From the NCBI RefSeq assembly GCF_003575975.1, contig NZ_QQXK01000001.1, positions 124,001-188,000 on the forward strand: a stretch of DNA of 64,000 bases. The letters are read 5' to 3'. The stretch comes from Galactobacter valiniphilus. Its GTDB lineage: Bacteria > Actinomycetota > Actinomycetes > Actinomycetales > Micrococcaceae. A model generated the notes under the pieces. The model worked only from the letters and a program-made list of their open reading frames with translations. It did not search any database and was not told where the DNA came from. The position numbers and the translations under genes were made by a program. Positions 1-64,000 of the stretch are shown piece after piece. The first letter of the stretch is position 1, and every line of letters begins with the position of its first letter.

Positions 1-909
1 GCCCGTGGCGATCCACCGGCCCTCACACAGCTCGCGCGCCAGCTCGGCCACATCGAGGGCGTTCTGGCGCTGCCCGTCCACCGTCAGGCGCAGGTTCGTG
101 AGCTCGTCGCGCTCGTGGCCGTCGCAGCCGTGCTGGGACACGATGATGTCCGGTTCGAAGGCGCGAGCCACGGGCACCACGACTGAATGGAAGGCCCGTA
201 GCCAGCCGTTGTCACGAGTGCCGGCCGGCAGCGCCACGTTGACCGCCGAGTTGGGGGCGACCGCACCGCCGGTCTCGTTGGGGAAGCCCGTTCCGGGGAA
301 GAGCGAGCGGCCCGACTCGTGCAGGGAGATCGTCATGACGCGCGGCTCGTCCCAGAAGATCGCCTGCGTCCCGTCGCCGTGGTGCGCGTCGAGGTCCAGG
401 TACAGGACGCGCTGCGCGCCCTGGTCCAGGAGCCGCGCGATGGCGCCCGCCGCGTCGTTGTAGATGCAGAAGCCGCCGGCCTTGGCCCTGGCCGCGTGAT
501 GCATGCCGCCGCCGAAGTTCACGGCCGGCACGCCCTGGTCCTCCAGGATCGCCTCCGCCGCCACGATCGAGCCGCCGAAGAGGCGCGCGCTGGCCTCGTG
601 CAGCTCGGGGAAGATCGGGTCGTCCTCCGTGCCGAGGCCCAGATCCGGGCTCGACTCGCCGTCGGGTCCGGAGGCGCGCTTGACAGCCTCGACGTAGCCC
701 GCCGAGTGCACGGTCCGCAGCTGATCGTCCTCGGCGACATACGGGGCCAGGACGCGGCTCGGCGTGCGCCCCAGCACGTCGAGGTCGCGGATCAGCCTGG
801 CCGTCAGGCCCAGGCGCTCAGGGTTCATAGGATGCCGGTCGCTGAAGCGATACGACGCCATCGCGTCGTCGTACACCAAGGTCACCCCAGCCGGCGGTGT
901 GCTGCTCAT
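1..909 (-). CDS. acuC: Acetoin utilization protein AcuC / class I-II-like histone deacetylase family (3' end outside window)
   Basis: The ATG at 909 opens a frame that runs off the left edge after 303 codons, so the C-terminus is missing. Seen: GGMHHA near residue 150, YNDAA after it, the metal-site motif DLDAHHGDG near 180, and SLHESGRSLFPGTG further on. This is the order of zinc ligands and catalytic histidines in arginase-fold deacetylases. Known family role: removal of acetyl groups from lysine or small amides; AcuC is tied to acetyl-CoA synthetase control. An acs gene lies 25 kb away in this window, which is suggestive only. No Shine-Dalgarno is visible; a TAGCCT hexamer at 919-924 (minus strand) may allow leaderless start. 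Divergent from trkH. Confidence 0.92.
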   Translation of the reverse strand, partial: MSSTPPAGVTLVYDDAMASYRFSDRHPMNPERLGLTARLIRDLDVLGRTPSRVLAPYVAEDDQLRTVHSAGYVEAVKRASGPDGESSPDLGLGTEDDPIFPELHEASARLFGGSIVAAEAILEDQGVPAVNFGGGMHHAARAKAGGFCIYNDAAGAIARLLDQGAQRVLYLDLDAHHGDGTQAIFWDEPRVMTISLHESGRSLFPGTGFPNETGGAVAPNSAVNVALPAGTRDNGWLRAFHSVVVPVARAFEPDIIVSQHGCDGHERDELTNLRLTVDGQRQNALDVAELARELCEGRWIATG

Positions 910-1033
910 CACGTGGCCAGGCTAGCGCAGGGCGCGGGGGGTGGTTGAATGGGCGCTGGCCGCACGGTGCGGCCAGCGCCGTCGCCGCCCGGGACGCGGC
1001 CCGGCGCACGGTCAGTCTTCAGGAGCACCACGC

Positions 1034-2455
1034 ATGACTTCCATCGCGCCTGCGGGGGACCCGGAGGAGGGCAACGCCCTCACGCGGGCCGGCGCGCGGG
1101 TGCGCGAGTACGTGGACCGGCTCGCCGCCAGCTCCCCCTCCCGCCTGGCCCTCGGCGTGTTCGTGGTCGGCATCGCGTTCTTCACGCTCCTGCTCGCGAC
1201 CCCCATCTCCTCCGCCACGGGCGAGTGGACCTCGCTCCACGACGCCATGTTCACCGCCGTCTCGGCGGTCTGCGTGACGGGCCTGACGGTGGTCTCCACG
1301 GCCACGCACTGGTCCTTCTTCGGGCAGCTCGTCATGATCATCGCCGTGTTCGTGGGCGGCTTGGGCATCCTCACGCTCGCCTCGGTGCTCTCCCTCGCCG
1401 TCACCAAACGCCTCGGCGTGCGCGGCAAGCTGCTGGCCCAGCAGTCGATGAACACGGCGGCGTCCGGCAAGCTCGGCGAGGTCGGCTCGCTCCTGCGCAT
1501 CGTCATCACGACCTCCGTGATCATCCAGGGCATCCTCGCCCTCTGGCTCACGATCCGCTTCTGGACCTACGGCGAGGGCCTCTGGCTGGGGCTCTGGCAC
1601 GGCATCTTCTACTCCATCTCCGCGTACAACAACGCCGGCTTCACGCCGCACTCTGACGGCCTGGTCCCCTACGAGACCGACGCCCTGCTGCTCTTCCCGC
1701 TCATGATCGGGATGTTCATCGGCTCGCTCGGCTTCCCCGTCATCATGGTGCTGCTCAAGTACCGCTTCCACACGCGCAAGTGGAACCTGCACACCAAGCT
1801 CACGCTCGTCACCTCCGGGCTCCTGGTGGTCGGCGGCACGCTCGCGTGGGGCCTGTCGGAGTGGAACAACAACGCGACGATCGGGCAGATGAGCGTGGGT
1901 GACAAGCTCCTGCACTCGCTCTTTGCTTCGGTCATGACCCGCTCCGGCGGCTTCAACCTCGTGGAGATGGACGACCTCCACCCGGCCACCATGGTCTTCA
2001 CCGACGCGCTCATGTTTGCCGGCGGCGGCTCGGCTTCCACGGCCGGCGGCATCAAGGTCACCACGATCGCCGTGATGTTCCTGGCCATCCTGGCCGAGGC
2101 CCGCGGCACGCCGCAGGTGCAGGCCTTCGGGCGCCGCATCCCCGAGTCCACGATGCGCGTGGCCATCTCCGTCCTGGCCATGGGCGCGAGCCTCGTCATG
2201 GTCGGCACCATCGCCCTGCTGGCCAGCTACCCGAGCGCCACCCTGGATCACGCCGTCTTCGAGTCCATCTCCGCCTTCGCCACGGTTGGCCTCTCCACCG
2301 GCCTCTCCGGCGAACTGCCGCCCGCCGGCAAGTACGTGCTCATCGGACTCATGTTCATGGGCCGCGTCGGCACCATCACCTTTGCCACGGCCCTGGCCAT
2401 GCGCCACCGCCGCCAGCTGTACCAATTCCCGGAAGAGAGGCCCATCATTGGCTGA
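1034..2455 (+). CDS. trkH: TrkH/KtrB family potassium uptake protein
   Basis: Membrane subunit of a K+ uptake system, 473 residues. I chose the ATG at 1034 because AGGAG lies at 1021-1025; upstream in-frame codons at 941 have no ribosome site. Four pore-loop signatures are visible: CVTGLTV, YNNAGFT, RSGGFN and ATVGLSTG, each with the filter glycine, separated by paired hydrophobic helices (SKT superfamily fold). The short length fits the KtrB-like branch rather than E. coli TrkH. The stop overlaps the start of the regulatory subunit by 8 bp, so the two are translationally coupled and should form a TrkH-TrkA complex. Confidence 0.95.
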   Translation: MTSIAPAGDPEEGNALTRAGARVREYVDRLAASSPSRLALGVFVVGIAFFTLLLATPISSATGEWTSLHDAMFTAVSAVCVTGLTVVSTATHWSFFGQLVMIIAVFVGGLGILTLASVLSLAVTKRLGVRGKLLAQQSMNTAASGKLGEVGSLLRIVITTSVIIQGILALWLTIRFWTYGEGLWLGLWHGIFYSISAYNNAGFTPHSDGLVPYETDALLLFPLMIGMFIGSLGFPVIMVLLKYRFHTRKWNLHTKLTLVTSGLLVVGGTLAWGLSEWNNNATIGQMSVGDKLLHSLFASVMTRSGGFNLVEMDDLHPATMVFTDALMFAGGGSASTAGGIKVTTIAVMFLAILAEARGTPQVQAFGRRIPESTMRVAISVLAMGASLVMVGTIALLASYPSATLDHAVFESISAFATVGLSTGLSGELPPAGKYVLIGLMFMGRVGTITFATALAMRHRRQLYQFPEERPIIG

Positions 2456-3119
2456 GCCACGTCAGGACCACAATGCTCCAGTGCTCGTGATCGGGCTGGG
2501 CCGCTTCGGCTCCGCCGTGGCCGAGCAGCTCGTCAAGCAGGGCCGCGAGGTGCTCGCGATCGAGCGCAGCCCCGAGCTCGTGCAGAAGTGGGGCGACACG
2601 CTCACGCACGTCGTCGAGTCGGATGCCACGAACCTCGACGCGTTGCGCCAGCTCGGCGCGCAGGACTTCTCCGCCGCGGTGGTGGGCGTCGGCACGTCCA
2701 TCGAGTCGAGCGTGCTCATCACGGTGAACCTCGTTGACCTGGGGATCGAGCACATCTGGGCCAAGGCCATCACCCCGGCGCACGGCAAGATCCTCTCGCG
2801 CATCGGCGCGAACCACGTGATCTACCCCGAGGCCGACGCCGGCGTCCGCACTGCCCACCTCGTGGGCGGGCGCATGCTCGACTTCATCGAGTTCGACGAC
2901 GGCTTCGCGATCGTCAAGATGTACCCGCCCAAGGAGACGCAGGGCTTCACCCTCGCCGAGGCGCACATCCGCGAGAAGTACGGCGTCACGGTGGTTGGCG
3001 TGAAGTCGCCTGGCGAGGACTTCACGTACGCCCAGCCGAGCACCATGGTCACGCACCGCGATGTGCTCATCGTGGCCGGGCACACCGAGCTGCTCGAGCG
3101 CTTCGCCGCGCGTCCGTAG
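2448..3119 (+). CDS. trkA: TrkA/KtrA family K+ uptake regulatory protein (RCK domain)
   Basis: Cytoplasmic gating subunit, 223 residues. The best start is TTG at 2448, inside the end of trkH and 7 bases after the purine-rich GGAAGAGAGG (2431-2440); longer frames would read through trkH. An N-terminal Rossmann fold is marked by VIGLGRFGSAVAEQL (GxGxxG, residues ~12-20), an acidic residue at the end of beta-2 (IER), and a RCK_C (TrkA-C) domain over the last ~80 residues. One RCK unit matches KtrA-type proteins, which bind ATP/ADP or NAD(H) and open or close the membrane partner. Operon of two with trkH, followed by a hairpin at 3138-3196. Confidence 0.93.
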   Translation: MAEPRQDHNAPVLVIGLGRFGSAVAEQLVKQGREVLAIERSPELVQKWGDTLTHVVESDATNLDALRQLGAQDFSAAVVGVGTSIESSVLITVNLVDLGIEHIWAKAITPAHGKILSRIGANHVIYPEADAGVRTAHLVGGRMLDFIEFDDGFAIVKMYPPKETQGFTLAEAHIREKYGVTVVGVKSPGEDFTYAQPSTMVTHRDVLIVAGHTELLERFAARP

Positions 3120-3137
3120 TCCACACGTAGTCACTGC

Positions 3138-3196
3138 GCCGGCCCGGTGCCTGGGAGGGCCGGGGCCGGGGCCGCGCTTTCGGCACCCGGGCCGGC
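3138..3196. terminator. Hairpin downstream of trkA
   Basis: Arms GCCGGCCCGGTGCC (3138-3151) and GGCACCCGGGCCGGC (3182-3196) pair with a single bulged base. It lies directly 3' of trkA and has no T tract, as is common for terminators in high-GC actinobacteria. Confidence 0.5.
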
Positions 3197-3223
3197 CCCG
3201 CGCCGTCGGCCACCCCTGAAGCT

Positions 3224-3297
3224 TGCTTTGAGGCGCGTTCCGCGCTGTGAGGCGGGGTTTTCCCGCCTCAAAGCGGCTTTCGCGCCTCAAAAGGCGC
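3224..3297. repeat. Inverted repeat cluster 3' of proC, containing TTTGAGGCGCG
   Basis: TTTGAGGCGCG at 3227-3237 pairs with CGCGCCTCAAA at 3281-3291, enclosing a second hairpin (GAGGCGGG / CCCGCCTC, about 3250-3269). The same word TTTGAGGCGCG returns in a second inverted repeat on the other side of proC (4405-4458). No coding sense is visible here. Confidence 0.6.
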
Positions 3298-3363
3298 GGT
3301 CCCAATGCACGACGGCGGGCGACCGGCGTGGGTGCCGGGCGCCCACCGCTGCGGTGGTTTGGC

Positions 3364-4194
3364 TCAGGCGAGCTCGATGCTCAGCTGGGTCGCACGATCG
3401 GTGGCTGCCTTCTCGCCCTCGGCGATGGCCTCGCGGACGCCGCGGGCGTCGAACACGGCGATGGCGCGTTCCGTGGTGCCGTTGGGGCTCGTGACGGCTC
3501 GGCGCAGGGCCGCGGGATCCACGCCCTCCTGCTCCAGCATGCGGCCGGCACCGGCGACGGTCGCGGCGGCCAGCTTCACGGCCAGCTCGCGGTCCAGGCC
3601 GAGGGCCACGCCGCCGTCGGCCATGGCCTCGGCGAGGTAGAACGCGTAGGCCGGGCCCGATCCGGAGACGGCCGAGACAGCGTCGATCTGCGCCTCCGGG
3701 ACCTCGAAGACCTGCCCGGAGGCCCCGAACACGGCGGTGGCGCTGGCCACGGCGGCGTCATCGGCCGACGAGCCGCGGGACAGGCCCACGGCGCCCGCGC
3801 CGACCTGCAGCGGCGTGTTCGGCATGGTGCGCACCACCGGCTGCCCGGCGGGGAGGGCAGCCTCGAGCGTCGCCAGCGTGATCGCGGCGGCCACGGAGAG
3901 CACCACGGTGTCCGGGCGCAGCTGCGGGGCGATCTGGCGGGCCAGCTCGGCGATGCCCACGGGCTTCACGCCCAGCACCACGACGTCGGCGCCCTCGACG
4001 GCCCAGGCGTTTGCGGAGGCGTCCTCCCCCGCGGCCTTCGCCTCGACGCCCGTCTCGGTGCTCAGGGCGGTGGCGGAGGCCCCGGAGCGGGTCGTGGCGC
4101 GCAGCGACGAGGCCGGGTGGCCGGCGGCCAGGAGGCCGCGCAGGATGGCGCCGTTCATGTTGCCGGTGCCGAGGAAGGCGATCGTGTCAGTCAT
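3364..4194 (-). CDS. proC: Pyrroline-5-carboxylate reductase
   Basis: Last step of proline synthesis: NAD(P)H-dependent reduction of pyrroline-5-carboxylate, cytosolic. 276 residues, the usual size. The ATG at 4194 is followed at once by the nucleotide-binding strand FLGTGNMNGAILRGL; longer in-frame starts only add low-complexity sequence. The C-terminal signature SGSGPAYAFYLAEAM with downstream DGGVALGL is the P5C-binding, dimer-forming helix region. It is a single gene between two inverted-repeat clusters that share the word TTTGAGGCGCG. Confidence 0.96.
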   Translation of the reverse strand: MTDTIAFLGTGNMNGAILRGLLAAGHPASSLRATTRSGASATALSTETGVEAKAAGEDASANAWAVEGADVVVLGVKPVGIAELARQIAPQLRPDTVVLSVAAAITLATLEAALPAGQPVVRTMPNTPLQVGAGAVGLSRGSSADDAAVASATAVFGASGQVFEVPEAQIDAVSAVSGSGPAYAFYLAEAMADGGVALGLDRELAVKLAAATVAGAGRMLEQEGVDPAALRRAVTSPNGTTERAIAVFDARGVREAIAEGEKAATDRATQLSIELA

Positions 4195-4404
4195 GCCGCC
4201 AGTCTTCCACCGGTGGCACCCGGGCCGCCACGCGGTGTGGGGCAGGTGACGCTCGGCGGCACGGGACGCGCCCCGGGGGGCGACGGGGCGGCGTCGGGCA
4301 GCTGACCCCCGCGGCACGGGACGAGCGCCGGGAAGTAACGGCCCGACGTCGGGCGCTGGGTCCCGGGCACACCGCGCCGCGGGCGGCCGCGGGCTTTGAG
4401 GCCG

Positions 4405-4458
4405 GTTTGGCGCTTTGAGGCGCGAATCTCACGCTTCAAAGCGCCAAACGCGCCTCAA
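4405..4458. repeat. Overlapping inverted repeats upstream of proC
   Basis: GTTTGGCGCTTTGA (4405-4418) pairs perfectly with TCAAAGCGCCAAAC (4436-4449). A second pair, TTGAGGCGCG (4415-4424) and CGCGCCTCAA (4449-4458), overlaps it, so alternative hairpins are possible. It lies between the 3' end of the isomerase gene (4455) and the 5' side of proC, and shares words with the repeat at 3224-3297. Confidence 0.65.
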
Positions 4459-5288
4459 TCCTGATCGGCGGCGGGGCGCTGCAGGTGCGTGCGCGCGAAC
4501 TCGAGGGTCTCGCCGAGCACGCGCTCGAGCTCGCCCGGCACCTTGCGGTAGCGGCGCGTGGAGACCTCGGCGGCCACGCCGCCCGTGAAGCCGGAAGCGG
4601 CGAGGAACTGCAGCGTCTCGGCGACGGGCTGCGTGCCGCGGCCGGGCGGCAGGTGCTCGTCCGTGCCGGAATCGTTGCCGTCCGTGAGGTGCACGTGCGT
4701 GAGCCGCTCCCCCAGGGCCTGGACGGCCTCGAGCGAGTTCACCCGCCCGATCGCCGCGTGGGAGAAGTCCCACGTGACGTACTCGTAGTCCATGGGCACC
4801 GGGTCCCAGTGCGGCAGGTACATCTCGCGGCCGTTGCCGGAGGTGCGCCAGCGGTACATGTTCTCCACCGCGATCTTCACGCCGTACGTCTCATTGGCGC
4901 GACGCACGCCCTCCTCGAAGCCGGAGGCGTACTTGCCCTGCCAGCGGAAGGGCGGGTGCACCACCACGACGTCGCAGCCCAGCTCGTGGGCCAGCAGCGC
5001 CGAGCGCTGGATCTTGGTCCACGCGCCGCCCCACACCTGTTGGGTCAGCAGCAGCGTGGGCGCGTGGATGGCCGTGACCGGGATGCCGAAGCGCTGCACG
5101 AGGGCGTGGAGCTGGTCGCCGTCGCGGGAGAGCGAGTTGCCGGTGACCATGACCTCCACGCCGTCGTAGCCCAGATCCTTGGCCACGGCGAAGGCGTGAT
5201 CGGGGCCCAGCGGGTACACGGAGGAGGTGGACAGGGCGACCGGGATGGGGCCGAGCGGCTCCTGCGGCGGGTCCAGGCGGGCGTTCAC
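4455..5288 (-). CDS. Sugar phosphate isomerase/epimerase (AP endonuclease 2-type TIM barrel)
   Basis: 277 residues with the fold markers of the xylose-isomerase-like TIM-barrel superfamily: early VALSTSSVYPLG, YDGVEVMV at the end of beta-2, AIHAPTLL, VVVHPPF, the metal-ligand strand AVENMYRW and HVHLTDG. These are typical positions for divalent-metal ligands. The real substrate cannot be read from sequence; annotated relatives include sugar epimerases and endonuclease IV-like proteins. The GTG start (5288) overlaps the ppx stop as GTGA, so the two genes are translationally coupled. Confidence 0.85.
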   Translation of the reverse strand: MNARLDPPQEPLGPIPVALSTSSVYPLGPDHAFAVAKDLGYDGVEVMVTGNSLSRDGDQLHALVQRFGIPVTAIHAPTLLLTQQVWGGAWTKIQRSALLAHELGCDVVVVHPPFRWQGKYASGFEEGVRRANETYGVKIAVENMYRWRTSGNGREMYLPHWDPVPMDYEYVTWDFSHAAIGRVNSLEAVQALGERLTHVHLTDGNDSGTDEHLPPGRGTQPVAETLQFLAASGFTGGVAAEVSTRRYRKVPGELERVLGETLEFARTHLQRPAADQD

Positions 5289-6304
5289 AGCGCGGCGCCC
5301 GGCACGCGGTTGACCTCGCGCGAGAGCAGCTCAACGGAGCCGACGCCCACGTAGGCGTCGCCGACCACGTCGTGATCGCGCATGAGCCGGTCGAAGCGAT
5401 GCAGGATGAGACCCTCACGCACGGCCCAGGGGCAGATGCGCAGCTCGTCCACGTCGAGGGCCTCCATGGCCGTCTCGGCGACGATGGCGCCGGCCAGGAG
5501 CTGCGGCGCGCGGATGGGCGAGACGCCGGGCAGGGAGGCGCGTTCGTCGAAACTCAGGACCTCGAGCCGACGGGACCACAGCTGCAGGTCACCCCGGCGC
5601 AGCAGGCGCTCCACGTAGGGACCCTGGCCGCTCGGCGCGGCGCCGGCCACACGCGCGAGCGAGCGGAAGGTCTTGGACGTCGCCGCCACGAGGTCCGGCT
5701 TGGGCTGGGCCTTGAGGGCGCGCACGGGGGCCGCGAGCGTCTCGCTCACGTACTCGCGCAGCGCCGCCACGGAGCTGGGGCGCGGCGGGTCGCCCGGCAA
5801 CCGGTCCTTCGTCAGGCGGGCGGCACCGAGCGGCACCGAGACCGCCGCGGCGGGGAACTCGTCGCGGCCCGTGGCCATCTCGAAGGAGCCGCCGCCGATG
5901 TCCAGCACGGTGAGGTCGCGGGTGTCCCAGCCGAACCAGCGGCGCGCGGCGAAGTACGTCATCGCCGCCTCCTGCTCGCCCGTGAGCTCCTCGAGCGTGA
6001 CGCCAGTGGTCGCCTCGACCTCGTTGATGACGGCCGGGCCGTTCGTGGCGCCGCGCAGGGCCGAGGTGCAGAAGGCCAGGAGGTCCTGGACCTTGTGCCG
6101 CCCGGCAAACGCCACGGCCTCCGTGACGAAGGAGAGCAGCTCGCGGCGCCCGCGCGCGTTCACCGCCCCCGACTCGTCGAGGAAGCGCACGAGCGAGAGC
6201 GGTCGCTTGTGCGAGGCGAACGCCACGGGGCGCGCGCCCGGATAGGCCTCCACGAGCAAGAGATGCACCGTGTTCGAGCCGATGTCGAGGACCCCAAGCC
6301 TCAT
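5285..6304 (-). CDS. ppx: Exopolyphosphatase / guanosine pentaphosphate phosphatase family (Ppx/GppA)
   Basis: 339 residues, ASKHA fold. VLDIGSNTVHLLLVEA opens the protein (phosphate loop 1), and LDIGGGSFEMATG near residue 145 is the second phosphate loop with conserved acidic and glycine residues. The length matches the short actinobacterial form, which lacks the HD-like C-terminal domain of E. coli PPX. Expected role: processive release of phosphate from polyphosphate and/or pppGpp turnover. ATG at 6304 with AGGGGGAT upstream. Coupled to the isomerase gene downstream. Confidence 0.92.
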   Translation of the reverse strand: MRLGVLDIGSNTVHLLLVEAYPGARPVAFASHKRPLSLVRFLDESGAVNARGRRELLSFVTEAVAFAGRHKVQDLLAFCTSALRGATNGPAVINEVEATTGVTLEELTGEQEAAMTYFAARRWFGWDTRDLTVLDIGGGSFEMATGRDEFPAAAVSVPLGAARLTKDRLPGDPPRPSSVAALREYVSETLAAPVRALKAQPKPDLVAATSKTFRSLARVAGAAPSGQGPYVERLLRRGDLQLWSRRLEVLSFDERASLPGVSPIRAPQLLAGAIVAETAMEALDVDELRICPWAVREGLILHRFDRLMRDHDVVGDAYVGVGSVELLSREVNRVPGAAL

Positions 6305-6349
6305 GCCGCATCCCCCTGGGCGGTCGTATCCGGACGCACGCGCGCGGAC

Positions 6350-9121
<2,772 letters not shown>

Positions 9122-9275
9122 AGCACTCCTTCATGTCTGGCGCGCGGCGACCGGATGAGGCGCCGCAGACAGAGCTAACCCTAACGCCCGCCGAGGACCA
9201 GGGTTGCCCTTCCGGGCGAGCTAACGTGCCCCGGACGGGCGGCTCGACACTGTGAGGGGAACCCGGCGAGCCCGT

Positions 9276-9953
9276 TCAGACCTCCGGCGGGTCCTCGGTC
9301 ACGGCGGAGCTCCCCGCCTGGTGACCGCGGTCCGGGAAGGCGGAGAGCAGGTAGTGAACGCGACGTGCGTCGGCCTGCCCGTCCTCGACCTCGGCCGAGC
9401 GCAGCTCGAACTCACGCACTAGGTCGAAGATCCGCTCCATGAACTCCTCCTCCGCCTCGCTGTCGAGCACCATGGAACCCTGGGCCTTGTACGGATGTTC
9501 CGGGCCCGGCTCGCCGGTGGCGCGCACCTGGCTGCGGAAGTCGATTTCCGACGCCAGCAGCTCGCGGTACTGGCTCAGCTGCATGTCCGTGTAGGCCATG
9601 ATGCCCGCTTGCGAGCCGCCGAGCGGCTGGATCACGAGCTGCTCACCGGTGGCCTTCCACCGCCGCTCGCGAGCGTCCCCGGCGGATGCCGCGCGCTCCA
9701 CGAGCCCGAAGCGCTCGAGGGCGCGCAGGTGATAACTCATGGCGCTCGGCGTCAGATTGGAGCGGGAGGCCAGTTCGGTGGCGGTGCGGGAGCGTCCGGA
9801 GGAGAAGAGCTCGTCCAGGGCCTCCATCCGGGCCTGGTGCGCGAGGGCGCGCACGGCCTGCGGATCGGAAATCACCACGCGACGCGGCTCGGAGGGTCGC
9901 TCCGGTCGGACGCGGTGCTTGGCCGCTCGCACGTCAGGATCCAGGGTGGTCAT
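9276..9953 (-). CDS. ArsR-like winged helix-turn-helix regulator
   Basis: 225 residues. After a basic N-terminus, residues ~30-100 form a winged helix: DPQAVRALAHQARMEALDEL, ATELASRSNLTPSAMSYHLRAL (recognition helix) and FGLVERAAS (wing). The C-terminal ~120 residues are acidic and carry no metal-binding cysteine pair, so this is not a metal sensor of the SmtB type; the ligand is unknown. The start is ATG at 9953; a longer frame exists but overlaps the upstream methyltransferase in another frame. Eleven bases separate it from the stop of the methyltransferase gene, so the two may be co-transcribed. Confidence 0.85.
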   Translation of the reverse strand: MTTLDPDVRAAKHRVRPERPSEPRRVVISDPQAVRALAHQARMEALDELFSSGRSRTATELASRSNLTPSAMSYHLRALERFGLVERAASAGDARERRWKATGEQLVIQPLGGSQAGIMAYTDMQLSQYRELLASEIDFRSQVRATGEPGPEHPYKAQGSMVLDSEAEEEFMERIFDLVREFELRSAEVEDGQADARRVHYLLSAFPDRGHQAGSSAVTEDPPEV

Positions 9954-9964
9954 GCCCCGGCACT

Positions 9965-11647
9965 TTACTCGCCGGGGGCCAGGAAGCGCAGGAATCCTTG
10001 CGCAAGTAAGTCGCGCGCCGCGGCGAGCAACTCCTCGGCGCTGGGACCGCTGCCCGGGGCGCTGGCGTCCAGGAGCGCACACACGGCGCGGGCGAGGGAG
10101 CCGAGCGGCAGCTCGCCGTCGCACGCGGAGACCAGCCCGGCCTCGGCCGTGGAGAGCAGGCGCACGCGGCGCAGCCCGGCGCCCTGGCGCAGCATGATGG
10201 CCTGCGGATGCTCGTCTCCGGGACGCGCGTGCGTCTCCACCGTGACGTCGTCTGGCACGACGGCGTGCACCAGCTCGATCTGAGCGCTCGCCACCGCGTC
10301 GAGGCGCCACACGGCCTCGCCGAGCGTGGGGCCCACGGGCTGGGCGATGGGGTGCTCGATCGACTCGAAGCGGCGCCCCACACCAGCAGGGGCACCCGGC
10401 GCCGTGCGGCGCAGCCACACCAGACCCAGGCCCACGCCCCCGACCTCGCGCGAGGCGAAGTCGTCGAGGTACTGGGCGTAGCGCTCCTCGCCGGCGGCGC
10501 GGTCGCGCATCTCCGACGCATCACGCAGCCACGTCTCGGCGTAGCCCTCCGGGCTCTCGACGTCGCGCTGGATGACCCAGGCCTCGACCCCCTCGGGCGT
10601 CCAGGCCGCGGGGCGCCCGGCCCAACCAGGCACCTCGGTGCCGGTGACGGGGTCGGTGGCCGTCGCGTCGTCGGGCAGGAGAGACTCCGGGATTTCCCAG
10701 TTCGCGAGCATCTGCACCGTGCCGCCGGGCGCGAGCACGGAGGCGAAGTCGTGCCAGAGCGAGGCGACGAGCGTGTCGCCCGGCATCCCGCCGTCCCGGT
10801 ACGTGAAGCGCTCACTCTCGTCCTCGCCAGCCCGCCGCGGGGTGATGACGAAGGGCGGGTTGGAGACCACGAGGTCGAACTCCTCGCCGGCCACCGGCTC
10901 GAGCAGCGAGCCCTGCAGGAGGCGCACGCGCTCGCCCAGCGAGGCCGGGTTCAGGCCGAGCGCCGCGGCGTTGAGGACGAGGTTGAAGCGGGTGAAGGCG
11001 AGCGCGCGCTCGGAGAGGTCCGTCGCCGTGACGTGATCGCAGTGGGCGAGGAGGTGGAAGGTCTGGATGCCGCAGCCCACGCCGACGTCGAGGGCGCGGG
11101 CGGCGGGGCGGCGGATCGTCGCGGCGGCGAGCGTCAGGGAGGCCTGGCCGATCCCCAGCACGTGGTCGTGGCGCAGCACGCCCGGGCGCTGCAGGGCCCC
11201 GAGATCGGAGGCGACCCACAGCTCCGCGTCAGCGTCCGAGGCGTGCGGGCGCAGGTCCACGGCGGAGCGGAGCGCGCCAGGTCCCGAGGGTGCGGCCTCC
11301 AGGAGCCCCAGGTCCAGGGCACCCTGCCCGCCTAGGCGCGGGAAGGCCTGGGCCACGCGTGCCGAGGGCAGCTCCTCCGCGAGCAGGAAGAGCCGCACGA
11401 GCGCCGCCAGCGGGGCGGCCGCCGGGTCCTCTTCGAGCGCGGCCACGGCCCGGCGAGCCGCCACCGGGTACTCGCGCCCGAGGGCCGCCATGGCCCGCTC
11501 ACCCAGGGCCTCCTCGATCCGCGCGTGGCTGAACCCGGCGGCCGTCAGATCGGTGGCGAGGGCCTCCAGCGCGGCGAGATCGTCGCTGCGCGGGGCGCCC
11601 TGCACGCGCGAGAAAGCTGGCGTTTGGCTGGCGTTTTCGTGACTCAC
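9965..11647 (-). CDS. Large class I SAM-dependent methyltransferase (HemK/RsmC-like N5/N6 type)
   Basis: 560 residues. An N-terminal helical region of ~170 residues precedes a Rossmann methyltransferase domain: motif I ALDVGVGCGIQTF (~190), acidic TATDLSERAL, and the catalytic SNPPFVITPRR near 265, the NPP[F/Y] signature of enzymes that methylate planar amino groups (glutamine, adenine, guanine). A C-terminal extension of ~200 residues has no recognised motif. A ribosomal, release-factor or nucleic acid target is possible; the exact substrate is not readable. GTG start at 11647 with GGAGGGG just upstream. Divergent from a GNAT gene. Confidence 0.85.
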   Translation of the reverse strand: MSHENASQTPAFSRVQGAPRSDDLAALEALATDLTAAGFSHARIEEALGERAMAALGREYPVAARRAVAALEEDPAAAPLAALVRLFLLAEELPSARVAQAFPRLGGQGALDLGLLEAAPSGPGALRSAVDLRPHASDADAELWVASDLGALQRPGVLRHDHVLGIGQASLTLAAATIRRPAARALDVGVGCGIQTFHLLAHCDHVTATDLSERALAFTRFNLVLNAAALGLNPASLGERVRLLQGSLLEPVAGEEFDLVVSNPPFVITPRRAGEDESERFTYRDGGMPGDTLVASLWHDFASVLAPGGTVQMLANWEIPESLLPDDATATDPVTGTEVPGWAGRPAAWTPEGVEAWVIQRDVESPEGYAETWLRDASEMRDRAAGEERYAQYLDDFASREVGGVGLGLVWLRRTAPGAPAGVGRRFESIEHPIAQPVGPTLGEAVWRLDAVASAQIELVHAVVPDDVTVETHARPGDEHPQAIMLRQGAGLRRVRLLSTAEAGLVSACDGELPLGSLARAVCALLDASAPGSGPSAEELLAAARDLLAQGFLRFLAPGE

Positions 11648-11731
11648 CCCTCCAGTCTAGAAAAGCCGGCCGGTGCGTGGATCGATGCAGAACCGTGCCT
11701 TCACGAGTGCGACGTTCAAAGCAAACATCGG

Positions 11732-11737
11732 TACGCT
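11732..11737 (+). promoter_or_regulatory. -10 hexamer TACGCT, leaderless promoter for the GNAT gene
   Basis: TACGCT is followed by 6 nt and then the ATG at 11744, the spacing at which actinobacterial transcripts start at the A of the start codon. No Shine-Dalgarno sequence is present. Confidence 0.5.
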
Positions 11738-11743
11738 CGATCC

Positions 11744-12442
11744 ATGGTTGCTAATGCGAGTGATGAACTGATCGGCACCTGGGTCCGCGGCTGGGCCGAG
11801 GCGCGCGGCTACGAGACCCGCCACGAGGGGCCCATCCACGCCTACCGCCGGACGGGCCAGGACGCGGAGCACTGGGAGTATGTGATCCACAACCCCAACG
11901 CCGAGCAACTCGCCGCCCTCGCGACCGCCCTGAAAGAACATCCGGGCCGCCGCGTGACCGCCTTCACCAAGGACATCGACGCCCTGGTGTCGCAGGCCTC
12001 GGCCGCCGGCCTGGAGCTGGTCTCGCAACGCGAGGCGCTCATGGTCACCGACATGACGGTGCAAGACGTGGAACCGCCGCGCCTCGAAGAGGGCCTGCAC
12101 TGGGAAGAGAAGCGCGACGGCAGCCACGCGTGGGTTTCCCTGCACCGCAGCTCGGACGGCGCCGTGATGGCCTCCGGCCACGTTGCGGCGATCGACGACT
12201 ACGCCGTGTTTGACCGCATCGTCACGGCGCCCGAGTTCCGCCGCCGCGGCTACGGCTCGCTCGTGACGCGCTACCTGGCGTCCATCGCGACCGAGTCCGA
12301 CGCCGACGAGGGCCTCCTCGTGGCTAGCACCGACGGCTACGAGCTGTACAAGTACCTCGGCTGGACGCTGCTGGGCACCATGGCCGTGCTCGAGGCCCCC
12401 AACACCCAGGACGGCCACGAGCGCGTGGGCCACACGGCCTGA
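11744..12442 (+). CDS. GNAT family N-acetyltransferase
   Basis: 232 residues. The C-terminal half contains the acetyl-CoA-binding GNAT core: VFDRIVTAPEFRRRGYGSLVTRYL (motif A with R-R-x-x-G-x-G) near residue 155-180, followed by LLVASTDGYELYKYLGWTLLG, the usual Y-x-x-x-GW ending. The N-terminal ~100 residues are unlike the core and may be a degenerate second domain or a substrate module. The acceptor substrate is unknown. ATG chosen at 11744 because the upstream in-frame extension lies inside the divergent methyltransferase. Ends just before a strong hairpin. Confidence 0.88.
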   Translation: MVANASDELIGTWVRGWAEARGYETRHEGPIHAYRRTGQDAEHWEYVIHNPNAEQLAALATALKEHPGRRVTAFTKDIDALVSQASAAGLELVSQREALMVTDMTVQDVEPPRLEEGLHWEEKRDGSHAWVSLHRSSDGAVMASGHVAAIDDYAVFDRIVTAPEFRRRGYGSLVTRYLASIATESDADEGLLVASTDGYELYKYLGWTLLGTMAVLEAPNTQDGHERVGHTA

Positions 12443-12483
12443 GATTCTTCCCGCACGACGGCGCGTTGTCGCCTCGTGCGCAA

Positions 12484-12515
12484 GGGACGCCGGGATTCCC
12501 CGGCGCCCCTTTCTT
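12484..12515 (+). terminator. Rho-independent terminator after the GNAT gene
   Basis: GGGACGCCGGG, loop ATT, CCCCGGCGCCCC, then TTTCTT. A second hairpin built on CGCACGACGGCG...CGCCTCGTGCG (12450-12480) lies just before it. Confidence 0.7.
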
Positions 12516-12566
12516 GTCCCCGGAGTGCGCGGGCGACGCGGGGCGCGGCTGCTGCGCGTCGCGTGG

Positions 12567-12572
12567 AAGGAT
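12567..12572 (+). promoter_or_regulatory. -10-like hexamer AAGGAT before the helicase ATG
   Basis: AAGGAT, 8 nt, then ATG at 12581. It fits a leaderless start less well than TANNNT sites, and could alternatively act as a weak Shine-Dalgarno sequence. Confidence 0.3.
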
Positions 12573-12580
12573 GAGGCCCC

Positions 12581-14926
12581 ATGAAGGACTTCCGGACCCT
12601 GATCCCGCTCCTGGGCCGCGGCGAGGACCCGGAGCAGCTGCAGCACGTGCACACCCTGCCCGCGGCCGAGGCGCGTTACGCCGGCTGGCCCGCCTGGCTC
12701 GATCCGGCGGTGCGATCGGCCTTCGCGGGGCGCGGCATCGGCCAGCCCTTCGTGCATCAGGTGCAGGCCGCCGAGTCCATCCACGCCGGCGCCCACACGA
12801 TCGTCGCGACGGGCACGGCGTCCGGTAAGTCGATGGCCTACTGGATGCCCTCGCTGGACGCCGTGGTGCGCGGCGGGCTGACGCCGGACGGCACGCGGAC
12901 CGCCGGCCGCGGCGAGGCAACGGTCCTGTACCTCTCCCCCACCAAGGCCCTCGCGGCCGATCAGCTCACCTCCGTGCACAACCTCAAGATCGAGGGCGCG
13001 CGCGCCGCCTCCTACGACGGAGATACGCCGCGCGAGGAGCGCCGCTGGGTGCGCGAGCACGCCAACGTGGTGTTCACGAACCCTGACATGCTGCACTTCG
13101 GGATCCTGCCGAACCACGTGCAGTGGGCCGGCTTCCTGCGCCGCCTGAGCCATGTGGTGGTGGACGAGGCCCACGGCTACCGCGGCGTGTTCGGTTCGCA
13201 TGTGGCCGTGCTGCTGCGCCGCCTGCGCCGCGTGGCCCGTTCCTACGGCGCCGAGCCGATCATGGTGGGCGCCTCCGCGACGAGCGCGGATCCGGCGGCG
13301 AGCTTCTCCCGGCTCATCGGGGCTCCCGCGGCGGCCTTCGACGACGACGCCTCGGCGCGGGGCGAGCGCACCGTGGCGCTGTGGGAACCGCCGCTGACGG
13401 ACCAGCGCGGCGAGAACGGCGCCTTCCTGCGCCGCACGGCCATCGCCGAGACCTCCGACATGCTTGCCAACCTGGTGTGCGCCCATGTGCGCACGCTCGC
13501 GTTCATCCGCTCGCGCAGGGGTGCCGAGGCGATCTCCACGACGGCCGCCCGCCTGGTCGGCGAGATCGATGCCGGCCTGCCTCACCGAATCGCGGCGTAC
13601 CGCTCGGGTTACCTGCCCGAGGAGCGCCGCGAGCTCGAGGCCGGCCTGCGCAGCGGCGAGCTGCTCGGCGTCGCCTCGACCTCGGCGCTCGAGCTGGGCA
13701 TCGACGTGGCCGGGCTCGACGCGGTGCTCGTGGCCGGCTGGCCCGGCACCCGGGCCTCCTTCTACCAACAGATCGGCCGCGCCGGCCGCGGTGGGCAGGA
13801 CGCCCTCGCCGCCTTCATCGCCGCCGACGATCCGCTCGACACCTATCTGGTGCACCACCCGGAGGCCGTGTTCGGCGCAGGGGTCGAGGCCACCGTCTTC
13901 GACCCGGACAACCCCTACGTCCTGGGCCCGCACCTGTGTGCCGCGGCGTCGGAGCTGCCGCTGCGGCCGGACGAGGTCGAGGAGGTCTTCGGACCCCGGG
14001 CTCCGGGGATCGTGGCCGACCTCGTGGAACGCGGCTATCTGCGCCGCCGCCCGGCCGGCTGGTTCTGGACGCACCCCCAGAGCGCGCACGAGATGGTCGA
14101 GCTGCGCTCGGCCGGCGGCGGGCCCGTGACGATCGTCAACGCCGAGGACGGAACGGTCCTCGGCACCATGGACTCTCCGCAGACGCACTATCAGGCGCAC
14201 ACGGGGGCCATCTACATCCACCAGGGCCGCAGCTACCTCGTCGAGGAACTGGACGAGGCCAACCACGTTGTGGTGGTCTCGCGCGCCCAGCCCGAGTACT
14301 ACACCCAGGCCCGCGACATCACCACGGTGGAGGTGATCGAGACCGAGCACAGCGAGACGTGGGGCGAGATCGGCGTCCACTTCGGCGATGTCCAGGTCAC
14401 GACACAGGTGGTCTCCTTCCAGCGCAAGGCGATCGTCAGCAACGAGCTGCTCGGCGAGGAACCGCTGGAGCTGGAGCCGCGCGTCCTCTTCACGAAGGCC
14501 GTCTGGTTCACCATCCCCGAGCCGCGCCTGCACGCGGCGGGCATCGACGCGGAGACCGCGCCAGGCGCGCTGCACGCGGCCGAGCACGCCGCGATCGGCA
14601 TGCTGCCGCTCGTGGCCTCGAGCGACCGCTGGGACATCGGCGGCGTCTCCACGGCCCTGCACGCCGATACGGGGACCCCCACGATCTTTGTGTACGACGG
14701 CCACCCGGGCGGGGCCGGCTTCGCCGAGCGCGCCCACGCCATGGCCCCGCACTGGCTGCGCGCCACCCGCGAAGCCATCCAGGCGTGCGAGTGCTCCGCC
14801 GGCTGCCCGTCCTGCGTGCAGTCCCCCAAGTGCGGCAACCGCAACAATCCCCTGGACAAGGCCGGCGCCGTGAAGCTGCTCGGGGAGATCCTGCACCTCG
14901 TTCCCGCCGAGCGCGGACGGCGTTAG
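12581..14926 (+). CDS. DEAD/DEAH-box helicase with C-terminal Cys4 cluster (MrfA/YprA-like, DUF1998)
   Basis: 781 residues. Helicase core: Q-like region, Walker A ATGTASGKSMAYW (~85), Ia LSPTKALAADQ, motif II VVDEAHGYRG (DEAH), motif III VGASATSADP, and in domain 2 ASTSALELGIDVAGLDAV with motif VI QQIGRAGRGGQDA. The last 100 residues hold CECSAGCPSCVQSPKCG, the four-cysteine metal site of the DUF1998/MZB domain. Bacillus MrfA, of the same architecture, acts in repair of mitomycin-type DNA damage; that role is inferred here. In mycobacteria the related gene also sits beside the Tad/Ssd cluster. Confidence 0.93.
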   Translation: MKDFRTLIPLLGRGEDPEQLQHVHTLPAAEARYAGWPAWLDPAVRSAFAGRGIGQPFVHQVQAAESIHAGAHTIVATGTASGKSMAYWMPSLDAVVRGGLTPDGTRTAGRGEATVLYLSPTKALAADQLTSVHNLKIEGARAASYDGDTPREERRWVREHANVVFTNPDMLHFGILPNHVQWAGFLRRLSHVVVDEAHGYRGVFGSHVAVLLRRLRRVARSYGAEPIMVGASATSADPAASFSRLIGAPAAAFDDDASARGERTVALWEPPLTDQRGENGAFLRRTAIAETSDMLANLVCAHVRTLAFIRSRRGAEAISTTAARLVGEIDAGLPHRIAAYRSGYLPEERRELEAGLRSGELLGVASTSALELGIDVAGLDAVLVAGWPGTRASFYQQIGRAGRGGQDALAAFIAADDPLDTYLVHHPEAVFGAGVEATVFDPDNPYVLGPHLCAAASELPLRPDEVEEVFGPRAPGIVADLVERGYLRRRPAGWFWTHPQSAHEMVELRSAGGGPVTIVNAEDGTVLGTMDSPQTHYQAHTGAIYIHQGRSYLVEELDEANHVVVVSRAQPEYYTQARDITTVEVIETEHSETWGEIGVHFGDVQVTTQVVSFQRKAIVSNELLGEEPLELEPRVLFTKAVWFTIPEPRLHAAGIDAETAPGALHAAEHAAIGMLPLVASSDRWDIGGVSTALHADTGTPTIFVYDGHPGGAGFAERAHAMAPHWLRATREAIQACECSAGCPSCVQSPKCGNRNNPLDKAGAVKLLGEILHLVPAERGRR

Positions 14927-15027
14927 GAGACTGCTCCGGCAGCTGCGAGTGGAGCGCCCGGTGGAGATCGACGGGTGGAGGCCGATGACGTCGACCGTCG
15001 GGTGGCAGGCGCGTGGTGCCGATGCGC

Positions 15028-15540
15028 TCACGGCGGGGCTCCCGCCGCGGCCTCGGCGCTGGCCTGCGGGAGCGGGAAGACCCCCCAGCCCGGTGCCCGA
15101 TCCGAGGCCACGCTCACCACGGCCGCGGCGCCTTCGGCGGCGCTGAGCGCCGAGGTAAAGCGGCAGGCCAGCACGCGCGCTCCATTGCGCGCCGCGACCT
15201 GTGCGGCCACCGCACAGGGATCCCCGTGGCCGCCCAGTCCCCGGGCGGCATCCGAGGCGGCAAGCGCCGCCAGCTCGGCCGCGGCGGACGCCCTGCTCTG
15301 TTCGAGACCCGCCGACGCGAAAAGCAGGGCCGCCACGATGCAGGCCGCGGCCGCCGCCAACAGCGCGAGGCCCAGGGCCGTGGCGGCTCCGGACTCGCCG
15401 CTTCCGCGGCCCGGACCGCTTGCACTGCCCTGACCGGCCGGACCGCTCGCGCCTGCCCGACGCGGCGGCCCACCCTGACGATCCGCTCGGCCTGGGCGGC
15501 CCGAATCCGGTGTCTCGGGCGTCCCCGGCGCCCTCATCAC
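15028..15540 (-). CDS. Tad secretion pseudopilin TadE-like protein (Rv3654c-like)
   Basis: 170 residues. A Gly/Pro-rich N-terminus of ~45 residues is followed by SGAATALGLALL and one hydrophobic helix (~50-75), then an alanine-rich periplasmic-side segment with two cysteines (DPCAVA... and ...VLACRF) that could form a disulfide. Organisation and position match the last gene of actinobacterial Tad clusters, a minor pseudopilin. The GTG start at 15540 overlaps the tadE stop as GTGA; the alternative ATG at 15537 differs by one codon. Confidence 0.78.
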   Translation of the reverse strand: MMRAPGTPETPDSGRPGRADRQGGPPRRAGASGPAGQGSASGPGRGSGESGAATALGLALLAAAAACIVAALLFASAGLEQSRASAAAELAALAASDAARGLGGHGDPCAVAAQVAARNGARVLACRFTSALSAAEGAAAVVSVASDRAPGWGVFPLPQASAEAAAGAPP

Positions 15541-15908
15541 TCGAGCCCCGCTTCCACGAGGGCTGCCGCCTCACCCGAGACCGTGATGGAGGGGCCCAGC
15601 AGGCCCCACAGCGGCACCTCGCTCGTCACCGTGACCTGCGCCCACTCGCCGCTGCGCTGCACGCTCACGGCGACTCCGTCTCCGGCGAAGCTGGCCGCCC
15701 GCTCCGTGGGTCCTCCGCGCGCAGCCTCCCGCGCCACGGCCCCGGCCGCTTGCTGCACGCGCACGGTGGCCGCACCGAGCACGCCGACGGCAACGATGCT
15801 CAGCAGGGCCAGCAGGACCACCGGAAGCACCACGGCAAATTCGGCCGTGACGCTGCCGCGCTCCCGCGCCGAGGTGCCTGCCGCGGGCTCCCGGTGATCC
15901 GCAGGCAT
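15537..15908 (-). CDS. tadE: TadE family pilus assembly pseudopilin
   Basis: 123 residues. ERGSVTAEFAVVLPVVLLALL places a glutamate at the fifth position of a prepilin-like hydrophobic helix (residues ~17-45), as in TadE proteins, followed by VQQAAGAVAREAARGG, typical of this family. The remainder is a short beta-rich extracytoplasmic part. Expected to be processed by a TadV-type prepilin peptidase, which is not in this window. One base separates it from the upstream flp gene, and it overlaps the next gene by 4 bp. Confidence 0.85.
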   Translation of the reverse strand: MPADHREPAAGTSARERGSVTAEFAVVLPVVLLALLSIVAVGVLGAATVRVQQAAGAVAREAARGGPTERAASFAGDGVAVSVQRSGEWAQVTVTSEVPLWGLLGPSITVSGEAAALVEAGLE

Positions 15909-15909
15909 C

Positions 15910-16119
15910 TCAGCCGCCGATCGCCTGGCGGATGAGGTTCATGAGCATGCCGCGCACCTCGCCGCTGCCCAAGATCGTCACGAGCAGCCCGGCAAAGCCG
16001 ACGGCCGCGAGCGTGACAATCGAAAACTCGGCCGTGGCGATGCCCGCCTCGCCCCGCAACCGCCGCGCCGGTTCCGGCACCACGGGTGCCTCGCACCCCG
16101 TTGCGTTCTCCTTGTTCAT
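15910..16119 (-). CDS. Flp/DUF4244-type major pilin candidate
   Basis: 69 residues. A charged leader of ~28 residues ends in GIATAEFSIVTLAAVGFAGLL, with the conserved glutamate and hydrophobic helix of class III (Flp-like) pilins, then a short tail. DUF4244 proteins occupy the pilin position in actinobacterial Tad operons. ATG at 16119 is preceded by AAGGAG at good distance; the longer frame to 16182 has no ribosome site. A gap of 154 bp to tadC upstream may hold a promoter for higher expression of the pilin. Confidence 0.82.
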   Translation of the reverse strand: MNKENATGCEAPVVPEPARRLRGEAGIATAEFSIVTLAAVGFAGLLVTILGSGEVRGMLMNLIRQAIGG

Positions 16120-16273
16120 GCCGCTCCTTCTCCTTGTGTCCCGGCGGGGCCGGGTCCCCCGGACCGCAACCGGCCCGTCCACCCAGCCTGGCCCGCCACG
16201 GCGCCCAGCGGCGGGGGAGGAGCGCCGATTGTGGATCGCCGCGCCGACCCGAGCCGATGTGAGGGAAGCACGT

Positions 16274-16885
16274 TCAAAACCAGGGCAGTAAGGCCAGCGC
16301 TACCGGCACGATGCCGAGGCACACGAAGGCCGGGAGTGCGCACAACCCCAGGGGCAGCACGAGCCGCACCGTCATGGCCGCGGCCTGCGCCTCCTGCTCG
16401 CGCGCGGCCCGCCTCCTGGCCTCGGCGGCCGCGTCACGCAGTAAGGCGGCCGCCGGCGCCCCGGTACGCGAGGAGAGGCGCAGCGGTGCCTCGAGCGCGG
16501 CGCATCCCGGGGCAGAGGCCCAGGCCTGCGCCCACCCGGAACCCCAGCGCAGGCGCGCAGCAACCGCCCCGAGGGCCGGCACCGGGCCCTCCCGGTCCCC
16601 GGCCGCCTCGAGGGTCTCCTCCACGCTCATCCCGCTGTCGACGAGCGCCGCCACCGCGTCGCAGAGCAGGGGCACCTCCGCCAGCGGGGCGCCGGCCGGA
16701 CGATCCGGCTCCGTGCCGCGCAGAGCTCGATGGTGGGGAGCGTGGTGCGAGTCGCGGCCCGGACTCAGCCCGGGTGCATGCCGGGCCGCGCGTGGGCCGC
16801 GTTGCGGGCCGCACGGTGGTGCCCCGGCGACGAGCCACCACAGGGCGGACAGCGCGACGGCGCAGAGTGCCTGGAAGATGAACAC
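16274..16885 (-). CDS. tadC: Type II secretion system F / TadC inner-membrane protein
   Basis: 203 residues. Helix 1 at the N-terminus (FQALCAVALSALWWLVAG), a cytoplasmic domain containing PLLCDAVAALVDSGMSVEETLEAAG and WAQAWASAPG with RTGAPAAALL, then REQEAQAAAMTVRLVLPLGLCALPAFVCLG leading into the last helix. This is the T2SSF domain order. Start GTG at 16885 has GAGGAG 10 nt upstream; the longer frame overlaps tadB. Pairs with TadB to form the platform on which the TadA ATPase works. Confidence 0.85.
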   Translation of the reverse strand: MFIFQALCAVALSALWWLVAGAPPCGPQRGPRAARHAPGLSPGRDSHHAPHHRALRGTEPDRPAGAPLAEVPLLCDAVAALVDSGMSVEETLEAAGDREGPVPALGAVAARLRWGSGWAQAWASAPGCAALEAPLRLSSRTGAPAAALLRDAAAEARRRAAREQEAQAAAMTVRLVLPLGLCALPAFVCLGIVPVALALLPWF

Positions 16886-16890
16886 GCGGA

Positions 16891-17866
16891 TCAGCTCCTC
16901 GGGACCGCTGGCGCGGCGGCACGCGAAGCCCGTTCGCCCGGCTCGGGCGGCGTGCTCCGTTCCTCCTCCGGCAGCGCGATCACCCGCCGGGACCACAGGA
17001 ACGCCGCGAGCCAGAAGGCGCAGCCCAGCCCGGCCGTGATGCGGCCGGGCACGCTCCCGACGAGCACCTCCACGGGCCGCGCTCCCAGCGCCTGCGCCAG
17101 CAAGAGTCCACCGACCGGCAACCACGCGAGGATCTTGCGGGTGGTCCCGGCCGCCGCGGCGCCGGCCTGGCGGGCCCGCAGGGCATCCGCCGTCGCGGCG
17201 GCGTCCTCTGCGAGGCGCTCGAGCAGCGGTGCCAGCGGCGCGCCCGTGCGAGCCGCCATGCCGCACACCCATCGCAGGCGGCTCCAGCTCGCACCGAGGC
17301 CCGGCGCCCCGGGGCCGTGGGCCGCGGGCTCACGACGCCGGATCTCGACCCCGGCCCCCAAGGCCAGCGCAACGGAGGTCGCCGCGTCGCCCCACGCAGC
17401 CTCGAGCTGCGTGGCCAGCTCTCGCTTCGCCGCGTCGCGACGGCCGCGCACGCGGGTGAGGGGGTCGCGCCGCAGCGGCTCCGCCCGTTCAGCCCCCTCC
17501 GCGCCGCCCCCCGACGTCCCCGGCGCCCCGATGCCGCGAGGCTTCCGGTCGGCCTCCGCGGTCCGGCTTCGCATCGTCCGCCCGAGCGTCCGCCGCGAGC
17601 GCGGCGAACGCCTGTGTTGGCGTGGCCCCCGAGCGCAGCAGGGCCGCCACCCGCGTCAGGTGCTCCCGGGCCGCGTCCGCTTGGGCGATGCGCAGCCGCA
17701 CTGGCTCCGGCCCCGCGGGGCCGCGCGCGCGCTCCCGGCGCTCCCGGTTCTGCCGGCGCTCGGCGCACTCCCGGAGCCTCCGGCTCGGCGCCCCTCCCCC
17801 ACCCGGCGCCGGCAACAGACACGCCACCAGGAGTCCCACGGCCAGCGCGGCCAGGACCGCGCTCAT
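16891..17866 (-). pseudogene. tadB: tadB, type II secretion system F protein split by a one-base frameshift (or two overlapping frames)
   Basis: The 5' part runs from the ATG at 17866 (ATGA overlap with tadA) and carries the N-terminal helix MSAVLAALAVGLLVACLL and REHLTRVAALLRSGATPTQAFAALA; its frame closes at 17489. The 3' part continues one base out of register to 16891 with RELATQLEAAWG, AARTGAPLAPLLERLAED and KILAWLPVGGLLLAQALG, the normal C-terminal half of TadB. Removing one G from the run of six (17507-17512) would restore a 324-residue protein. An ATG at 17574 could start the second half separately. Could be a real lesion, slippage-dependent expression or a sequencing error. Confidence 0.75.
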
Positions 17867-19035
17867 GTCCCGCCGCCGCGGTGGTGGCCGGCGAACCAAG
17901 CGAAGGCTGGCCCCGGGACGGGCCTGCCACGGGCGTCGGGTTCGACGATCGGCTCGCTGAGCAGCCGCCCGTCCACGGCGAGCAGCCGGACCATGGCGAC
18001 CGGGCGCCGTCGTCCGCTCTCATCCCGCGCGAGGTGGACCACCGCGTCCAGCGCGGCGGCGGCCTGCAGGGCCGTGGCCCGCTCGTTCCACCCGGCGAGC
18101 GCGCCGAGGGCGAGCAACCGCGCCGGCACATCGGCGGCGGAGTTCGCGTGCACCGTCCCGGCCGCCCCGTGGTGGCCGGTGTTGAGCGCCATGAGCAGTT
18201 CGCGCACCTCCTCGCCGCGGCACTCGCCCACGACCAGGCGATCCGGCCGCATGCGCAGGGCCTGCCGGATGAGCTCGGCCAAGCTCACCTCGCCGCGGCC
18301 TTCCGCGTTGCTCGCGCGGCTCTGCAACGCCACGACGTGCGGGTGTGCCGGTGCCAGCTCGCCGGCGTCCTCCGCGATCACGATGCGATCCTCCGCAGAA
18401 CAGGCCGCGAGCAGTGCCGAGAGCAGGGTGGTCTTGCCCGCCCCGGTGCCGCCGGAGATGAGCAGATTGAGCCTGGAGCGCACGGCGTGGGCCAACCAAC
18501 CGGGCCAGGGGTCGCCCGGTTCGGGGAACAACCCGTCGAGGCTGGCGGTGCTCCGCCCCAGCACGCGCACCGAAAGGACCGTGCCCGCGGCCGAGACCGG
18601 GGGGAGGACAGCATGGACGCGAAAGCCGCCCACCACCACGTCGCCGTACGGCCGCGCGTCGTCGATCCTCCGGCCACCCAGCGCCAGGAGCCGCGTGGCC
18701 AGGCGGCGGCGTTCCTCCTCGTCCTCCAGGCGCAGCGCGGAGCGGTGCAGGCCGTCGTGGTCTTCGACCCACACCTCGCCGCTGGCCAGGACCAGCACGT
18801 CGGTCACGCCCGGTCCCTCCGCCAGGCCCTGCAGCGGCCCCAGCCCCGTGAGTCGGTCGCCGACCCACGCGGACACGGAGGAGAGCTGATCGGTGCCGCG
18901 GATCGGCGCGAGCTCGGCGACGGCTTCGAGAACGCGGCCCGGATCCGCCCCGCCGCCACCGAGGCCCAGCCGCTCGCGCACCGCCTCCAGCAAGAGCGGC
19001 GTGGGCTCGCCCCGCCCGTCCAGGTAGGCGTTCAC
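17863..19035 (-). CDS. tadA: TadA/CpaF secretion ATPase
   Basis: 390 residues; powers assembly of the Tad pilus. N-terminal domain ~1-100, then PYGDVVVGGFRVHAVLPP, Walker A ISGGTGAGKTTLLSALLA (~195), Asp box VIAEDAGELAPAHPHVVAL, Walker B RPDRLVVGECRGEEVRELLMALNTGHHGAAGTVHANS with His-box. All core ATPase residues are present. GTG at 19035 overlaps the ssd stop as GTGA, and its own stop overlaps tadB as ATGA, so ssd-tadA-tadB are translationally coupled. Confidence 0.94.
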   Translation of the reverse strand: MNAYLDGRGEPTPLLLEAVRERLGLGGGGADPGRVLEAVAELAPIRGTDQLSSVSAWVGDRLTGLGPLQGLAEGPGVTDVLVLASGEVWVEDHDGLHRSALRLEDEEERRRLATRLLALGGRRIDDARPYGDVVVGGFRVHAVLPPVSAAGTVLSVRVLGRSTASLDGLFPEPGDPWPGWLAHAVRSRLNLLISGGTGAGKTTLLSALLAACSAEDRIVIAEDAGELAPAHPHVVALQSRASNAEGRGEVSLAELIRQALRMRPDRLVVGECRGEEVRELLMALNTGHHGAAGTVHANSAADVPARLLALGALAGWNERATALQAAAALDAVVHLARDESGRRRPVAMVRLLAVDGRLLSEPIVEPDARGRPVPGPAFAWFAGHHRGGGT

Positions 19036-20591
19036 GGGGCGCCCGGCCCGGCCCCGGCCAGGAGGCGAGGCAGCCATAGCCGCCGGGCGAGGCGCCGCAA
19101 CGCCCGCCCCGGTTCCGGGCCCGACGGGTCGGCGGCGCTGCCGGCCCACGCGGCGCCGAGCCACCCCGCGAGCGCCGGCCCGTCCGGGCTGCGTCCCCGG
19201 CCGCGCAAGACGCTCAGGCTGACGGTGGCGCCGGTGCAGCGGTGCGGCGGCCAGGCCCCGTCCTCGCCCGCGCACGCGAGCACGTGGGCCGCGCCCGCAG
19301 GGACGGCGGCTAGGGGCCATTCGAGCGCTCCCACGGCGACGATCACGAGCTCGAAGGTCGAGGCCAGGGCCCCGCAGACAGCAGCCACCTCCGCAGGGGG
19401 CATGCGGTCAGGATCCTCCCCCGGGGCCCAACCGAGCCTCGCGATGGCTCCGTCGGACGCCAGCAGCTCCGGCAGGCCGGCCACCGACCCGTCCGCCGCC
19501 CACCGGCGGGCGCTCTCCCAGCCGGGCACCCCCGGCTCCGCCTCCCAGCGTTGAACGGACCCCGGGTCCGCGTCCACGAGCACCACGGGGAGCCCCTCCG
19601 CCTCGGCGGCGTAGGCGAGCGCAAGCGCGGCGCGTTGGCTCCCTCCGGCACCGCCGAGCCCGCCCACCGCCACCACGACGCCGCGGCGAGTCCGGGCGCT
19701 CAGCCTGGCTCCCAGCCAGGCCGCGCCGGAGGGCAGGGTCACGTGGGGGTGATCCGGGTGCCGCGCCGCCACGGCCCACGCGGCGGGGCCGTCGGCGCCC
19801 AAGAGGACGGCGCCCGCCGGCGGATCGGGTTCCTCGGCGGCCCACACCAGCCCTCCCACGGGCGACGCCGCTTCGCGCCGCTGCAGATACCCGGACGGGC
19901 GGTCTGCCGGAGATCGGCCGGAGCGCTCGTTTGGGCGCTCGGCGGGGTGGCCGGGACGAGCCGCAAAGGTGCCGCCGTCGGGGAAGCAACGCGCCCGCAG
20001 GCCAGCAGCGAGCAGCGCCGCGAGCACGTGCCCCAAGAGTGGTTCCCGCACACCCACGACGTCGACGCACGGCGCGGTGCTTGGCCCCGACTCCCGCGCG
20101 TCGCTCGCGCCGGCCGCGGGCACACGGGAGGGGAGGTCCGGGGCACCCGGGGCCCGCAACGGCACCGGGGCCGGAGGCACCGCCGGGGCCGCCGGGGCCG
20201 CGGCATGATCTCCCCCACCGTTGCCCTTGCGGCCAACGCCGCGCCCCGGCCCGGCGACGAGCCATCCGCTCCGACCCGGCCTCGGGGCGGCGCCCGCCGT
20301 GTCCCGTGCGTGCGCACGAGGCGAGGACGCCTCGTGGGCGAGCAGCCCGACCGCGCGACCGCCGCCGGGCGGGCCGAAGATCACCGCCTCGACCTCGCTC
20401 CAGTCGTCCGGCTCGGGAGGGCGGTGCCCTCGGGGCCTGGCGCGCCGACGCACCCAGTCGCGTTCGCGTTCTCGCTCCCGCTCGAGCTCGCGATCGAGCT
20501 CGGCGGCGCTCTCCGACCGCCGCCGGGGCGTTCCCCGTACCCGCTCGCCGCGTTTCCGCCCGGCCGGCGCTTCCTGATCCAAGGTCCACAT
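19032..20591 (-). CDS. ssd: Ssd/CpaE-like septum-site/pilus localisation protein
   Basis: 519 residues, longer than the usual ~350-400. Residues ~1-175 are low complexity (Arg/Glu/Pro/Gly rich, including an RERERERD run). From ~180: VDVVGVREPLLGHVLAALLAAGL (receiver-like), then the ParA-like part RRGVVVAVGGLGGAGGSQRAALALAYAAE and VVLVDADPGSVQRW. The P-loop lacks the signature lysine, as remembered for mycobacterial Ssd, so ATP use is doubtful. Such proteins position Tad machinery and affect division. The start is uncertain: ATG at 20591 is the first reasonable one, but a start inside the low-complexity region is possible. Confidence 0.8.
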   Translation of the reverse strand: MWTLDQEAPAGRKRGERVRGTPRRRSESAAELDRELERERERERDWVRRRARPRGHRPPEPDDWSEVEAVIFGPPGGGRAVGLLAHEASSPRAHARDTAGAAPRPGRSGWLVAGPGRGVGRKGNGGGDHAAAPAAPAVPPAPVPLRAPGAPDLPSRVPAAGASDARESGPSTAPCVDVVGVREPLLGHVLAALLAAGLRARCFPDGGTFAARPGHPAERPNERSGRSPADRPSGYLQRREAASPVGGLVWAAEEPDPPAGAVLLGADGPAAWAVAARHPDHPHVTLPSGAAWLGARLSARTRRGVVVAVGGLGGAGGSQRAALALAYAAEAEGLPVVLVDADPGSVQRWEAEPGVPGWESARRWAADGSVAGLPELLASDGAIARLGWAPGEDPDRMPPAEVAAVCGALASTFELVIVAVGALEWPLAAVPAGAAHVLACAGEDGAWPPHRCTGATVSLSVLRGRGRSPDGPALAGWLGAAWAGSAADPSGPEPGRALRRLARRLWLPRLLAGAGPGAP

Positions 20592-20848
20592 CGCTCCAGC
20601 GTGCGCGCGTTCCGCGCTGCGCGCTGGCCGCGGGACGGGGTCCGTGGACGGGCTCGGGATGTGAGGGGAAGCCACCCTCACCGGGGCCGGCCTCGGCCGC
20701 ACCGCGGCAACGGCGGCTGCGCCCGTCCGGCCCGGCCCCGGCTCCCGGTCCCGCCCCGGCGCCCGGTCCCGCCCCCTCACAGGCCCTCCGGTGGCCATCC
20801 TGTGTCCACAGCACGCGGCCCGCGCCAGCACCCGTCGCCCCCGTCGGC

Positions 20849-20854
20849 AAGAAT
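20849..20854 (+). promoter_or_regulatory. -10-like AAGAAT, leaderless start of the polymerase gene
   Basis: AAGAAT is followed by 6 nt and then ATG at 20861, with no Shine-Dalgarno sequence. Confidence 0.35.
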
Positions 20855-20860
20855 GGGCCC

Positions 20861-22663
20861 ATGACGGCCTATCTCTTGGCCCCGCTGGCAGGCGAGGCGC
20901 TCGCCCAGCCCCGCGGCGTCGTCGTGCCCTTGGATGCCACCGGGCGCCCGACCGGCCCCGGCACACAGGCTCCGCGCGCCGAGCTCGCCTCCGTCGTGGC
21001 CGGCATCGAGGCGGCGGACCCGGCCGCCCGGTGGGTCTGGGAGGACTCGCGTTTCGCCTACCCGGAGCTCCTGGAGGCCGGTGTGGAGGTGCGCCGCTGC
21101 CACGACCTCGGCCTGACCGCTCTGCTCCTGCACGGCGCGGTCGACTACGTCCCCACGCCCGGGCTTCCGCCCCGCAAGCTCCCCGAGCTCCCCGCCGAGG
21201 CCTTGGCCACGGAACAGGACGCGCTCTTCTCCGCGCTGACCCCGGACCCGCCCACCCCGCAGGCCTTGGCCGAGGAGTACGCGGCCCAGCTCGAGGCCCT
21301 CGCAAGCGCCGGGGCCCGGGGCCGCACGCTGCACCTCTTGGCTTCCCTGGACTCGGCCGGTTCGCTCATCGCAGAGGAGATGCGCCGCGACGGCGTCCCG
21401 TGGGACCGCGCCGAACACGAGCGCCTGCTCGCCGAACGCCTGGGCCCCCGCGTTCCTCACGGCGCGCGCCCGGCCAAGCTCGCCGACCTCACCGAGGTGC
21501 TCCAGGACCTCCTGGACGCGCCCCGGCTCAACCCCGATTCCCAGCCCGAGCTCCTGCGCGCGCTGCGCGGCGCCGGGCTCGACGCGCGCAGCACCCGGCG
21601 CTGGGACCTCGAGGAACTCCACCACCCGGCCATCGAGCCGCTCCTGCGCTACAAGAAGCTCCAACGGCTCCTGACGGCCAACGGTTGGGCGTGGCTCGAC
21701 GCCTGGGTCCGCGGCACGCGCTTCCACCCCGAGTACGTCGTGGCCGGCGTGGTTACGGGGCGGTGGGCCAGCCAGGGCGGCGGCGCCATGCAGATCCCCC
21801 ACGATGTCCGCTCCGCCGTGCGCGCGGACCCCGGCCACGTCCTGGTCGTCGCCGACGCGAGCCAGCTCGAGCCCCGCGTGCTCGCCGCCATGAGCGCCGA
21901 CCACGCCCTCGCCGAGGCCGCCCGCGGGCGCGACCTCTACCAATCCATCGCCGACAAGGTCTTCGGGGGCGACCGCGAGATGGCCAAAGTCGCCATGCTC
22001 GGCGCCATGTACGGCGGCACCACGGGCCCCTCCGCAGCCATGGCCCCGCGGCTCGCCGCCGCCTACCCGCGCGCCACCGCCCTCCTGGAGGAGGCGGCGC
22101 GCACGGGCGAGCGCGGCGGCACGGTCCACACGTGGCTCGGGCGCACCTCGCCGCGTCCGGCGCCGTTCGGTGGGGGAACGGGCTCAGGCTTCGGGCCGGA
22201 CGGCCCCGGTCCGGGGGACGAGGCGCCCGACGCCGTGGGGCCGGGTTCGCGCGACACCGGCATGCAGGCGAACGCAGGGGGAAGCGGCGCGCTCGGCGGG
22301 CAGGGCAACTCCCTGTCCCCCAGCCAGGATGGCGCCCCGCGCGCGGCAGGCGACCCGGCAGCGGCGGCCCGGGCGTGGGGTCGCTTCACCCGCAACTTTG
22401 TGGTGCAGGGGACGGCCGCCGAGTGGGCCGAGTGCTGGATGGCGGACCTTCGCTCGCGGTTGCGCGCCACGGCGCCTGGCTCGCGGCAAGTGTTCTTCCT
22501 CCACGACGAGATCATGGTCCACGCCCCCGAGTCCGAGGCCGTGGACGTGGAGATCGCGCTGCGCGCCGCGGCGGACGGCGCAGCGCGCCTGATCTTCGGA
22601 GACATCCCCGTGGACTTCCCCATCTCCGTGGGGATCGCCAGGGACTACGCCACGGCCAAGTAG
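20861..22663 (+). CDS. Bifunctional 3'-5' exonuclease/DNA polymerase (family A, actinobacterial type)
   Basis: 600 residues. Polymerase motifs: GRWASQGGGAMQIPHDVRSAV, motif A VVADASQLEPRVLAAMS (~325-345), motif B-like DREMAKVAMLGAMYGG, and motif C FFLHDEIMVHAP (HDE) near 555. The N-terminal ~200 residues correspond to a weak exonuclease-like domain; the classical DEDD residues are not obvious. There is no 5'-nuclease domain, so this is distinct from full-length PolA and is presumably a repair or accessory polymerase. An unusual Gly/Pro-rich insert of ~70 residues (about 22160-22370) lies between motifs B and C. Confidence 0.85.
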   Translation: MTAYLLAPLAGEALAQPRGVVVPLDATGRPTGPGTQAPRAELASVVAGIEAADPAARWVWEDSRFAYPELLEAGVEVRRCHDLGLTALLLHGAVDYVPTPGLPPRKLPELPAEALATEQDALFSALTPDPPTPQALAEEYAAQLEALASAGARGRTLHLLASLDSAGSLIAEEMRRDGVPWDRAEHERLLAERLGPRVPHGARPAKLADLTEVLQDLLDAPRLNPDSQPELLRALRGAGLDARSTRRWDLEELHHPAIEPLLRYKKLQRLLTANGWAWLDAWVRGTRFHPEYVVAGVVTGRWASQGGGAMQIPHDVRSAVRADPGHVLVVADASQLEPRVLAAMSADHALAEAARGRDLYQSIADKVFGGDREMAKVAMLGAMYGGTTGPSAAMAPRLAAAYPRATALLEEAARTGERGGTVHTWLGRTSPRPAPFGGGTGSGFGPDGPGPGDEAPDAVGPGSRDTGMQANAGGSGALGGQGNSLSPSQDGAPRAAGDPAAAARAWGRFTRNFVVQGTAAEWAECWMADLRSRLRATAPGSRQVFFLHDEIMVHAPESEAVDVEIALRAAADGAARLIFGDIPVDFPISVGIARDYATAK

Positions 22664-22667
22664 CGGC

Positions 22668-23390
22668 TCAGTAGCCGCGCGGGCGCACGCGGTCGTGCTC
22701 GTCCCACGGCTCGCCCCAGCCGAGCTCCTCGAAGAGCCCGTCCAGGATCGCGGCGGTGAAGCCCCACAGCAGCCCGTGCTGGGTCCGGAACGCCGGCATG
22801 GTCCACTCGCGCCCCGCGCGCTCGAGCACGGTCATGCAGCGGTTCGCCGGGTCCAGCAGATCGGCCACGGGCATGCGGAAGACGGCGGCGGATTCCCCGG
22901 CGTCCACCACGCCCACCTCGCTGGGTTCGCTCCACCAGCCAAGCACTGGCGTCACGGTGAAGTTCGAGACCGTGGGCGCGAGCGGCAGCGCCCCCAGCAC
23001 CTGCACCCCGGCGGGGTCCAGCCCCGTCTCCTCGACGGCCTCGCGCAACGCGGTGGCCACGGCGTCGGCGTCCTCGGGGTCGGCTCCTCCGCCCGGGAAG
23101 GCGATCTCGCCCGCGTGGTCGCGCAGGGTGGACGCGCGGACCACGAGCAACACGTCCAGGTCCGCCGGCACGGCGGCCGAGGGGTGCTCCGCCGGGTGCC
23201 CGTCCAGGGCACCGAAGAGCACCAGCACCGAGGCGCTGCGCGCCGGCCGGTCCCCCGCGGGCGGGCGCACGCGGCGCAAGCGGGCGTAGCCGGCCTCGCG
23301 CGCCGGATCGCGCTCGTAGGCGCTCGCCAGCGCGGCGAGCTGCTCGCGCGCCGTGTTGCACGACGGCGCGGGCTCGGCCTGGGTGCTCAT
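22668..23390 (-). CDS. Nudix hydrolase, CoA pyrophosphatase (NudL/PCD1-like)
   Basis: 240 residues. The Nudix box is complete: GGGADPEDADAVATALREAVEETGL (G-x5-E-x7-R-E-x2-E-E-x-G), preceded by STLRDHAGEIAFPGG, typical of the CoA pyrophosphatase branch, and followed by LPLAPTVSNFTVTPVLGWW. Family activity: hydrolysis of CoA or related nucleotide derivatives to ADP plus 4'-phosphopantetheine; the specific substrate is inferred. ATG at 23390. Convergent with the polymerase gene four bases away and upstream-adjacent to nth, the arrangement also seen in mycobacteria. Confidence 0.88.
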   Translation of the reverse strand: MSTQAEPAPSCNTAREQLAALASAYERDPAREAGYARLRRVRPPAGDRPARSASVLVLFGALDGHPAEHPSAAVPADLDVLLVVRASTLRDHAGEIAFPGGGADPEDADAVATALREAVEETGLDPAGVQVLGALPLAPTVSNFTVTPVLGWWSEPSEVGVVDAGESAAVFRMPVADLLDPANRCMTVLERAGREWTMPAFRTQHGLLWGFTAAILDGLFEELGWGEPWDEHDRVRPRGY

Positions 23391-23493
23391 GGTGAACCTT
23401 TCGATGGGAGGCGGCCGCAGGAAGACGGCCGGTCCGCGCATCGGCGCGGGTGCGCGGCCGCCCGCCGGGGAGCGGCCAGGCGAATCGTCACGC

Positions 23494-24318
23494 CTACGGG
23501 CCGAGTGGGTAGCCCATGGCCCGTAGCTGGCGGCGCGTGTAGCCCTGGACCATGAGCCGGTGCAGGTCCTCGCGGCCCGGGGCCAGCTCGTACTTGAGCA
23601 GCGCCTCGGCGGCCTCGGGGTCGGTCTCGCCCTCGCCGAAGGAGGGGCACCACTGCGCCACGGGGCACGCCCCGCAGGCCGGCTTCTTGGCGTGGCAGAT
23701 GCGCCGGCCGTGGAAGATCAGGTGGTGCGAGAGCATCGTGTAGTCGCGCTTCTCGAAGAGCTCCCCCACCTCGGCCTCGACCTTGACCGGGTCCTCCTGG
23801 TCGGTCCAGGCGAAGCGCCGGGCGAGCCGCCCGAAGTGCGTGTCGACGGTGAGCCCTGGACGGTCGAAGGCGTTGCCGAGCACCACAAACGCGGTCTTGC
23901 GCCCCACGCCCGGCAGCGTCACGAGGTAGTCCAGGTCCTCCGGCACCTCGCCGTCCTGCTCGGTGACGAGCCGGCGCGAGAGCTCCTGGATGTTGGCGGC
24001 CTTGGTCTTGTAGAAGCCAGTGGGTCGCACGATCTCCTGCACCGCCGCGGCGGGTGCCCCGGCCAGGGAGAACGCGTCGGGGTACGCCCCGAACAGCACG
24101 GGCGTGACCTCGTTGACCTTCACATCCGTGGTCTGAGCGGAGAGCACTGTGGCGACGAGCAACTCGAAGGGGTTCTCGAAGTCCAGCTCGGCCACGACGT
24201 ACGGGTACGTCTCGCCGAGCACCTTGTCGATCTTGCGGGCGCGGCGCTTCTTGGCCAGGTGCGTCTCGTTGTCGAGGACGCGGGCGCGGCGCTGCGCTGG
24301 GGTGAGGCGAGGGGGCAT
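23494..24318 (-). CDS. nth: Endonuclease III (DNA glycosylase/AP lyase)
   Basis: 274 residues; base-excision repair of oxidised pyrimidines. Seen: LLVATVLSAQTTDVKVNEVTP, the helix-hairpin-helix LPGVGRKTAFVVLGNAF with the catalytic lysine, the essential aspartate in VDTHFGRLARR, and the 4Fe-4S loop C-x6-C-x2-C-x5-C (CHAKKPACGACPVAQWC). A C-terminal extension of ~45 residues follows the cluster. ATG at 24318 shares its A with the stop of the upstream membrane-protein gene (TGATG), so the two are coupled. Confidence 0.97.
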   Translation of the reverse strand: MPPRLTPAQRRARVLDNETHLAKKRRARKIDKVLGETYPYVVAELDFENPFELLVATVLSAQTTDVKVNEVTPVLFGAYPDAFSLAGAPAAAVQEIVRPTGFYKTKAANIQELSRRLVTEQDGEVPEDLDYLVTLPGVGRKTAFVVLGNAFDRPGLTVDTHFGRLARRFAWTDQEDPVKVEAEVGELFEKRDYTMLSHHLIFHGRRICHAKKPACGACPVAQWCPSFGEGETDPEAAEALLKYELAPGREDLHRLMVQGYTRRQLRAMGYPLGP

Positions 24319-25247
24319 CAGCCAAGTTCCAGGTCGCTCGTGTCGCGCAGCAGGCCCTCACGCCCGTCGTCGTGGCGCACCACGAGGCCCTCGGGCAGCG
24401 TGCGCACGGCGAGGAACCACTCCCCCGGTTCCACCGTGAACTCCACGGCGCCCGTGCCGCGGTTCTCGGCGGGTCGTGCGTCGGGGACGGCGAACCAGAA
24501 CGCGGCCGGCTCGGGCTCGTCCGGGGCGGCCGAGGAACCGATCACGCGGGTGTGCGGGGCGGCGGAGTGGGGCACCCGCGGCACGGCGCTGCGCGCCGGG
24601 GCCGGTGCCTCCCCCTCGGCGAACGCGCCGTCGGACGCAGCGCCGGACGCCGCGCCGGACGTGGCGCCGGACGTGGCGCCAAAGGAGGACGCGCCAGCGT
24701 CCGCCGGCCCGCCCACTCCACCACCCGACGTCGTGCCCCGGGCCCCAGACTCGCGACCGGCGGCACCGCGCCGGGCGCCAGGCGTGGACCAGCCAGCCGG
24801 CTCGGACGGGGCGATGTCGCGGCGCAGCAGCGGCACACCGGCCTGCGGCACGTAGTCGGCGCCGAAAACCGAGATCCACGAGGCACCCCAGCTGGCGACA
24901 AACAGCGCGGCGGCGCCGAGGACGGCAAAGAGCTGCGCGAAGGCGCCGGCCCCGCCGAGGCCGCCGAGCGCCACGACCAGGGCGGCGGCCGCCACGACGG
25001 CGCAGAGCTGGTCAAGGGAGAAGGAGCCGAGGTCGAGGCGGGCGCGCCCGCGCAGCCGGCGCCAGGCCACGCCGCCGGCGGCGGCCAGCGGCGCCAGCAA
25101 GCCGAGCACGATCACGGCGAAGTCGCCGCGCGTGCGGCCGAAGGAAAACAGGGAGGCGAGGGCCAGCACCACGGCGCCGGCCAGATAGGTGGTCTCGCGC
25201 GCCGTGAAAGGTCCGAGCACCGCCCGCGCGTTCGCTTGCTCACTCAT
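24318..25247 (-). CDS. Hypothetical four-helix membrane protein with Ala/Pro/Gly-rich cytoplasmic tail
   Basis: 309 residues. Residues ~15-135 form four hydrophobic helices (YLAGAVVLALASLFSFG, FAVIVLGLLAPLAAAGGV, LCAVVAAAALVVALGG, LFAVLGAAALFVASWGASW). The rest is low complexity with repeated SGAASGA/SGATSGA units, then a compact acidic end GEWFLAVRTLPEGLVVRHDDGREGLLRDTSDLELG that may be a folded domain. Function unknown; translational coupling to nth suggests co-expression but not a shared function. ATG at 25247. Confidence 0.72.
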   Translation of the reverse strand: MSEQANARAVLGPFTARETTYLAGAVVLALASLFSFGRTRGDFAVIVLGLLAPLAAAGGVAWRRLRGRARLDLGSFSLDQLCAVVAAAALVVALGGLGGAGAFAQLFAVLGAAALFVASWGASWISVFGADYVPQAGVPLLRRDIAPSEPAGWSTPGARRGAAGRESGARGTTSGGGVGGPADAGASSFGATSGATSGAASGAASDGAFAEGEAPAPARSAVPRVPHSAAPHTRVIGSSAAPDEPEPAAFWFAVPDARPAENRGTGAVEFTVEPGEWFLAVRTLPEGLVVRHDDGREGLLRDTSDLELG

Positions 25248-25401
25248 GCCGCTCCTTGGGGTAGACCTGGCCGCCTCCCGGCGGCCCGCGCAGTGGATCA
25301 GCGCGTAGCACCGTAAGGCCTAAGCCTAACGACTATGACGGGTCTAGGAGGCCCTGATGGTCACAGTGCGGACGCCTGGTGATGATCACACCACAAAGCG
25401 T

Positions 25402-25417
25402 TGTAACGTGAATCACA
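25402..25417. promoter_or_regulatory. Crp/GlxR-type operator upstream of acs
   Basis: TGTAACGTGAATCACA matches the consensus TGTGA-N6-TCACA at 9 of 10 defined positions. It lies 35 bp before the acs ATG. A Crp-family regulator gene lies 3.6 kb away and has a similar site at its own promoter. Confidence 0.6.
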
Positions 25418-25452
25418 ACGGCCCCCTTTGTGAAAGTTTGAGGAAGGACCCC

Positions 25453-27450
25453 ATGGGAGAGAACTCCACCCTGGACAACCTGCTCACCGAGCACCGCACC
25501 TTCGCGCCCTCGGCCGAGTTTGCCGCCCACGCCGTGGCTGACGCCTCGCTCTACGAGCGGGCGAGCGAGGATCGGCTCGCCTACTGGGCCGAGCGCTCCC
25601 GCGGCGCCCTGACCTGGGCCACCGATTTCACGCAGGTGCTCGACGACTCCAACGCGCCGTTCTACCGCTGGTTCGCCGACGGCAAGCTCAACGCCGCCTA
25701 CAACGCGCTCGATCGCCACGTGGAGGCCGGGAACGGCGACCGCGTCGCGCTCATCTTCGAGGGCGAGCCGGGCGACACCGCCACGTACACCTACGCCGAG
25801 CTCACCACCGCCGTGAAGCAGGCAGCCAACGCCTTCGCCGGACTGGGCGTGGGCGCGGGCGACCGTGTGGCCGTCTACCTGCCGATGGTCCCCGAGGCCG
25901 TCATCACCATGCTGGCCTGCGCCCGCCTGGGCGCCGTGCACTCCGTGGTCTTCGGCGGCTTCTCCGCCGACGCGCTGCGCAGCCGCATCGACGACGCCGA
26001 GGCCAAGCTCGTCGTCACGGCCGATGGCACGTGGCGCCGGGCCAAGCCGAGCCCGCTCAAGCCGGCCGTCGACGCCGCGCTCGAGGCCCCGGGCCACACC
26101 GTGTCCACCGTCCTGGTGGTCAAGCGCAACGCCGAGCCGACCAACTGGGTCGAGGGGCGCGATCAGTGGTGGCACGAGGTCGTCCCGAACGCCTCCCCCG
26201 AGCACGAGGCCGAGGCCTTCGAGTCGGAGCACCCGCTCTTCATCCTCTACACCTCCGGCACCACGGGAAAGCCCAAGGGCATCCTGCACACCACCGGCGG
26301 CTACCTCACACAGACCGCCGTGACCCACCACGACACCTTCGACCTCAAGCCGGAGACGGACGTCTACTGGTGCACGGCCGACGTCGGGTGGATCACCGGC
26401 CACTCCTACATCACCTACGCGCCGCTCGTGAACGGCTCCACCGTGCTGCTCTACGAGGGCACCATGGACACCCCGGATCGCGGCCGCTGGTGGGACCTCG
26501 TGCAGAGGCACAAGGTCACCATCATGTACACGGCGCCCACGGCCATCCGCACGGCCATGAAGTGGGGCCGCGAGGTCCCGGATTCCTACGATCTCTCGAC
26601 CCTGCGCGTACTGGGTTCGGTGGGTGAGCCCATCAACCCCGAGGCGTGGATGTGGTACCGCGACGTCATCGGCGCCAACGCCGGCGCCGGCACGGACGGG
26701 CAGCCCGGCCCCCGCAAGGAGAACCCGGCCCCCATCGTCGACACCTGGTGGCAGACGGAGACCGGCGCGCACATGATCGCGCCGCTCCCGGGCGTCACCG
26801 CCACGAAGCCCGGCTCGGCCCAGGTGGCCGTCCCCGGCATCACGGTGGACGTCGTGGACGAGGCCGGCGTCTCGGTCGGCAACGGCGAGGGCGGCTACCT
26901 CGTCATCCGCGACCCGTGGCCGTCCATGCTGCGCGGCATCTGGGGCGATCCGGAGCGCTTCAAGGAGACGTACTGGTCCCGTTTCGAGACCATGTACTTT
27001 GCCGGCGACGGCGCCAAGAAGGACGAGGACGGCGACATCTGGCTCTTGGGCCGCGTCGATGACGTCATGAACGTCTCCGGACACCGCCTCTCCACCACGG
27101 AGATCGAGTCCGCGCTGGTCTCCCACGACGCCGTGGCCGAGGCCGCGGTGGTGGGTGCCAAGGACGAGACGACGGGCGAGGCCGTGGTCGCGTTCGTCAT
27201 CCTGCGCGGCGCGGACGCCGAGTGGCCCGAGGACATCTCGGAGCAGCTGCGCCTGCACGTGGGCAAGGAGATCGGCCCGATCGCCAAGCCCAAGGCCGTT
27301 TTTGTGGTGCCGGAGCTGCCCAAGACCCGCTCGGGCAAGATCATGCGCCGCCTGCTCAAGGACGTCGCCGAGGGTCGCCCTGCGGGCGACGCCTCGACGC
27401 TGGCCGACACCACGGTGATGGATCAGATCGCCGCCACGATGCGCGGCTGA
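25453..27450 (+). CDS. acs: Acetyl-coenzyme A synthetase
   Basis: 665 residues; ATP-dependent activation of acetate to acetyl-CoA, cytosolic. The adenylation signature FILYTSGTTGKPKGILHTTGG is near residue 265, WCTADVGWITGHSY follows, then WWQTETG, GD/YFAGDGA..., and the C-terminal PKTRSGKIMRRLL with the catalytic lysine that is the acetylation target controlled by sirtuins and AcuC-like enzymes in other bacteria. Both enzyme types are encoded in this window (1-909 and 44889-45860). ATG at 25453 preceded by AGGAAGGA; a Crp/GlxR-like site lies upstream. Confidence 0.98.
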   Translation: MGENSTLDNLLTEHRTFAPSAEFAAHAVADASLYERASEDRLAYWAERSRGALTWATDFTQVLDDSNAPFYRWFADGKLNAAYNALDRHVEAGNGDRVALIFEGEPGDTATYTYAELTTAVKQAANAFAGLGVGAGDRVAVYLPMVPEAVITMLACARLGAVHSVVFGGFSADALRSRIDDAEAKLVVTADGTWRRAKPSPLKPAVDAALEAPGHTVSTVLVVKRNAEPTNWVEGRDQWWHEVVPNASPEHEAEAFESEHPLFILYTSGTTGKPKGILHTTGGYLTQTAVTHHDTFDLKPETDVYWCTADVGWITGHSYITYAPLVNGSTVLLYEGTMDTPDRGRWWDLVQRHKVTIMYTAPTAIRTAMKWGREVPDSYDLSTLRVLGSVGEPINPEAWMWYRDVIGANAGAGTDGQPGPRKENPAPIVDTWWQTETGAHMIAPLPGVTATKPGSAQVAVPGITVDVVDEAGVSVGNGEGGYLVIRDPWPSMLRGIWGDPERFKETYWSRFETMYFAGDGAKKDEDGDIWLLGRVDDVMNVSGHRLSTTEIESALVSHDAVAEAAVVGAKDETTGEAVVAFVILRGADAEWPEDISEQLRLHVGKEIGPIAKPKAVFVVPELPKTRSGKIMRRLLKDVAEGRPAGDASTLADTTVMDQIAATMRG

Positions 27451-27477
27451 TCCGCCTCAAGCGCACAACGCACGACG

Positions 27478-27511
27478 ACGGCGCCGGTCCCCTTGCGGGG
27501 GCCGGCGCCGT
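27478..27511 (+). terminator. Terminator after acs
   Basis: ACGGCGCCGGTCCCC, loop TTGC, GGGGGCCGGCGCCGT, followed by TTG. It also serves the convergent marP gene. Confidence 0.75.
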
Positions 27512-27572
27512 TTGCGTGGGGTCGGGTGGGGCGGCCTGGACACCGCGCGGTCGCGGGGGCGCGCCCGGCGGC

Positions 27573-28760
27573 TCAGCGGTTGGTGCAGGACCCCGTGGAG
27601 ACGGAGTCGAAGAGGGAGGACGCCTGCGCCACGGCGGGGGCGATCTCCTCGAGGCTCAGGGCGTAGCCGACGTTGTCCTCGCTCTTGGCCTTGGCGAAGA
27701 CCATGCCGGAGACGCGGCCGTCGGCGGTGAGTAGCGGCCCGCCGGAGTTGCCCTGCTGCACGTCGGCGGCGAGCTGGTAGACGCTCAGCGGGGTCGCGTC
27801 CGCGCCGTAGATGTTGGGAACGCGCAGGGTGTGCAGCGACTGCACGGCCGCGGGGGCGGCGGAGAACGGGCCGCCGGCCGGGAAGCCCATGAACACGGCC
27901 TCGGCCCCTGTCTCGAGGTCACGGCCGAGCGACAGCGGGCCGAGCTCCAGCCCGTCCACCGCCACGATCGCGACGTCGCGCACCGGATCGAAGGAGACCA
28001 CGCGGCCGGTCAGCGCGCGGCCATCGGCCGTCTCGATGACGGGCTGCTCCACGCCCTCGACGACGTGAGCGTTGGTCATGACGCGGTCCTTGGCGACAAC
28101 AAACGCCGTGCCCGTCTGGTTGACGCCGCAGGCCGCTGCCGTGCCGGTGATGCGGGCCACGGAGGCGCGCGCGCTCTTCAGCGCGTCGGTGTCCAGCTCG
28201 GCGCTGGGGACCTCGACGTCGTGCTTGGGGGCCAGCGGCACCAGGATCTCGGGCAGCGGCATGCCGGCCACGAGGGTGCGGGCCTCGCCGAGCCCACGTT
28301 CCACGGCCTCGGGCGTCAGGGCGCGGGAGGCCTGGATGACCTTTGACTGCGCGATCTGCGTGGAGAGCAGCGGCAGGCCGAGGGTGGAGAACGTGAAAGC
28401 GAGGGCGGAGATCGCAAAGCCTGCAGCGATGAGGTTGACGCCGGCGCCGCCGACGCGGCCCCACCAGCGCGGGCGGGGCATGTCCATCCAGCCGCGCACC
28501 TTGGCGGCGGCCGCCTCGCCGAGCCCGTGCCCAATCGCGAGGAACAGCACAAAGGCCACGATGAGACCAATGACACGCCAGGTGGGATCGGGAATCCAGG
28601 CGGAGACGAGGGGAATCGCAAAGAAGGAGGCGGCCGCACCGGCGAGGAAGCCGAGGATGCCGCCGAGGGCCACGAGGAAGGACTTACGCCATCCGGCCGC
28701 GGCGAAGAGGAACAGCGCCACGATCAGCACCCAGTCCAAGACGTCCAGGCCCAAAAACAC
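27573..28760 (-). CDS. marP: MarP-like membrane serine protease (CvpA domain + trypsin-like domain)
   Basis: 395 residues, the size of mycobacterial MarP. Four N-terminal hydrophobic helices (CvpA/colicin V-like, residues ~5-150) anchor a periplasmic-side chymotrypsin-fold protease: His in VMTNAHVVEG, Asp in PVRDVAIVAVDG, Ser in VQQGNSGGPLLTADG. Two cysteines (AACGV near the start of the protease and SCTNR at the very end) could form a disulfide, as in MarP where oxidation regulates activity. In mycobacteria it supports acid and oxidative stress survival; that role is inferred here. GTG at 28760 keeps the membrane start; an ATG at 28838 would add 26 non-hydrophobic residues. Confidence 0.9.
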   Translation of the reverse strand: MFLGLDVLDWVLIVALFLFAAAGWRKSFLVALGGILGFLAGAAASFFAIPLVSAWIPDPTWRVIGLIVAFVLFLAIGHGLGEAAAAKVRGWMDMPRPRWWGRVGGAGVNLIAAGFAISALAFTFSTLGLPLLSTQIAQSKVIQASRALTPEAVERGLGEARTLVAGMPLPEILVPLAPKHDVEVPSAELDTDALKSARASVARITGTAAACGVNQTGTAFVVAKDRVMTNAHVVEGVEQPVIETADGRALTGRVVSFDPVRDVAIVAVDGLELGPLSLGRDLETGAEAVFMGFPAGGPFSAAPAAVQSLHTLRVPNIYGADATPLSVYQLAADVQQGNSGGPLLTADGRVSGMVFAKAKSEDNVGYALSLEEIAPAVAQASSLFDSVSTGSCTNR

Positions 28761-28952
28761 CGGAGATTCCGACCCCTCATCCCGCCGCACCGCCGCGTGT
28801 GCGGCGGGGTTGGGCGCCAGCGGCACCCTCCCACACATCGTAACGAATCGGCCAACGCCAACGGGACGAACACGTCAAAAGAGATCACCTTGTGTCCTAC
28901 CCGCGGGGCAAGTTCGTTCACCCCGCGACATGCCCGAACGAGCATCAAATCG

Positions 28953-28968
28953 TGTGGGACGCGTCACA
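28953..28968. promoter_or_regulatory. Crp/GlxR-type operator upstream of the crp-like gene
   Basis: TGTGGGACGCGTCACA matches TGTGA-N6-TCACA at 9 of 10 positions. It is 60 bp before the regulator's ATG, in the marP-crp divergent region, and suggests autoregulation. Confidence 0.6.
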
Positions 28969-29028
28969 GGGTTGGAGCATGCGGCACAATGGGGGTAGAA
29001 CCACCGACTTTTTCCGAACAGGAGCATC

Positions 29029-29706
29029 ATGGATATTGAGGTCCTGCGGCGTGCGCCGCTCTTCGCACACCTGAGCGACGAGGCCTTCGCCGTGCTGACC
29101 GATGAGCTGACGGAGGTGGACCTCTCCCGCGGTGCGTCCGTCTTCCACGAGGGTGATCAGGGCGACCAGCTCTACGTGATCGTCTCGGGCAAGATCAAGC
29201 TCGGCCGCACCTCCCCCGACGGCCGCGAGAACCTTCTCGCCGTCCTCGGCCCCGGCGAACTCTTCGGCGAGATGGCCCTCTTCGACCCCTCGCCGCGCAA
29301 CGCCACCGCCACCGCCGTCTCCGAGACGCGCCTGGCCGGACTGCGCCACGAGAACCTGCGCAAGGCCATCCAGGCCAGCCCGGACGTGTCCCTGCAGCTG
29401 CTGCAGGCCCTGGCCCGTCGACTGCGCCGCACCAACGACTCGCTCGCGGACCTCGTCTTCTCCGACGTCCCCGGCCGCGTCGCCAAGGCCTTGCTGGACC
29501 TGGCCGACCGCTTCGGTCGCCCCACCACCGACGGCATCCTGGTGGCTCACGAGCTCACCCAGGAGGAGCTGGCCCAGCTCGTTGGCGCCTCCCGCGAGAC
29601 CGTGAACAAGGCCCTGGCCGAGTTCGTGCAGCGCGGTTGGCTGCGCCTCGAGGCCCGCGCCGTGGTCATTCTGGACCTGCAGCGCCTGCGCCAGCGCTCG
29701 CGCTGA
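29029..29706 (+). CDS. crp: Crp/Fnr family cAMP-type transcriptional regulator (GlxR/Crp)
   Basis: 225 residues. A cyclic-nucleotide-binding barrel (residues ~10-125) contains FGEMALFDPSPRNATATA, with the Glu and Arg that contact cAMP in this family. A dimerisation helix follows, then the winged helix LTQEELAQLVGASRETVNKALAEFVQRGWL (~170-200). Related GlxR/Crp proteins are global regulators of carbon and acetate metabolism in actinobacteria. Candidate sites sit upstream of this gene and of acs. ATG at 29029, AGGAGC upstream. Followed by a 24-bp perfect hairpin. Confidence 0.95.
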   Translation: MDIEVLRRAPLFAHLSDEAFAVLTDELTEVDLSRGASVFHEGDQGDQLYVIVSGKIKLGRTSPDGRENLLAVLGPGELFGEMALFDPSPRNATATAVSETRLAGLRHENLRKAIQASPDVSLQLLQALARRLRRTNDSLADLVFSDVPGRVAKALLDLADRFGRPTTDGILVAHELTQEELAQLVGASRETVNKALAEFVQRGWLRLEARAVVILDLQRLRQRSR

Positions 29707-29715
29707 CCCCAGCCA

Positions 29716-29766
29716 CACGCGAAGGAGGGCGGCACCCGGGTTCCGGGTGCCGCCCTCCTTCGCGTG
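29716..29766. terminator. 24-bp perfect hairpin after crp (bidirectional)
   Basis: Arms 29716-29739 and 29743-29766 are exact reverse complements around a 3-nt loop (core GGCGGCACCCGG). It lies 9 bp after the crp stop, between convergent genes, and has no T tract. Confidence 0.8.
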
Positions 29767-29842
29767 CGCCGTCGTGCCGTTTCCAGTGCCCGACGGCGGG
29801 TGGTGGCGTGGGTGCCTCGCGGCCGGCCCGCGGGCGGGCCGC

Positions 29843-30811
29843 CTAGCGGCCGCGCGCCACGGCGCTGCCCTCGGCGGCGTCCACGGTGGTGACGTCCAGG
29901 AGCAGGTTATCCTCGACCTCGACCAGCTCGGGCTGGAAGGCCTGGATGTGGCGCTTGGACGAAAGGTAGGCGACGCAGCCGCGCGTGCGGCGCAGCTTCT
30001 CGAGCATGACCTGCGTGGCCGGCGTCGCCAGCTCCGCGAGCGGCTGCCCCACGGTGTCCGGCAGGCCGATCTCGTCGCCGAGCGCCTCGGACTCCGGGCG
30101 CGCGCCGTCCTCCTTGGCGGAGACCCAGCGGCCCCAGCGATCCTTGCCCTTCAGGGGCGAGACCTCCTGGCCGGCCGGGGCAGCCGCGGCGAAGTAGTAC
30201 GTGTCGAAGCGGCGCAGCTCGTAGTCGGGCGAAATCCAGTGGCCCACGGGGCGCAGCAGATCGGTCCGCACGCCCCAGCCGCGGCGCTGCAGGAACTCGG
30301 CGAAGGTGAACTCGGCCGAGGCCAGCGCCTGGCGGGCGCGCATCCAGTCCTCGCCCTGGTTGTCCTCGATGAGCGAGAGCGGATCGGGGCCGGCCAGCAG
30401 CACGCCGGTCTCCTCGAAGAGCTCGCGGATCGCGGCCAGGACGTGGCGGCGGGCGAGCATGTGGTCGTTCATGCCGAGCACGGCGGCCCACTTGGCCGGC
30501 GTGGGGCCGAACCAGGGAAGCTGCGCGTCGTCGTCAACGGAGCAGGAGCCGCCGGCGAAGGAGATCATGCCGAGCGGCGATTCAGGGCCGCGCAGGCCGA
30601 GCCAGGCGCGGACGCCGTCGGGGGCGTCGCGCACGAGGAGCACGGAGCTCGCCTCGCGGGCACGGCGCGGCGTGCGGGCGCCCAGCTGCAGCCACGTGCG
30701 CGCGGCGTCCAGGCGGGAGGCCGGCACAGGGAAGAGCCTGCGCAGCACGCCCGTGGCCGGGGGCTCGGTGGAGATGGCGCAGACGGGTGCTGTCGGGGAC
30801 GCCCCGGGCAC
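29843..30811 (-). CDS. Nudix hydrolase family protein
   Basis: 322 residues. The Nudix signature is partial: SFAGGSCSVDDDAQLPWFGP, an insertion containing the helix MNDHMLARRHVLAA, then IRELFEETGVLL (RE-x2-EE-x-G). This long spacing between the glycine strand and the catalytic helix is seen in larger Nudix proteins such as the RNR/NUDT19-like group. HWISPDYELRRFDTYYFAAAAP follows, as in that group. Substrate unknown. The start is uncertain: GTG at 30811 avoids overlap with ridA, while an ATG at 30883 would overlap it by 41 bp. Confidence 0.8.
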   Translation of the reverse strand: MPGASPTAPVCAISTEPPATGVLRRLFPVPASRLDAARTWLQLGARTPRRAREASSVLLVRDAPDGVRAWLGLRGPESPLGMISFAGGSCSVDDDAQLPWFGPTPAKWAAVLGMNDHMLARRHVLAAIRELFEETGVLLAGPDPLSLIEDNQGEDWMRARQALASAEFTFAEFLQRRGWGVRTDLLRPVGHWISPDYELRRFDTYYFAAAAPAGQEVSPLKGKDRWGRWVSAKEDGARPESEALGDEIGLPDTVGQPLAELATPATQVMLEKLRRTRGCVAYLSSKRHIQAFQPELVEVEDNLLLDVTTVDAAEGSAVARGR

Positions 30812-30842
30812 GGCCCGGAACGTCCCCGTCAGCGGGTGATGC

Positions 30843-31334
30843 TCAGGCGTAGGCGACGACAATTTCCACTTCCACGGGGGCATCGATCGGCAGCACGGCC
30901 ACGCCCACGGCGGAGCGGGCGTGGGCGCCGGCCTCGCCGAAGACCTCGGCGAGCAGCTCGGAGGCGCCGTTGATGACGCCGGGCTGGCCGGTGAAGGAGG
31001 GATCGGAGGCCACGAAGCCAACGACCTTGACGACGCGCGTGACGCGGTCGAGGGAGCCGATCTGGGCCTTGACGGCGGCGAGGGCGTTGATGGCGCTGAT
31101 GCGGGCGAGGGCCTTGGCCGCCTCGGCGCTCACCTCGGCGCCGACCTTGCCAACACCCTGGAGCTCGCCGCCCACCGTGGGTAGCTGGCCCGAGGTGTAG
31201 ACGAGGCCCTCATGGGCCAGCGCGGGAACGTAGGCGGCCAGCGGGGCCGCCACGGCGGGAAGCTCGATGCCCAGCTCCGCGAGACGGGCGTCGATACGGC
31301 CGTTCACGGCGTCGGAAGTCGCGTTCACAGACAT
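30843..31334 (-). CDS. RidA/YjgF family protein
   Basis: 163 residues. LPAVAAPLAAYVPALAHEGLVYTSGQLPTVGG at the start and RVVKVVGFVASDPSFTGQPGVINGASELLAEVFGEAGAHARSAVGVAVLPIDAPVEVEIVV at the end give the chorismate-mutase-like fold. The R-S-A-V-G-V in place of R-x-x-V near the C-terminus retains the arginine that binds the carboxylate of imine substrates. Likely role: hydrolysis of reactive 2-aminoacrylate-type enamines. ATG at 31334 with GAGAGG upstream. Sits with the downstream Nudix gene and behind a DUF4177 gene on the same strand. Confidence 0.88.
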   Translation of the reverse strand: MSVNATSDAVNGRIDARLAELGIELPAVAAPLAAYVPALAHEGLVYTSGQLPTVGGELQGVGKVGAEVSAEAAKALARISAINALAAVKAQIGSLDRVTRVVKVVGFVASDPSFTGQPGVINGASELLAEVFGEAGAHARSAVGVAVLPIDAPVEVEIVVAYA

Positions 31335-31348
31335 CTAGTAGAAACCTC

Positions 31349-31558
31349 TCAGAGTGAGTCGCCCAGGGGGCGCTTGAAGTACGCCACCAGGTTGACGGAC
31401 GGTGCCTGGATCATCTCGTTCCCGACCGTGGCGGCGGGGCCGGCGGCCGGCATGGCCAGGACGTTGACGAGCTCCCAGCCGTCGCGGCCCCAGTTGTCCA
31501 GGATCTGCTTGGTCGCGTGCACCATGAGCGGCACGGTTGCGTATTCCCACGTGGTCAT
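31349..31558 (-). CDS. DUF4177 domain protein
   Basis: 69 residues. TTWEYATVPLMVHATKQILDNWGRDGWELVNVL is the characteristic W-E-Y ... W-G-x-x-G-W-E-L pattern of DUF4177, a small soluble domain of unknown function. ATG at 31558; no clear Shine-Dalgarno. Divergent from the penicillin-binding protein gene with only 37 bp between the two ATGs, and 14 bp upstream of ridA. Confidence 0.85.
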   Translation of the reverse strand: MTTWEYATVPLMVHATKQILDNWGRDGWELVNVLAMPAAGPAATVGNEMIQAPSVNLVAYFKRPLGDSL

Positions 31559-31582
31559 GAGGTTCAGCGTATCGCCTGCTTG

Positions 31583-31588
31583 TATCCT
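31583..31588 (+). promoter_or_regulatory. -10 hexamer TATCCT for the penicillin-binding protein gene
   Basis: TATCCT, 7 nt (GGAAGGC), ATG at 31596. The geometry fits a leaderless transcript, although the GGAAGG could also act as a ribosome site on a longer message. Confidence 0.5.
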
Positions 31589-31595
31589 GGAAGGC

Positions 31596-34049
31596 ATGGC
31601 CGAGCGAACATCGCCCCTCATCAACACCGCCACCACCCTCGGGAAGGTCGTCGCCTTCTTCCTGGGTAGTGCGGTGGCTGGCGCCCTCGTGGCGGGAACC
31701 ATGGTCCCCCTGGCGGTGGGAGCCAGCAAGGCCACCGAGGTGGCGGCCGGCGCGTACGACTCCATCGAGATCCCCACGGAGAACGCCGCGATCGCGCAGC
31801 CCTCCACGCTGCTGGATCGCGAAGGCAACGTCCTCGCCAAGTTCTTTGTGCAGAACCGCAAGAGCGTCTCGCTGAAGAACATCTCCCCGTGGATGCAGAA
31901 GGCCATCATCTCCATCGAAGACGAACGCTTCTACGAGCACGGCGGCGTGGACGCCCGCGGCATCGCCCGCGCGCTCGTCTCCAATCTCTCCGGCGCTGGC
32001 AAGCAGGGTGCCTCGACCATCACCCAGCAGTACGTCGCCAACCTCAACGTGAACAACCAGCAGGCCGAGGGCCGGTCCGAGGACGAGATCGCTCGTAACG
32101 GCAACAAGGACATCTCCGACAAGGTCAAGGAGATCAAGTGGGCCAACGAGATCGAGACCAAGATGTCCAAGGACCAGATCCTGCAGGGCTATCTGAACCT
32201 CGTCCCGTTCGCCGGCGCCACCTACGGCGTTGAGGCCGCCTCTGAGCGCTGGTTCTCCAAGTCCGCCAAGGACCTGAACATCGCCGAGGCAGCCCTGCTG
32301 GCCGGCATGGTCCAGCGCCCCACGCTGTACAACCCCGAGGTGAACCCCAAGGCCGCTACCCAGCGCCGCAACGTGGTGCTCGGCGCCATGCTGAAGACGG
32401 GCGCCATCACGCGCGACGAGTACAACAAGGCGGTCAAGTCCAAGATCGCCATCGACCCTTCCGAGGACACCTCGGGCTGCGCCACGGCCGAGGGCGCCGC
32501 GTACTTCTGCCAGTACGTCTTCAACGAGGTCAAGCTCAACCCGATCTTCGGCAAGACCGTGCAGGAGCGCCAGTCGCTGCTCTTCCGCGGCGGCCTGACC
32601 ATCAAGACCACCCTGGATCCGCGCCTGCAGAAGGCCGCCGAGACCCAGGTCGTCAAGACGGTGCCGATCGGCGATCCGGGCGGCCTGGGCGCCGCGCTCG
32701 TGACCCGCGAAAACTCCACGGGCGAGGTCCTCGCCATGGCGCAGAACACCAAGTTCGGCACCGGCAAGGGCAAGACCAAGAACCAGTACACGCAGTACAA
32801 CTTCACCGCTGACTCCGCCCACGGCGGCTCCGGCGGCTTCCAGGGCGGCTCGACGGCCAAGCCGTGGACGGCGCTGGCCTGGATTGAGGCCGGCCACTCC
32901 ATGAACGACGCCGTGGACGCCAAGCGAGACGACTACGGGCCCACCACGCAGTGGAAGGCCTCCTGCGTCTACGGCGGCACGGTGCAGGCCCAGTGGGCCA
33001 ACCTCGGCAACTCCATCAACGGCATGAAGAAGTCCATGTCCGCGAAGTACGGCCTCTACTGGTCCGTCAACACGGCCACGGTCGCCGAGGCCTACAAGCT
33101 CGACACCTGCAAGATCGCCGCGCAGGCCGAGCGCCTGGGCCTCCTCGAGGGCCAGCGCGTCACGGTCGCCAAGCGCGATGAGCAGAACCAGGTCGTCTAC
33201 GAGACGAACAAGGCCGGCAAGAAGGTCGTCGCCACCGAGACGGTCGCCGTGACCCCCAAGGTCCTGGCCTCCCCCGGCCCCTCCTTCGTGCTCGGCTCGC
33301 AGAACGTCACGCCGCTGGCCCAGGCCCGCGCCTTCTCCACCTTCGCCCAGGAGGGCGTGCAGTGCGAGAACACGGTGCTGCTGGAGGTCAAGCAGCGCAA
33401 CGGCAAGCTCATCAACCTGCCCGAGACCGAGTGCAAGCGCCTGTACGACAAGGAAGTCATCGACGAGCTCAACGGCACCCTGACCCAGATCGCCAAGCTG
33501 CGCATCGTCAAGGGCTCCTTCGGCGCCTCCGTGGGTGGCAAGACCGGTACCAACAACAACGCCTCCTCGACCTGGTTCGCCGGCTACACCTCCGGCCTGA
33601 CCACGGTGTCCTGGTTCGGCAACAAGGACGGCACGGTCAAGAAGGGCCTGAACAACGGCGCCGAGCTGCGCGGGGCCAAGATGTACGGCAAGGACTCCAT
33701 GACCTTCGCCGGCCCGCTGTGGACGCAGTACATGGCCAAGGTCTACGACCTGTACCCGCACGAGACGATCGAGCGCACCGACCTGGCCAGCCCTTCCGCC
33801 ACGGGCGGCAAGGCCGCCTCGACCGGCACGGGCACCGGCAAGGGCACCGGCTCGGGTTCGGGCAGCACCAAGTCCGCCGATCCTTCGAGCTCCGCGAAGT
33901 CCACCGACGGCACCAAGTCGACCGACTCCACCAAGTCTCCTGAAAAGACCAAGGAACCGGAGAAGACGAAGACACCGGAGAAGACCAAGGAACCGGTGAA
34001 GACGAAGCAGCCGGAGAAGACGAAGACCCCCGAGAAGACCAAGGACTGA
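31596..34049 (+). CDS. ponA: Class A penicillin-binding protein (transglycosylase/transpeptidase)
   Basis: 817 residues; peptidoglycan synthesis at the outer face of the membrane. One membrane helix at ~15-42. The glycosyltransferase domain shows IEDERFYEHGGVDARGIARAL, GASTITQQYVANL, the KMSKDQILQGYLNLVPFAGATYGVEAAS helix and AEAALLAGMVQRPTLYNP. The transpeptidase domain has STAK (SxxK), YWSVN (SxN) and GGKTGTNNN (KTG). There is no PASTA domain; instead the last ~65 residues are Ser/Thr/Gly/Lys-rich and end in six PEKTKx-type repeats. Syntenic with mycobacterial ponA2. Confidence 0.96.
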   Translation: MAERTSPLINTATTLGKVVAFFLGSAVAGALVAGTMVPLAVGASKATEVAAGAYDSIEIPTENAAIAQPSTLLDREGNVLAKFFVQNRKSVSLKNISPWMQKAIISIEDERFYEHGGVDARGIARALVSNLSGAGKQGASTITQQYVANLNVNNQQAEGRSEDEIARNGNKDISDKVKEIKWANEIETKMSKDQILQGYLNLVPFAGATYGVEAASERWFSKSAKDLNIAEAALLAGMVQRPTLYNPEVNPKAATQRRNVVLGAMLKTGAITRDEYNKAVKSKIAIDPSEDTSGCATAEGAAYFCQYVFNEVKLNPIFGKTVQERQSLLFRGGLTIKTTLDPRLQKAAETQVVKTVPIGDPGGLGAALVTRENSTGEVLAMAQNTKFGTGKGKTKNQYTQYNFTADSAHGGSGGFQGGSTAKPWTALAWIEAGHSMNDAVDAKRDDYGPTTQWKASCVYGGTVQAQWANLGNSINGMKKSMSAKYGLYWSVNTATVAEAYKLDTCKIAAQAERLGLLEGQRVTVAKRDEQNQVVYETNKAGKKVVATETVAVTPKVLASPGPSFVLGSQNVTPLAQARAFSTFAQEGVQCENTVLLEVKQRNGKLINLPETECKRLYDKEVIDELNGTLTQIAKLRIVKGSFGASVGGKTGTNNNASSTWFAGYTSGLTTVSWFGNKDGTVKKGLNNGAELRGAKMYGKDSMTFAGPLWTQYMAKVYDLYPHETIERTDLASPSATGGKAASTGTGTGKGTGSGSGSTKSADPSSSAKSTDGTKSTDSTKSPEKTKEPEKTKTPEKTKEPVKTKQPEKTKTPEKTKD
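33941..34048 (+). repeat. In-frame tandem repeat coding PEKTKx hexapeptides
   Basis: About six 18-bp units encode P-E/V-K-T-K-E/T/Q at the very C-terminus of the penicillin-binding protein. Lysine is AAG nearly throughout. This cationic, proline-spaced tail should lie outside the membrane. Confidence 0.85.
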
Positions 34050-35000
34050 TTGGTGAACGTCGTTCGTCGTGGCCTCGGCCGCGTCGGTGCTCTCGCGGGC
34101 GCCGGCGCGGCCGTCGCCGTCGGGGCCGCGGCCGCGGCCAACGTGGGCACGCGCGACTTCACGGTGCGCGAGGAGACGCTGGACATCCTGCCGCCCGGCC
34201 AGCCGGAGCTGCGGGTTCTGCACCTCTCGGATCTGCACTTCGTGCCCGGCCAATCGGCCAAGACGGTCTTTGTCCGTGAGCTCGCGCAGCTGCGCCCCGA
34301 CCTCGTGGTGAACACTGGCGACAACCTCAGCCACCAGAACGGCATCGACCCGCTCCTGCACGCGCTCGAGCCGCTCATGGCCTTCCCCGGTGTGTTTGTG
34401 CCCGGGTCCAATTGCTACTTCGCGCCGCGCCCGCGCAAGCCCTGGGCGTACCTCGGGCGCAACAAGGACACCTCGGCCACGCTGCGGCACCGCGCGCAGG
34501 ACGAGCTCGACTGGCGCCGCATGCACCGCGAGTTCGCGCTGGCCGGCTGGCAGGACGCGAGCAACCGCGCCTTCTCCCTGCCCCTCGGCGGGCTGCGCCT
34601 CGACGTGAGCGGCGTGGACGATCCGCACCTGCACCGCGACCGCTTCGCCTCCTGGCCCGTCGGCTCCGCCACGGCGGCCGAGGCCCCGCATCTGCGACTG
34701 GCCCTTACGCACGCCCCCTACCGCGACGTCCTGGACGTCTTCACGGCCTCGGGCGCCGAGCTGGTCCTGGCCGGCCACACCCACGGCGGGCAGCTGCGTG
34801 TGCCGCGCTACGGCGCGCTCGTCTCCAATTGCGATCTGCCCACTGGCCTCGCGGCGGGCCTCGGGTTCTGGAGCGCCAAGGGTCACCGTGTGCCCGTCAA
34901 CGTCTCTGCAGGGCTGGGCGCCTCGCGCTTGGTCCCGTTCCGCGTGGCGTGCCGCCCCGAGGCGATCCTGCTGACGCTGCGCCCGCGCGCCGCGGCCTGA
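34050..35000 (+). CDS. Metallophosphoesterase (calcineurin-like), membrane-anchored
   Basis: 316 residues. N-terminal hydrophobic segment (GALAGAGAAVAVGAAAAANVG) suggests a membrane anchor or signal. Metal motifs: LHLSDLHFVPG, VNTGDN, FVPGSNCYFAPRP (in place of GNHD), LTHAPYRDVLD and LAGHTHGGQL. The GSN-type third motif is, from memory, normal in the actinobacterial branch of this family. The substrate is unknown. The TTG start at 34050 abuts the ponA stop directly; GTG at 34053 is an alternative. The pair is conserved beside ponA2 in mycobacteria. Confidence 0.88.
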   Translation: MVNVVRRGLGRVGALAGAGAAVAVGAAAAANVGTRDFTVREETLDILPPGQPELRVLHLSDLHFVPGQSAKTVFVRELAQLRPDLVVNTGDNLSHQNGIDPLLHALEPLMAFPGVFVPGSNCYFAPRPRKPWAYLGRNKDTSATLRHRAQDELDWRRMHREFALAGWQDASNRAFSLPLGGLRLDVSGVDDPHLHRDRFASWPVGSATAAEAPHLRLALTHAPYRDVLDVFTASGAELVLAGHTHGGQLRVPRYGALVSNCDLPTGLAAGLGFWSAKGHRVPVNVSAGLGASRLVPFRVACRPEAILLTLRPRAAA

Positions 35001-35136
35001 GCCCCACTCCCTCGCCCGACGGCGGGTGGTCGGGTTCCCGCCCGACGGCGGGGGCTGGGTCCCGGTCCGGTCGCGCGCGACGGTCGGCCTCGGTCAGCTG
35101 CACGCCCGGCACCCGGCGCGAAGGGGTCCGGACACG

Positions 35137-35176
35137 CCGCGGGGGAGCAACGATCGGGATCGTTGCTCCCCCGCGG
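35137..35176. terminator. 19-bp perfect hairpin between the metallophosphoesterase and the small peptide gene
   Basis: Arms 35137-35155 and 35158-35176 (core GGGGGAGCAACGATC) are exact reverse complements. It lies 9 bp past the stop of the minus-strand 32-codon gene and 136 bp past the plus-strand gene, so it can end both transcripts. Confidence 0.75.
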
Positions 35177-35185
35177 TGTGTCGCG

Positions 35186-35284
35186 TCAGGCGGCGTGCGG
35201 CCAATCGCCGATGCCGCCAAAGCCGAGGCGACGGGCAGACGCCGCGGCGTGTGCCCCAAGGTGGTGCTCAGGGGTTGAGAACAT
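35186..35284 (-). CDS. 32-residue peptide gene divergent from an XRE-TPR regulator (candidate signal peptide)
   Basis: The ATG at 35284 has AGGAGG 8 nt upstream (35293-35298), the strongest ribosome site in the neighbourhood, and the frame closes at 35186 just before a 19-bp hairpin. The peptide begins MFSTPEHHLGAHAAASARR and ends LGFGGIGDWPHAA: positively charged and His-rich first half, then a Gly/Trp hydrophobic end. No hydrophobic signal sequence and no cysteine. I do not recognise a family. Its position head-to-head with a regulator of RRNPP-like architecture suggests a signalling pro-peptide; a small leader or DNA-binding cofactor peptide is also possible. Confidence 0.6.
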   Translation of the reverse strand: MFSTPEHHLGAHAAASARRLGFGGIGDWPHAA

Positions 35285-35302
35285 GGGGGATCCTCCTAGG
35301 TG

Positions 35303-35337
35303 ACACTGTGACGAATGACAGTGTTAGTCAACAGTGA
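35303..35337. promoter_or_regulatory. Operator-like ACA-N-TGT repeats in the divergent regulator/peptide promoter
   Basis: ACACTGT (35303-35309) and its reverse complement ACAGTGT (35318-35324), with a third partial copy ACAGTGA (35331-35337). The minus strand has TTGACT (35331-35326) as a possible -35 for the peptide gene, but the -10 position (CAGTGT) is poor and lies within the first repeat, as expected for an activator-dependent or repressed promoter. Confidence 0.55.
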
Positions 35338-35412
35338 TCCACGAAGTTCGTCAAGGGGTCAAAGGTATGACAGGATCGCCACAGACTTGACACGAACACT
35401 CAGGGGGAGCAC

Positions 35413-36654
35413 ATGGGCTTGAAGTTTGGCGACAAGTTGCGCCGCGCACGGATGGATCTGGGGTTGACCCAGTCGCAGCTCGGGGCGCAGAAATACTCCA
35501 CTAGCTATATTTCTCTGCTCGAGACCGGTAGCCGCGAACCGACCCCGGAGATCATCACCGAGCTCTCCAAGCGCCTCGGGATCGAGCGCGACGTCATGGA
35601 GGCCTGGAACACGCCCGTCTCCCCCGACGAGGCCCAGTTCGTCCTCCTCGAGCACCGCGCCCGCGCCTCGATGACGGCCCACGACTACTCCGACGCGTGC
35701 GACACCGCGGCCGAGGCCGCCGAGCTGGCGCAGTCCATGAAGAACTCCTCGGCGTGGTGGAACATGAGCTTCCTGCGGGCCGAGGGCCTGCGCGAGCTCG
35801 GCCGTATGGAGGACTTTCTCCGCGCCGCCGACGAGGTCCTCGCGCACCCTCTCACCGACGAGTCCGAGGCGCTCAAGGTGCGTGCCGAGACCCTCGTGGC
35901 CTCCGCGAACCAGGGCGCCGGCCGGCTCTACCTGGGCGTCGAGCACGCCCTCAAGGCCACGGCCCTCGCCGAGGACTCCCTGCCCGCCGCCTCCCTCTTC
36001 GCCATCGAGGCCCGCTTTGCGCTCATCGCGTGCCTCGCCGAGTCCGGCCAGCTGGACGAGGCCTGGCGCGCGTGCCAGCGCCTCGACGAGGTCGTCAGCG
36101 GCGACGTCCCGGCCCAGAGCGCTGGTGCCGCGCACTGGGCCATCGGCAACGTGGCCTTCCTGCGGCAGGACATCGACGAGGGCCTGCGCCACCACAACCT
36201 GGCCGCCGAGCGCCTGCACCCCCGTTCCGACATCGAGCTGTGGACCCGCTTCAACAAGGCCTCAGCGAGCGCGCGCATCAGCGCCGGTGCCGTGGAGCCC
36301 GCCACGCTCGCGTGCATCGAGCGCGCCGAGCAGGCCCTGTCCGTCATCGGCGACCTCGGCACCGAGGGCCTCGAGCTCCAGGTCATCCGCGCCCGCTGGC
36401 AGCACGTCAACGGCGACGCGGCCGGCGCACTGCTCGCGCTCGAGCCGGTCCAAGACCGCCTGGGAGAACTCCCCCAACAGGTCAAGGGCGAGGTCGAGCT
36501 GCTCACGGGCCGCTGCCAGCTGGCCCTCGGCGAGCTCGACGACGCGCTCAAGCACCTCAACGCCGCCCGCGAGGACTTCGTGGGCGCCGGGGCCCCGGAG
36601 CGCGCCGTGCTCGCCGTGGAGCTCGCCACGCAGCTGCGCGCCACGCGCCGCTAG
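35413..36654 (+). CDS. XRE-family regulator with C-terminal TPR-like helices (RRNPP-like architecture)
   Basis: 413 residues. Residues 5-60 are an XRE HTH: FGDKLRRARMDLGLTQSQLGAQKYSTSYISLLETGSREPTPEIITELSKRLGI. The remaining ~340 residues are all helical, with alternating Ala/Leu/Glu pairs resembling tetratricopeptide repeats (for example AWRACQRLDEV, AHWAIGNVAFLRQDIDEGLRHHNLAAE, LTGRCQLALGELDDALKHLNAAREDF). This is the layout of Rgg/PlcR/ComR-type peptide-sensing regulators, though in actinobacteria some have other roles. ATG at 35413 with GGGGGAG upstream. Divergent from a 32-codon gene. Confidence 0.85.
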   Translation: MGLKFGDKLRRARMDLGLTQSQLGAQKYSTSYISLLETGSREPTPEIITELSKRLGIERDVMEAWNTPVSPDEAQFVLLEHRARASMTAHDYSDACDTAAEAAELAQSMKNSSAWWNMSFLRAEGLRELGRMEDFLRAADEVLAHPLTDESEALKVRAETLVASANQGAGRLYLGVEHALKATALAEDSLPAASLFAIEARFALIACLAESGQLDEAWRACQRLDEVVSGDVPAQSAGAAHWAIGNVAFLRQDIDEGLRHHNLAAERLHPRSDIELWTRFNKASASARISAGAVEPATLACIERAEQALSVIGDLGTEGLELQVIRARWQHVNGDAAGALLALEPVQDRLGELPQQVKGEVELLTGRCQLALGELDDALKHLNAAREDFVGAGAPERAVLAVELATQLRATRR

Positions 36655-36718
36655 GCGCACCCACGCGCCGTCGGGCACCCTGCCGCCCACACGCCGTCGG
36701 GCACCGAAAAGCACGGAA

Positions 36719-36746
36719 GGCTCCCACCCCGTCCGGGGTGGGAGCC
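36719..36746. terminator. Terminator between the XRE regulator and purD-purC
   Basis: GGCTCCCACCCC, loop GTCC, GGGGTGGGAGCC: a 12-bp perfect stem between convergent genes. Confidence 0.8.
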
Positions 36747-36765
36747 TCTCGCGTGAGCCGAAGAA

Positions 36766-38985
36766 TCAGGCCTGGAAGGTGCGACCCGTCAGGCGCTCGT
36801 AAGCCTCGACGTAACGGGCGCGCGTGCGCTCGACGACGTCGGCCGGCAGCGCCGGCGGTTCCTCGCCCGAGGCCTTGTCCCAGCCGGACTCGGCCGAGGT
36901 GAGCCAATCGCGCACGAACTGCTTGTCGAAGGACGGCTGGGCGTGGCCTGGCTCGTACTCGGCGGCGTCCCAGAAGCGCGAGGAATCCGGCGTGAGGACC
37001 TCGTCGCCCAGCGTGATGGTGCCCGTGGCCGGGGCCGCGCCAAACTCGACCTTGGTGTCGGCGAGGATGACCCCGCGCTCGCGGGCGATGCGCTCGGCCT
37101 CGGAGTAGACCTTGAGGGTCAGCTCGCGCAGATCGGCGGAGACGGACTCGCCGACGCGCTCGACCATCTGGGCGTAGGTGATGTTCTCGTCGTGCTCGCC
37201 CACCTCGGCCTTGGCGCTCGGCGTGAAGATCGCCGGGTCAAGGCGCGAACCGTCAACGAGGCCCGCGGGCAGCTCCTGGCCGGAGACGGTGCCGTCGGCG
37301 TTGTACTCGGCCAGGCCGGAGCCGGTCAGGTAGCCGCGCGCGATGCACTCGATGGGGTACATGTCCAGGCGCTTGCAGACCATGGCGCGGCCCTTGACGG
37401 CCTCAGGCACGTCGGTGGAGATGACGTGGTTGGGGACGTCCGCGAGCTGCTCGAACCACCACAGCGAGAGCTGCGTGAGGATGGCGCCCTTGTCCGGGAT
37501 CTCGGTGGAGAGCACGAAGTCGTAGGCGCTGATGCGATCGGAGGCGACCACGAGCACGCGGTCGGTGATGCTCGCGTCCTCGGGCTCGTAGAGGTCGCGG
37601 ACCTTGCCGGAGTAGATGTGCCGCCAGCCCGGCAGCTCAAGGACCTCGGTCTGGAAGCCGCGCTGGGCTTCCTGGGCCCCCTGGGCCTCCTGCTCGACGG
37701 CGCCCTGGGCGCCTCCCAGCACGATCTCGCCGTTGGCGGCCTTGAGGGCGATGTCGGTGCGGTGCTGCGAGCCGGGCAGATCGATCGCGGCCACGCCCTC
37801 GTAGGCGGCGGCGCGGGCCGCGGCGAGATCCTCGCCCAGGGCCACGACGGCCAAAACGCGGCCGCCGGCGGAGACGAGCTCGCCAGCCTCGTTGGAGGCC
37901 GTGCCGGCGTGGAAGACGCTCACGGCGTCGAGGGCCTCGGCGGCCTCGACGCCCGTAATGACGTCGCCCGTGCGGACGGTGCCCGGGTAGCCGTGGGAGG
38001 CAACGACCACGCCGACGGCGGTGCGCGGGTCCCAGGAGAGGGCCTCGATCGTGTCCAGCTCGCCGCGGGCGGCGGCCTTCAGGACGCGGCCGAGCGGGGT
38101 CTTGAGGCGGGCGAGGACGGGCTGCGTCTCGGGGTCGCCGAAGCGGGCGTTGAACTCGATGACACGCAGGCCGCGGCTCGTCACGGCCAGGCCGCAGTAG
38201 AGGACACCCACGAACGGGGTGCCGCGGCGGGCCATGGTGCGCAGCGTGGGCAGGGCCACGCGCTCCATGACCTCCTCGGTGAAGCCGGCGGGCAGCCACG
38301 GAAGCGGCGTGTAGGCGCCCATGCCGCCCGTGTTGGGGCCCTCGTCGTCGTTGAAGATGCGCTTGAAGTCCTGCGCCGGGGAGAGCGCCACGGCGTTGGT
38401 GCCGTCGGCGATCACGAAGACGGAGACCTCGGGGCCGTCCAGGAACTCCTCGATGACCACGGTGCCGCCCGCCGCAAAGCAGGCCTCGGCGTGGGCGAGG
38501 GCCTCGGCGCGGTCGGACGTCACGACGACGCCCTTGCCGGCGGCCAGGCCGTCGTCCTTGACCACGTACGGGGCGCCGAAGGCGTCAAGCGCGTCGGCGG
38601 CCTCCTCGGAGGTGGCGGCCACGCGGGCCATGGCGGTGGGCACGCCGGCCTCGGCCATGACCTCCTTGGCGAAGGCCTTGGAGGCCTCGAGCTTCGCGGC
38701 CTCCTGGGAGGGGCCGAAGACGTCGAAGCCGGCCTCGCGGAGGGCGTCGGCGACGCCAGCGGCGAGCGGGGCCTCGGGGCCCACGACCACGAGGTCGACG
38801 CCAAGCTCGGTGGCGAGCGCGGTGGCAGCGACGGGATCGGTGGTGTTGAGCGCGTGGCACGTGACATCGCGGGCGATGCCGGCGTTGCCGGGGGCTGCGT
38901 GGACCTCGGTCACCGAGGGATCGGCAAGGAGGGAACGGACGATGGCGTGTTCGCGGCCGCCGGGGCCGATGACGAGGACCTTCAC
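36766..38985 (-). CDS. purDC: Fused PurD-PurC: phosphoribosylamine-glycine ligase + SAICAR synthase
   Basis: 739 residues in one uninterrupted frame. Residues 1-~425 are PurD: VLVIGPGGREHAI, VGPEAPLAAGVADAL, ATP-grasp YVVKDDGLAAGKGVVV, NTGGMGAYTPLPWL and FNARFGDPETQ. A Gln/Ala/Glu-rich linker (QGAVEQEAQGAQEAQ) follows. From ~445 it is PurC: HIYSGKVRDLYE, VVASDRISAYDFVL, PIECIARGYLTGSG, ADTKVEFG and TPDSSRFWDA. The linker contains no ATG, GTG or TTG codon for a separate PurC start. The fusion joins steps 2 and 8 of IMP synthesis. GTG at 38985 (GGGGGA upstream). purF and purM lie a few kb away on the other strand. Confidence 0.94.
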   Translation of the reverse strand: MKVLVIGPGGREHAIVRSLLADPSVTEVHAAPGNAGIARDVTCHALNTTDPVAATALATELGVDLVVVGPEAPLAAGVADALREAGFDVFGPSQEAAKLEASKAFAKEVMAEAGVPTAMARVAATSEEAADALDAFGAPYVVKDDGLAAGKGVVVTSDRAEALAHAEACFAAGGTVVIEEFLDGPEVSVFVIADGTNAVALSPAQDFKRIFNDDEGPNTGGMGAYTPLPWLPAGFTEEVMERVALPTLRTMARRGTPFVGVLYCGLAVTSRGLRVIEFNARFGDPETQPVLARLKTPLGRVLKAAARGELDTIEALSWDPRTAVGVVVASHGYPGTVRTGDVITGVEAAEALDAVSVFHAGTASNEAGELVSAGGRVLAVVALGEDLAAARAAAYEGVAAIDLPGSQHRTDIALKAANGEIVLGGAQGAVEQEAQGAQEAQRGFQTEVLELPGWRHIYSGKVRDLYEPEDASITDRVLVVASDRISAYDFVLSTEIPDKGAILTQLSLWWFEQLADVPNHVISTDVPEAVKGRAMVCKRLDMYPIECIARGYLTGSGLAEYNADGTVSGQELPAGLVDGSRLDPAIFTPSAKAEVGEHDENITYAQMVERVGESVSADLRELTLKVYSEAERIARERGVILADTKVEFGAAPATGTITLGDEVLTPDSSRFWDAAEYEPGHAQPSFDKQFVRDWLTSAESGWDKASGEEPPALPADVVERTRARYVEAYERLTGRTFQA

Positions 38986-39038
38986 GATCCCCCAGCCTAC
39001 CGGGGCGGCCGCGCCGGACGGGAGCGTGTGAAGCCGCC

Positions 39039-39305
39039 TCAGCGGCGGAGGGAGCGGGCCAGCGCGACGACGCCCCACACGCACAGGCCGCCCAGGACGC
39101 CGGGCAGGTTCACGCCGAGGACCAGCCAGTACGGGTTGTTGCCCGTGGTCCACGGGTCCACCGCGCCGTTGTTTCCGTGGGTGTCCCCGCCATGGAGGAG
39201 GAAGACGCCGATCAGCGCCGCGAGGGCCAGGGTCAGCACCCCGATGGCGCCCAGGATCACGAGGCCAAGCAGGGCCGGCCAACGGTGCCGGGCCCGAGGT
39301 TCCAC
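39039..39305 (-). CDS. Small two-helix membrane protein, hypothetical
   Basis: 88 residues. Helix 1 LLGLVILGAIGVLTLALAALIGVFLL, an Asn/Gly-rich loop with DPWTTGNNPYWL, helix 2 VLGVNLPGVLGGLCVWGVVALA, then a basic end. I do not recognise a family. GTG at 39305. Upstream of purD on the same strand with 53 bp between them; the role, if any, in purine metabolism is not evident. Confidence 0.6.
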   Translation of the reverse strand: MEPRARHRWPALLGLVILGAIGVLTLALAALIGVFLLHGGDTHGNNGAVDPWTTGNNPYWLVLGVNLPGVLGGLCVWGVVALARSLRR

Positions 39306-39342
39306 GACCCAGGCCAGCGCCTCGCCGCTTCCGTTCCCCGGA

Positions 39343-39438
39343 TTTCTCCACCACTACAATCACCACCGCGGCCACACCTCACTCAAGGGCTCCACACCCG
39401 CCCATCGCGTACCCAACCTGGCGGGACAGTACAGCTAG
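39343..39438 (+). pseudogene. C-terminal remnant of an IS481-type transposase
   Basis: The frame reads FLHHYNHHRGHTSLKG...PAHRVPNLAGQYS and stops at 39438. The [F/Y]-x-x-YN-x-x-RGH-x-x-L pattern followed by R-V-x-N-L-x-G-QYS is the end of the integrase core in IS481 elements. Everything upstream (DDE residues, terminal repeat) is absent; the sequence switches directly into the region before the small membrane protein gene. No second terminal repeat was found. Confidence 0.7.
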
Positions 39439-39445
39439 CCCGGCC

Positions 39446-39451
39446 TAGACT
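39446..39451 (+). promoter_or_regulatory. -10 hexamer TAGACT before asparaginase
   Basis: TAGACT, 8 nt, ATG at 39460; no Shine-Dalgarno sequence. It follows the transposase remnant by 7 bp. Confidence 0.45.
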
Positions 39452-39459
39452 CGGTGACC

Positions 39460-40464
39460 ATGAGCCACCCCATCTCCCTGAACGACGTCGTCGAGCTGGC
39501 CACCGTCTCCCGCAACGGCGTCATCGAGTCCCGCCACCTCGGCTCGCTGGCCGTGGTGGACCGCGACGGCGCCCTCATCGCCTCCCTCGGCAACCCCGAC
39601 GCCGAGATCTACGCGCGCTCCTCGCTCAAGCCTTTCCAGGCGATCGCCTCGCTGCGCGTCGGCGCGCAGCTCAACGACGAGCGCCTGGCCCTGGCCTGCG
39701 CCTCGCACCGCGGCACCTTCCGCCACCAGGAGCTCGCGGCCACGGTCCTCGAGGCCACGGGCCTCTCCGAGGCCGATCTGCGGTGCCCGCCGGACTACCC
39801 GCAGGACTCCGAGACCTACCGCCAGACCATCCTTGACGGCAACGGCAAGAACCGACTGGCCTTCAATTGCTCCGGCAAGCACGCCGGCTTCCTCACCGCC
39901 TGCGTGGCCAGCGGCTGGCCCACCGAGGGCTACCTGGACCCGAACCACCCGCTGCAGCGCTCCGTCATGGACGTCGTGGAGGAGTTCTCCGGCGCCCCCG
40001 TCGGAAGCATCGCGATCGACGGCTGCGGCGCCCCGGTACCGCAGATGCCGCTCGTGGGCCTGGCCCGCGCGACGGCCAAGATGTTGCGTCTGGCCGCCGA
40101 CGGCTCGGACGATCCGGCCGCGCGCGTGGCCCCGGCGATGCTGGCCCACCCGTGGGCCGTGCACGGCGAGGGCGCCGAGAACACCGTGGTCATGGAGCGC
40201 CTCGGCGTGGTGGCCAAGCTCGGCGCGGAGGGCGTGCTCATCCTGGGCGCCCCCGACGGCACCTCGCTGGCCCTGAAGATGCTGGACGGCAGCTCGCGCG
40301 CCAACACCGTGGTGGGACTGCGCGCACTGCAGGCGCTCGGCGTGCTCGAGGCCGTGGCGGTCGACGCCGTCCTCGCCGAGGTCCTCAAGCCGGTCCTGGG
40401 CGGCGGCAACCCCGTGGGCGCCATCGTCCCCACCGAGGCCGTCTCCTCCCTGGCCCGCGCCTGA
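39460..40464 (+). CDS. L-asparaginase II (Rhizobium-type)
   Basis: 334 residues. [62 protein letters not shown] and [13 protein letters not shown] are the conserved blocks of the asparaginase II family, which is unrelated to EcAII: serine and lysine (S-x-x-K-like SLKP, then CSGKHAG) form the reported active site. It hydrolyses asparagine to aspartate and ammonia. I prefer ATG at 39460 over an in-frame GTG at 39454. Its stop shares an A with the start of the next gene (TGATG), so they are coupled. Confidence 0.9.
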
Positions 40465-40829
40465 TGGCGGTCCGCCGCCGCATCGACGCAGCGACCGGGG
40501 CCGAGGCCGTGCGCGCCTGGCGGGCCGATCCCGCCGCTGCGCCGCGCCCCGTCCTCGCGACCGCCGTCCGCTACCTCCTCGAGGAGCTCTCCGAGGTGGC
40601 CGAGGGCAACTCGGTGGAGGTCCGCGTCCCGCCCTTCGACGTCACCCAGTGCATCGAGGGTCCCCGCCACACGCGAGGCACCCCGCCCAATGTGGTGGAG
40701 ATGGACGCGGCGACCTGGCTGGAACTGGCAACGGGCCAGCTCAGCTGGGCGGACGCCGTCGGGCATCACCGCGTGGGTGCCTCCGGCACCCGGGCAGACC
40801 TCTCGGAGGTCCTTCCCCTCACCCGCTGA
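40464..40829 (+). CDS. Sterol carrier-like family protein
   Basis: 121 residues. [86 protein letters not shown] is the pattern of actinobacterial sterol-carrier-family proteins: SCP2-like strands and the [11 protein letters not shown] helix that closes the lipid cavity. The ligand is unknown. Coupled to the asparaginase gene by a one-base overlap. ATG at 40464. Confidence 0.82.
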
Positions 40830-40880
40830 GGCTGTCCCACTGCCCGACGGCGCGGGGCGGCTCGGGCGCGTGCCCGCCGG

Positions 40881-40886
40881 TAGGAT
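40881..40886 (+). promoter_or_regulatory. -10 hexamer TAGGAT, leaderless start
   Basis: TAGGAT, 7 nt (GGGGGTC), ATG at 40894. Confidence 0.5.
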
Positions 40887-40893
40887 GGGGGTC

Positions 40894-41268
40894 ATGGACA
40901 CCCCCGTAGAGCCCACCGACACCGGCGTGCCCGCGCCCGGACCGCGAGAGGTGCAGTTCGAGCTGCGCACCGCCCCGAAGCTGTGGCCCTTCCTGGGGGC
41001 CGGCGTGGTGGCCGCCGCCCTCGTGGCGCTCGTCGTCGCGTGGTTCAGCCACGAATCGAATGTCGCGGCCGCCGCGGCTCACGGCGAGGCCGTCGAGTTC
41101 ACTTTCGGCACACTGCTCGGCTTCTTCTTCGTGATCTTCGCGATCGTGGGGGCCGCTGTGGGAGCCCTGGCCTTCCTCCTGATGGATCGCCTCGGCCGCA
41201 AGCAGGCCCGCACGGTGACGGTGATGGCGGAGCCCGTCACTGACACCGAAGATCCTCAGGAAGCGTGA
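40894..41268 (+). CDS. Small two-helix membrane protein, hypothetical (upstream of purF)
   Basis: 124 residues. VQFELRTAPKLWPFLGAGVVAAALVALVVAWF (helix 1), a short loop with the motif HGEAVEFTFGTLLGFFFVIFAIVGAAVGALAFLL (helix 2), then a short Arg/Lys and acidic tail. In-frame ATGs at 40885 and 40894; the second fits the TAGGAT hexamer. Commonly found immediately before purF in related actinobacteria, without a known function. Only 12 bp precede the purF start, so it is probably in the purine operon. Confidence 0.7.
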   Translation: MDTPVEPTDTGVPAPGPREVQFELRTAPKLWPFLGAGVVAAALVALVVAWFSHESNVAAAAAHGEAVEFTFGTLLGFFFVIFAIVGAAVGALAFLLMDRLGRKQARTVTVMAEPVTDTEDPQEA

Positions 41269-41280
41269 GAGACTAGAACC

Positions 41281-42828
41281 ATGGCGCGCGGCGACGGATT
41301 GCTGAACCACGATCTCTCACCCTATGAAAAGGGTCCCCAGGACGAATGCGGGGTGTTTGGAGTTTGGGCACCCGGCGAAGACGTCGCGAAGCTGACCTAC
41401 TACGGTCTGTACGCCCTGCAGCACCGCGGACAGGAGTCCGCCGGCATCGCCACGAGTGATGGCGAACGCATCAACGTCTACAAGGACATGGGCCTCGTCT
41501 CCCAGGTCTTCGACGAGAACACCCTCAACGCCATGAGCGGGCACCTGGCCGTTGGCCACTGCCGCTACTCCACCACCGGCGTGAACAAGTGGGCCAACGC
41601 CCAGCCCACCCTGGGCCCCACCGCCTCCGGCACCGTGGCCCTGGCCCACAACGGCAACCTGACGAACTCCGCGGCTCTCGCCGCGATGGTCACGGCCCGC
41701 CACGGCGAGAACCCCGCCGGCGAGATCGCTCAGGGCAACACCACTGACACCGCCCTGGTCACCTCCTTGCTCTTCGATCCCGAGAACGAGTCCCTCGAGG
41801 ACACCGCGCTCAAGCTGCTCCCGCAGATCTCCGGCGCCTTCTGCTTCGTCTTCATGAACGAGTCCACGCTGTACGCGGCGCGCGATCCGCAGGGCGTGCG
41901 CCCGCTGGTCCTCGGCCGCCTGGAGCGCGGCTGGGTGGTCGCCTCCGAGCAGCCCGCCCTCGCCACCGTGGGCGCGAGCTTCATCCGCGAGATCGAGCCC
42001 GGCGAGTTCATCGCCATCGACGAGAACGGCATCCGCTCCACGCGCTTCGCCGAGGCCAAGCCCGCCGGCTGCGTCTTCGAGTACGTCTACCTGGCCCGCC
42101 CGGACGCCTCCATCAACGGCCGCTCGGTCTACGAGTCCCGCGTGGAGATGGGCCGCCAGCTGGCCCGCGAGAACGAGGCGGACGCCGACATCGTCATCCC
42201 GGTGCCCGAGTCCGGCACCCCGGCCGCCATCGGCTACGCCGAGGAATCCGGCATCCCGTTCGCGCACGGCTTCGTCAAGAACGCCTACGTGGGCCGCACG
42301 TTCATCCAGCCTTCGCAGACCCTGCGCAACCTGGGCATCAAGCTCAAGCTCAACGCCCTGGAGCCCATCATCCGCGGCAAGCGCGTGGTGGTCGTTGACG
42401 ACTCGATCGTCCGCGGCAACACGCAGCGCGCCGTGGTGCGCATGCTGCGCGAGGCGGGCGCCGCCGAGGTGCACGTCAAGATCTCCTCACCGCCAGTCAA
42501 ATGGCCTTGCTTCTACGGCATCGACTTCGCCACGCGCGCCGAGCTCATCGCCAACGGCGCGGCCGTGGACGAGATCGCCACGTCCATCGGCGCCGATTCG
42601 CTGGCCTACATCAGCGAGGACGGCATGATCGCCGCCACGCAGCAGCCGCGCGAGAAGCTCTGCACCGCCTGCTTCACGGGCGTGTACCCGATCCCGCTGC
42701 CCGATTCGGAGAACCTGGGCAAGGACCTGCTGGAGCGCGGCCCCGCCGCCCCGGGCTGCGAGCCGGGCCCCGATGCGGAGCTCGCCGCGCACCTGACCGA
42801 AGCGGACGTCCGTCCGGCCTCGGCCTGA
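41281..42828 (+). CDS. purF: Amidophosphoribosyltransferase
   Basis: 515 residues; first committed step of purine synthesis (PRPP + glutamine to phosphoribosylamine). The N-terminal propeptide ends before DECGVFGVWAPG, in which Cys24 becomes the nucleophile of the class II glutamine amidotransferase domain. YYGLYALQHRGQESAGIA and the NGNL/TDTALV regions follow. The phosphoribosyltransferase half has VVVVDDSIVRGNTQRAVV (PRPP loop) and a cysteine-rich end (EKLCTACFTGVYPIPLP) that may bind an iron-sulfur cluster as in Bacillus PurF. ATG at 41281. Confidence 0.97.
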   Translation: MARGDGLLNHDLSPYEKGPQDECGVFGVWAPGEDVAKLTYYGLYALQHRGQESAGIATSDGERINVYKDMGLVSQVFDENTLNAMSGHLAVGHCRYSTTGVNKWANAQPTLGPTASGTVALAHNGNLTNSAALAAMVTARHGENPAGEIAQGNTTDTALVTSLLFDPENESLEDTALKLLPQISGAFCFVFMNESTLYAARDPQGVRPLVLGRLERGWVVASEQPALATVGASFIREIEPGEFIAIDENGIRSTRFAEAKPAGCVFEYVYLARPDASINGRSVYESRVEMGRQLARENEADADIVIPVPESGTPAAIGYAEESGIPFAHGFVKNAYVGRTFIQPSQTLRNLGIKLKLNALEPIIRGKRVVVVDDSIVRGNTQRAVVRMLREAGAAEVHVKISSPPVKWPCFYGIDFATRAELIANGAAVDEIATSIGADSLAYISEDGMIAATQQPREKLCTACFTGVYPIPLPDSENLGKDLLERGPAAPGCEPGPDAELAAHLTEADVRPASA

Positions 42829-42898
42829 TCTTCCCCACCCCTTTTCACGACCCCCGATACCGGCCCCACACGCGGCCCACACAAAGGATCGACACCCC

Positions 42899-44047
42899 AT
42901 GAGCCAGCAGCCCACGCAGCCCCAGGGCATCACCTACGCCGAGGCCGGCGTCGACGTCGAGGCGGGAGACCGCGCCGTCGAGCTCATGAAGGCCTCCATC
43001 AAGGCCACCCACTCCCCCGCCGTGCTCGGCGGCGTGGGCGGCTTTGCCGGCCTGTATGACGCCTCGGCGCTCCTGCAGTACAAGCGTCCGCTGCTGGCCA
43101 CCTCCACCGACGGCGTCGGCACCAAGGTCGCCATCGCGCAGGCTATGGACAAGCACGACACCATCGGCTTCGACCTCGTCGGCATGGTCGTGGACGACAT
43201 CGTGGTGGTCGGCGCCGAGCCGCTCGTCATGACCGACTACATCGCCACGGGCAAGGTCATCCCCGAGCGCGTCGCCGCGATCGTCTCCGGCATCGCCGCC
43301 GCCTGCCAGGTGGCCGGCACGGCGCTGGTCGGCGGCGAGACCGCCGAGCACCCGGGCCTGCTTGGCCCCGACGAGTACGACGTCGCGGGCGCCGCGACCG
43401 GCGTGGTCGAGGCCGACGCCCTGCTGGGCCCCGATCGCGTCAAGGCCGGCGACGTCGTCATCGCCATGGCCTCCTCCGGCCTTCACTCCAACGGCTACTC
43501 CCTGGTCCGCCGCGTCATCAACCACGCCGGCTGGGCCCTGGACCGCGAGGTCTCCGAGCTGGGCCGCACGCTCGGCGAGGAGCTCCTGGAGCCCACCAAG
43601 GTCTACGCGGGCGACTGCCTGGACCTCATGCGCTTCCTGAACACGGATCCGGCCGCGGGCATCGCTCCGCTGCACGGCTTCTCGCACATCACGGGCGGTG
43701 GCTTCGCCGCCAACCTGGCGCGCGTGCTCCCCACGGGCCTGGCCGCCACGGTGGACCGCGGCACCTGGACACTGCCCCCGATCTTCTCGCTCGTCTCCCA
43801 GCTGGGCAACGTGCCGCAGGCCGACCTCGAGCGCACGCTCAACGTGGGCGTGGGCATGGTCGCGATCGTGGAGGCCGACAAGGCCGACGCCGCGATCGAG
43901 CGCCTGGCGACCCGCGGCTCCAAGGCCTGGGTGGCCGGTGAGGTCACCGAGCTCTCCGACGAGATCCTGGCCGATCCCGAGACCGTCCAGGGCGCCAAGG
44001 GCGTCGACGGCGGCGCGGTGCGCCTGACGGGCTCCTACGCGGCCTGA
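42899..44047 (+). CDS. purM: Phosphoribosylformylglycinamidine cyclo-ligase (AIR synthetase)
   Basis: 382 residues; ATP-dependent closure of FGAM to AIR. YAEAGVDVEAGDRAVELMK, the ATP-binding STDGVGTKVAIAQ, GFDLVGMVVDDIVVVGAEPL (metal site D-D), GGETAEHPG, GVVEAD and MASSGLHSNGYSLVR, then HITGGGFAANLARVLP. All are normal for this family. ATG at 42899, AAAGGA 11 nt upstream. Downstream of purF by 70 bp and followed by a terminator. Confidence 0.97.
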   Translation: MSQQPTQPQGITYAEAGVDVEAGDRAVELMKASIKATHSPAVLGGVGGFAGLYDASALLQYKRPLLATSTDGVGTKVAIAQAMDKHDTIGFDLVGMVVDDIVVVGAEPLVMTDYIATGKVIPERVAAIVSGIAAACQVAGTALVGGETAEHPGLLGPDEYDVAGAATGVVEADALLGPDRVKAGDVVIAMASSGLHSNGYSLVRRVINHAGWALDREVSELGRTLGEELLEPTKVYAGDCLDLMRFLNTDPAAGIAPLHGFSHITGGGFAANLARVLPTGLAATVDRGTWTLPPIFSLVSQLGNVPQADLERTLNVGVGMVAIVEADKADAAIERLATRGSKAWVAGEVTELSDEILADPETVQGAKGVDGGAVRLTGSYAA

Positions 44048-44062
44048 TCCGCTTCGGCTCTG

Positions 44063-44110
44063 CGGCCCGGTTCCTTCATCGCGAAGGGGCCGGGCCGTTT
44101 GCTGTTTCCG
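44063..44110 (+). terminator. Terminator after purM
   Basis: CGGCCCGGTTCCTTC, loop ATCGC, GAAGGGGCCGGGCCG (two G-T type pairs), then TTTGCTGTTT. Confidence 0.75.
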
Positions 44111-44144
44111 GGGACGATGCGGTGGGCGCGGCCGTGCCTGCCCC

Positions 44145-44209
44145 GCGACTTTGCGTGACTTGCGTCGTCAAGCGCCGCGCTTTCACGACGCAAGGCACGC
44201 AAAAGTCGC
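44145..44209. repeat. Long imperfect inverted repeat upstream of the small membrane protein gene
   Basis: Arms 44145-44168 and 44185-44209 pair over 24 positions with one mismatch and one inserted base; loop 16 nt (core ACTTGCGTCGT / ACGACGCAAG). No coding sense. AT content is somewhat higher than around it. Confidence 0.65.
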
Positions 44210-44292
44210 TGCGGTCGCGGTGCGGTTGCCCGGAACGTGAGATCTGGCGCACGCCGTGCGCTAACGTGAGGACCCCCGTACCAAGGAGAGTC

Positions 44293-44490
44293 GTGAAGAA
44301 TCCCCGGACATTGCTCAAGGCCCTGCTGATCGGCTTCGTCGTGGCGTTCGCGCTGACCTTCAACCAGGTGCTCGACAACGGCTTCCTGCTCCTCGTCCCC
44401 GCGCTGGCCCTCGCGTACGCGGGCTTCCTCGCCGCCGTGGCCCTGCGGCGCAGGGGCCGCGCGATGCCGCAGGCCGAAGCGCGCTCCTAG
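44293..44490 (+). CDS. Small two-helix membrane protein, hypothetical
   Basis: 65 residues. KNPRTLLKALLIGFVVAFALTFNQVL (helix 1) and NGFLLLVPALALAYAGFLAAVAL (helix 2), then a basic end RRRGRAMPQ. GTG at 44293 with AAGGAGAG 2-9 nt upstream, a convincing ribosome site. No recognised family. Stands alone between purM and an unassigned 398-bp region. Confidence 0.65.
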   Translation: MKNPRTLLKALLIGFVVAFALTFNQVLDNGFLLLVPALALAYAGFLAAVALRRRGRAMPQAEARS

Positions 44491-44888
44491 CCTGCTCCAC
44501 GCTCCGAGCCCCTCGCGAGTGCCCGCCGTCGGTGGCGTCCCTCGTCGACGTAGCGCGCCATGCGCAGCGAAGCGGTCGGCCTAGCGACACACGGCACGCA
44601 TTCTTCGGGGAGCTCGAGCTTTAGCGAGTGCCTTGTGCCAGCAGAACCGATTCGCGAGCGCCGCGTGCCTTCTCCTGGGCGTTTTCGGCGACCCACCGCA
44701 CTCGCGAGCGCTGAGAATCGACTCAGGACACTCGCCAATGCGGCGACCTGCCAACTTGGAGTGCGAAATGCGCGCAAACGGCGTCCCTTAAGCGCATTTC
44801 GCACTCCAAGTCGGGGCTGAGGCCGGGGCCTCGCCGGGCCGGAACACCCCCCATGCCCGACGGCGCGGGGTCGCCTTCCCAGCGCGGG
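44491..44888. other. Unassigned 398-bp intergenic region with repeated TCGCGAG palindromes and a 20-bp perfect hairpin
   Basis: No gene was found. GC is visibly lower than in the flanks. TCGCGAG occurs at 44513, 44652 and 44702, each followed by TG or CG, with related words (AGCGAGTGCC at about 44623, ACTCGCC at about 44730). Perfect arms 44754-44773 and 44792-44811 enclose 18 nt. A copy of the dispersed GCCCGACGGCG motif lies at about 44855. It could be a decayed element or an RNA locus; nothing proves expression. Confidence 0.5.
44754..44811. repeat. 20-bp perfect inverted repeat
   Basis: ACTTGGAGTGCGAAATGCGC (44754-44773) and its exact reverse complement (44792-44811), loop 18 nt. It lies 77 bp past the sirtuin stop, so it may act as a terminator for that minus-strand gene, although AT content in the stem is unusually high for this genome. 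Confidence 0.7.
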
Positions 44889-45860
44889 TCAGCGCCCCGC
44901 GCGGCGCAGCGCCGCGTCCAGCTCCTCGAGCGCAGGGGCGGCCTGCGTCCGCCACAGGGTCTCCACGCGGGCATCGGCCCGCCCGGGGCCGCCGTTGATC
45001 ACGGAGACGTGCTGGCCGCGCTTCTGGGCGTCCAGGACAAAACGGTAGCCGGACATCACGGCGAGCGAGGAACCGACCACCAGGAGCGAGGTCGAGGCGG
45101 CCTTGAGCTCCTCGGCACGCTCGCGCGTGGGGGCTGGGACGTTCTCCCCGAAATAGACCACGGAGGGCTTGAGCCGGTCGGAGCCGCAGACCAGGCACCT
45201 GACGGTGTGGAAGCGGGCCACGGTGTCGGCGTCGAGGGAGACGTCGCCGTCGGCGTTGACGTCCAGCTCTCCAACCCTCGCCGTCACGGATTCCCGGTAC
45301 CCGGGGTTGACCTCCTCGAGCCGGCGCTCGAAGGACGCGCGCGGCTCCGCGTTGCCGCAGTCCAGGCACATCACGGAGCGCATGTCGCCGTGCAGCGCCA
45401 CCACATCGGTGGCGCCGGCGGCGGCGTGCAGCCCGTCGACGTTCTGCGTCACGATCCCGCTGAGGAGCCCGCGCCGCTGCCAATCGGCCACGATGTGGTG
45501 GGAGATGTTGGGCCTGGCTTGGCCCATGAGCCGGGTGCCCACGAATCCGCGGGCCCAGTAGCGCTGGCGCGCCTCGGGGTCCGCCTGGAACTCCTGGAAC
45601 GTCATGGGCCGCGAGCGCCGCAGGGAGCCCTGCGGGCCGCGGTAGTCGGGAATGCCGGAGTCCGTTGAAATGCCGGCACCTGTCAGCAGCAGCACGTTCC
45701 CCGCCAGGAGCTGTTCAAGCACGGCCTCTCGGGCCACCGCCGGCTCCGTGGGCTCGGCGGTGTGCTCCACGACGCGGTCCAGGCTGCGCAGCGCCGCCCG
45801 GTGAGCGGCGCTGAGGCGCTCGTCCTCGAACTGGGGCTGCGGATCGTGACGGCTTGGCAT
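44889..45860 (-). CDS. SIR2 family NAD-dependent protein deacetylase (sirtuin)
   Basis: 323 residues. NAD-binding VLLLTGAGISTDSGIPDYRGPQGSL (~60), catalytic TQNVDGLHAAAG and ALHGD with the general-base His, a Cys4 zinc site (VMCLDCG ... VRCLVCGSD), RLKPSVVYFGENVP and SLLVVGSSLAVMSGYR. A full-length class II/III-like bacterial sirtuin. A likely substrate in bacteria is acetylated Acs, whose gene is in this window. ATG at 45860 has AGGAG upstream; a longer frame (45899) is less likely. Confidence 0.93.
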   Translation of the reverse strand: MPSRHDPQPQFEDERLSAAHRAALRSLDRVVEHTAEPTEPAVAREAVLEQLLAGNVLLLTGAGISTDSGIPDYRGPQGSLRRSRPMTFQEFQADPEARQRYWARGFVGTRLMGQARPNISHHIVADWQRRGLLSGIVTQNVDGLHAAAGATDVVALHGDMRSVMCLDCGNAEPRASFERRLEEVNPGYRESVTARVGELDVNADGDVSLDADTVARFHTVRCLVCGSDRLKPSVVYFGENVPAPTRERAEELKAASTSLLVVGSSLAVMSGYRFVLDAQKRGQHVSVINGGPGRADARVETLWRTQAAPALEELDAALRRAGR

Positions 45861-46208
45861 CAAAGGCTCCTTCTGCACCGCTCGGACGCGGGCGACCATC
45901 TCAACGCCGGCGGCGGGGTCCAGATTCCCGCGGATCGCGCTGTCGGGAGCAGTCTCACACCCCAGCCGGCCGGCCTGCCCCCGGCGCGCCGCGTGGCGGG
46001 GAACGGCGCGCCCTCGGGCCTCGGCTACGCGCCCGGGCCCCGGCTACACCCCCGGGCCTCGGCCCCGCGCCTCCCCGGCCCCGCGCCCGGCGGTCAGCCG
46101 GGCGCCCACCCCGGCCACCCGCCGTCGTGCATCAGCGCCTGACCGGGGACGCGAAAGGGCCGCCCGAGATCGGGCGGCCCTCTTTCGCTTGCCTAGGAGC
46201 AAGGAGCG
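45861..46208. other. Intergenic region with 19-bp tandem repeats and a terminator
   Basis: No gene was found. Three imperfect 19-bp units starting CGGGCC[T/C]CGGC (46015, 46034, 46053) are followed by a copy of the GCCGTCGTGC motif (about 46120) and the hairpin at 46151-46188. Confidence 0.5.
46151..46188 (-). terminator. Terminator after the DUF3073 gene
   Basis: GCGAAAGGGCCGCCCG, loop AGAT, CGGGCGGCCCTCTTTCGC, with a 2-nt bulge. It lies 20 bp past the DUF3073 stop on the minus strand. Confidence 0.7.
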
Positions 46209-46442
46209 TCAACCGCGGCGCGGTTCGTCCTCGTCATCCTCGACATCGTACTTCGACGTGTACTCCGCGTACTCGTCATCCTCGTCGACCTCGTCGGCGG
46301 GTTCCACCCACTCGGTCGGCTGCGGATAACCCCCGCGGCTCCCCAGCTCTCGCTCGAGTGCATGCAGGTCTGTGCCCGGGGAGTAGTACTTCATCTCCCG
46401 GGCCTGCCGCGTCGCTTTTGCCTTCTGACGGCCGCGCCCCAT
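46209..46442 (-). CDS. DUF3073 family protein
   Basis: 77 residues. GRGRQKAKATRQAREMKYYSPGTDLHALERELG is the conserved start of DUF3073 proteins; the rest is a strongly acidic tail (EVDEDDEYAEYTSKYDVEDDEDE). A basic head with an acidic tail suggests a nucleic-acid or ribosome partner, but no function is established. ATG at 46442; a 9-residue longer frame has no better start. In many actinobacteria it lies next to purM; here a sirtuin and intergenic DNA separate them. Confidence 0.9.
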   Translation of the reverse strand: MGRGRQKAKATRQAREMKYYSPGTDLHALERELGSRGGYPQPTEWVEPADEVDEDDEYAEYTSKYDVEDDEDEPRRG

Positions 46443-46548
46443 GGCGTGACCCCCTTTTTCGCTCGACATCGGGGCAGGTCCCCCGTGTTAGCGGAAGAGG
46501 CCCCAATGGATGTGTAAATGTTCCGTGCTCCTAAGCGTACACGGTGAG

Positions 46549-46587
46549 GAAGGGCCGTCGGGGTGTGGCACACCCCGACGGCCCTTC
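46549..46587 (-). terminator. 19-bp palindromic terminator after clpB
   Basis: Arms 46549-46567 and 46569-46587 are exact reverse complements around a single base (core GGGCCGTCGGGGTGTG). It lies 14 bp past the clpB stop. The stem carries the GCCGTCGGG word of the dispersed motif. Confidence 0.8.
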
Positions 46588-46600
46588 GCTCAAAGCGGAC

Positions 46601-49264
46601 TCAGTCGACGATCTCGGCGTCGACCGGCTCCGAGCCGCCAACAGCCGCGCCGGAAGCCTGCGCGGAGGCCTCTCCGGCCGCGCCGCGGCTCACGCTGAGG
46701 CCGTGAGCGTCCTCCCCGGCCACGTCGACGACGACCTCGTCGCCGTCCACGATGTGACCGGCCAGCAGCTCCTTGGCGAGACGATCGCCGATCTCGCGCT
46801 GGACTAGGCGGCGCAGCGGTCGGGCGCCGTAGGCCGGGTCGTACCCGGTCAGGGCAAGCCACTCGCGGGCGGCGTCGGTGACCGTCAGGCGCAGGCGACG
46901 CTGCTTGAGGCGGTCGGCCAGCGAGGCGACCTGGATCTCCACGATGCGGCCCAGATCCTCGAGGGAGAGCGGGTCGAACATGATGACGTCGTCCAGGCGG
47001 TTCAGGAACTCCGGCTTGAACGCGGAGTTGACCACGTTCATGACGGCGTCCTTCTTGGCCTGCCCGTCCAGGGTCTGGTCCACGAGGAACTGCGAGCCCA
47101 GGTTGGAGGTCAGCACCAGGATGACGTTGCGGAAGTCCACGGTGCGGCCCTGGCCGTCGGTCAGGCGACCGTCGTCCAGCACCTGCAGGAGGATGTCGAA
47201 GACCTCCGGATGGGCCTTCTCCACCTCGTCCAGGAGCACCACGGAGTACGGGCGACGACGCACGGCCTCCGTCAGCTGGCCGCCCTCGTCGTAGCCCACG
47301 TAGCCCGGAGGGGCACCGACCAGGCGGGACACGGCGTGCTTCTCCGAGTACTCGCTCATGTCGATGCGGACCATGGCGCGCGGGTCGTCGAAGAGGAAGT
47401 CGGCCAGGGACTTCGCCAGCTCCGTCTTGCCTACGCCCGTGGGGCCGAGGAACAGGAAGGAACCCGTGGGGCGGTCCGGATCCGAGAGCCCAGCGCGGCT
47501 GCGACGGACGGCGTCGGAGACGGCCTCGACCGCGGCGTGCTGCCCAATGAGGTGCTCACCGAGGTGGTCCTCCATGCGCAGCAGCTTCTGCGACTCGCCC
47601 TCCATCATGCGGCCGGCGGGGATGCCGGTCCACGAGGAGATCACCTCGGCGATGTCGTCCGCCGTGACCTCGTCGGAGACCATGCGGTCCACCTTGTCGG
47701 CGTCGGCGTTCTGGTCGGCGGCGGCGATCTGCGCCTCCACCTGCGGGATCTCCCCGTACAGGATGCGGCTGGCCTCGCCCAGGTCGCCGGAGCGCTGGGC
47801 CACCTCGGCCTGGCTGCGCAGCTCGTCGAGCTTGGCGCGCAGGTCGCCGGCGCTGTTGAGCGAGGCCTTCTCGGCCTCCCAGCGGGCGGTGAGCCCGGCG
47901 AGCTCCTCCTTCTGGTTCGCCATCTCCTCGCGCAGCGCGGCGAGGCGCTCCACCGAGGCGGGATCGGTCTCACCCTCGAGAGCGAGCTCCTCCATGGTGA
48001 GGCGGTCAACGCTGCGGCGCAGGACGTCGATCTCCTCCGGCGCGGAGTCGATCTCCATGCGCAGGCGGGAGGCGGCCTCGTCCACGAGGTCGATGGCCTT
48101 GTCGGGGAGCTGACGGCCCGTGATGTAGCGGTCCGAGAGCGCGGCGGCGGCCACGAGCGCCGAGTCGGCGATGCCCACCTTGTGGTGCGCCTCGTAGCGC
48201 TCCTTCAGGCCGCGCAGGATCGCGATCGAGTCGTCGACCGACGGCTCGCCCACGTAGACCTGCTGGAAGCGGCGCTCCAGGGCGGGGTCCTTCTCGATGT
48301 TCTCGCGGTACTCGTCAAGCGTGGTGGCGCCGATGAGGCGCAGCTCGCCGCGGGCCAGCATGGGCTTGAGCATGTTGCCGGCGTCCATGGCGCCCTCGGA
48401 CGCACCCGCACCGACCACGGTGTGGATCTCGTCGATGAACGTGACAACCTGTCCGTCGGAGTCCTTGATCTCCTGGAGGACGGCCTTCAGGCGCTCCTCG
48501 AACTCGCCGCGGTACTTGGCGCCGGCGATCATGGCCCCGAGATCCAGCGAGATGAGGCGCTTGCCGCGTAGCGACTCGGGGACGTCCCCGGCCACCATGC
48601 GCTGGGCCAGGCCCTCCACGACGGCGGTCTTGCCGACGCCGGGCTCGCCGATGAGCACCGGGTTGTTCTTGGTGCGGCGCGAGAGCACCTGCACCACGCG
48701 GCGGATCTCCTGGTCGCGGCCGATGACCGGGTCAAGGTCGCCCGAGGCGGCCACGGCGGTCAGGTCGGTGCCGAACTTCTCGAGCGCCTCGAAGGTGCTC
48801 TCCGGGTCGGCGGTGTCCACCTTGCGGTCGCCGCGGACGGTGGCCATGGCGGCGTTGAGCGCCTCCACGGTGGCACCGGCTCCACGCAGGATCTCGCCGG
48901 CCTTGCCGGCATCGGACGCGAGGCCGATGAGCAGGTGCTCGGTGGAGACGTAAGAGTCACCGTTGCGCTCGGCGGCCTGCTGGGCAGCCGTGACGACCTG
49001 CAGCACGCCGCGCGAGAACTGGGCCTGAGCCACGGACGAGCCAGAGGACGAGGGCAGGGCCTTGATGGCCGCGGAGGCCTTGACTGAGACGTCGTCCGGA
49101 TCGGCGCCGGCGCCCTTGAGGAGCGCAACGGCCACCGACTGGCGCTGGTCCATGAGCGCCTTGAGCAGGTGAACGGGTTCCACCTGCGGGTTGCCCGCGG
49201 TGGAGGCATTGGTGCCGGCGGCCGAGAGGGCCTCCTGGCTCTTGGTGGTGAATTTGGCGTCCAC
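46601..49264 (-). CDS. clpB: ATP-dependent disaggregase ClpB
   Basis: 887 residues; rescues aggregated proteins with DnaK. N-domain (residues 1-~145; [28 protein letters not shown]), NBD1 Walker [16 protein letters not shown] (~205), the coiled-coil middle domain (~400-525), NBD2 [19 protein letters not shown] (~605) with [15 protein letters not shown], and [13 protein letters not shown] sensor region. A ~45-residue acidic/Ala/Gly tail extends beyond the usual end. GTG at 49264 with GAAAGGA upstream. A HAIR-type element lies 88 bp upstream, pointing to HspR repression. Confidence 0.97.
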
Positions 49265-49351
49265 GCTTGTCCTTTCTCCTCGTCTGGGGCCCGGCGGCGG
49301 GTGGCCGCGGGAGCGTGTCCAGCCGGGTCCCTTGCGGAGCCCGGATTCAAA

Positions 49352-49372
49352 CTTGAGTCTACTTCACTCAAC
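49352..49372. promoter_or_regulatory. HAIR element (HspR operator) upstream of clpB
   Basis: CTTGAGT-N7-ACTCAAC matches the HAIR consensus CTTGAGT-N7-ACTCAAG at 13 of 14 positions. hspR itself is not in this window. Confidence 0.8.
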
Positions 49373-49446
49373 TATGGAGTGACAGGAGATATTCCGGGCG
49401 GGGAGGTGAATTTCTGGGGACGCCTGAGCGGTGCGTTGAGGGACCG

Positions 49447-49452
49447 TACGCT
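49447..49452 (+). promoter_or_regulatory. -10 hexamer TACGCT, leaderless start
   Basis: TACGCT, 6 nt (GGGGCC), ATG at 49459. The same hexamer and spacing as at 11732. Confidence 0.45.
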
Positions 49453-49458
49453 GGGGCC

Positions 49459-49848
49459 ATGGAAGGCCAGAGTGAGGCGGGCAGGCTGGACCCGGGCGAC
49501 TCAATCCCCGTGCAATGCGGGGTGGACATCGACCTTGACGCCTTGCGCGGCGCTGACGTTATCGGCGAACTGGAGGCCAGAGGCGTCGGCCTGAACCGGT
49601 ACGCGCGAGATCTCCTCACGCGCTCCCAGGTCACCACCACCGAAACCCGGCGAATGCGCGTGCGACTCTTCACCGCCGCTCAGCTCGGCGCACGGAACGG
49701 GGGAACGTGGGCGCAGCTGCTGGCCGCCGGCCAGCGACTGGGGCTGGACCTGGTTCCCCTCGCCGCAGCACCAGTTCTACGGCTTGCGCTCATGGGACAG
49801 GCCGATGCAGACACGCTGCTGGCGTTCATGGCACCAGAGCGGCCGTAG
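49459..49848 (+). CDS. Hypothetical 129-residue protein
   Basis: No family recognised. VQCGVDIDLDALRGADVIGELEARGVGLNRYARDLLTRSQVTTTETRRMRVRLFTAAQLGARNGGTWAQLLAAGQRLGLDLVPLAAAPVLRLALMGQADADTLLAFMAPERP reads as a soluble alpha/beta protein in short pieces: an early acidic segment, Arg-rich middle and a hydrophobic helical end. The convergent neighbour arsC-like gene ends 9 bp away. Plausible coding by third-position GC and leaderless promoter; function unknown. It could be a small metabolic or toxin/antitoxin-like protein, but nothing shows this. Confidence 0.6.
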   Translation: MEGQSEAGRLDPGDSIPVQCGVDIDLDALRGADVIGELEARGVGLNRYARDLLTRSQVTTTETRRMRVRLFTAAQLGARNGGTWAQLLAAGQRLGLDLVPLAAAPVLRLALMGQADADTLLAFMAPERP

Positions 49849-49857
49849 CGACGCCAT

Positions 49858-50268
49858 TCAGTCAAGCTCGGCGAGCAGCGCCTCGACGTGGCGGCGGATG
49901 TCGGCCAAGACCAGGTCCATCCGCTCGCGCCCCTCGATCCCGCGCAGCGACGGCTCGTCGGTGATCCACCGCTCCACCGCCACGCCAGGCACCTCGGGAA
50001 GCAGCGCCTCCTCGCCAAGCACGACGACGCGATCAGCGCCGAGCATCATGGCTTCCGTGAGTTGCTTGGGGTGCTCACCGGCCACCGATGCTCCCGATTC
50101 CTCCAGCACCTGCACGGAGAGGCCGTTGAGCTTATCGCCGGGCTTCGTTCCCGCCGAGGTCACCCGCACGCGATCGCCGGCCAGTTGCCGCGCGAGAGCC
50201 GCGGCCATCTGGGACTGGCCGCCGTTCTTGACGCAGACGAACACGAGGGAGGGGCGGTCGGTGCTCAC
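49858..50268 (-). CDS. ArsC-like low-molecular-weight phosphatase family protein with altered P-loop
   Basis: 136 residues. FVCVKNGGQSQMAAALARQLAG aligns with the ArsC P-loop CVHNAGRSQMA, but the arginine of CX5R is Gln here and the His-Asn-Ala is Lys-Asn-Gly. SAGTKPGDKLN, ERWITDEPSLRGIEGRERMDLV complete the fold. From memory, an actinobacterial paralogue group has CVKNGGKSQM. It may still use mycothiol or may be non-catalytic. GTG start (50268) overlaps the arsR stop as GTGA: arsR and this gene form one operon. Confidence 0.82.
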   Translation of the reverse strand: MSTDRPSLVFVCVKNGGQSQMAAALARQLAGDRVRVTSAGTKPGDKLNGLSVQVLEESGASVAGEHPKQLTEAMMLGADRVVVLGEEALLPEVPGVAVERWITDEPSLRGIEGRERMDLVLADIRRHVEALLAELD

Positions 50269-50633
50269 TTGGACTCCTGCGGAATGAGGGCGGCGGACAG
50301 GAACTCGAGCGCGCCGGGCACCACGGAGTAGTAGGCCCAGACCCCGCGTTTCTCGCGGGAGAGTAAGCCGGCGTCCACGAGGATCTTCAGGTGGTGGGAC
50401 ACAGTAGGCTGGCCGAGATTCAGCGGTTCCTGGATGTCGCACACGCACGCCTCGTCGCCGGCGGACGAAGAGACGATGGACAGAATCTTCAGCCGGTTCG
50501 GGTCGGCCAGGGCCTTGAACTTGGCCGCTAGCGTCACGGCTTCGTCCTGTGTGAGCGCACCCGCACCCGGAGCCGGAGCACAGCAGGCCGCCTCCGCGAC
50601 CGCGGAGCTCGCACCGTTCAGTGTTGCCGTCAT
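50265..50633 (-). CDS. arsR: ArsR/SmtB family arsenical repressor
   Basis: 122 residues. Winged helix with FKALADPNRLKILSIV, metal-site EACVCDIQEPL (C-x-C in the recognition region, as in classical ELCVCDL) and LGQPTVSHHLKILVDAGLLSREKRG. A second pair EAACCAPA lies in the N-terminus and could add a third thiolate ligand. It should release DNA on As(III)/Sb(III). ATG at 50633 faces the ACR3 gene across the operator at 50662-50713. Confidence 0.93.
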   Translation of the reverse strand: MTATLNGASSAVAEAACCAPAPGAGALTQDEAVTLAAKFKALADPNRLKILSIVSSSAGDEACVCDIQEPLNLGQPTVSHHLKILVDAGLLSREKRGVWAYYSVVPGALEFLSAALIPQESK

Positions 50634-50661
50634 GACTTCAGTTCACCCCACCGATGAGAGA

Positions 50662-50713
50662 TTGACGAACGTCGATATCTAGGATCATACTCAAGACATC
50701 GATGTTCGTCGAT
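50662..50713. promoter_or_regulatory. ArsR operator pair in the arsR/acr3 divergent region
   Basis: TTGACGAACGTCGAT (50662-50676) and, inverted, ATCGATGTTCGTCGAT (50698-50713). The halves differ at 2 positions. The second half is next to the -10-like TATCCT (50715-50720) of the acr3 gene, so bound repressor would block it. Confidence 0.75.
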
Positions 50714-50724
50714 TTATCCTTGAG

Positions 50725-51852
50725 GTGATCCGCTTGGCGCAGCAGCGCGCCCAACCCACTCCCCCCGCCGCCGGGGCTATGAACGGCAGGTTGTCGAGCC
50801 TCGACCGGCTCCTGCCCGTCTGGATTTTGCTCGCCATGGCTGCGGGCCTCGCCCTGGGCAAGCTGGTCCCCGGCATCGGCTCGGCATTGGACTCCATCAA
50901 GGTCGCCGATGTCTCGCTGCCCATCGCCATCGGCCTGCTCGTGATGATGTACCCGGTCCTGGCGAAGGTCCGCTACAACGAAACCGGCGGGGTCCTCGGC
51001 GACAGGCGCCTCATGATCGCCTCTCTGCTCATCAACTGGGTCGCGGCACCCGCGTTCATGTTCGCGCTCGCCTGGGCCTTCCTCCCGGACCTGCCCGAGT
51101 ACCGCACCGGACTGATCATCGTTGGCCTGGCCCGCTGTATCGCGATGGTGCTGATCTGGAACGACCTCGCCTGCGGCGACCGCGAGGCGGCCGCCGTGCT
51201 CGTCGCCGTGAACTCCGTCTTCCAGGTCGTCGCCTTCGGCGCGCTTGGCTGGTTCTACCTGCAGATTCTCCCCGCCTGGCTGGGTCTGCCGACCACCTCG
51301 GCCGAGTTCTCGGTTTGGGCGATCATGCTCTCCGTGCTCGTCTTCCTGGGCATCCCCTTGCTGGCCGGCTACCTCACCCGCACCCTGGGCGAGAAGGCCA
51401 AGGGTCGCGCCTGGTACGAAGAGAAGTTCCTGCCCAAGCTCGGACCCTGGGCGCTCTATGGGTTGCTCTTCACGATCGTGATCCTGTTCGCGCTCCAGGG
51501 CGACGCGGTCCTATCCAAGCCGTGGGACGTGGCCCGCATCGTCCTGCCGCTCCTCGTGTACTTCGCCGTGGTGTTCTTCGCCGGACTCCTGCTCGGCCGC
51601 GCGCTTGGCCTGGGCTACGCCCGCTCCACGACCCTCGCCTTCACCGGTGCAGGCAACAACTTCGAACTGGCCATCGCCGTCTCGATCGCCACCTTCGGCG
51701 TGACGAGCGGCCAGGCCCTCGCCGGCGTCGTCGGCCCGCTCATCGAGGTCCCCGTCCTCGTGGCCCTCGTCTACGCGGCCCTCTGGCTGCGCCCCAAGCT
51801 CTTCGCTTCACCCGCCCCGGCCCCGGCCCCGCTCATCAAGGAGAACGCATGA
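50725..51852 (+). CDS. acr3: ACR3 family arsenite efflux permease
   Basis: 375 residues with ten predicted hydrophobic helices. The essential cysteine is in GLARCIAMVLIWNDLACGDREAA, the ACR3 signature; also GAGNNFELAIAVSIATFGVTSGQALAGVVGPLIEVPVLV. It exports As(III) after reduction by ArsC. GTG at 50725 is the longest start, but it lies only 4 nt after the -10-like TATCCT, so an ATG at 50779 (357 residues, GGGG upstream) is a good alternative. Stop overlaps arsC as ATGA. Confidence 0.92.
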   Translation: MIRLAQQRAQPTPPAAGAMNGRLSSLDRLLPVWILLAMAAGLALGKLVPGIGSALDSIKVADVSLPIAIGLLVMMYPVLAKVRYNETGGVLGDRRLMIASLLINWVAAPAFMFALAWAFLPDLPEYRTGLIIVGLARCIAMVLIWNDLACGDREAAAVLVAVNSVFQVVAFGALGWFYLQILPAWLGLPTTSAEFSVWAIMLSVLVFLGIPLLAGYLTRTLGEKAKGRAWYEEKFLPKLGPWALYGLLFTIVILFALQGDAVLSKPWDVARIVLPLLVYFAVVFFAGLLLGRALGLGYARSTTLAFTGAGNNFELAIAVSIATFGVTSGQALAGVVGPLIEVPVLVALVYAALWLRPKLFASPAPAPAPLIKENA

Positions 51853-52256
51853 ACGCGCCCAAGTCCACCGTCCTGTTCGTCTGCGTCCACAACGCCGGCC
51901 GCTCGCAGATGGCCGCCGGCTGGCTGCGCCACCTCGCCGGCGATCGCGTGGAGGTCCTCTCCGGCGGTTCCGCCCCCGGCGAGGGCATCAACCCCGTGGC
52001 CGTCGAGGCCATGCACGAGGTCGGCATCGACATCGCCGCCAACACCCCGCGGGCGCTGGCCACGGACGACGTCCGGGCCTCCGATGTGGTCATCACCATG
52101 GGCTGCGGCGACGCGTGCCCCATCTTCCCGGGCAAGCGCTACGAGGATTGGGAGCTGACCGACCCGGCTGGCCAGGGCATCGACACCGTCCGCGCCGTGC
52201 GCGACGACATCAAGGCCCGGGTCGAGGCGCTCGTCGCCGAGATCCTCCCCGCCTGA
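51849..52256 (+). CDS. arsC: Arsenate reductase, ArsC of the low-molecular-weight phosphatase type (mycothiol-dependent)
   Basis: 135 residues. P-loop VLFVCVHNAGRSQMAAG with the intact CX5R, SGGSAPGEGINPVAVEAM, ITMGCGDACP with two more cysteines and WELTDPAGQGIDTVRAVRDDI. Reduces arsenate to arsenite, in actinobacteria usually through a mycothiol adduct and mycoredoxin. It overlaps acr3 by 4 bp, so efflux pump and reductase are made together. ATG at 51849. Confidence 0.93.
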   Translation: MNAPKSTVLFVCVHNAGRSQMAAGWLRHLAGDRVEVLSGGSAPGEGINPVAVEAMHEVGIDIAANTPRALATDDVRASDVVITMGCGDACPIFPGKRYEDWELTDPAGQGIDTVRAVRDDIKARVEALVAEILPA

Positions 52257-52324
52257 GCCTCACCGCCGGGCACCACTCAAGCGCCGCCCAGCCGCACCAC
52301 CCCGAACACAGCACAGGAAAGCTC

Positions 52325-53629
52325 ATGACCCTCCAGATCAACGTCCCGCCCGCCGCCACCAACCCCCGCCTCACGGGCCTGCCCGTCGCGATCATCGGGG
52401 CGGGCCCCGTGGGCCTCGCCGCGGCGGCCGAGCTGCTGGAACGCGGCCAGAGCGTCGTCGTGCTGGAGGCCGGCCAGCGGGCCGGGGCCTCGATCGAGCG
52501 CTGGGGCCACACGCACTTCTTCTCCCCGTGGGAGTACGTGGTGAACGACGCCGCGACGCGGCTCCTGGAGCAGCACGGCTGGGAGGCGCCGGAGGCGGCC
52601 AAGAACCCCAGCGGCGCCGAATTCCTGCGCGACTACCTCCTGCCGCTCGCGCAGACCCCCGAGCTCGAGGCGGTCATCCGCTACGGCACCAGGGTCACCG
52701 GCGTGTCCAAGGAAGGCATGGACCGCACGCGCAGCGCCGGCCGCTCGCGCGCCCCGTTCCAGCTGCAGCTCTCCGAGTGCTGCGGGCAGCGCACGCTCAA
52801 TGCGCGGGCCGTCATCGACGCCTCGGGCACCTTCGAGCAGCCCAACTCAATCCTGTCCTCCGGCCTGTCCATCACCGACGCGGCGGCCGAGGCCCGCATC
52901 CTCGGCGCGCTGCCCGACGTGCTCGGCGCGGACCGCGAGCGCTTCGCCGGCCGCCACACGGTGGTCGTCGGCGCGGGCCACTCGGCCGCCAACACCCTGC
53001 TCAAACTCGCCAACCTGGTCCGCGCGAACGACGGCACGCGCGTCACGTGGGTGGTGCGCTCGGCGCGCCCCACGCGCGTCTATGGCTCGGCCGCGGACGA
53101 GCTCGAGGCCCGCGGCAAGCTCGGCACCGACCTGCAGGCGCTCGTCCGCGACGGCGTGATCGAGCTCGTGGATTCCTTCGAGATCGACCACGCGCGCGTG
53201 GCCGGGGACCAGCTTCACCTCGCCGGACGACGCCGCGGGGCCGGGTTCACGCTGGCCGCTGACCAGGCGGTCGCGGCCACGGGCTTCCGCCCCGAGCTGG
53301 GTTTCCTGCGCGAGACGCGCCTCGCGATGGACGACGTCGTGGAGGCGCCCCGCGCGCTGGCCGGGCTGATCGACCCCAACCTGCATTCGTGCGGCTCGGT
53401 GGAGCCGCACGGCGTCGCCGAGCTGGCGCACCCCGACGCCAACCTCTACATCGCCGGCATGAAGTCCTACGGACGCGCGCCGACGTTCCTGCTCCTGACG
53501 GGCTACGAGCAGGTCCGCTCGATCGCGGCCGACCTGGCCGGCAACCACGAAGCCGCGCGCCTGGTGCAGCTCGTGCTGCCGGAGACGGGCGTGTGCTCCA
53601 CGGACGCCGACGGCGGGTGCTGCTCCTGA
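52325..53629 (+). CDS. FAD/NAD(P)-binding oxidoreductase of the ars operon (ArsO-like) with cysteine-rich end
   Basis: 434 residues. FAD-binding VAIIGAGPVGLAAAAELLERG (~residue 20) and NAD(P)-binding HTVVVGAGHSAANTLLKLANL (~215), with SPWEYVVNDAATRLL and AATGFRPELGFL: a flavoprotein monooxygenase or thioredoxin-reductase-like fold. The end GVCSTDADGGCCS holds three cysteines spaced like a metal-thiol site. Follows arsC by 68 bp in the same direction. Such proteins are reported beside ars genes in actinobacteria, but the substrate is unproven. ATG at 52325. Confidence 0.82.
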   Translation: MTLQINVPPAATNPRLTGLPVAIIGAGPVGLAAAAELLERGQSVVVLEAGQRAGASIERWGHTHFFSPWEYVVNDAATRLLEQHGWEAPEAAKNPSGAEFLRDYLLPLAQTPELEAVIRYGTRVTGVSKEGMDRTRSAGRSRAPFQLQLSECCGQRTLNARAVIDASGTFEQPNSILSSGLSITDAAAEARILGALPDVLGADRERFAGRHTVVVGAGHSAANTLLKLANLVRANDGTRVTWVVRSARPTRVYGSAADELEARGKLGTDLQALVRDGVIELVDSFEIDHARVAGDQLHLAGRRRGAGFTLAADQAVAATGFRPELGFLRETRLAMDDVVEAPRALAGLIDPNLHSCGSVEPHGVAELAHPDANLYIAGMKSYGRAPTFLLLTGYEQVRSIAADLAGNHEAARLVQLVLPETGVCSTDADGGCCS

Positions 53630-53669
53630 CCCGGCACGGCCGGTCGCGGTGCCCCGGGGCCACGGCTCC

Positions 53670-53701
53670 GGGGCACCGGGACACCGGGGCACCGGGGCGA
53701 C
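53670..53701. repeat. 8-bp tandem repeat GGGRCACC after the ars operon
   Basis: GGGGCACC, GGGACACC, GGGGCACC and GGGGCGAC in tandem. Non-coding. Confidence 0.5.
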
Positions 53702-53813
53702 TGAGCGCAAAGCCTGTGGCCGATTCCCGCCAGCGCCCGGCGACTACCGGGGTCAGGCTGGAGGGTGAACCGGCCGCGGCCCGCGCGGCCGCCCTCCCAG
53801 GGAGCGTTCAGGC

Positions 53814-54776
53814 ATGCGCCGCATCCTTCCCCAGTACCTGCTGCTTGCCCTCGCGTGGGGCTCGAGCTTCTTCTTGGTGTACCTCTCCCTCGGTGGGCTG
53901 AGCCCGGCGCAGGTGGTGCTGGCCCGCTTGGTCCTCGGGGCCCTTGCCCTGCTGCTCCTGTGCGCGCTCACGCGGCAGCGACTCCTGCGGCAGCTCCTGG
54001 CGTGGGACCACCTGCTGGTCGTGGGCCTCTTCCTCTGCGTGCTCCCCTTCCTGCTCTTCGCGTGGGCCCAGCAGTGGCTCCCCTCGAGCGTGGCGAGCAT
54101 CCTCAACGCGACCACCCCGCTCATGACCACCCTGGTCACGCTCGTGGCGCTGCGCGCCGAGCGCCCGAACGCCGCGATGCTGGGCGGGCTGCGCATCGGC
54201 TTCGCCGGCGTGGCGCTGGTCCTGGCCCCGTGGCAGGGCGGCGGCGGCACGCACCCCGGCGCCGCGCTCGCGTGGCTGGCAGGGACCGCCAGCTACTGGA
54301 TCGGGATGGTGTACCTGCGGCGCTTCGTGAGCCCGCTCGGCCTGCGCCCCCTGCCCACCGCCGCCGTGCAGGTGAGCCTCGCTGCCACGCTGGTCCTGGT
54401 CTTGAGCCCCGTGCTGGCGCGGGGCCCCGTGAGCCTCACGGCGAACGTCATCCTCTCGGCCCTGGCGCTAGGCGTCCTGGGCACGGGGCTCGCGTACGCA
54501 TGGAACGCCGCCATCGTGGCCTCCTGGGGCGCCACGGCGGCGTCCACCGTGACCTATGCGGCCCCGCTGGTGGGCGTCGCCCTGGGGGTGCTCGTCCTGC
54601 GCGAGCCCCTCGGATGGCACCAGCCGCTCGGCGCGCTCGTGGTCATCGCCGGCATCCTCGTGAGCCAAGGGCGGACGCCCCACCCCCGGCGGACCGGGGC
54701 AAGCCCCGGCCACCCAGGCAACGCCCCGCGCCCACCCCCGGCCACGCGCCGTTGGGCACGAGGTCGTCAGCACTAG
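53814..54776 (+). CDS. EamA/DMT superfamily transporter
   Basis: 320 residues with about ten hydrophobic helices in two repeats of five (EamA). Opening LPQYLLLALAWGSSFFLVYLSLGGLSPAQVVLARLVLGALALLL is typical (WG-x-x-F, x-R-x-x-x-A). The end of the second repeat is GVALGVLVLREPLGWHQPLGALVVIAGILVS. A ~35-residue Pro/Arg-rich tail follows and carries a copy of the dispersed motif. Predicted metabolite exporter; substrate unknown. Convergent with the LysR gene; stops overlap by 4 bp (54773-54776). Confidence 0.85.
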   Translation: MRRILPQYLLLALAWGSSFFLVYLSLGGLSPAQVVLARLVLGALALLLLCALTRQRLLRQLLAWDHLLVVGLFLCVLPFLLFAWAQQWLPSSVASILNATTPLMTTLVTLVALRAERPNAAMLGGLRIGFAGVALVLAPWQGGGGTHPGAALAWLAGTASYWIGMVYLRRFVSPLGLRPLPTAAVQVSLAATLVLVLSPVLARGPVSLTANVILSALALGVLGTGLAYAWNAAIVASWGATAASTVTYAAPLVGVALGVLVLREPLGWHQPLGALVVIAGILVSQGRTPHPRRTGASPGHPGNAPRPPPATRRWARGRQH

Positions 54777-55645
54777 GAACCCGCGAGCGCCTCGACAAAG
54801 CGCGCGGCGAGCGCCGAGGACTTGCTCCCCCGCGCCGCGACGAGCCGCGTGAGCGGCGAGCCCGCCAATGGGCGCGCCACCACGCCGGGCAGCAGCGCGT
54901 CCGCGACGGAAGCGGGCAGCACCGACGCCCCCACGCCCGCGGCGACGAGGCCCAGCACCGTCTCCTGATGCACCGCCTGCTGCACCACGTTGAGCCGGGG
55001 CCCACCCTCGAAGGCCTCGAGCACGCGCGCCACGTAGCCTGGCATGAGCGGGTAAGAGAAGAGGATCAGCGGGTGCAGGGCGAGTTCGGCGGCGCGGACC
55101 TCGGCGGCCCCGGCCAGGGGGTGATCTGCCGGCAGCACGGCCACCATGCGTTCCTGAACGAGCGGCGTGAGCTCCAGTCCCGGGACCCGCTCGGGATCGC
55201 GCAGGATGCCCACGTCGATCCGTCCCTCGAGGAGCGCCTCGACCTGCTCGCCGCTCGCCGCGGGGACCAGCTCCAGCTCCACGCGCGGGTTGTCAGCGCG
55301 GAACTGGCGCATGCCGTGGGGCAGCAGGGCGTAGCTCGCGGAGGACACGAAGCCCACGCGCAGGCGCCCCACCCGGCCGTCGGAGGCGTCCGCCGCGTCC
55401 TGCTTGGCCGCCTGCACGTCCGCCATGATCCCCTCCGAACGCTCGCGGAAGCGCTCCCCCGCATCGGTGAGCTGCACGCGGCGCGTGGTGCGTTCGAAGA
55501 GCCGGACCCCCAACTCCTCCTCGAGTTTGCGGATAGCCACCGTGAGCGGGGGCTGCGTCATGTGCAGGCGCTCCGCCGCGCGGGCAAAGTTCAGCTCCTC
55601 GGCCACGGCGAGGAAGTACTTCAGCTGGCGCAGCTCCACGGCCAT
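54773..55645 (-). CDS. LysR family transcriptional regulator
   Basis: 290 residues. HTH: LRQLKYFLAVAEELNFARAAERLHMTQPPLTVAIRKLEEELGVRLFERTTRRVQLT (residues 4-60), then the periplasmic-binding-like effector domain starting VGRLRVGFVSSASYALLPHGM. It probably controls the divergent oxidase operon (55752 onwards). Start ATG 55645; the ATG at 55660 adds MCDER and has no ribosome site either. The 106-bp divergent region holds AT-rich TTAATAATGTTAAG, a possible T-N11-A type LysR site. Confidence 0.88.
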   Translation of the reverse strand: MAVELRQLKYFLAVAEELNFARAAERLHMTQPPLTVAIRKLEEELGVRLFERTTRRVQLTDAGERFRERSEGIMADVQAAKQDAADASDGRVGRLRVGFVSSASYALLPHGMRQFRADNPRVELELVPAASGEQVEALLEGRIDVGILRDPERVPGLELTPLVQERMVAVLPADHPLAGAAEVRAAELALHPLILFSYPLMPGYVARVLEAFEGGPRLNVVQQAVHQETVLGLVAAGVGASVLPASVADALLPGVVARPLAGSPLTRLVAARGSKSSALAARFVEALAGS

Positions 55646-55751
55646 CCTTTCGTCACACATTAATAATGTTAAGAAAAATGATAGTGGACACCAATGGATG
55701 AGGAAAGCAGACTCGAAGCATCGGCACCGCTTAGCCCCCAAGGAGCATTCA

Positions 55752-56897
55752 ATGGAAACCGTCTCGCACGTCGTCATCGGAGCGGGCCTCATCGGCGCCT
55801 CGACCGCCTGGCACCTCGCCGAGCGCGGCCACGACGTCGTCCTCCTCGAACGAGACGTCCCCGCCTCCGAGTTCGGCAGCTCGCACGGCTCGGCCCGCAT
55901 CTTCCGTTACGCCTACCCGGACCCCCTCTACGCGCAGCTCGTGGTGGACTCCGAGCCGCACTGGGCCCGTCTCTCCCAGCTCGGCGGCGTGGAGCTCATC
56001 ACGCGCTGCGGCGCCCTGGACCACGGTGAGGACCGCAACCCCGCCCTGCTCGCCGACGTCCTGACGCAGGTGGGCGTTGAACACGAGCTGCTGTCCGCCG
56101 AGGAGGCCGCCGCCCGCTTCCCGCAGTTCGCCTTCGAGACCGAGGTGCTCTGGCAGCCCACGGCCGGCGTCCTCGACGCCCAGACCACCGTCGAAACCAT
56201 GGTGGCGGCCGCCCAGGCCGCCGGCGCCCGGGTCTACACGGGCTGGGAGGTGAGCTCCGTCGTCGAGCAGGAGGACGGACTGCTCATCACCGCCACCGAC
56301 GGCCGCGAGCTCCTGGCCGGGCACGCGACCGTCGCCGCCGGCGGCTTCCTCCCGTGGCTCCTGCCGCGCCTGCCGCTCTCCGAGGCCTTCCGCTCCGCGC
56401 TGCCGGAGTTCGAGGTGACGCAGGAGAACGCCTTCCACTTCCCCTTCGGCGAGGACTTCCCGGCCGGGAGCTGGCCCACCGTCATCCACAAGATCGAGGG
56501 CTGGAACTCCTACGCCCTCCCCGGCGGCCGCGACGCCGGCTTCCGCGGCCTCAAGCTCGCCGAGTATCACGCGGGCCGCGCGCTCCCCTCGGCCCAGGAC
56601 CAGGACGGGGTCATCCCCGCCGAGGTGCGCGAGCGCGTCGTCGCGCAGGTCGCCGCGCTCTACCCGGGCCTCGTCCCCGAGCCCTACGCCGAGACCACGT
56701 GCCTGTTCACCATGACCCCCACCGAGGACTTCCTCCTGGAGCGCGAGGGTCGCATCACGCTCTTCTCCGCCTGCTCCGGGCACGGCGCCAAGTTCGCGCC
56801 GCTCCTGGGCACGTTCGGAGCGGACGTCGCGACGGGCGCCGCCGAGGCACCGGCACCCTTCCGCGTGGTTTCCGCCGGCTCTGCGAGCGCCAAGTGA
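55752..56897 (+). CDS. FAD-dependent amine oxidase, monomeric sarcosine / N-methyl-L-tryptophan oxidase family
   Basis: 381 residues. FAD-binding HVVIGAGLIGASTAWHLAERGHDVVLLER at the start; SSHGSARIFRYAYPDPLYAQL binds flavin in this family. The covalent-flavin cysteine is in AETTCLFTMTPTEDF (~residue 315), and the re-face motif is SACSGHGAKFAP. Both covalent-flavin hallmarks are present. Oxidises a secondary amine (sarcosine, N-methyl amino acid or similar) to iminium, yielding H2O2. ATG at 55752, AGGAGC upstream. Coupled to the downstream amidase by GTGA. Confidence 0.9.
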   Translation: METVSHVVIGAGLIGASTAWHLAERGHDVVLLERDVPASEFGSSHGSARIFRYAYPDPLYAQLVVDSEPHWARLSQLGGVELITRCGALDHGEDRNPALLADVLTQVGVEHELLSAEEAAARFPQFAFETEVLWQPTAGVLDAQTTVETMVAAAQAAGARVYTGWEVSSVVEQEDGLLITATDGRELLAGHATVAAGGFLPWLLPRLPLSEAFRSALPEFEVTQENAFHFPFGEDFPAGSWPTVIHKIEGWNSYALPGGRDAGFRGLKLAEYHAGRALPSAQDQDGVIPAEVRERVVAQVAALYPGLVPEPYAETTCLFTMTPTEDFLLEREGRITLFSACSGHGAKFAPLLGTFGADVATGAAEAPAPFRVVSAGSASAK

Positions 56898-58201
56898 GCG
56901 TGGGTTTCCAGGGCACGACGGCGGCCGGCCCAGCGGGCGGGCCGGCCGGGCCGGGCCGCGGGGCCGGGTTCGGCGCTGGCGCTCCCGCGTCGGTCGTGGG
57001 CCTGCTCGCGGCACTCGAAGGCGTCGGGGCGGATCCGCGCCGCGGGGGCTACACGCGCCCGGGCTTCGGCCGCGAGGAGGCCACCCTGCACGAGTGGTTC
57101 GCCCAGGAGGCGCGGGCCCGCGGGCTGGACATTGAACGAGACCGCAACGGCGTGCTGTGGGCCTGGTGGGACGTGCCCGGCGGCTCGCGCTCGAACGCCG
57201 TAGCCACGGGCTCGCACCTGGACTCCGTACCGGGCGGCGGGCAGTACGACGGACCGCTAGGCGTGGCCTCGGCCCTGGCCGCCGTGGACCACCTGCGGCT
57301 GCGGGGCCTCTCGCCCTCGCGGCCCTTGGCGCTCGTGGTGTTCCCCGAGGAGGAGGGCTCGCGCTTCGGCGTGGCCTGCCTGGGCTCGCGACTCCTGACG
57401 GGCCGGCTGGACCCCGCCGAGGCGGCCGGGCTGCGCGATGCGTCCGGTTTGACGCTGGCCGAGGCGCTGGCCGAGTCCGGGCTGGACGCGCGCCACCTGG
57501 GCCGCGACCAGGCCGCGCTCGATCGCGTGGCCTGCTTCGTGGAGCTGCACGTGGAACAGGGGCGCGGGCTCATCGACCGCGACGCGGCCGTGGGCCTGGG
57601 CAGCTCGATCCTGGGCCACGGGCGCTGGAAGCTGCGCTTCACGGGCCAGGGCAACCACGCGGGCACCACGCTCATGGCCGACCGCCGCGATCCGCTCGTC
57701 GCGGCCGCCGGCGCCGTGCTTGCCGTGCGCGATGCGGCGCTCGCGGTCCCTGAGGCCCGCGCGACGGTGGGGCGCCTGCAGCCCCTGCCGGGCGGCACCA
57801 ACGTCATCGCCTCCGCCGTGGACCTGTGGATCGACGCGCGCCACCCCGACGACGAGGTCACGGCCGAGCTGCTCGGTTCGATTCACGCCGCGGCCCGCGC
57901 GGCGGCCGAGGCCGAGAGCTGCGAGGCTGAGCTCAGTACCGAGTCCGTGAGCCCCACCGTGCACTTCGGCCACGCGCTCACCTCGCGCCTGGTCGGGGCC
58001 CTCGGCGGGGTGCCGGTGCTCGCGACGGGCGCCGGGCACGACGCCGGCGTGCTCGCCGCGGAGATCCCCACGGCCATGCTGTTCGTCCGCAACCCCACGG
58101 GGATCAGCCACTCCCCCGAGGAGTACGCGGCGGACGAGGACGCCGAGGCCGGCGCCGTGGCACTGGCCGACGCCCTGCAGGAGCTGCTGCTGGTCCCCTA
58201 A
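56894..58201 (+). CDS. M20 family hydrolase, hydantoinase/carbamoylase type (allantoate/N-carbamoyl amino acid amidohydrolase)
   Basis: 435 residues. Metal ligands of the di-zinc centre: GSHLDSVPGGGQYDGPLGV (His, Asp), VVFPEEEGSRFGVACLGSR (Glu pair), FVELHVEQG (His), then the lid motif TGQGNHAGTTLMADRRDPL. GAGHDAGVLA and PTGISHSPEEY supply the final His. This branch removes carbamoyl groups and yields CO2 and NH3. The N-terminal ~35 residues are Gly/Ala/Pro-rich. GTG at 56894 overlaps the oxidase stop. Function with the oxidase is probably degradation of N-modified amino acids. Confidence 0.9.
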   Translation: MSVGFQGTTAAGPAGGPAGPGRGAGFGAGAPASVVGLLAALEGVGADPRRGGYTRPGFGREEATLHEWFAQEARARGLDIERDRNGVLWAWWDVPGGSRSNAVATGSHLDSVPGGGQYDGPLGVASALAAVDHLRLRGLSPSRPLALVVFPEEEGSRFGVACLGSRLLTGRLDPAEAAGLRDASGLTLAEALAESGLDARHLGRDQAALDRVACFVELHVEQGRGLIDRDAAVGLGSSILGHGRWKLRFTGQGNHAGTTLMADRRDPLVAAAGAVLAVRDAALAVPEARATVGRLQPLPGGTNVIASAVDLWIDARHPDDEVTAELLGSIHAAARAAAEAESCEAELSTESVSPTVHFGHALTSRLVGALGGVPVLATGAGHDAGVLAAEIPTAMLFVRNPTGISHSPEEYAADEDAEAGAVALADALQELLLVP

Positions 58202-58221
58202 CCGCCGCTCCCCCACGAACC

Positions 58222-58256
58222 GGGTGTGCCCGCCGAGCTGGTCTGCGGGCACACCC
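58222..58256. terminator. Hairpin between the M20 and cyclodeaminase genes
   Basis: GGGTGTGCCCGC, loop 11 nt, GCGGGCACACCC, then TTGTG: 12-bp perfect stem. Confidence 0.75.
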
Positions 58257-58435
58257 TTGTGCGTTCCGGCCCAGCCGGGCCACCCCGGGGCGGGAGCTGA
58301 CCACCCACCCGCCCCGCGCCGCCGGGCGCTCCCCCAGCCACCCGCCGTCGGGCGCTCCCCGGCCCCGCGCCGCCGGGCACGCCAAAGGGGGCCGGAGACT
58401 CGCGGCTCCGACCCCCTGCTCTGGGGTGAGGTAAC

Positions 58436-59569
58436 TCAGGCGAGGGCGGGGGCGGCCCAGATGTTCAGGCTCGTGCCGATGCCCTTCTCCTTGGCGGCGG
58501 CGTAGAGCTCCGTGCCCCACGCGACGTCCTCGACCGGCATGCCGCCCACGGAGTAGAGGATGATCTCGTCGTCGGAAGTGCGGCCGGGGGCCTTGCCGGA
58601 GACGATGTCGCCGATCTGGTGGATGGACGAGCGCTCCATGCGGCCCTCGTTGACGAGGTCGATGAAGTGCGAGCCAACGATGCCGATCTGCTCGTAGGCC
58701 TCGGTGCCGTACTCCTCGGCCCAGGTGTCGTAGAGGCCCAGGTAGTCGACGACCTTGCGCGCCCGGCCCACCAGGAAGTCGTCCTCGAAGGCGGCGGCGG
58801 CCGGCAGGAGCAGCAACGCGCCGGGGGCGATCCACTCCTCCTTGATGAGCGGGAAGCCGGAGGAGCCCTCGGCGGCCGTGGTGGGCGCGGAGATGACCAC
58901 GCCGGCGTCGCGCACGGCGTCCTCGACGGTGTCCACGACCACCACGGAGCTCAGCTGCGGGTGCTTGGCGGCGAGCTCCTCGGCGAAGCGCTGGGCGGAG
59001 GCGGCGCCGCGGCCCTTGACCTTGACCGTGGTGATGCCGGGACGCAGGGCCAGCACGCCCTCGGCCGTGGTGCGGGCCATGACGCCGGGGCCGATGATCG
59101 CCAAGGTCGTGACGTCCTCGCGGGCCAGGTGCTTGACGCCCACGTTGGGGACGGCGCCGGTGCGGTACGCGGAGAGCAGGTTGCCGCTCATGACGGCGAG
59201 CGGGGCGCCCGTGTCGGTGTCGTTGAGGGTGAAGAGGTGGATGGAGCGCGGCAGCCCCTTCTTCTTGTTCTCGGCGTTGGAGCCGTACCACTTCACGCCC
59301 GTGGTGCCGAAGCGGCCGCCGAGGTAGGCGGGCATCGCCATGAAGCGGCGGTCCGGGCCGTCGGCGGGCATCCCGGCGTGCACGGGGATCTCCGGGAAGG
59401 TGACCATGGCGCCGTGCGAGTCGTGGTTCTCACCGGCCATCATGTAGTCGCCCTGGCTCAGGAGCACGAGCGTCTCCTCCATGACGTCGATGCACCGCAC
59501 GATGTCGGTCACGCCGGCCTCGATCATCTCCGGCTCGGAGAGGAAGAGGAAGTCAAGATCGGTGTCCAT
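58436..59569 (-). CDS. Ornithine cyclodeaminase family protein (annotated elsewhere as tyramine oxidase subunit B)
   Basis: 377 residues. SEPEMIEAGVTDIVRCIDVMEETL, GPDRRFMAMPAYLGGRFGTTGVKWYGSNAENKKKGLPRSIHLFTLND, then the NAD-binding TLAIIGPGVMARTTAEGVL (~175), VVVVDTVEDAVRDAGVVISAPTT and YSVGGMPVEDVAWGTELY. NAD-dependent mu-crystallin fold; these proteins are closest, from memory, to those called tyramine oxidase subunit B, yet no catalytic role is proven. ATG at 59569 with AAAGGAA upstream. Convergent with the M20 gene; divergent from amt. Confidence 0.85.
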   Translation of the reverse strand: MDTDLDFLFLSEPEMIEAGVTDIVRCIDVMEETLVLLSQGDYMMAGENHDSHGAMVTFPEIPVHAGMPADGPDRRFMAMPAYLGGRFGTTGVKWYGSNAENKKKGLPRSIHLFTLNDTDTGAPLAVMSGNLLSAYRTGAVPNVGVKHLAREDVTTLAIIGPGVMARTTAEGVLALRPGITTVKVKGRGAASAQRFAEELAAKHPQLSSVVVVDTVEDAVRDAGVVISAPTTAAEGSSGFPLIKEEWIAPGALLLLPAAAAFEDDFLVGRARKVVDYLGLYDTWAEEYGTEAYEQIGIVGSHFIDLVNEGRMERSSIHQIGDIVSGKAPGRTSDDEIILYSVGGMPVEDVAWGTELYAAAKEKGIGTSLNIWAAPALA

Positions 59570-59921
59570 GGGGTTCCTTTCGCCTCGGACCCGCCGGCTC
59601 GCGGATCCGTTGTTCACCCCACTCTCCACGGCGCCGCGGGCCGGAGTGCCCGCGGGCAAGGGACCGTAACCGACGTTTCACACCGCCGAAATGTATGACG
59701 CCGATTGATAGCCCTGGACTAACGATCGCCTCATCGGGTGCTAGGAATCCGCCGCATCACGGGGTTCAGACTCGTGTGAACACCCACCCACGCCCCCGCA
59801 TCCATTCGCCAACGGAATGCACTTGTCACCGGGGCAACACGCAAACGAAACACCGCCTCAGCACCATTGAACGTGCCGGGCACCGCACCGCCCGGCGCCC
59901 CACCCCCCTGAGGAGGCCAGC
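59570..59921. other. 352-bp divergent region between the cyclodeaminase-like gene and amt
   Basis: No gene was found. AT-richer in the middle. Holds a weak GlnR-like word (see 59825-59851) and, just before amt, GAGGAGG (59910-59916) as the ribosome site. Confidence 0.6.
59825..59851 (+). promoter_or_regulatory. Weak GlnR-like site upstream of amt
   Basis: GTCAC-N6-AACAC-N6-GAAAC, compared with the GlnR pattern GTNAC-N6-GAAAC-N6-GTNAC. The outer boxes fit, the middle box matches 3 of 5, and the third box is in the wrong order. Suggestive only because the gene is amt. Confidence 0.3.
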
Positions 59922-61166
59922 ATGACCACCCCATCCGCCGACCTTGCGTGGGGGCTCACCGCCCTCGCCTTTGTCACCTTCATGCTCTGCGGCATCGCCC
60001 TGTACTACGCGGGCATCGCGGGCCGGAAGAACCCCCTGAACATGATCATGATGGTCATCGGCTCGCTCGCCGTGACGGCCGTCCTCTACGTGGCCTTTGT
60101 CCACGGCCTGGTCCTCGGCGATTCCGTCCTGGGCCTCGGGCTCATCGGCAATCCGCTGCAGTTCCTCGGCATGGAATCGGCCATGACCAACACGGAGTCC
60201 GGCGGCCCCGAGGACGCCTGGACCTTCGCCTTCTACCTCATGTTCGCCGCGATCACCGTGGCGATCGTGAGCTCGGGCGCCCTGGGCCGCATGAAGTTCG
60301 GCGCGTGGCTCGTCTTCTCCGGGCTGTGGCTCGTGCTCGTCTACGCGCCCGTGGCGCACTGGGTCTTCGCCTTCGACGACGAGGAGACCGGCACCGTGGG
60401 CGGCTGGTTGCGCAATGTGGTGGGCCTGCACGACTTCGCCGGCGGCACCGCCGTGCACATGAACGCCGGCATGGCGGCCCTGGCCCTCGCCCTGGTCCTC
60501 GGCAAGCGCAAGGACACGAGCGAGCGCCCGCACAACCTCCCCCTCGTGGTGCTGGGCGGTTCCATGCTCTTCCTCGGCTGGTTCGGCTTCAACGGCGGCT
60601 CCGGCGGCGGCGCGACCTTCACGTCGCAGTACGCGATCCTCACGACCATCCTGGCCGCGTGCACGGGCACGCTCGGCTACCTCCTGGTGGAGAAGAAGCG
60701 CACCGGCCGCATGACGACCTTCGGCCTCATCACGGGCCTCATCGGCGGCTTGGTCGGCATCACGCCCTGCGCCGACGCCGTCTCGCCGCTCGGCGCGCTG
60801 CTCGTGGGCCTCGTAGCCGGCGCCCTGGTCTCCTGGGCCGTCACGTGGAAGAGCAAGTGGGGCATCGACGAGTCGCTGGACGCCTTCGCGGTGCACGGCG
60901 TGGGCGGCATCGCCGGCACGATCTGCGTCATCTTTGTTGGCGCGGCGAGCGCCCCGGCCGGCGTCACCGGCATCTTCTTCGGCGGCGATCCGTCCATCAT
61001 CTGGCGCGAGCTCGTGGCCATCGTCGCGACGTGCGGCTATTCCTTCCTCGTGACCGCCGCGCTGGCCTGGTTCATGAAGCGCACCATGGGCCTGCGCGTC
61101 GAGGAGCAGGTGGAGGAGCGCGGGCTGGATCAGTCCCTCCACGCCGAGTCCGCCTACGACCGCTGA
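59922..61166 (+). CDS. amt: Ammonium transporter Amt
   Basis: 414 residues, eleven predicted membrane helices. Pore residues: FGGWF-type WFGFNGGSGGGATFTSQYAI, twin histidines in DFAGGTAVHMNAGMAAL (His168-like) and FAVHGVGGIAGTI (His318-like), AGRKNPLNMIMMVIGSLAVT. Takes up NH4+/NH3. GlnK and GlnD, its usual partners, are not in the window. ATG at 59922 with GAGGAGG upstream. The only nitrogen-uptake gene beside a group that releases ammonia from organic nitrogen. Confidence 0.96.
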   Translation: MTTPSADLAWGLTALAFVTFMLCGIALYYAGIAGRKNPLNMIMMVIGSLAVTAVLYVAFVHGLVLGDSVLGLGLIGNPLQFLGMESAMTNTESGGPEDAWTFAFYLMFAAITVAIVSSGALGRMKFGAWLVFSGLWLVLVYAPVAHWVFAFDDEETGTVGGWLRNVVGLHDFAGGTAVHMNAGMAALALALVLGKRKDTSERPHNLPLVVLGGSMLFLGWFGFNGGSGGGATFTSQYAILTTILAACTGTLGYLLVEKKRTGRMTTFGLITGLIGGLVGITPCADAVSPLGALLVGLVAGALVSWAVTWKSKWGIDESLDAFAVHGVGGIAGTICVIFVGAASAPAGVTGIFFGGDPSIIWRELVAIVATCGYSFLVTAALAWFMKRTMGLRVEEQVEERGLDQSLHAESAYDR

Positions 61167-61211
61167 GTCCCCGGGCCGCACGGCTCACCACCTGCCCGAC
61201 GGCGGGTGCTC

Positions 61212-61255
61212 GCCTCCCAGCCACCCCGCGCCCTGCAGGGCGCGGGCTGGGAGGC
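61212..61255. terminator. Compound hairpin after amt
   Basis: GCCTCCCAGCC (61212-61222) pairs with GGCTGGGAGGC (61245-61255) around the inner palindrome CGCGCCCTGCAGGGCGCG (61227-61244). The hairpin is flanked on both sides by copies of the GCCCGACGGCGGG motif (61193-61205, and inverted at 61260-61272). Confidence 0.75.
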
Positions 61256-61349
61256 TGGCACCCGCCGTCGTGCTTTCATGTGTCGGCCCCGGCGCGCATC
61301 ATGGAACCCTGGCCGCGCGAGGGGCACGGTCCATGCCCTGGGGAGTGCC

Positions 61350-62855
61350 ATGACCGCCGCAGTGCCGCCGACCGACCCCGCCAACGCGGGTGCGCCCGCC
61401 GCGCCGCCCGCCCCGCCCGCGCCGGCCAACGGGGATCGCCTCTTCCTGCGCGTGCTCGTCAACACGCTCATCGCCAACGTGACCACCTCGTACCTGTGGT
61501 TTGCGCTGACGTTCTGGGTGTACCTGGAGACGAAGTCCGTCATGGCCACGGCCATCATCGGCGGCGCGTACATGCTGCTCGTGGCGCTGCTCGGCACCTG
61601 GTTCGGCACCCTCGTTGACCGCTACCGCAAGCGGCCCGTGATGATCGCGTCCTCGCTCATCACCCTGGCCACCTACGCGGTGGCCGGCGTGCTGTTCCTG
61701 CTCCTGCCCACCGCCGCGCTCCTGAACTGGCGCGGCCCGTGGTTCTGGCTGTTCGCCGGGATCATCCTGCTGGGTGGTGTCGTGGAGAACCTGCGCAACA
61801 TCGCGCTCTCCACGACCGTGACCATCCTCGTCCCCGTGGAGCGCCGCGATAAGGCCAACGGCCTCGTCGGCACGGTGCAGGGCATCTCCTTCATGGTCAC
61901 GAGCGTCCTCTCGGGCCTCTCCATCGGCTTCATCGGGATGTCCGGCACGCTGCTCGTGGCGCTCATCATGACCGCAGTGGCCACGGACCACCTCCTGCTG
62001 GCAGTCCGCATCCCCGAGCCGCAGCACGCCGAGGGCGCGCAGCCAGACGTTCCGCGCGGTGTCGACTTCCGCGGTGCGTGGGCGGCCGTGCGCTCCGTGC
62101 CCGGGCTGCTCGCCCTGCTCCTCTTTGCGACGTTCAACAACCTCGTGGGCGGCGTCTTCATGGCCCTCATGGACCCCTACGGGCTCACGCTCTTCGACGT
62201 GAAGACGTGGGGCATCGTGCTCGGCGTCACGAGCATCGGTTTCATCGTGGGCGGCGGGCTCGTGGCCAAGCTCGGCCTCGGCCCCAAACCCCTGCGCACG
62301 CTCCTGCTCGTCAACATCGCCCTGGCCCTGCTCGGCGCCACCTTCACCCTGCGCGAGTTCTGGTGGCTCTACGCCGCCGGCATCTTCGTCTACATGGCGC
62401 TCATCCCGGCCGCGGAGGCGGCGGAGCAGACCATCATCCAGCGCGTCGTGCCGCTGTCCACCCAGGGCCGCGTCTTCGGCCTCGCCGCGAGCATCGAATC
62501 CGCCGCCGCTCCCGTGTCCGCGTTCATCATCGGGCCCATCGCCGAGTTCGTGGTCCTGCCCGCCCTGCGTGAACCGGGGACCGCCGAGTCCTACGCCTGG
62601 CTCCTGGGGCGCGGGGAGGCGCGCGGCATCGCGCTCGTGTTCCTCGCGGCCTCGCTCGTGCTGCTCGTGGTAGTGCTCCTGGCCTTCGCGAGCCGCTCCT
62701 ACCGCCAGCTCAGCGCCGCCTACGCCGAGGCCGAGCCCGAGGCGGCGCCGGAGGGCGCGGCCGCTGTAGCAGGCGCAACAGGCGCGCTCGGCGGCACCTC
62801 GGCCGAGACCTCGTCGAATCCCTCGGGAGAGACCGGCGCCACCCCGGGCCGGTGA
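61350..62855 (+). CDS. MFS transporter
   Basis: 501 residues with twelve-helix pattern. After a Pro/Ala-rich start, VNTLIANVTTSYLWFALTFWVYLETKSVMATAIIGGAY, then the MFS loop motif GTLVDRYRKRPVMIASS between helices 2 and 3 (G-x3-D-R-x2-R-R-like), a long central stretch PQHAEGAQPDVPRGVDF and second half up to LAFASRSYRQL. A Gly/Ala/Glu tail of ~50 residues ends it. Drug or metabolite exporter; substrate unknown. ATG at 61350 with GGGGAG upstream. Confidence 0.88.
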   Translation: MTAAVPPTDPANAGAPAAPPAPPAPANGDRLFLRVLVNTLIANVTTSYLWFALTFWVYLETKSVMATAIIGGAYMLLVALLGTWFGTLVDRYRKRPVMIASSLITLATYAVAGVLFLLLPTAALLNWRGPWFWLFAGIILLGGVVENLRNIALSTTVTILVPVERRDKANGLVGTVQGISFMVTSVLSGLSIGFIGMSGTLLVALIMTAVATDHLLLAVRIPEPQHAEGAQPDVPRGVDFRGAWAAVRSVPGLLALLLFATFNNLVGGVFMALMDPYGLTLFDVKTWGIVLGVTSIGFIVGGGLVAKLGLGPKPLRTLLLVNIALALLGATFTLREFWWLYAAGIFVYMALIPAAEAAEQTIIQRVVPLSTQGRVFGLAASIESAAAPVSAFIIGPIAEFVVLPALREPGTAESYAWLLGRGEARGIALVFLAASLVLLVVVLLAFASRSYRQLSAAYAEAEPEAAPEGAAAVAGATGALGGTSAETSSNPSGETGATPGR

Positions 62856-62872
62856 ACGGGTCCGCGGCTGAC

Positions 62873-62878
62873 TATCCT
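62873..62878 (+). promoter_or_regulatory. -10 hexamer TATCCT, leaderless start of trmB
   Basis: TATCCT, 8 nt, ATG at 62887, no Shine-Dalgarno. Confidence 0.5.
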
Positions 62879-62886
62879 TGGGGGTT

Positions 62887-63855
62887 ATGACCTCCTCCCC
62901 CGCCGATCCCTCGGCCGAGGCCGGCGCGCCCGCCGTCGCGGACGCCTCCGGCACCCAGGGTGCCGCCGACGCCGCGGCCCAGCCGACCGCCGTCGAGCCC
63001 TCCTCCCGCACGCCCCGTCGCCAGCCCACCCCGGGCAAGGCCGCCGAGGACCCGAGCTTCTACCGCGCCGAGCCGGTGAGCTTTGTGCGCCGCGGCGAGC
63101 GCATGACCGCCGGCCAGGAGCGTGCGTGGGAGGAAATGAAGGACGAGCTCCTCATCGACGTGCCGCGTCATCATGCCTCCACGTCGATCCTGCCCGACGC
63201 CGTGATCGACATCCCGGGCGCGTTTGAGCACCCGGAGCGCCCGCTCACCGTGGAGATCGGGTCCGGCCTCGGCGAGGCCACGGCCCACGCCGCCACCGAG
63301 CATCCCGAGCGCAACTTCCTGGCGGTGGAGGTCTACACCCCCGGGCTCGCCAAGCTCATGGAGGAGGTGCGCGACCGCGGCCTCAAGAACGTCCGCGTCA
63401 TGCAGGCCAACGCGCCCGAGGTCTTGGACATCGCCCTGAAGCCCGGCCAAGTGGACGAGCTCTGGATCTTCTTCTCCGACCCGTGGCACAAGAAGCGCCA
63501 CCACAAGCGCCGCCTCATCACGGACGCCTTCGCCGAGCGCGCCGCCACGGTCATCCGCCCCGGGGGCACGTGGCGCTTGGCCACCGACTGGTCGAACTAC
63601 GCGGAGCAGATGCGCCGGATCATCGCCGATTCCGGCGAGTTCGTGAACGTGCACGACGGCGAGCGCTCGGGTCTGGATTCCCCGCTCACCGACATCCGCC
63701 GCCAGGAGATCGAGAACCGCGAGGCCGAGCCGGACTTCGTGGACGAGGAGGGCGGCTGGGCGCCGCGCTTCGCGGGTCGCACGCTGACGAGCTTCGAGGC
63801 CAAGGCCCTCAAGGCCGGGCGCAACATCTTCGACCTGACCGCGCGCCGGGTCTGA
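62887..63855 (+). CDS. trmB: tRNA (guanine-N7-)-methyltransferase
   Basis: 322 residues; makes m7G46 in tRNA using SAM. An N-terminal extension of ~90 residues (Ala/Pro-rich, then RRGERMTAGQERAWEEM) precedes the core: VEIGSGLGEATAHAATEHPERNFLAVEVYTPGLAKL (SAM motif), and the TrmB hallmark FFSDPWHKKRHHKRRLI with ATDWSNYAEQM. ATG at 62887; the longer frame starts with TTG inside the -10. Followed by a 19-bp hairpin. Confidence 0.94.
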   Translation: MTSSPADPSAEAGAPAVADASGTQGAADAAAQPTAVEPSSRTPRRQPTPGKAAEDPSFYRAEPVSFVRRGERMTAGQERAWEEMKDELLIDVPRHHASTSILPDAVIDIPGAFEHPERPLTVEIGSGLGEATAHAATEHPERNFLAVEVYTPGLAKLMEEVRDRGLKNVRVMQANAPEVLDIALKPGQVDELWIFFSDPWHKKRHHKRRLITDAFAERAATVIRPGGTWRLATDWSNYAEQMRRIIADSGEFVNVHDGERSGLDSPLTDIRRQEIENREAEPDFVDEEGGWAPRFAGRTLTSFEAKALKAGRNIFDLTARRV

Positions 63856-63867
63856 CGCGCAGCCGCC

Positions 63868-63919
63868 AACGCGGGAAGGCCCCGCCCTGGATCGTTCCGG
63901 GGCGGGGCCTTCCCGCGTT
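63868..63919. terminator. 19-bp perfect terminator stem after trmB
   Basis: Arms 63868-63886 and 63901-63919 (core GCGGGAAGGCCCC) are exact reverse complements with a 14-nt inner region that can pair further. Convergent position. Confidence 0.8.
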
Positions 63920-63945
63920 CGGGGTGCGCCCGGCTGACGGGCCGC

Positions 63946-64000
63946 TCAGCGACCCGGCGGCAACTCGGTCGCCGCGTCCGGCCCGAAGGCCTGCGCATAG
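63946..64000 (-). CDS. 3' end of a gene continuing past the window (minus strand)
   Basis: The minus strand reads ...YAQAFGPDAATELPPGR and a TGA stop at 63948-63946. Position right after a bidirectional terminator supports a convergent gene. Seventeen residues are too few for assignment. Confidence 0.4.
   Translation of the reverse strand, partial: YAQAFGPDAATELPPGR

Follow-up and report, generated by a model that had tools for sequence, protein, structure and literature searches.

A candidate peptide pheromone and XRE-TPR receptor pair in Galactobacter and its relatives among the Micrococcaceae

A gene of only 32 codons and the regulator gene that diverges from it are likely, in our judgement, to encode a peptide pheromone and its intracellular receptor, working like the RRNPP systems. 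Both lie within the 64,000-nucleotide stretch of Galactobacter valiniphilus DNA that was analysed (hereafter the window), where an earlier note had proposed a candidate peptide-sensing pair. That proposal is now supported by a xWP core that recurs beside related regulators, by co-distribution and co-variation of this core with the receptor clade, by a near-unique operator-like site between the two genes, and by a predicted TPR fold in the regulator.

The head-to-head layout described in the earlier note is borne out. The proposed leaderless precursor gene occupies positions 35186–35284 of the minus strand (ATG at 35284, stop at 35186), and the XRE-TPR regulator gene occupies positions 35413–36654 of the plus strand (ATG at 35413, stop at 36654, 413 amino acids). 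The product of the small gene is MFSTPEHHLGAHAAASARRLGFGGIGDWPHAA, with the core GIGDWPHAA at its C-terminus, and the single Trp previously pointed out there is the W of the shared core. The frame lacks a hydrophobic stretch and is not preceded by an in-frame leader, and its product is not hydrophobic (best 12-residue hydropathy 0.46). An AGGAGG ribosome-binding site is indeed present at 35292–35297 on the minus strand, although it lies 7 nucleotides 5′ of the ATG rather than 8; AGGAGG is also found in locus L062, and a weaker AAAGG in L063. The reported terminator is a GC-rich hairpin at 35137–35176 (minus strand; z −7.2 against dinucleotide shuffles, with a counterpart at z −7.8 in L062), which does start 9 bp past the peptide stop. 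However, its stem is 18 bp instead of 19, it has no U-tract and it is absent from the terminator-scan list, leaving it a possible terminator. The pair is surrounded by genes for a transglycosylase, a metallophosphoesterase and convergent purine enzymes. A motif test recognised the convergent purC end behind 31 of 49 receptor loci of the HTH type, which indicates that this is mostly a core chromosomal locus.

Judged alone, the small ORF is no better than chance, since the combination of AGGAGG with a start codon 5–10 nucleotides on occurs 18 times in the 64-kb window, the peptide gene included. In a plain similarity search against 197 genomes of the family, the peptide gave matches with E <0.001 only in its own genome, G040 and G064, and the matches at E 0.005–1 fell mostly inside long unrelated frames. 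What lifts the ORF above chance is that its core is shared beside homologous regulators. Of 120 family genomes drawn evenly, 53 have such a homolog, representing 16 of 32 genera, and the remaining 67 gave no match at 1e-10. Beside the homologs in Micrococcaceae, the divergent small gene is usually a Sec-like precursor that ends in, or repeats, a G/N-x-W-P core, for example GNWPDP, VGDWPH, GIWPN, NNWPL or GWWPN. Most relatives carry one to eight core copies per precursor, and tandem cores include AIGNWPDPM five times (L041), VGDWPH eight times (L036), VGEWPH twice (L035), VGIWPN twice (L042) and ATGNWPN four times (L052). The core in L105 and L107–L109 is NNNWPL; degenerate units also occur (GNLPDPM in L045, GNWADQ in L111). 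The sister genera g17 and g30 have VGDWPH or VGEWPH repeats behind a Sec-like leader (L035–L038), and the GIGDWPHAA of the window is the same core without leader or repeats, matching the VGDWPHA units of a sister genus. Conservation of the C-terminal residues beside orthologous XRE-TPR genes, a check set in advance, was thus observed both within the genus, where LGFGGIGDWPHA is protein-identical in G040, and as cores in other genera, the more distant ones having GNWPDP and its variants.

The strength of this association can be judged from 76 fetched loci, which hold 77 receptor frames of at least 80 bits and include near-identical species, so that the counts are not independent. Under a precursor rule that called for a ribosome site, a length of 15–140 amino acids and a start no more than 450 bases from the receptor, a divergent ORF with [GN]xWP was present at 50 of 77 loci, compared with 1.3 expected from dinucleotide shuffles, 0/77 upstream on the same strand (within 450 bases and also within 700), and 2/77 and 1/77 on the two strands downstream. 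Plain WP was found in divergent ORFs at 52/77 loci (same-strand upstream 2, downstream 11 and 5, shuffles 6.85), and two or more WP at 28/77 (0, 1 and 1, and 0.3, respectively). A Sec-like leader, defined by a rule of K/R plus a hydrophobic stretch, was encoded by the divergent ORF at 40/77 loci, against 2 on the same strand and 0.8 in mononucleotide shuffles. We therefore reject a chance ORF, as both the [GN]xWP and the Sec-like divergent ORFs lie far above the shuffle and same-strand controls. Two of the 50 ORFs with [GN]xWP (L060 and L080) look accidental or weak and are probably not pheromones, and the rule missed 11 further precursors. By hand, a precursor was assigned at 59/77 loci in 15 of 16 genera (33/49 of the HTH type, 25/26 of an HTH-less type, and one fragment). 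No convincing xWP precursor was assigned at 16/49 HTH-type receptors; these are all five of g24, second copies in g19 and g31, extra copies in G084, L080, and L032. L095 and L098 of g31 are HTH-type receptors without a xWP precursor that have a GGDEF/GGDDF motif downstream on the opposite strand.

The regulator itself was previously described as an XRE HTH followed by TPR-like helices, and this description stands. In Pfam it matches HTH_3/HTH_31 (E about 1e-8), and its TPR matches all stay below threshold. AlphaFold2 predicts a wholly helical protein in which a TPR-type superhelix begins near residue 70 (mean pLDDT 84 for the whole regulator and 90.7 for the TPR part alone). Among 28 family members, HTH_3 is recognised in 27 and TPR_12, at up to E 0.1, in 20, while the TPR columns W242, G245, F249, H261 and W277 are 96–100% conserved across 28 receptors. 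The G. caseinivorans regulator is 65% identical to that of the window. Profile A2 ranked PlcR first among RRNPP chains (E 6e-11), yet with the HTH (4–57) as the best-matching stretch and behind four designed PPR chains; ComR is among the profile hits via its HTH, and the TPR-only profile A3 matches only generic TPR and other helical proteins. Structure alignment of the predicted TPR domain placed NprR (5dbk; Z 21.3, rmsd 4.8, 311 aligned) and Rap (4gyo; Z 21.3, rmsd 5.3, 314 aligned) highest among the RRNPP receptors listed, below eukaryotic LGN (6hc2, Z 26.9) and others at Z 22–27. PlcR (3u3w) appears in the Foldseek list at E 9.9e-5 and is absent among the best 50 VIA-align rows, and the named hits in a viral fold library were TPR-like plus assorted proteins of no bearing. 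Because LGN and other TPR proteins align as well or better, the fold is no proof of kinship with RRNPP receptors. The predicted fold permits peptide binding without proving membership of the RRNPP family. The earlier characterisation of an RRNPP-like pair is accordingly upheld as a working likeness, which the shared core supports, whereas sequence kinship beyond the HTH is not established.

We built a quick receptor tree from the TPR part only (75 rows, long branches flagged), excluding L096 (a broken frame) and L104 (a fragment) both from the tree and from the 26 HTH-less loci. The five-letter core type requires 22 changes on this tree, compared with a mean of 36.9 and a minimum of 34 in 300 label shuffles over 58 rows. 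The residue before W changes 13 times (22.7 when shuffled), as does the residue after P (25.5 when shuffled); the core labels were hand-assigned from script output, and rows marked x were excluded from the residue-after-P test (51 of 58 kept). HTH presence changes once. This shows a peptide-receptor pair that is inherited and diverging together, and since shared ancestry alone makes neighbours alike, the co-variation speaks for joint inheritance, not binding.

Between the two genes, the ACA and TGT repeats noted before resolve into a perfect inverted repeat, ACACTGT-N8-ACAGTGT, at 35303–35324 (no strand assigned), with a third ACAGTG at 35331. We propose that the repeat is a receptor operator lying over the peptide promoter, whose putative −35, CTTGACG at 35349–35355 (minus strand), is paired with a weak −10 beside the inverted repeat. 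A sigma-70 scan gave no promoter at this CTTGACG, which nevertheless resembles the CTTGAC(A/G) at the same place in other genera. In genome G000 the perfect repeat occurs at the window locus only, and in G040 and G064 at the same locus only; three of the four Galactobacter genomes thus have one, and a genome scan found none in G010. Many other genera have the intergenic sequence TTGACANNNATTGTAAA (receptor strand) in the place that ACACTGT-N8-ACAGTGT occupies in Galactobacter, and it contains the −10-like TACAAT of the precursor promoter. Among 25 genomes picked for carrying the receptor, TTGACANNNATTGTAAA has 17 occurrences, a single one per genome in 17 genomes and always between precursor and receptor. 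Because the pattern was derived from these intergenic regions, finding it there is circular, which does not apply to its scarcity elsewhere; part of the site is no more than the −10 of the promoter. The reversed pattern was found 0 times in the same 25 genomes, and the 8 genomes missing the exact TTGACANNNATTGTAAA are of g7, g17 and g30. With two mismatches allowed, ten genomes yielded one further site versus two for the control.

The confinement of the operator-like site to this locus suggests that the peptide gene is most likely under the control of its neighbouring regulator, and the pair probably autoregulates. In a search for regulon targets, two-mismatch operator hits per strand, perfect sites included, numbered 4 in G000, 1 in G010, 3 in G064 and 4 in G040, and the reversed pattern gave 1, 5, 1 and 2, respectively. 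As the hits are at the level of this control, no target is claimed beyond the pair. One two-mismatch operator-like site is shared by G000 and G040 (L188:1501-1522 and L187), not above the control rate; the genes downstream of it, first a short-chain dehydrogenase and then a Dps-like one, are named by eye.

By sequence criteria, Galactobacter is a leaderless variant of the precursor-receptor family. The window peptide differs from that of G040 by five amino-acid changes, four of them in codons 1–18 and the last A32D. Codons 19–31 (RLGFGGIGDWPHA) are unchanged in protein, and because their DNA is itself 38/39 identical, selection on protein over DNA is not proven within Galactobacter alone. In G. 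caseinivorans there is only a 16-codon frame, MRNFVSFISGRVNWPF, ending RVNWPF. In G064, a Galactobacter metagenome bin, the receptor is 97% identical, and the C-terminal half of the peptide and the hairpin have been lost; the alignable part of the peptide gene reaches codon 16, with a stop two codons further on. The lost segment maps to L061:4600-5000, the same place as L032. This single bin may come from a lineage that is blind to the signal or eavesdrops, or the loss may be an assembly artefact. The loss in G064 and the short G. caseinivorans frame, taken with the leaders and repeats present in sister genera g17 and g30, would also fit a decaying remnant of a Sec-leader repeat precursor, in which case the receptor would hear the peptides of others or some other input. 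We regard this as unlikely, as the frame, ribosome site, hairpin and exact core are all kept in G040. Moreover, genus g32, in a separate receptor clade, has leaderless genes of 19–21 codons that end exactly at VGDWPD. The leaderless state requires two changes on the receptor tree (Galactobacter and g32), against 6.8 in shuffles with a minimum of 5. Together, the g32 precursors and the conservation in G040 indicate that the leaderless form recurs and is kept.

Leaderless genes could instead encode a private intracellular co-regulator, a microprotein ligand without any role in cell-to-cell signalling. Both Galactobacter and g32 lack a leader, and no EcsB/PptB-like exporter was found in Galactobacter, Pfam PF05975 being absent in 4/4 genomes (n=14 controls, with matches in B. 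subtilis and L. lactis). Set against this, the precursors beside sister receptors combine a Sec-like leader with tandem units, which speaks for export, and PMC9765709 describes the export of short Rgg precursors in streptococci, making a purely private ligand quite improbable. An antimicrobial or structural role of the small secreted xWP proteins, under a regulator that responds to another cue, would explain the divergent promoter region common to the two genes, but is very unlikely given that the core type tracks the receptor clade, including HTH-less receptors without a recognisable DNA-binding head, that very short leaderless versions exist, and that TPR superhelices commonly bind peptides.

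For a pheromone and its receptor, our favoured reading, the following sequence of events can be envisaged. The small gene would give rise to a precursor whose signal is the C-terminal core around GIGDWPHAA. This core would be exported, trimmed and then brought back into cells, presumably by an oligopeptide importer of the SBP_bac_5/Opp type, 12 SBP_bac_5 proteins being encoded in the genome. Another export route would be needed in Galactobacter, because its precursor has neither leader nor repeats. Once imported, the core would sit in the groove of the TPR superhelix of the regulator and shift the XRE head on the proposed operator ACACTGT-N8-ACAGTGT, which lies across the peptide promoter, and the pair would thereby autoregulate. 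Positive feedback is a common design. For this pair, we infer export, maturation, import, binding, sign of regulation and density dependence.

One branch of the receptors has no HTH. Its members start where the HTH would end and retain their own precursors, and Pfam detected no HTH in the 13 that were scanned. At 15/26 HTH-less loci (14 genes) the receptor is followed downstream by a same-strand GGDEF motif, versus 0/49 of the HTH type, for which 2/49 have one downstream on the opposite strand; at five of the 15 (L087, L092, L094, L100 and L101) only the GGDEF motif was within reach. Pfam scans of ten neighbour proteins from six regions identified four, from four regions, as GGDEF plus EAL, and the other six as two histidine kinases, two tRNA synthetases and two CBM5_12 proteins. 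An EAL motif is found upstream in tandem at three more loci and in none of three HTH-type regions. This arrangement suggests pheromone control of c-di-GMP via HTH-less receptors by a Rap-like route, a link that would join peptide quorum sensing to c-di-GMP.

Individual loci of this branch differ in their layout. Same-strand GGDEF-EAL genes stand behind HTH-less receptors with xWP precursors at L199:8483-11128, L200:6062-9102, L201:4692-7932 and L205:4444-7668. In L066 (G098:C1:1946200-1951990), two tandem HTH-less receptors share one downstream GGDEF-EAL gene, each with a precursor of its own (IDDWPH, and VGNWPG twice). At L202:8694-10256 and L203:8353-9915, HTH-less receptors adjoin a convergent CBM5_12 gene, and no GGDEF motif was found downstream.

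Beyond the Micrococcaceae, another family of the same order yielded two precursors, with VGGSWPT three times and with SDTWPA; no precursor was found for two other receptors of that family (L126 and L138). In a search at class level, which scored few candidates per genome, 17 loci were examined for precursors, and a Sec-like divergent ORF was present at 9, against 1 on the same strand and 0.14 in mononucleotide shuffles. Their cores are DIGWPTP/GDIGWPVP, WCC (three, one with five more residues after it), CC (three), FGWNHPG and AWNGPW, and Pfam found HTH plus TPR in 10/10 class- or order-level regulators scanned. Divergent Sec-like ORFs ending in WCC or CC are those of L146, L149, L144, L150 and L152, together with L148, which ends near it; it is possible that these small ORFs are a second type of pheromone. 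L143 has a same-strand gene ending SIEWP. A profile of the HTH-less receptors found matches in 3/198 genomes across other phyla, with no new family beyond f17.

Phage origin and plasmid spread are rejected on the following searches. Scanning IMG/VR with A2 turned up five pattern matches, none of them a relative (one peptide pattern, hence weak evidence), no relative of the L044 receptor was found among 50,697 phage records, and 13 TPR-only members had no match in PHROGs. As for spread by plasmids, the one match to the L044 receptor was a Streptomyces plasmid gene with 29.7% identity over 79%, and the three divergent frames upstream of that gene contain no WP.

We lean, by a little, towards the view that the Actinomycetota have a large pheromone system of their own. 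It would comprise XRE-TPR receptors with divergent secreted precursors, of the xWP type in Micrococcaceae and relatives or of the WCC/CC/WNxP type in other families of the class, together with an HTH-less branch acting on GGDEF-EAL enzymes by protein contact. If true, this would be a Rap-like design with a second-messenger output. The peptide-receptor family is chromosomal and spans 15 genera of a single actinobacterial family, and its core, legible at about six residues, offers a signal that can be tested directly in these bacteria.

RRNPP-type signalling has been described for Bacillota, and actinobacterial quorum sensing is typically based on small molecules, according to the portion of PMC10075063 consulted. 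The earlier note had held that RRNPP systems are little described in actinobacteria; in agreement, a literature search of open-licence papers, preprints excluded, found no account of these cores or of actinobacterial RRNPP systems. The family resembles the RRNPP(A) systems of Bacillota (PlcR-PapR, NprR-NprX, Rap-Phr, AimR-AimP) in its adjacent small Sec-type precursor and in a TPR receptor of 250–500 amino acids with or without an N-terminal HTH, the window receptor having 413. An adjacent precursor gene of 10–100 amino acids, as in RRNPP(A), is represented here by the 32-codon gene, and the N-terminal XRE-type HTH of the subfamilies other than Rap is also present in the window regulator. Tandem core copies likewise occur in Bacillota RRNPP precursors, as stated in excerpts of PMC10075063, PMC9765709 and PMC11343458. 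The differences are the host, a member of the Actinomycetota, the recurrent W-P core, and the lack of a match to any RRNPP-specific family.

Closer parallels exist for particular features. The ComR-ComS and Rgg-SHP systems of streptococci have very short leaderless precursors with a C-terminal signal, as is proposed for the window peptide, and some ComS signals contain WW. Unlike those precursors, the peptide of the window lacks hydrophobic character, and the Galactobacter genomes yielded no EcsB-type protein; Rgg precursors are short, hydrophobic and exported by PptAB in streptococci, as a section of PMC9765709 describes. The TPR-only branch is like Rap-Phr in being HTH-less with the precursor neighbour kept (25/26 loci by hand). 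Rap acts on sporulation and competence regulators, whereas the neighbours of the HTH-less branch are GGDEF-EAL c-di-GMP enzymes. Finally, in contrast to the phage-borne AimR-AimP arbitrium system, the window locus is chromosomal and lies beside purine genes.
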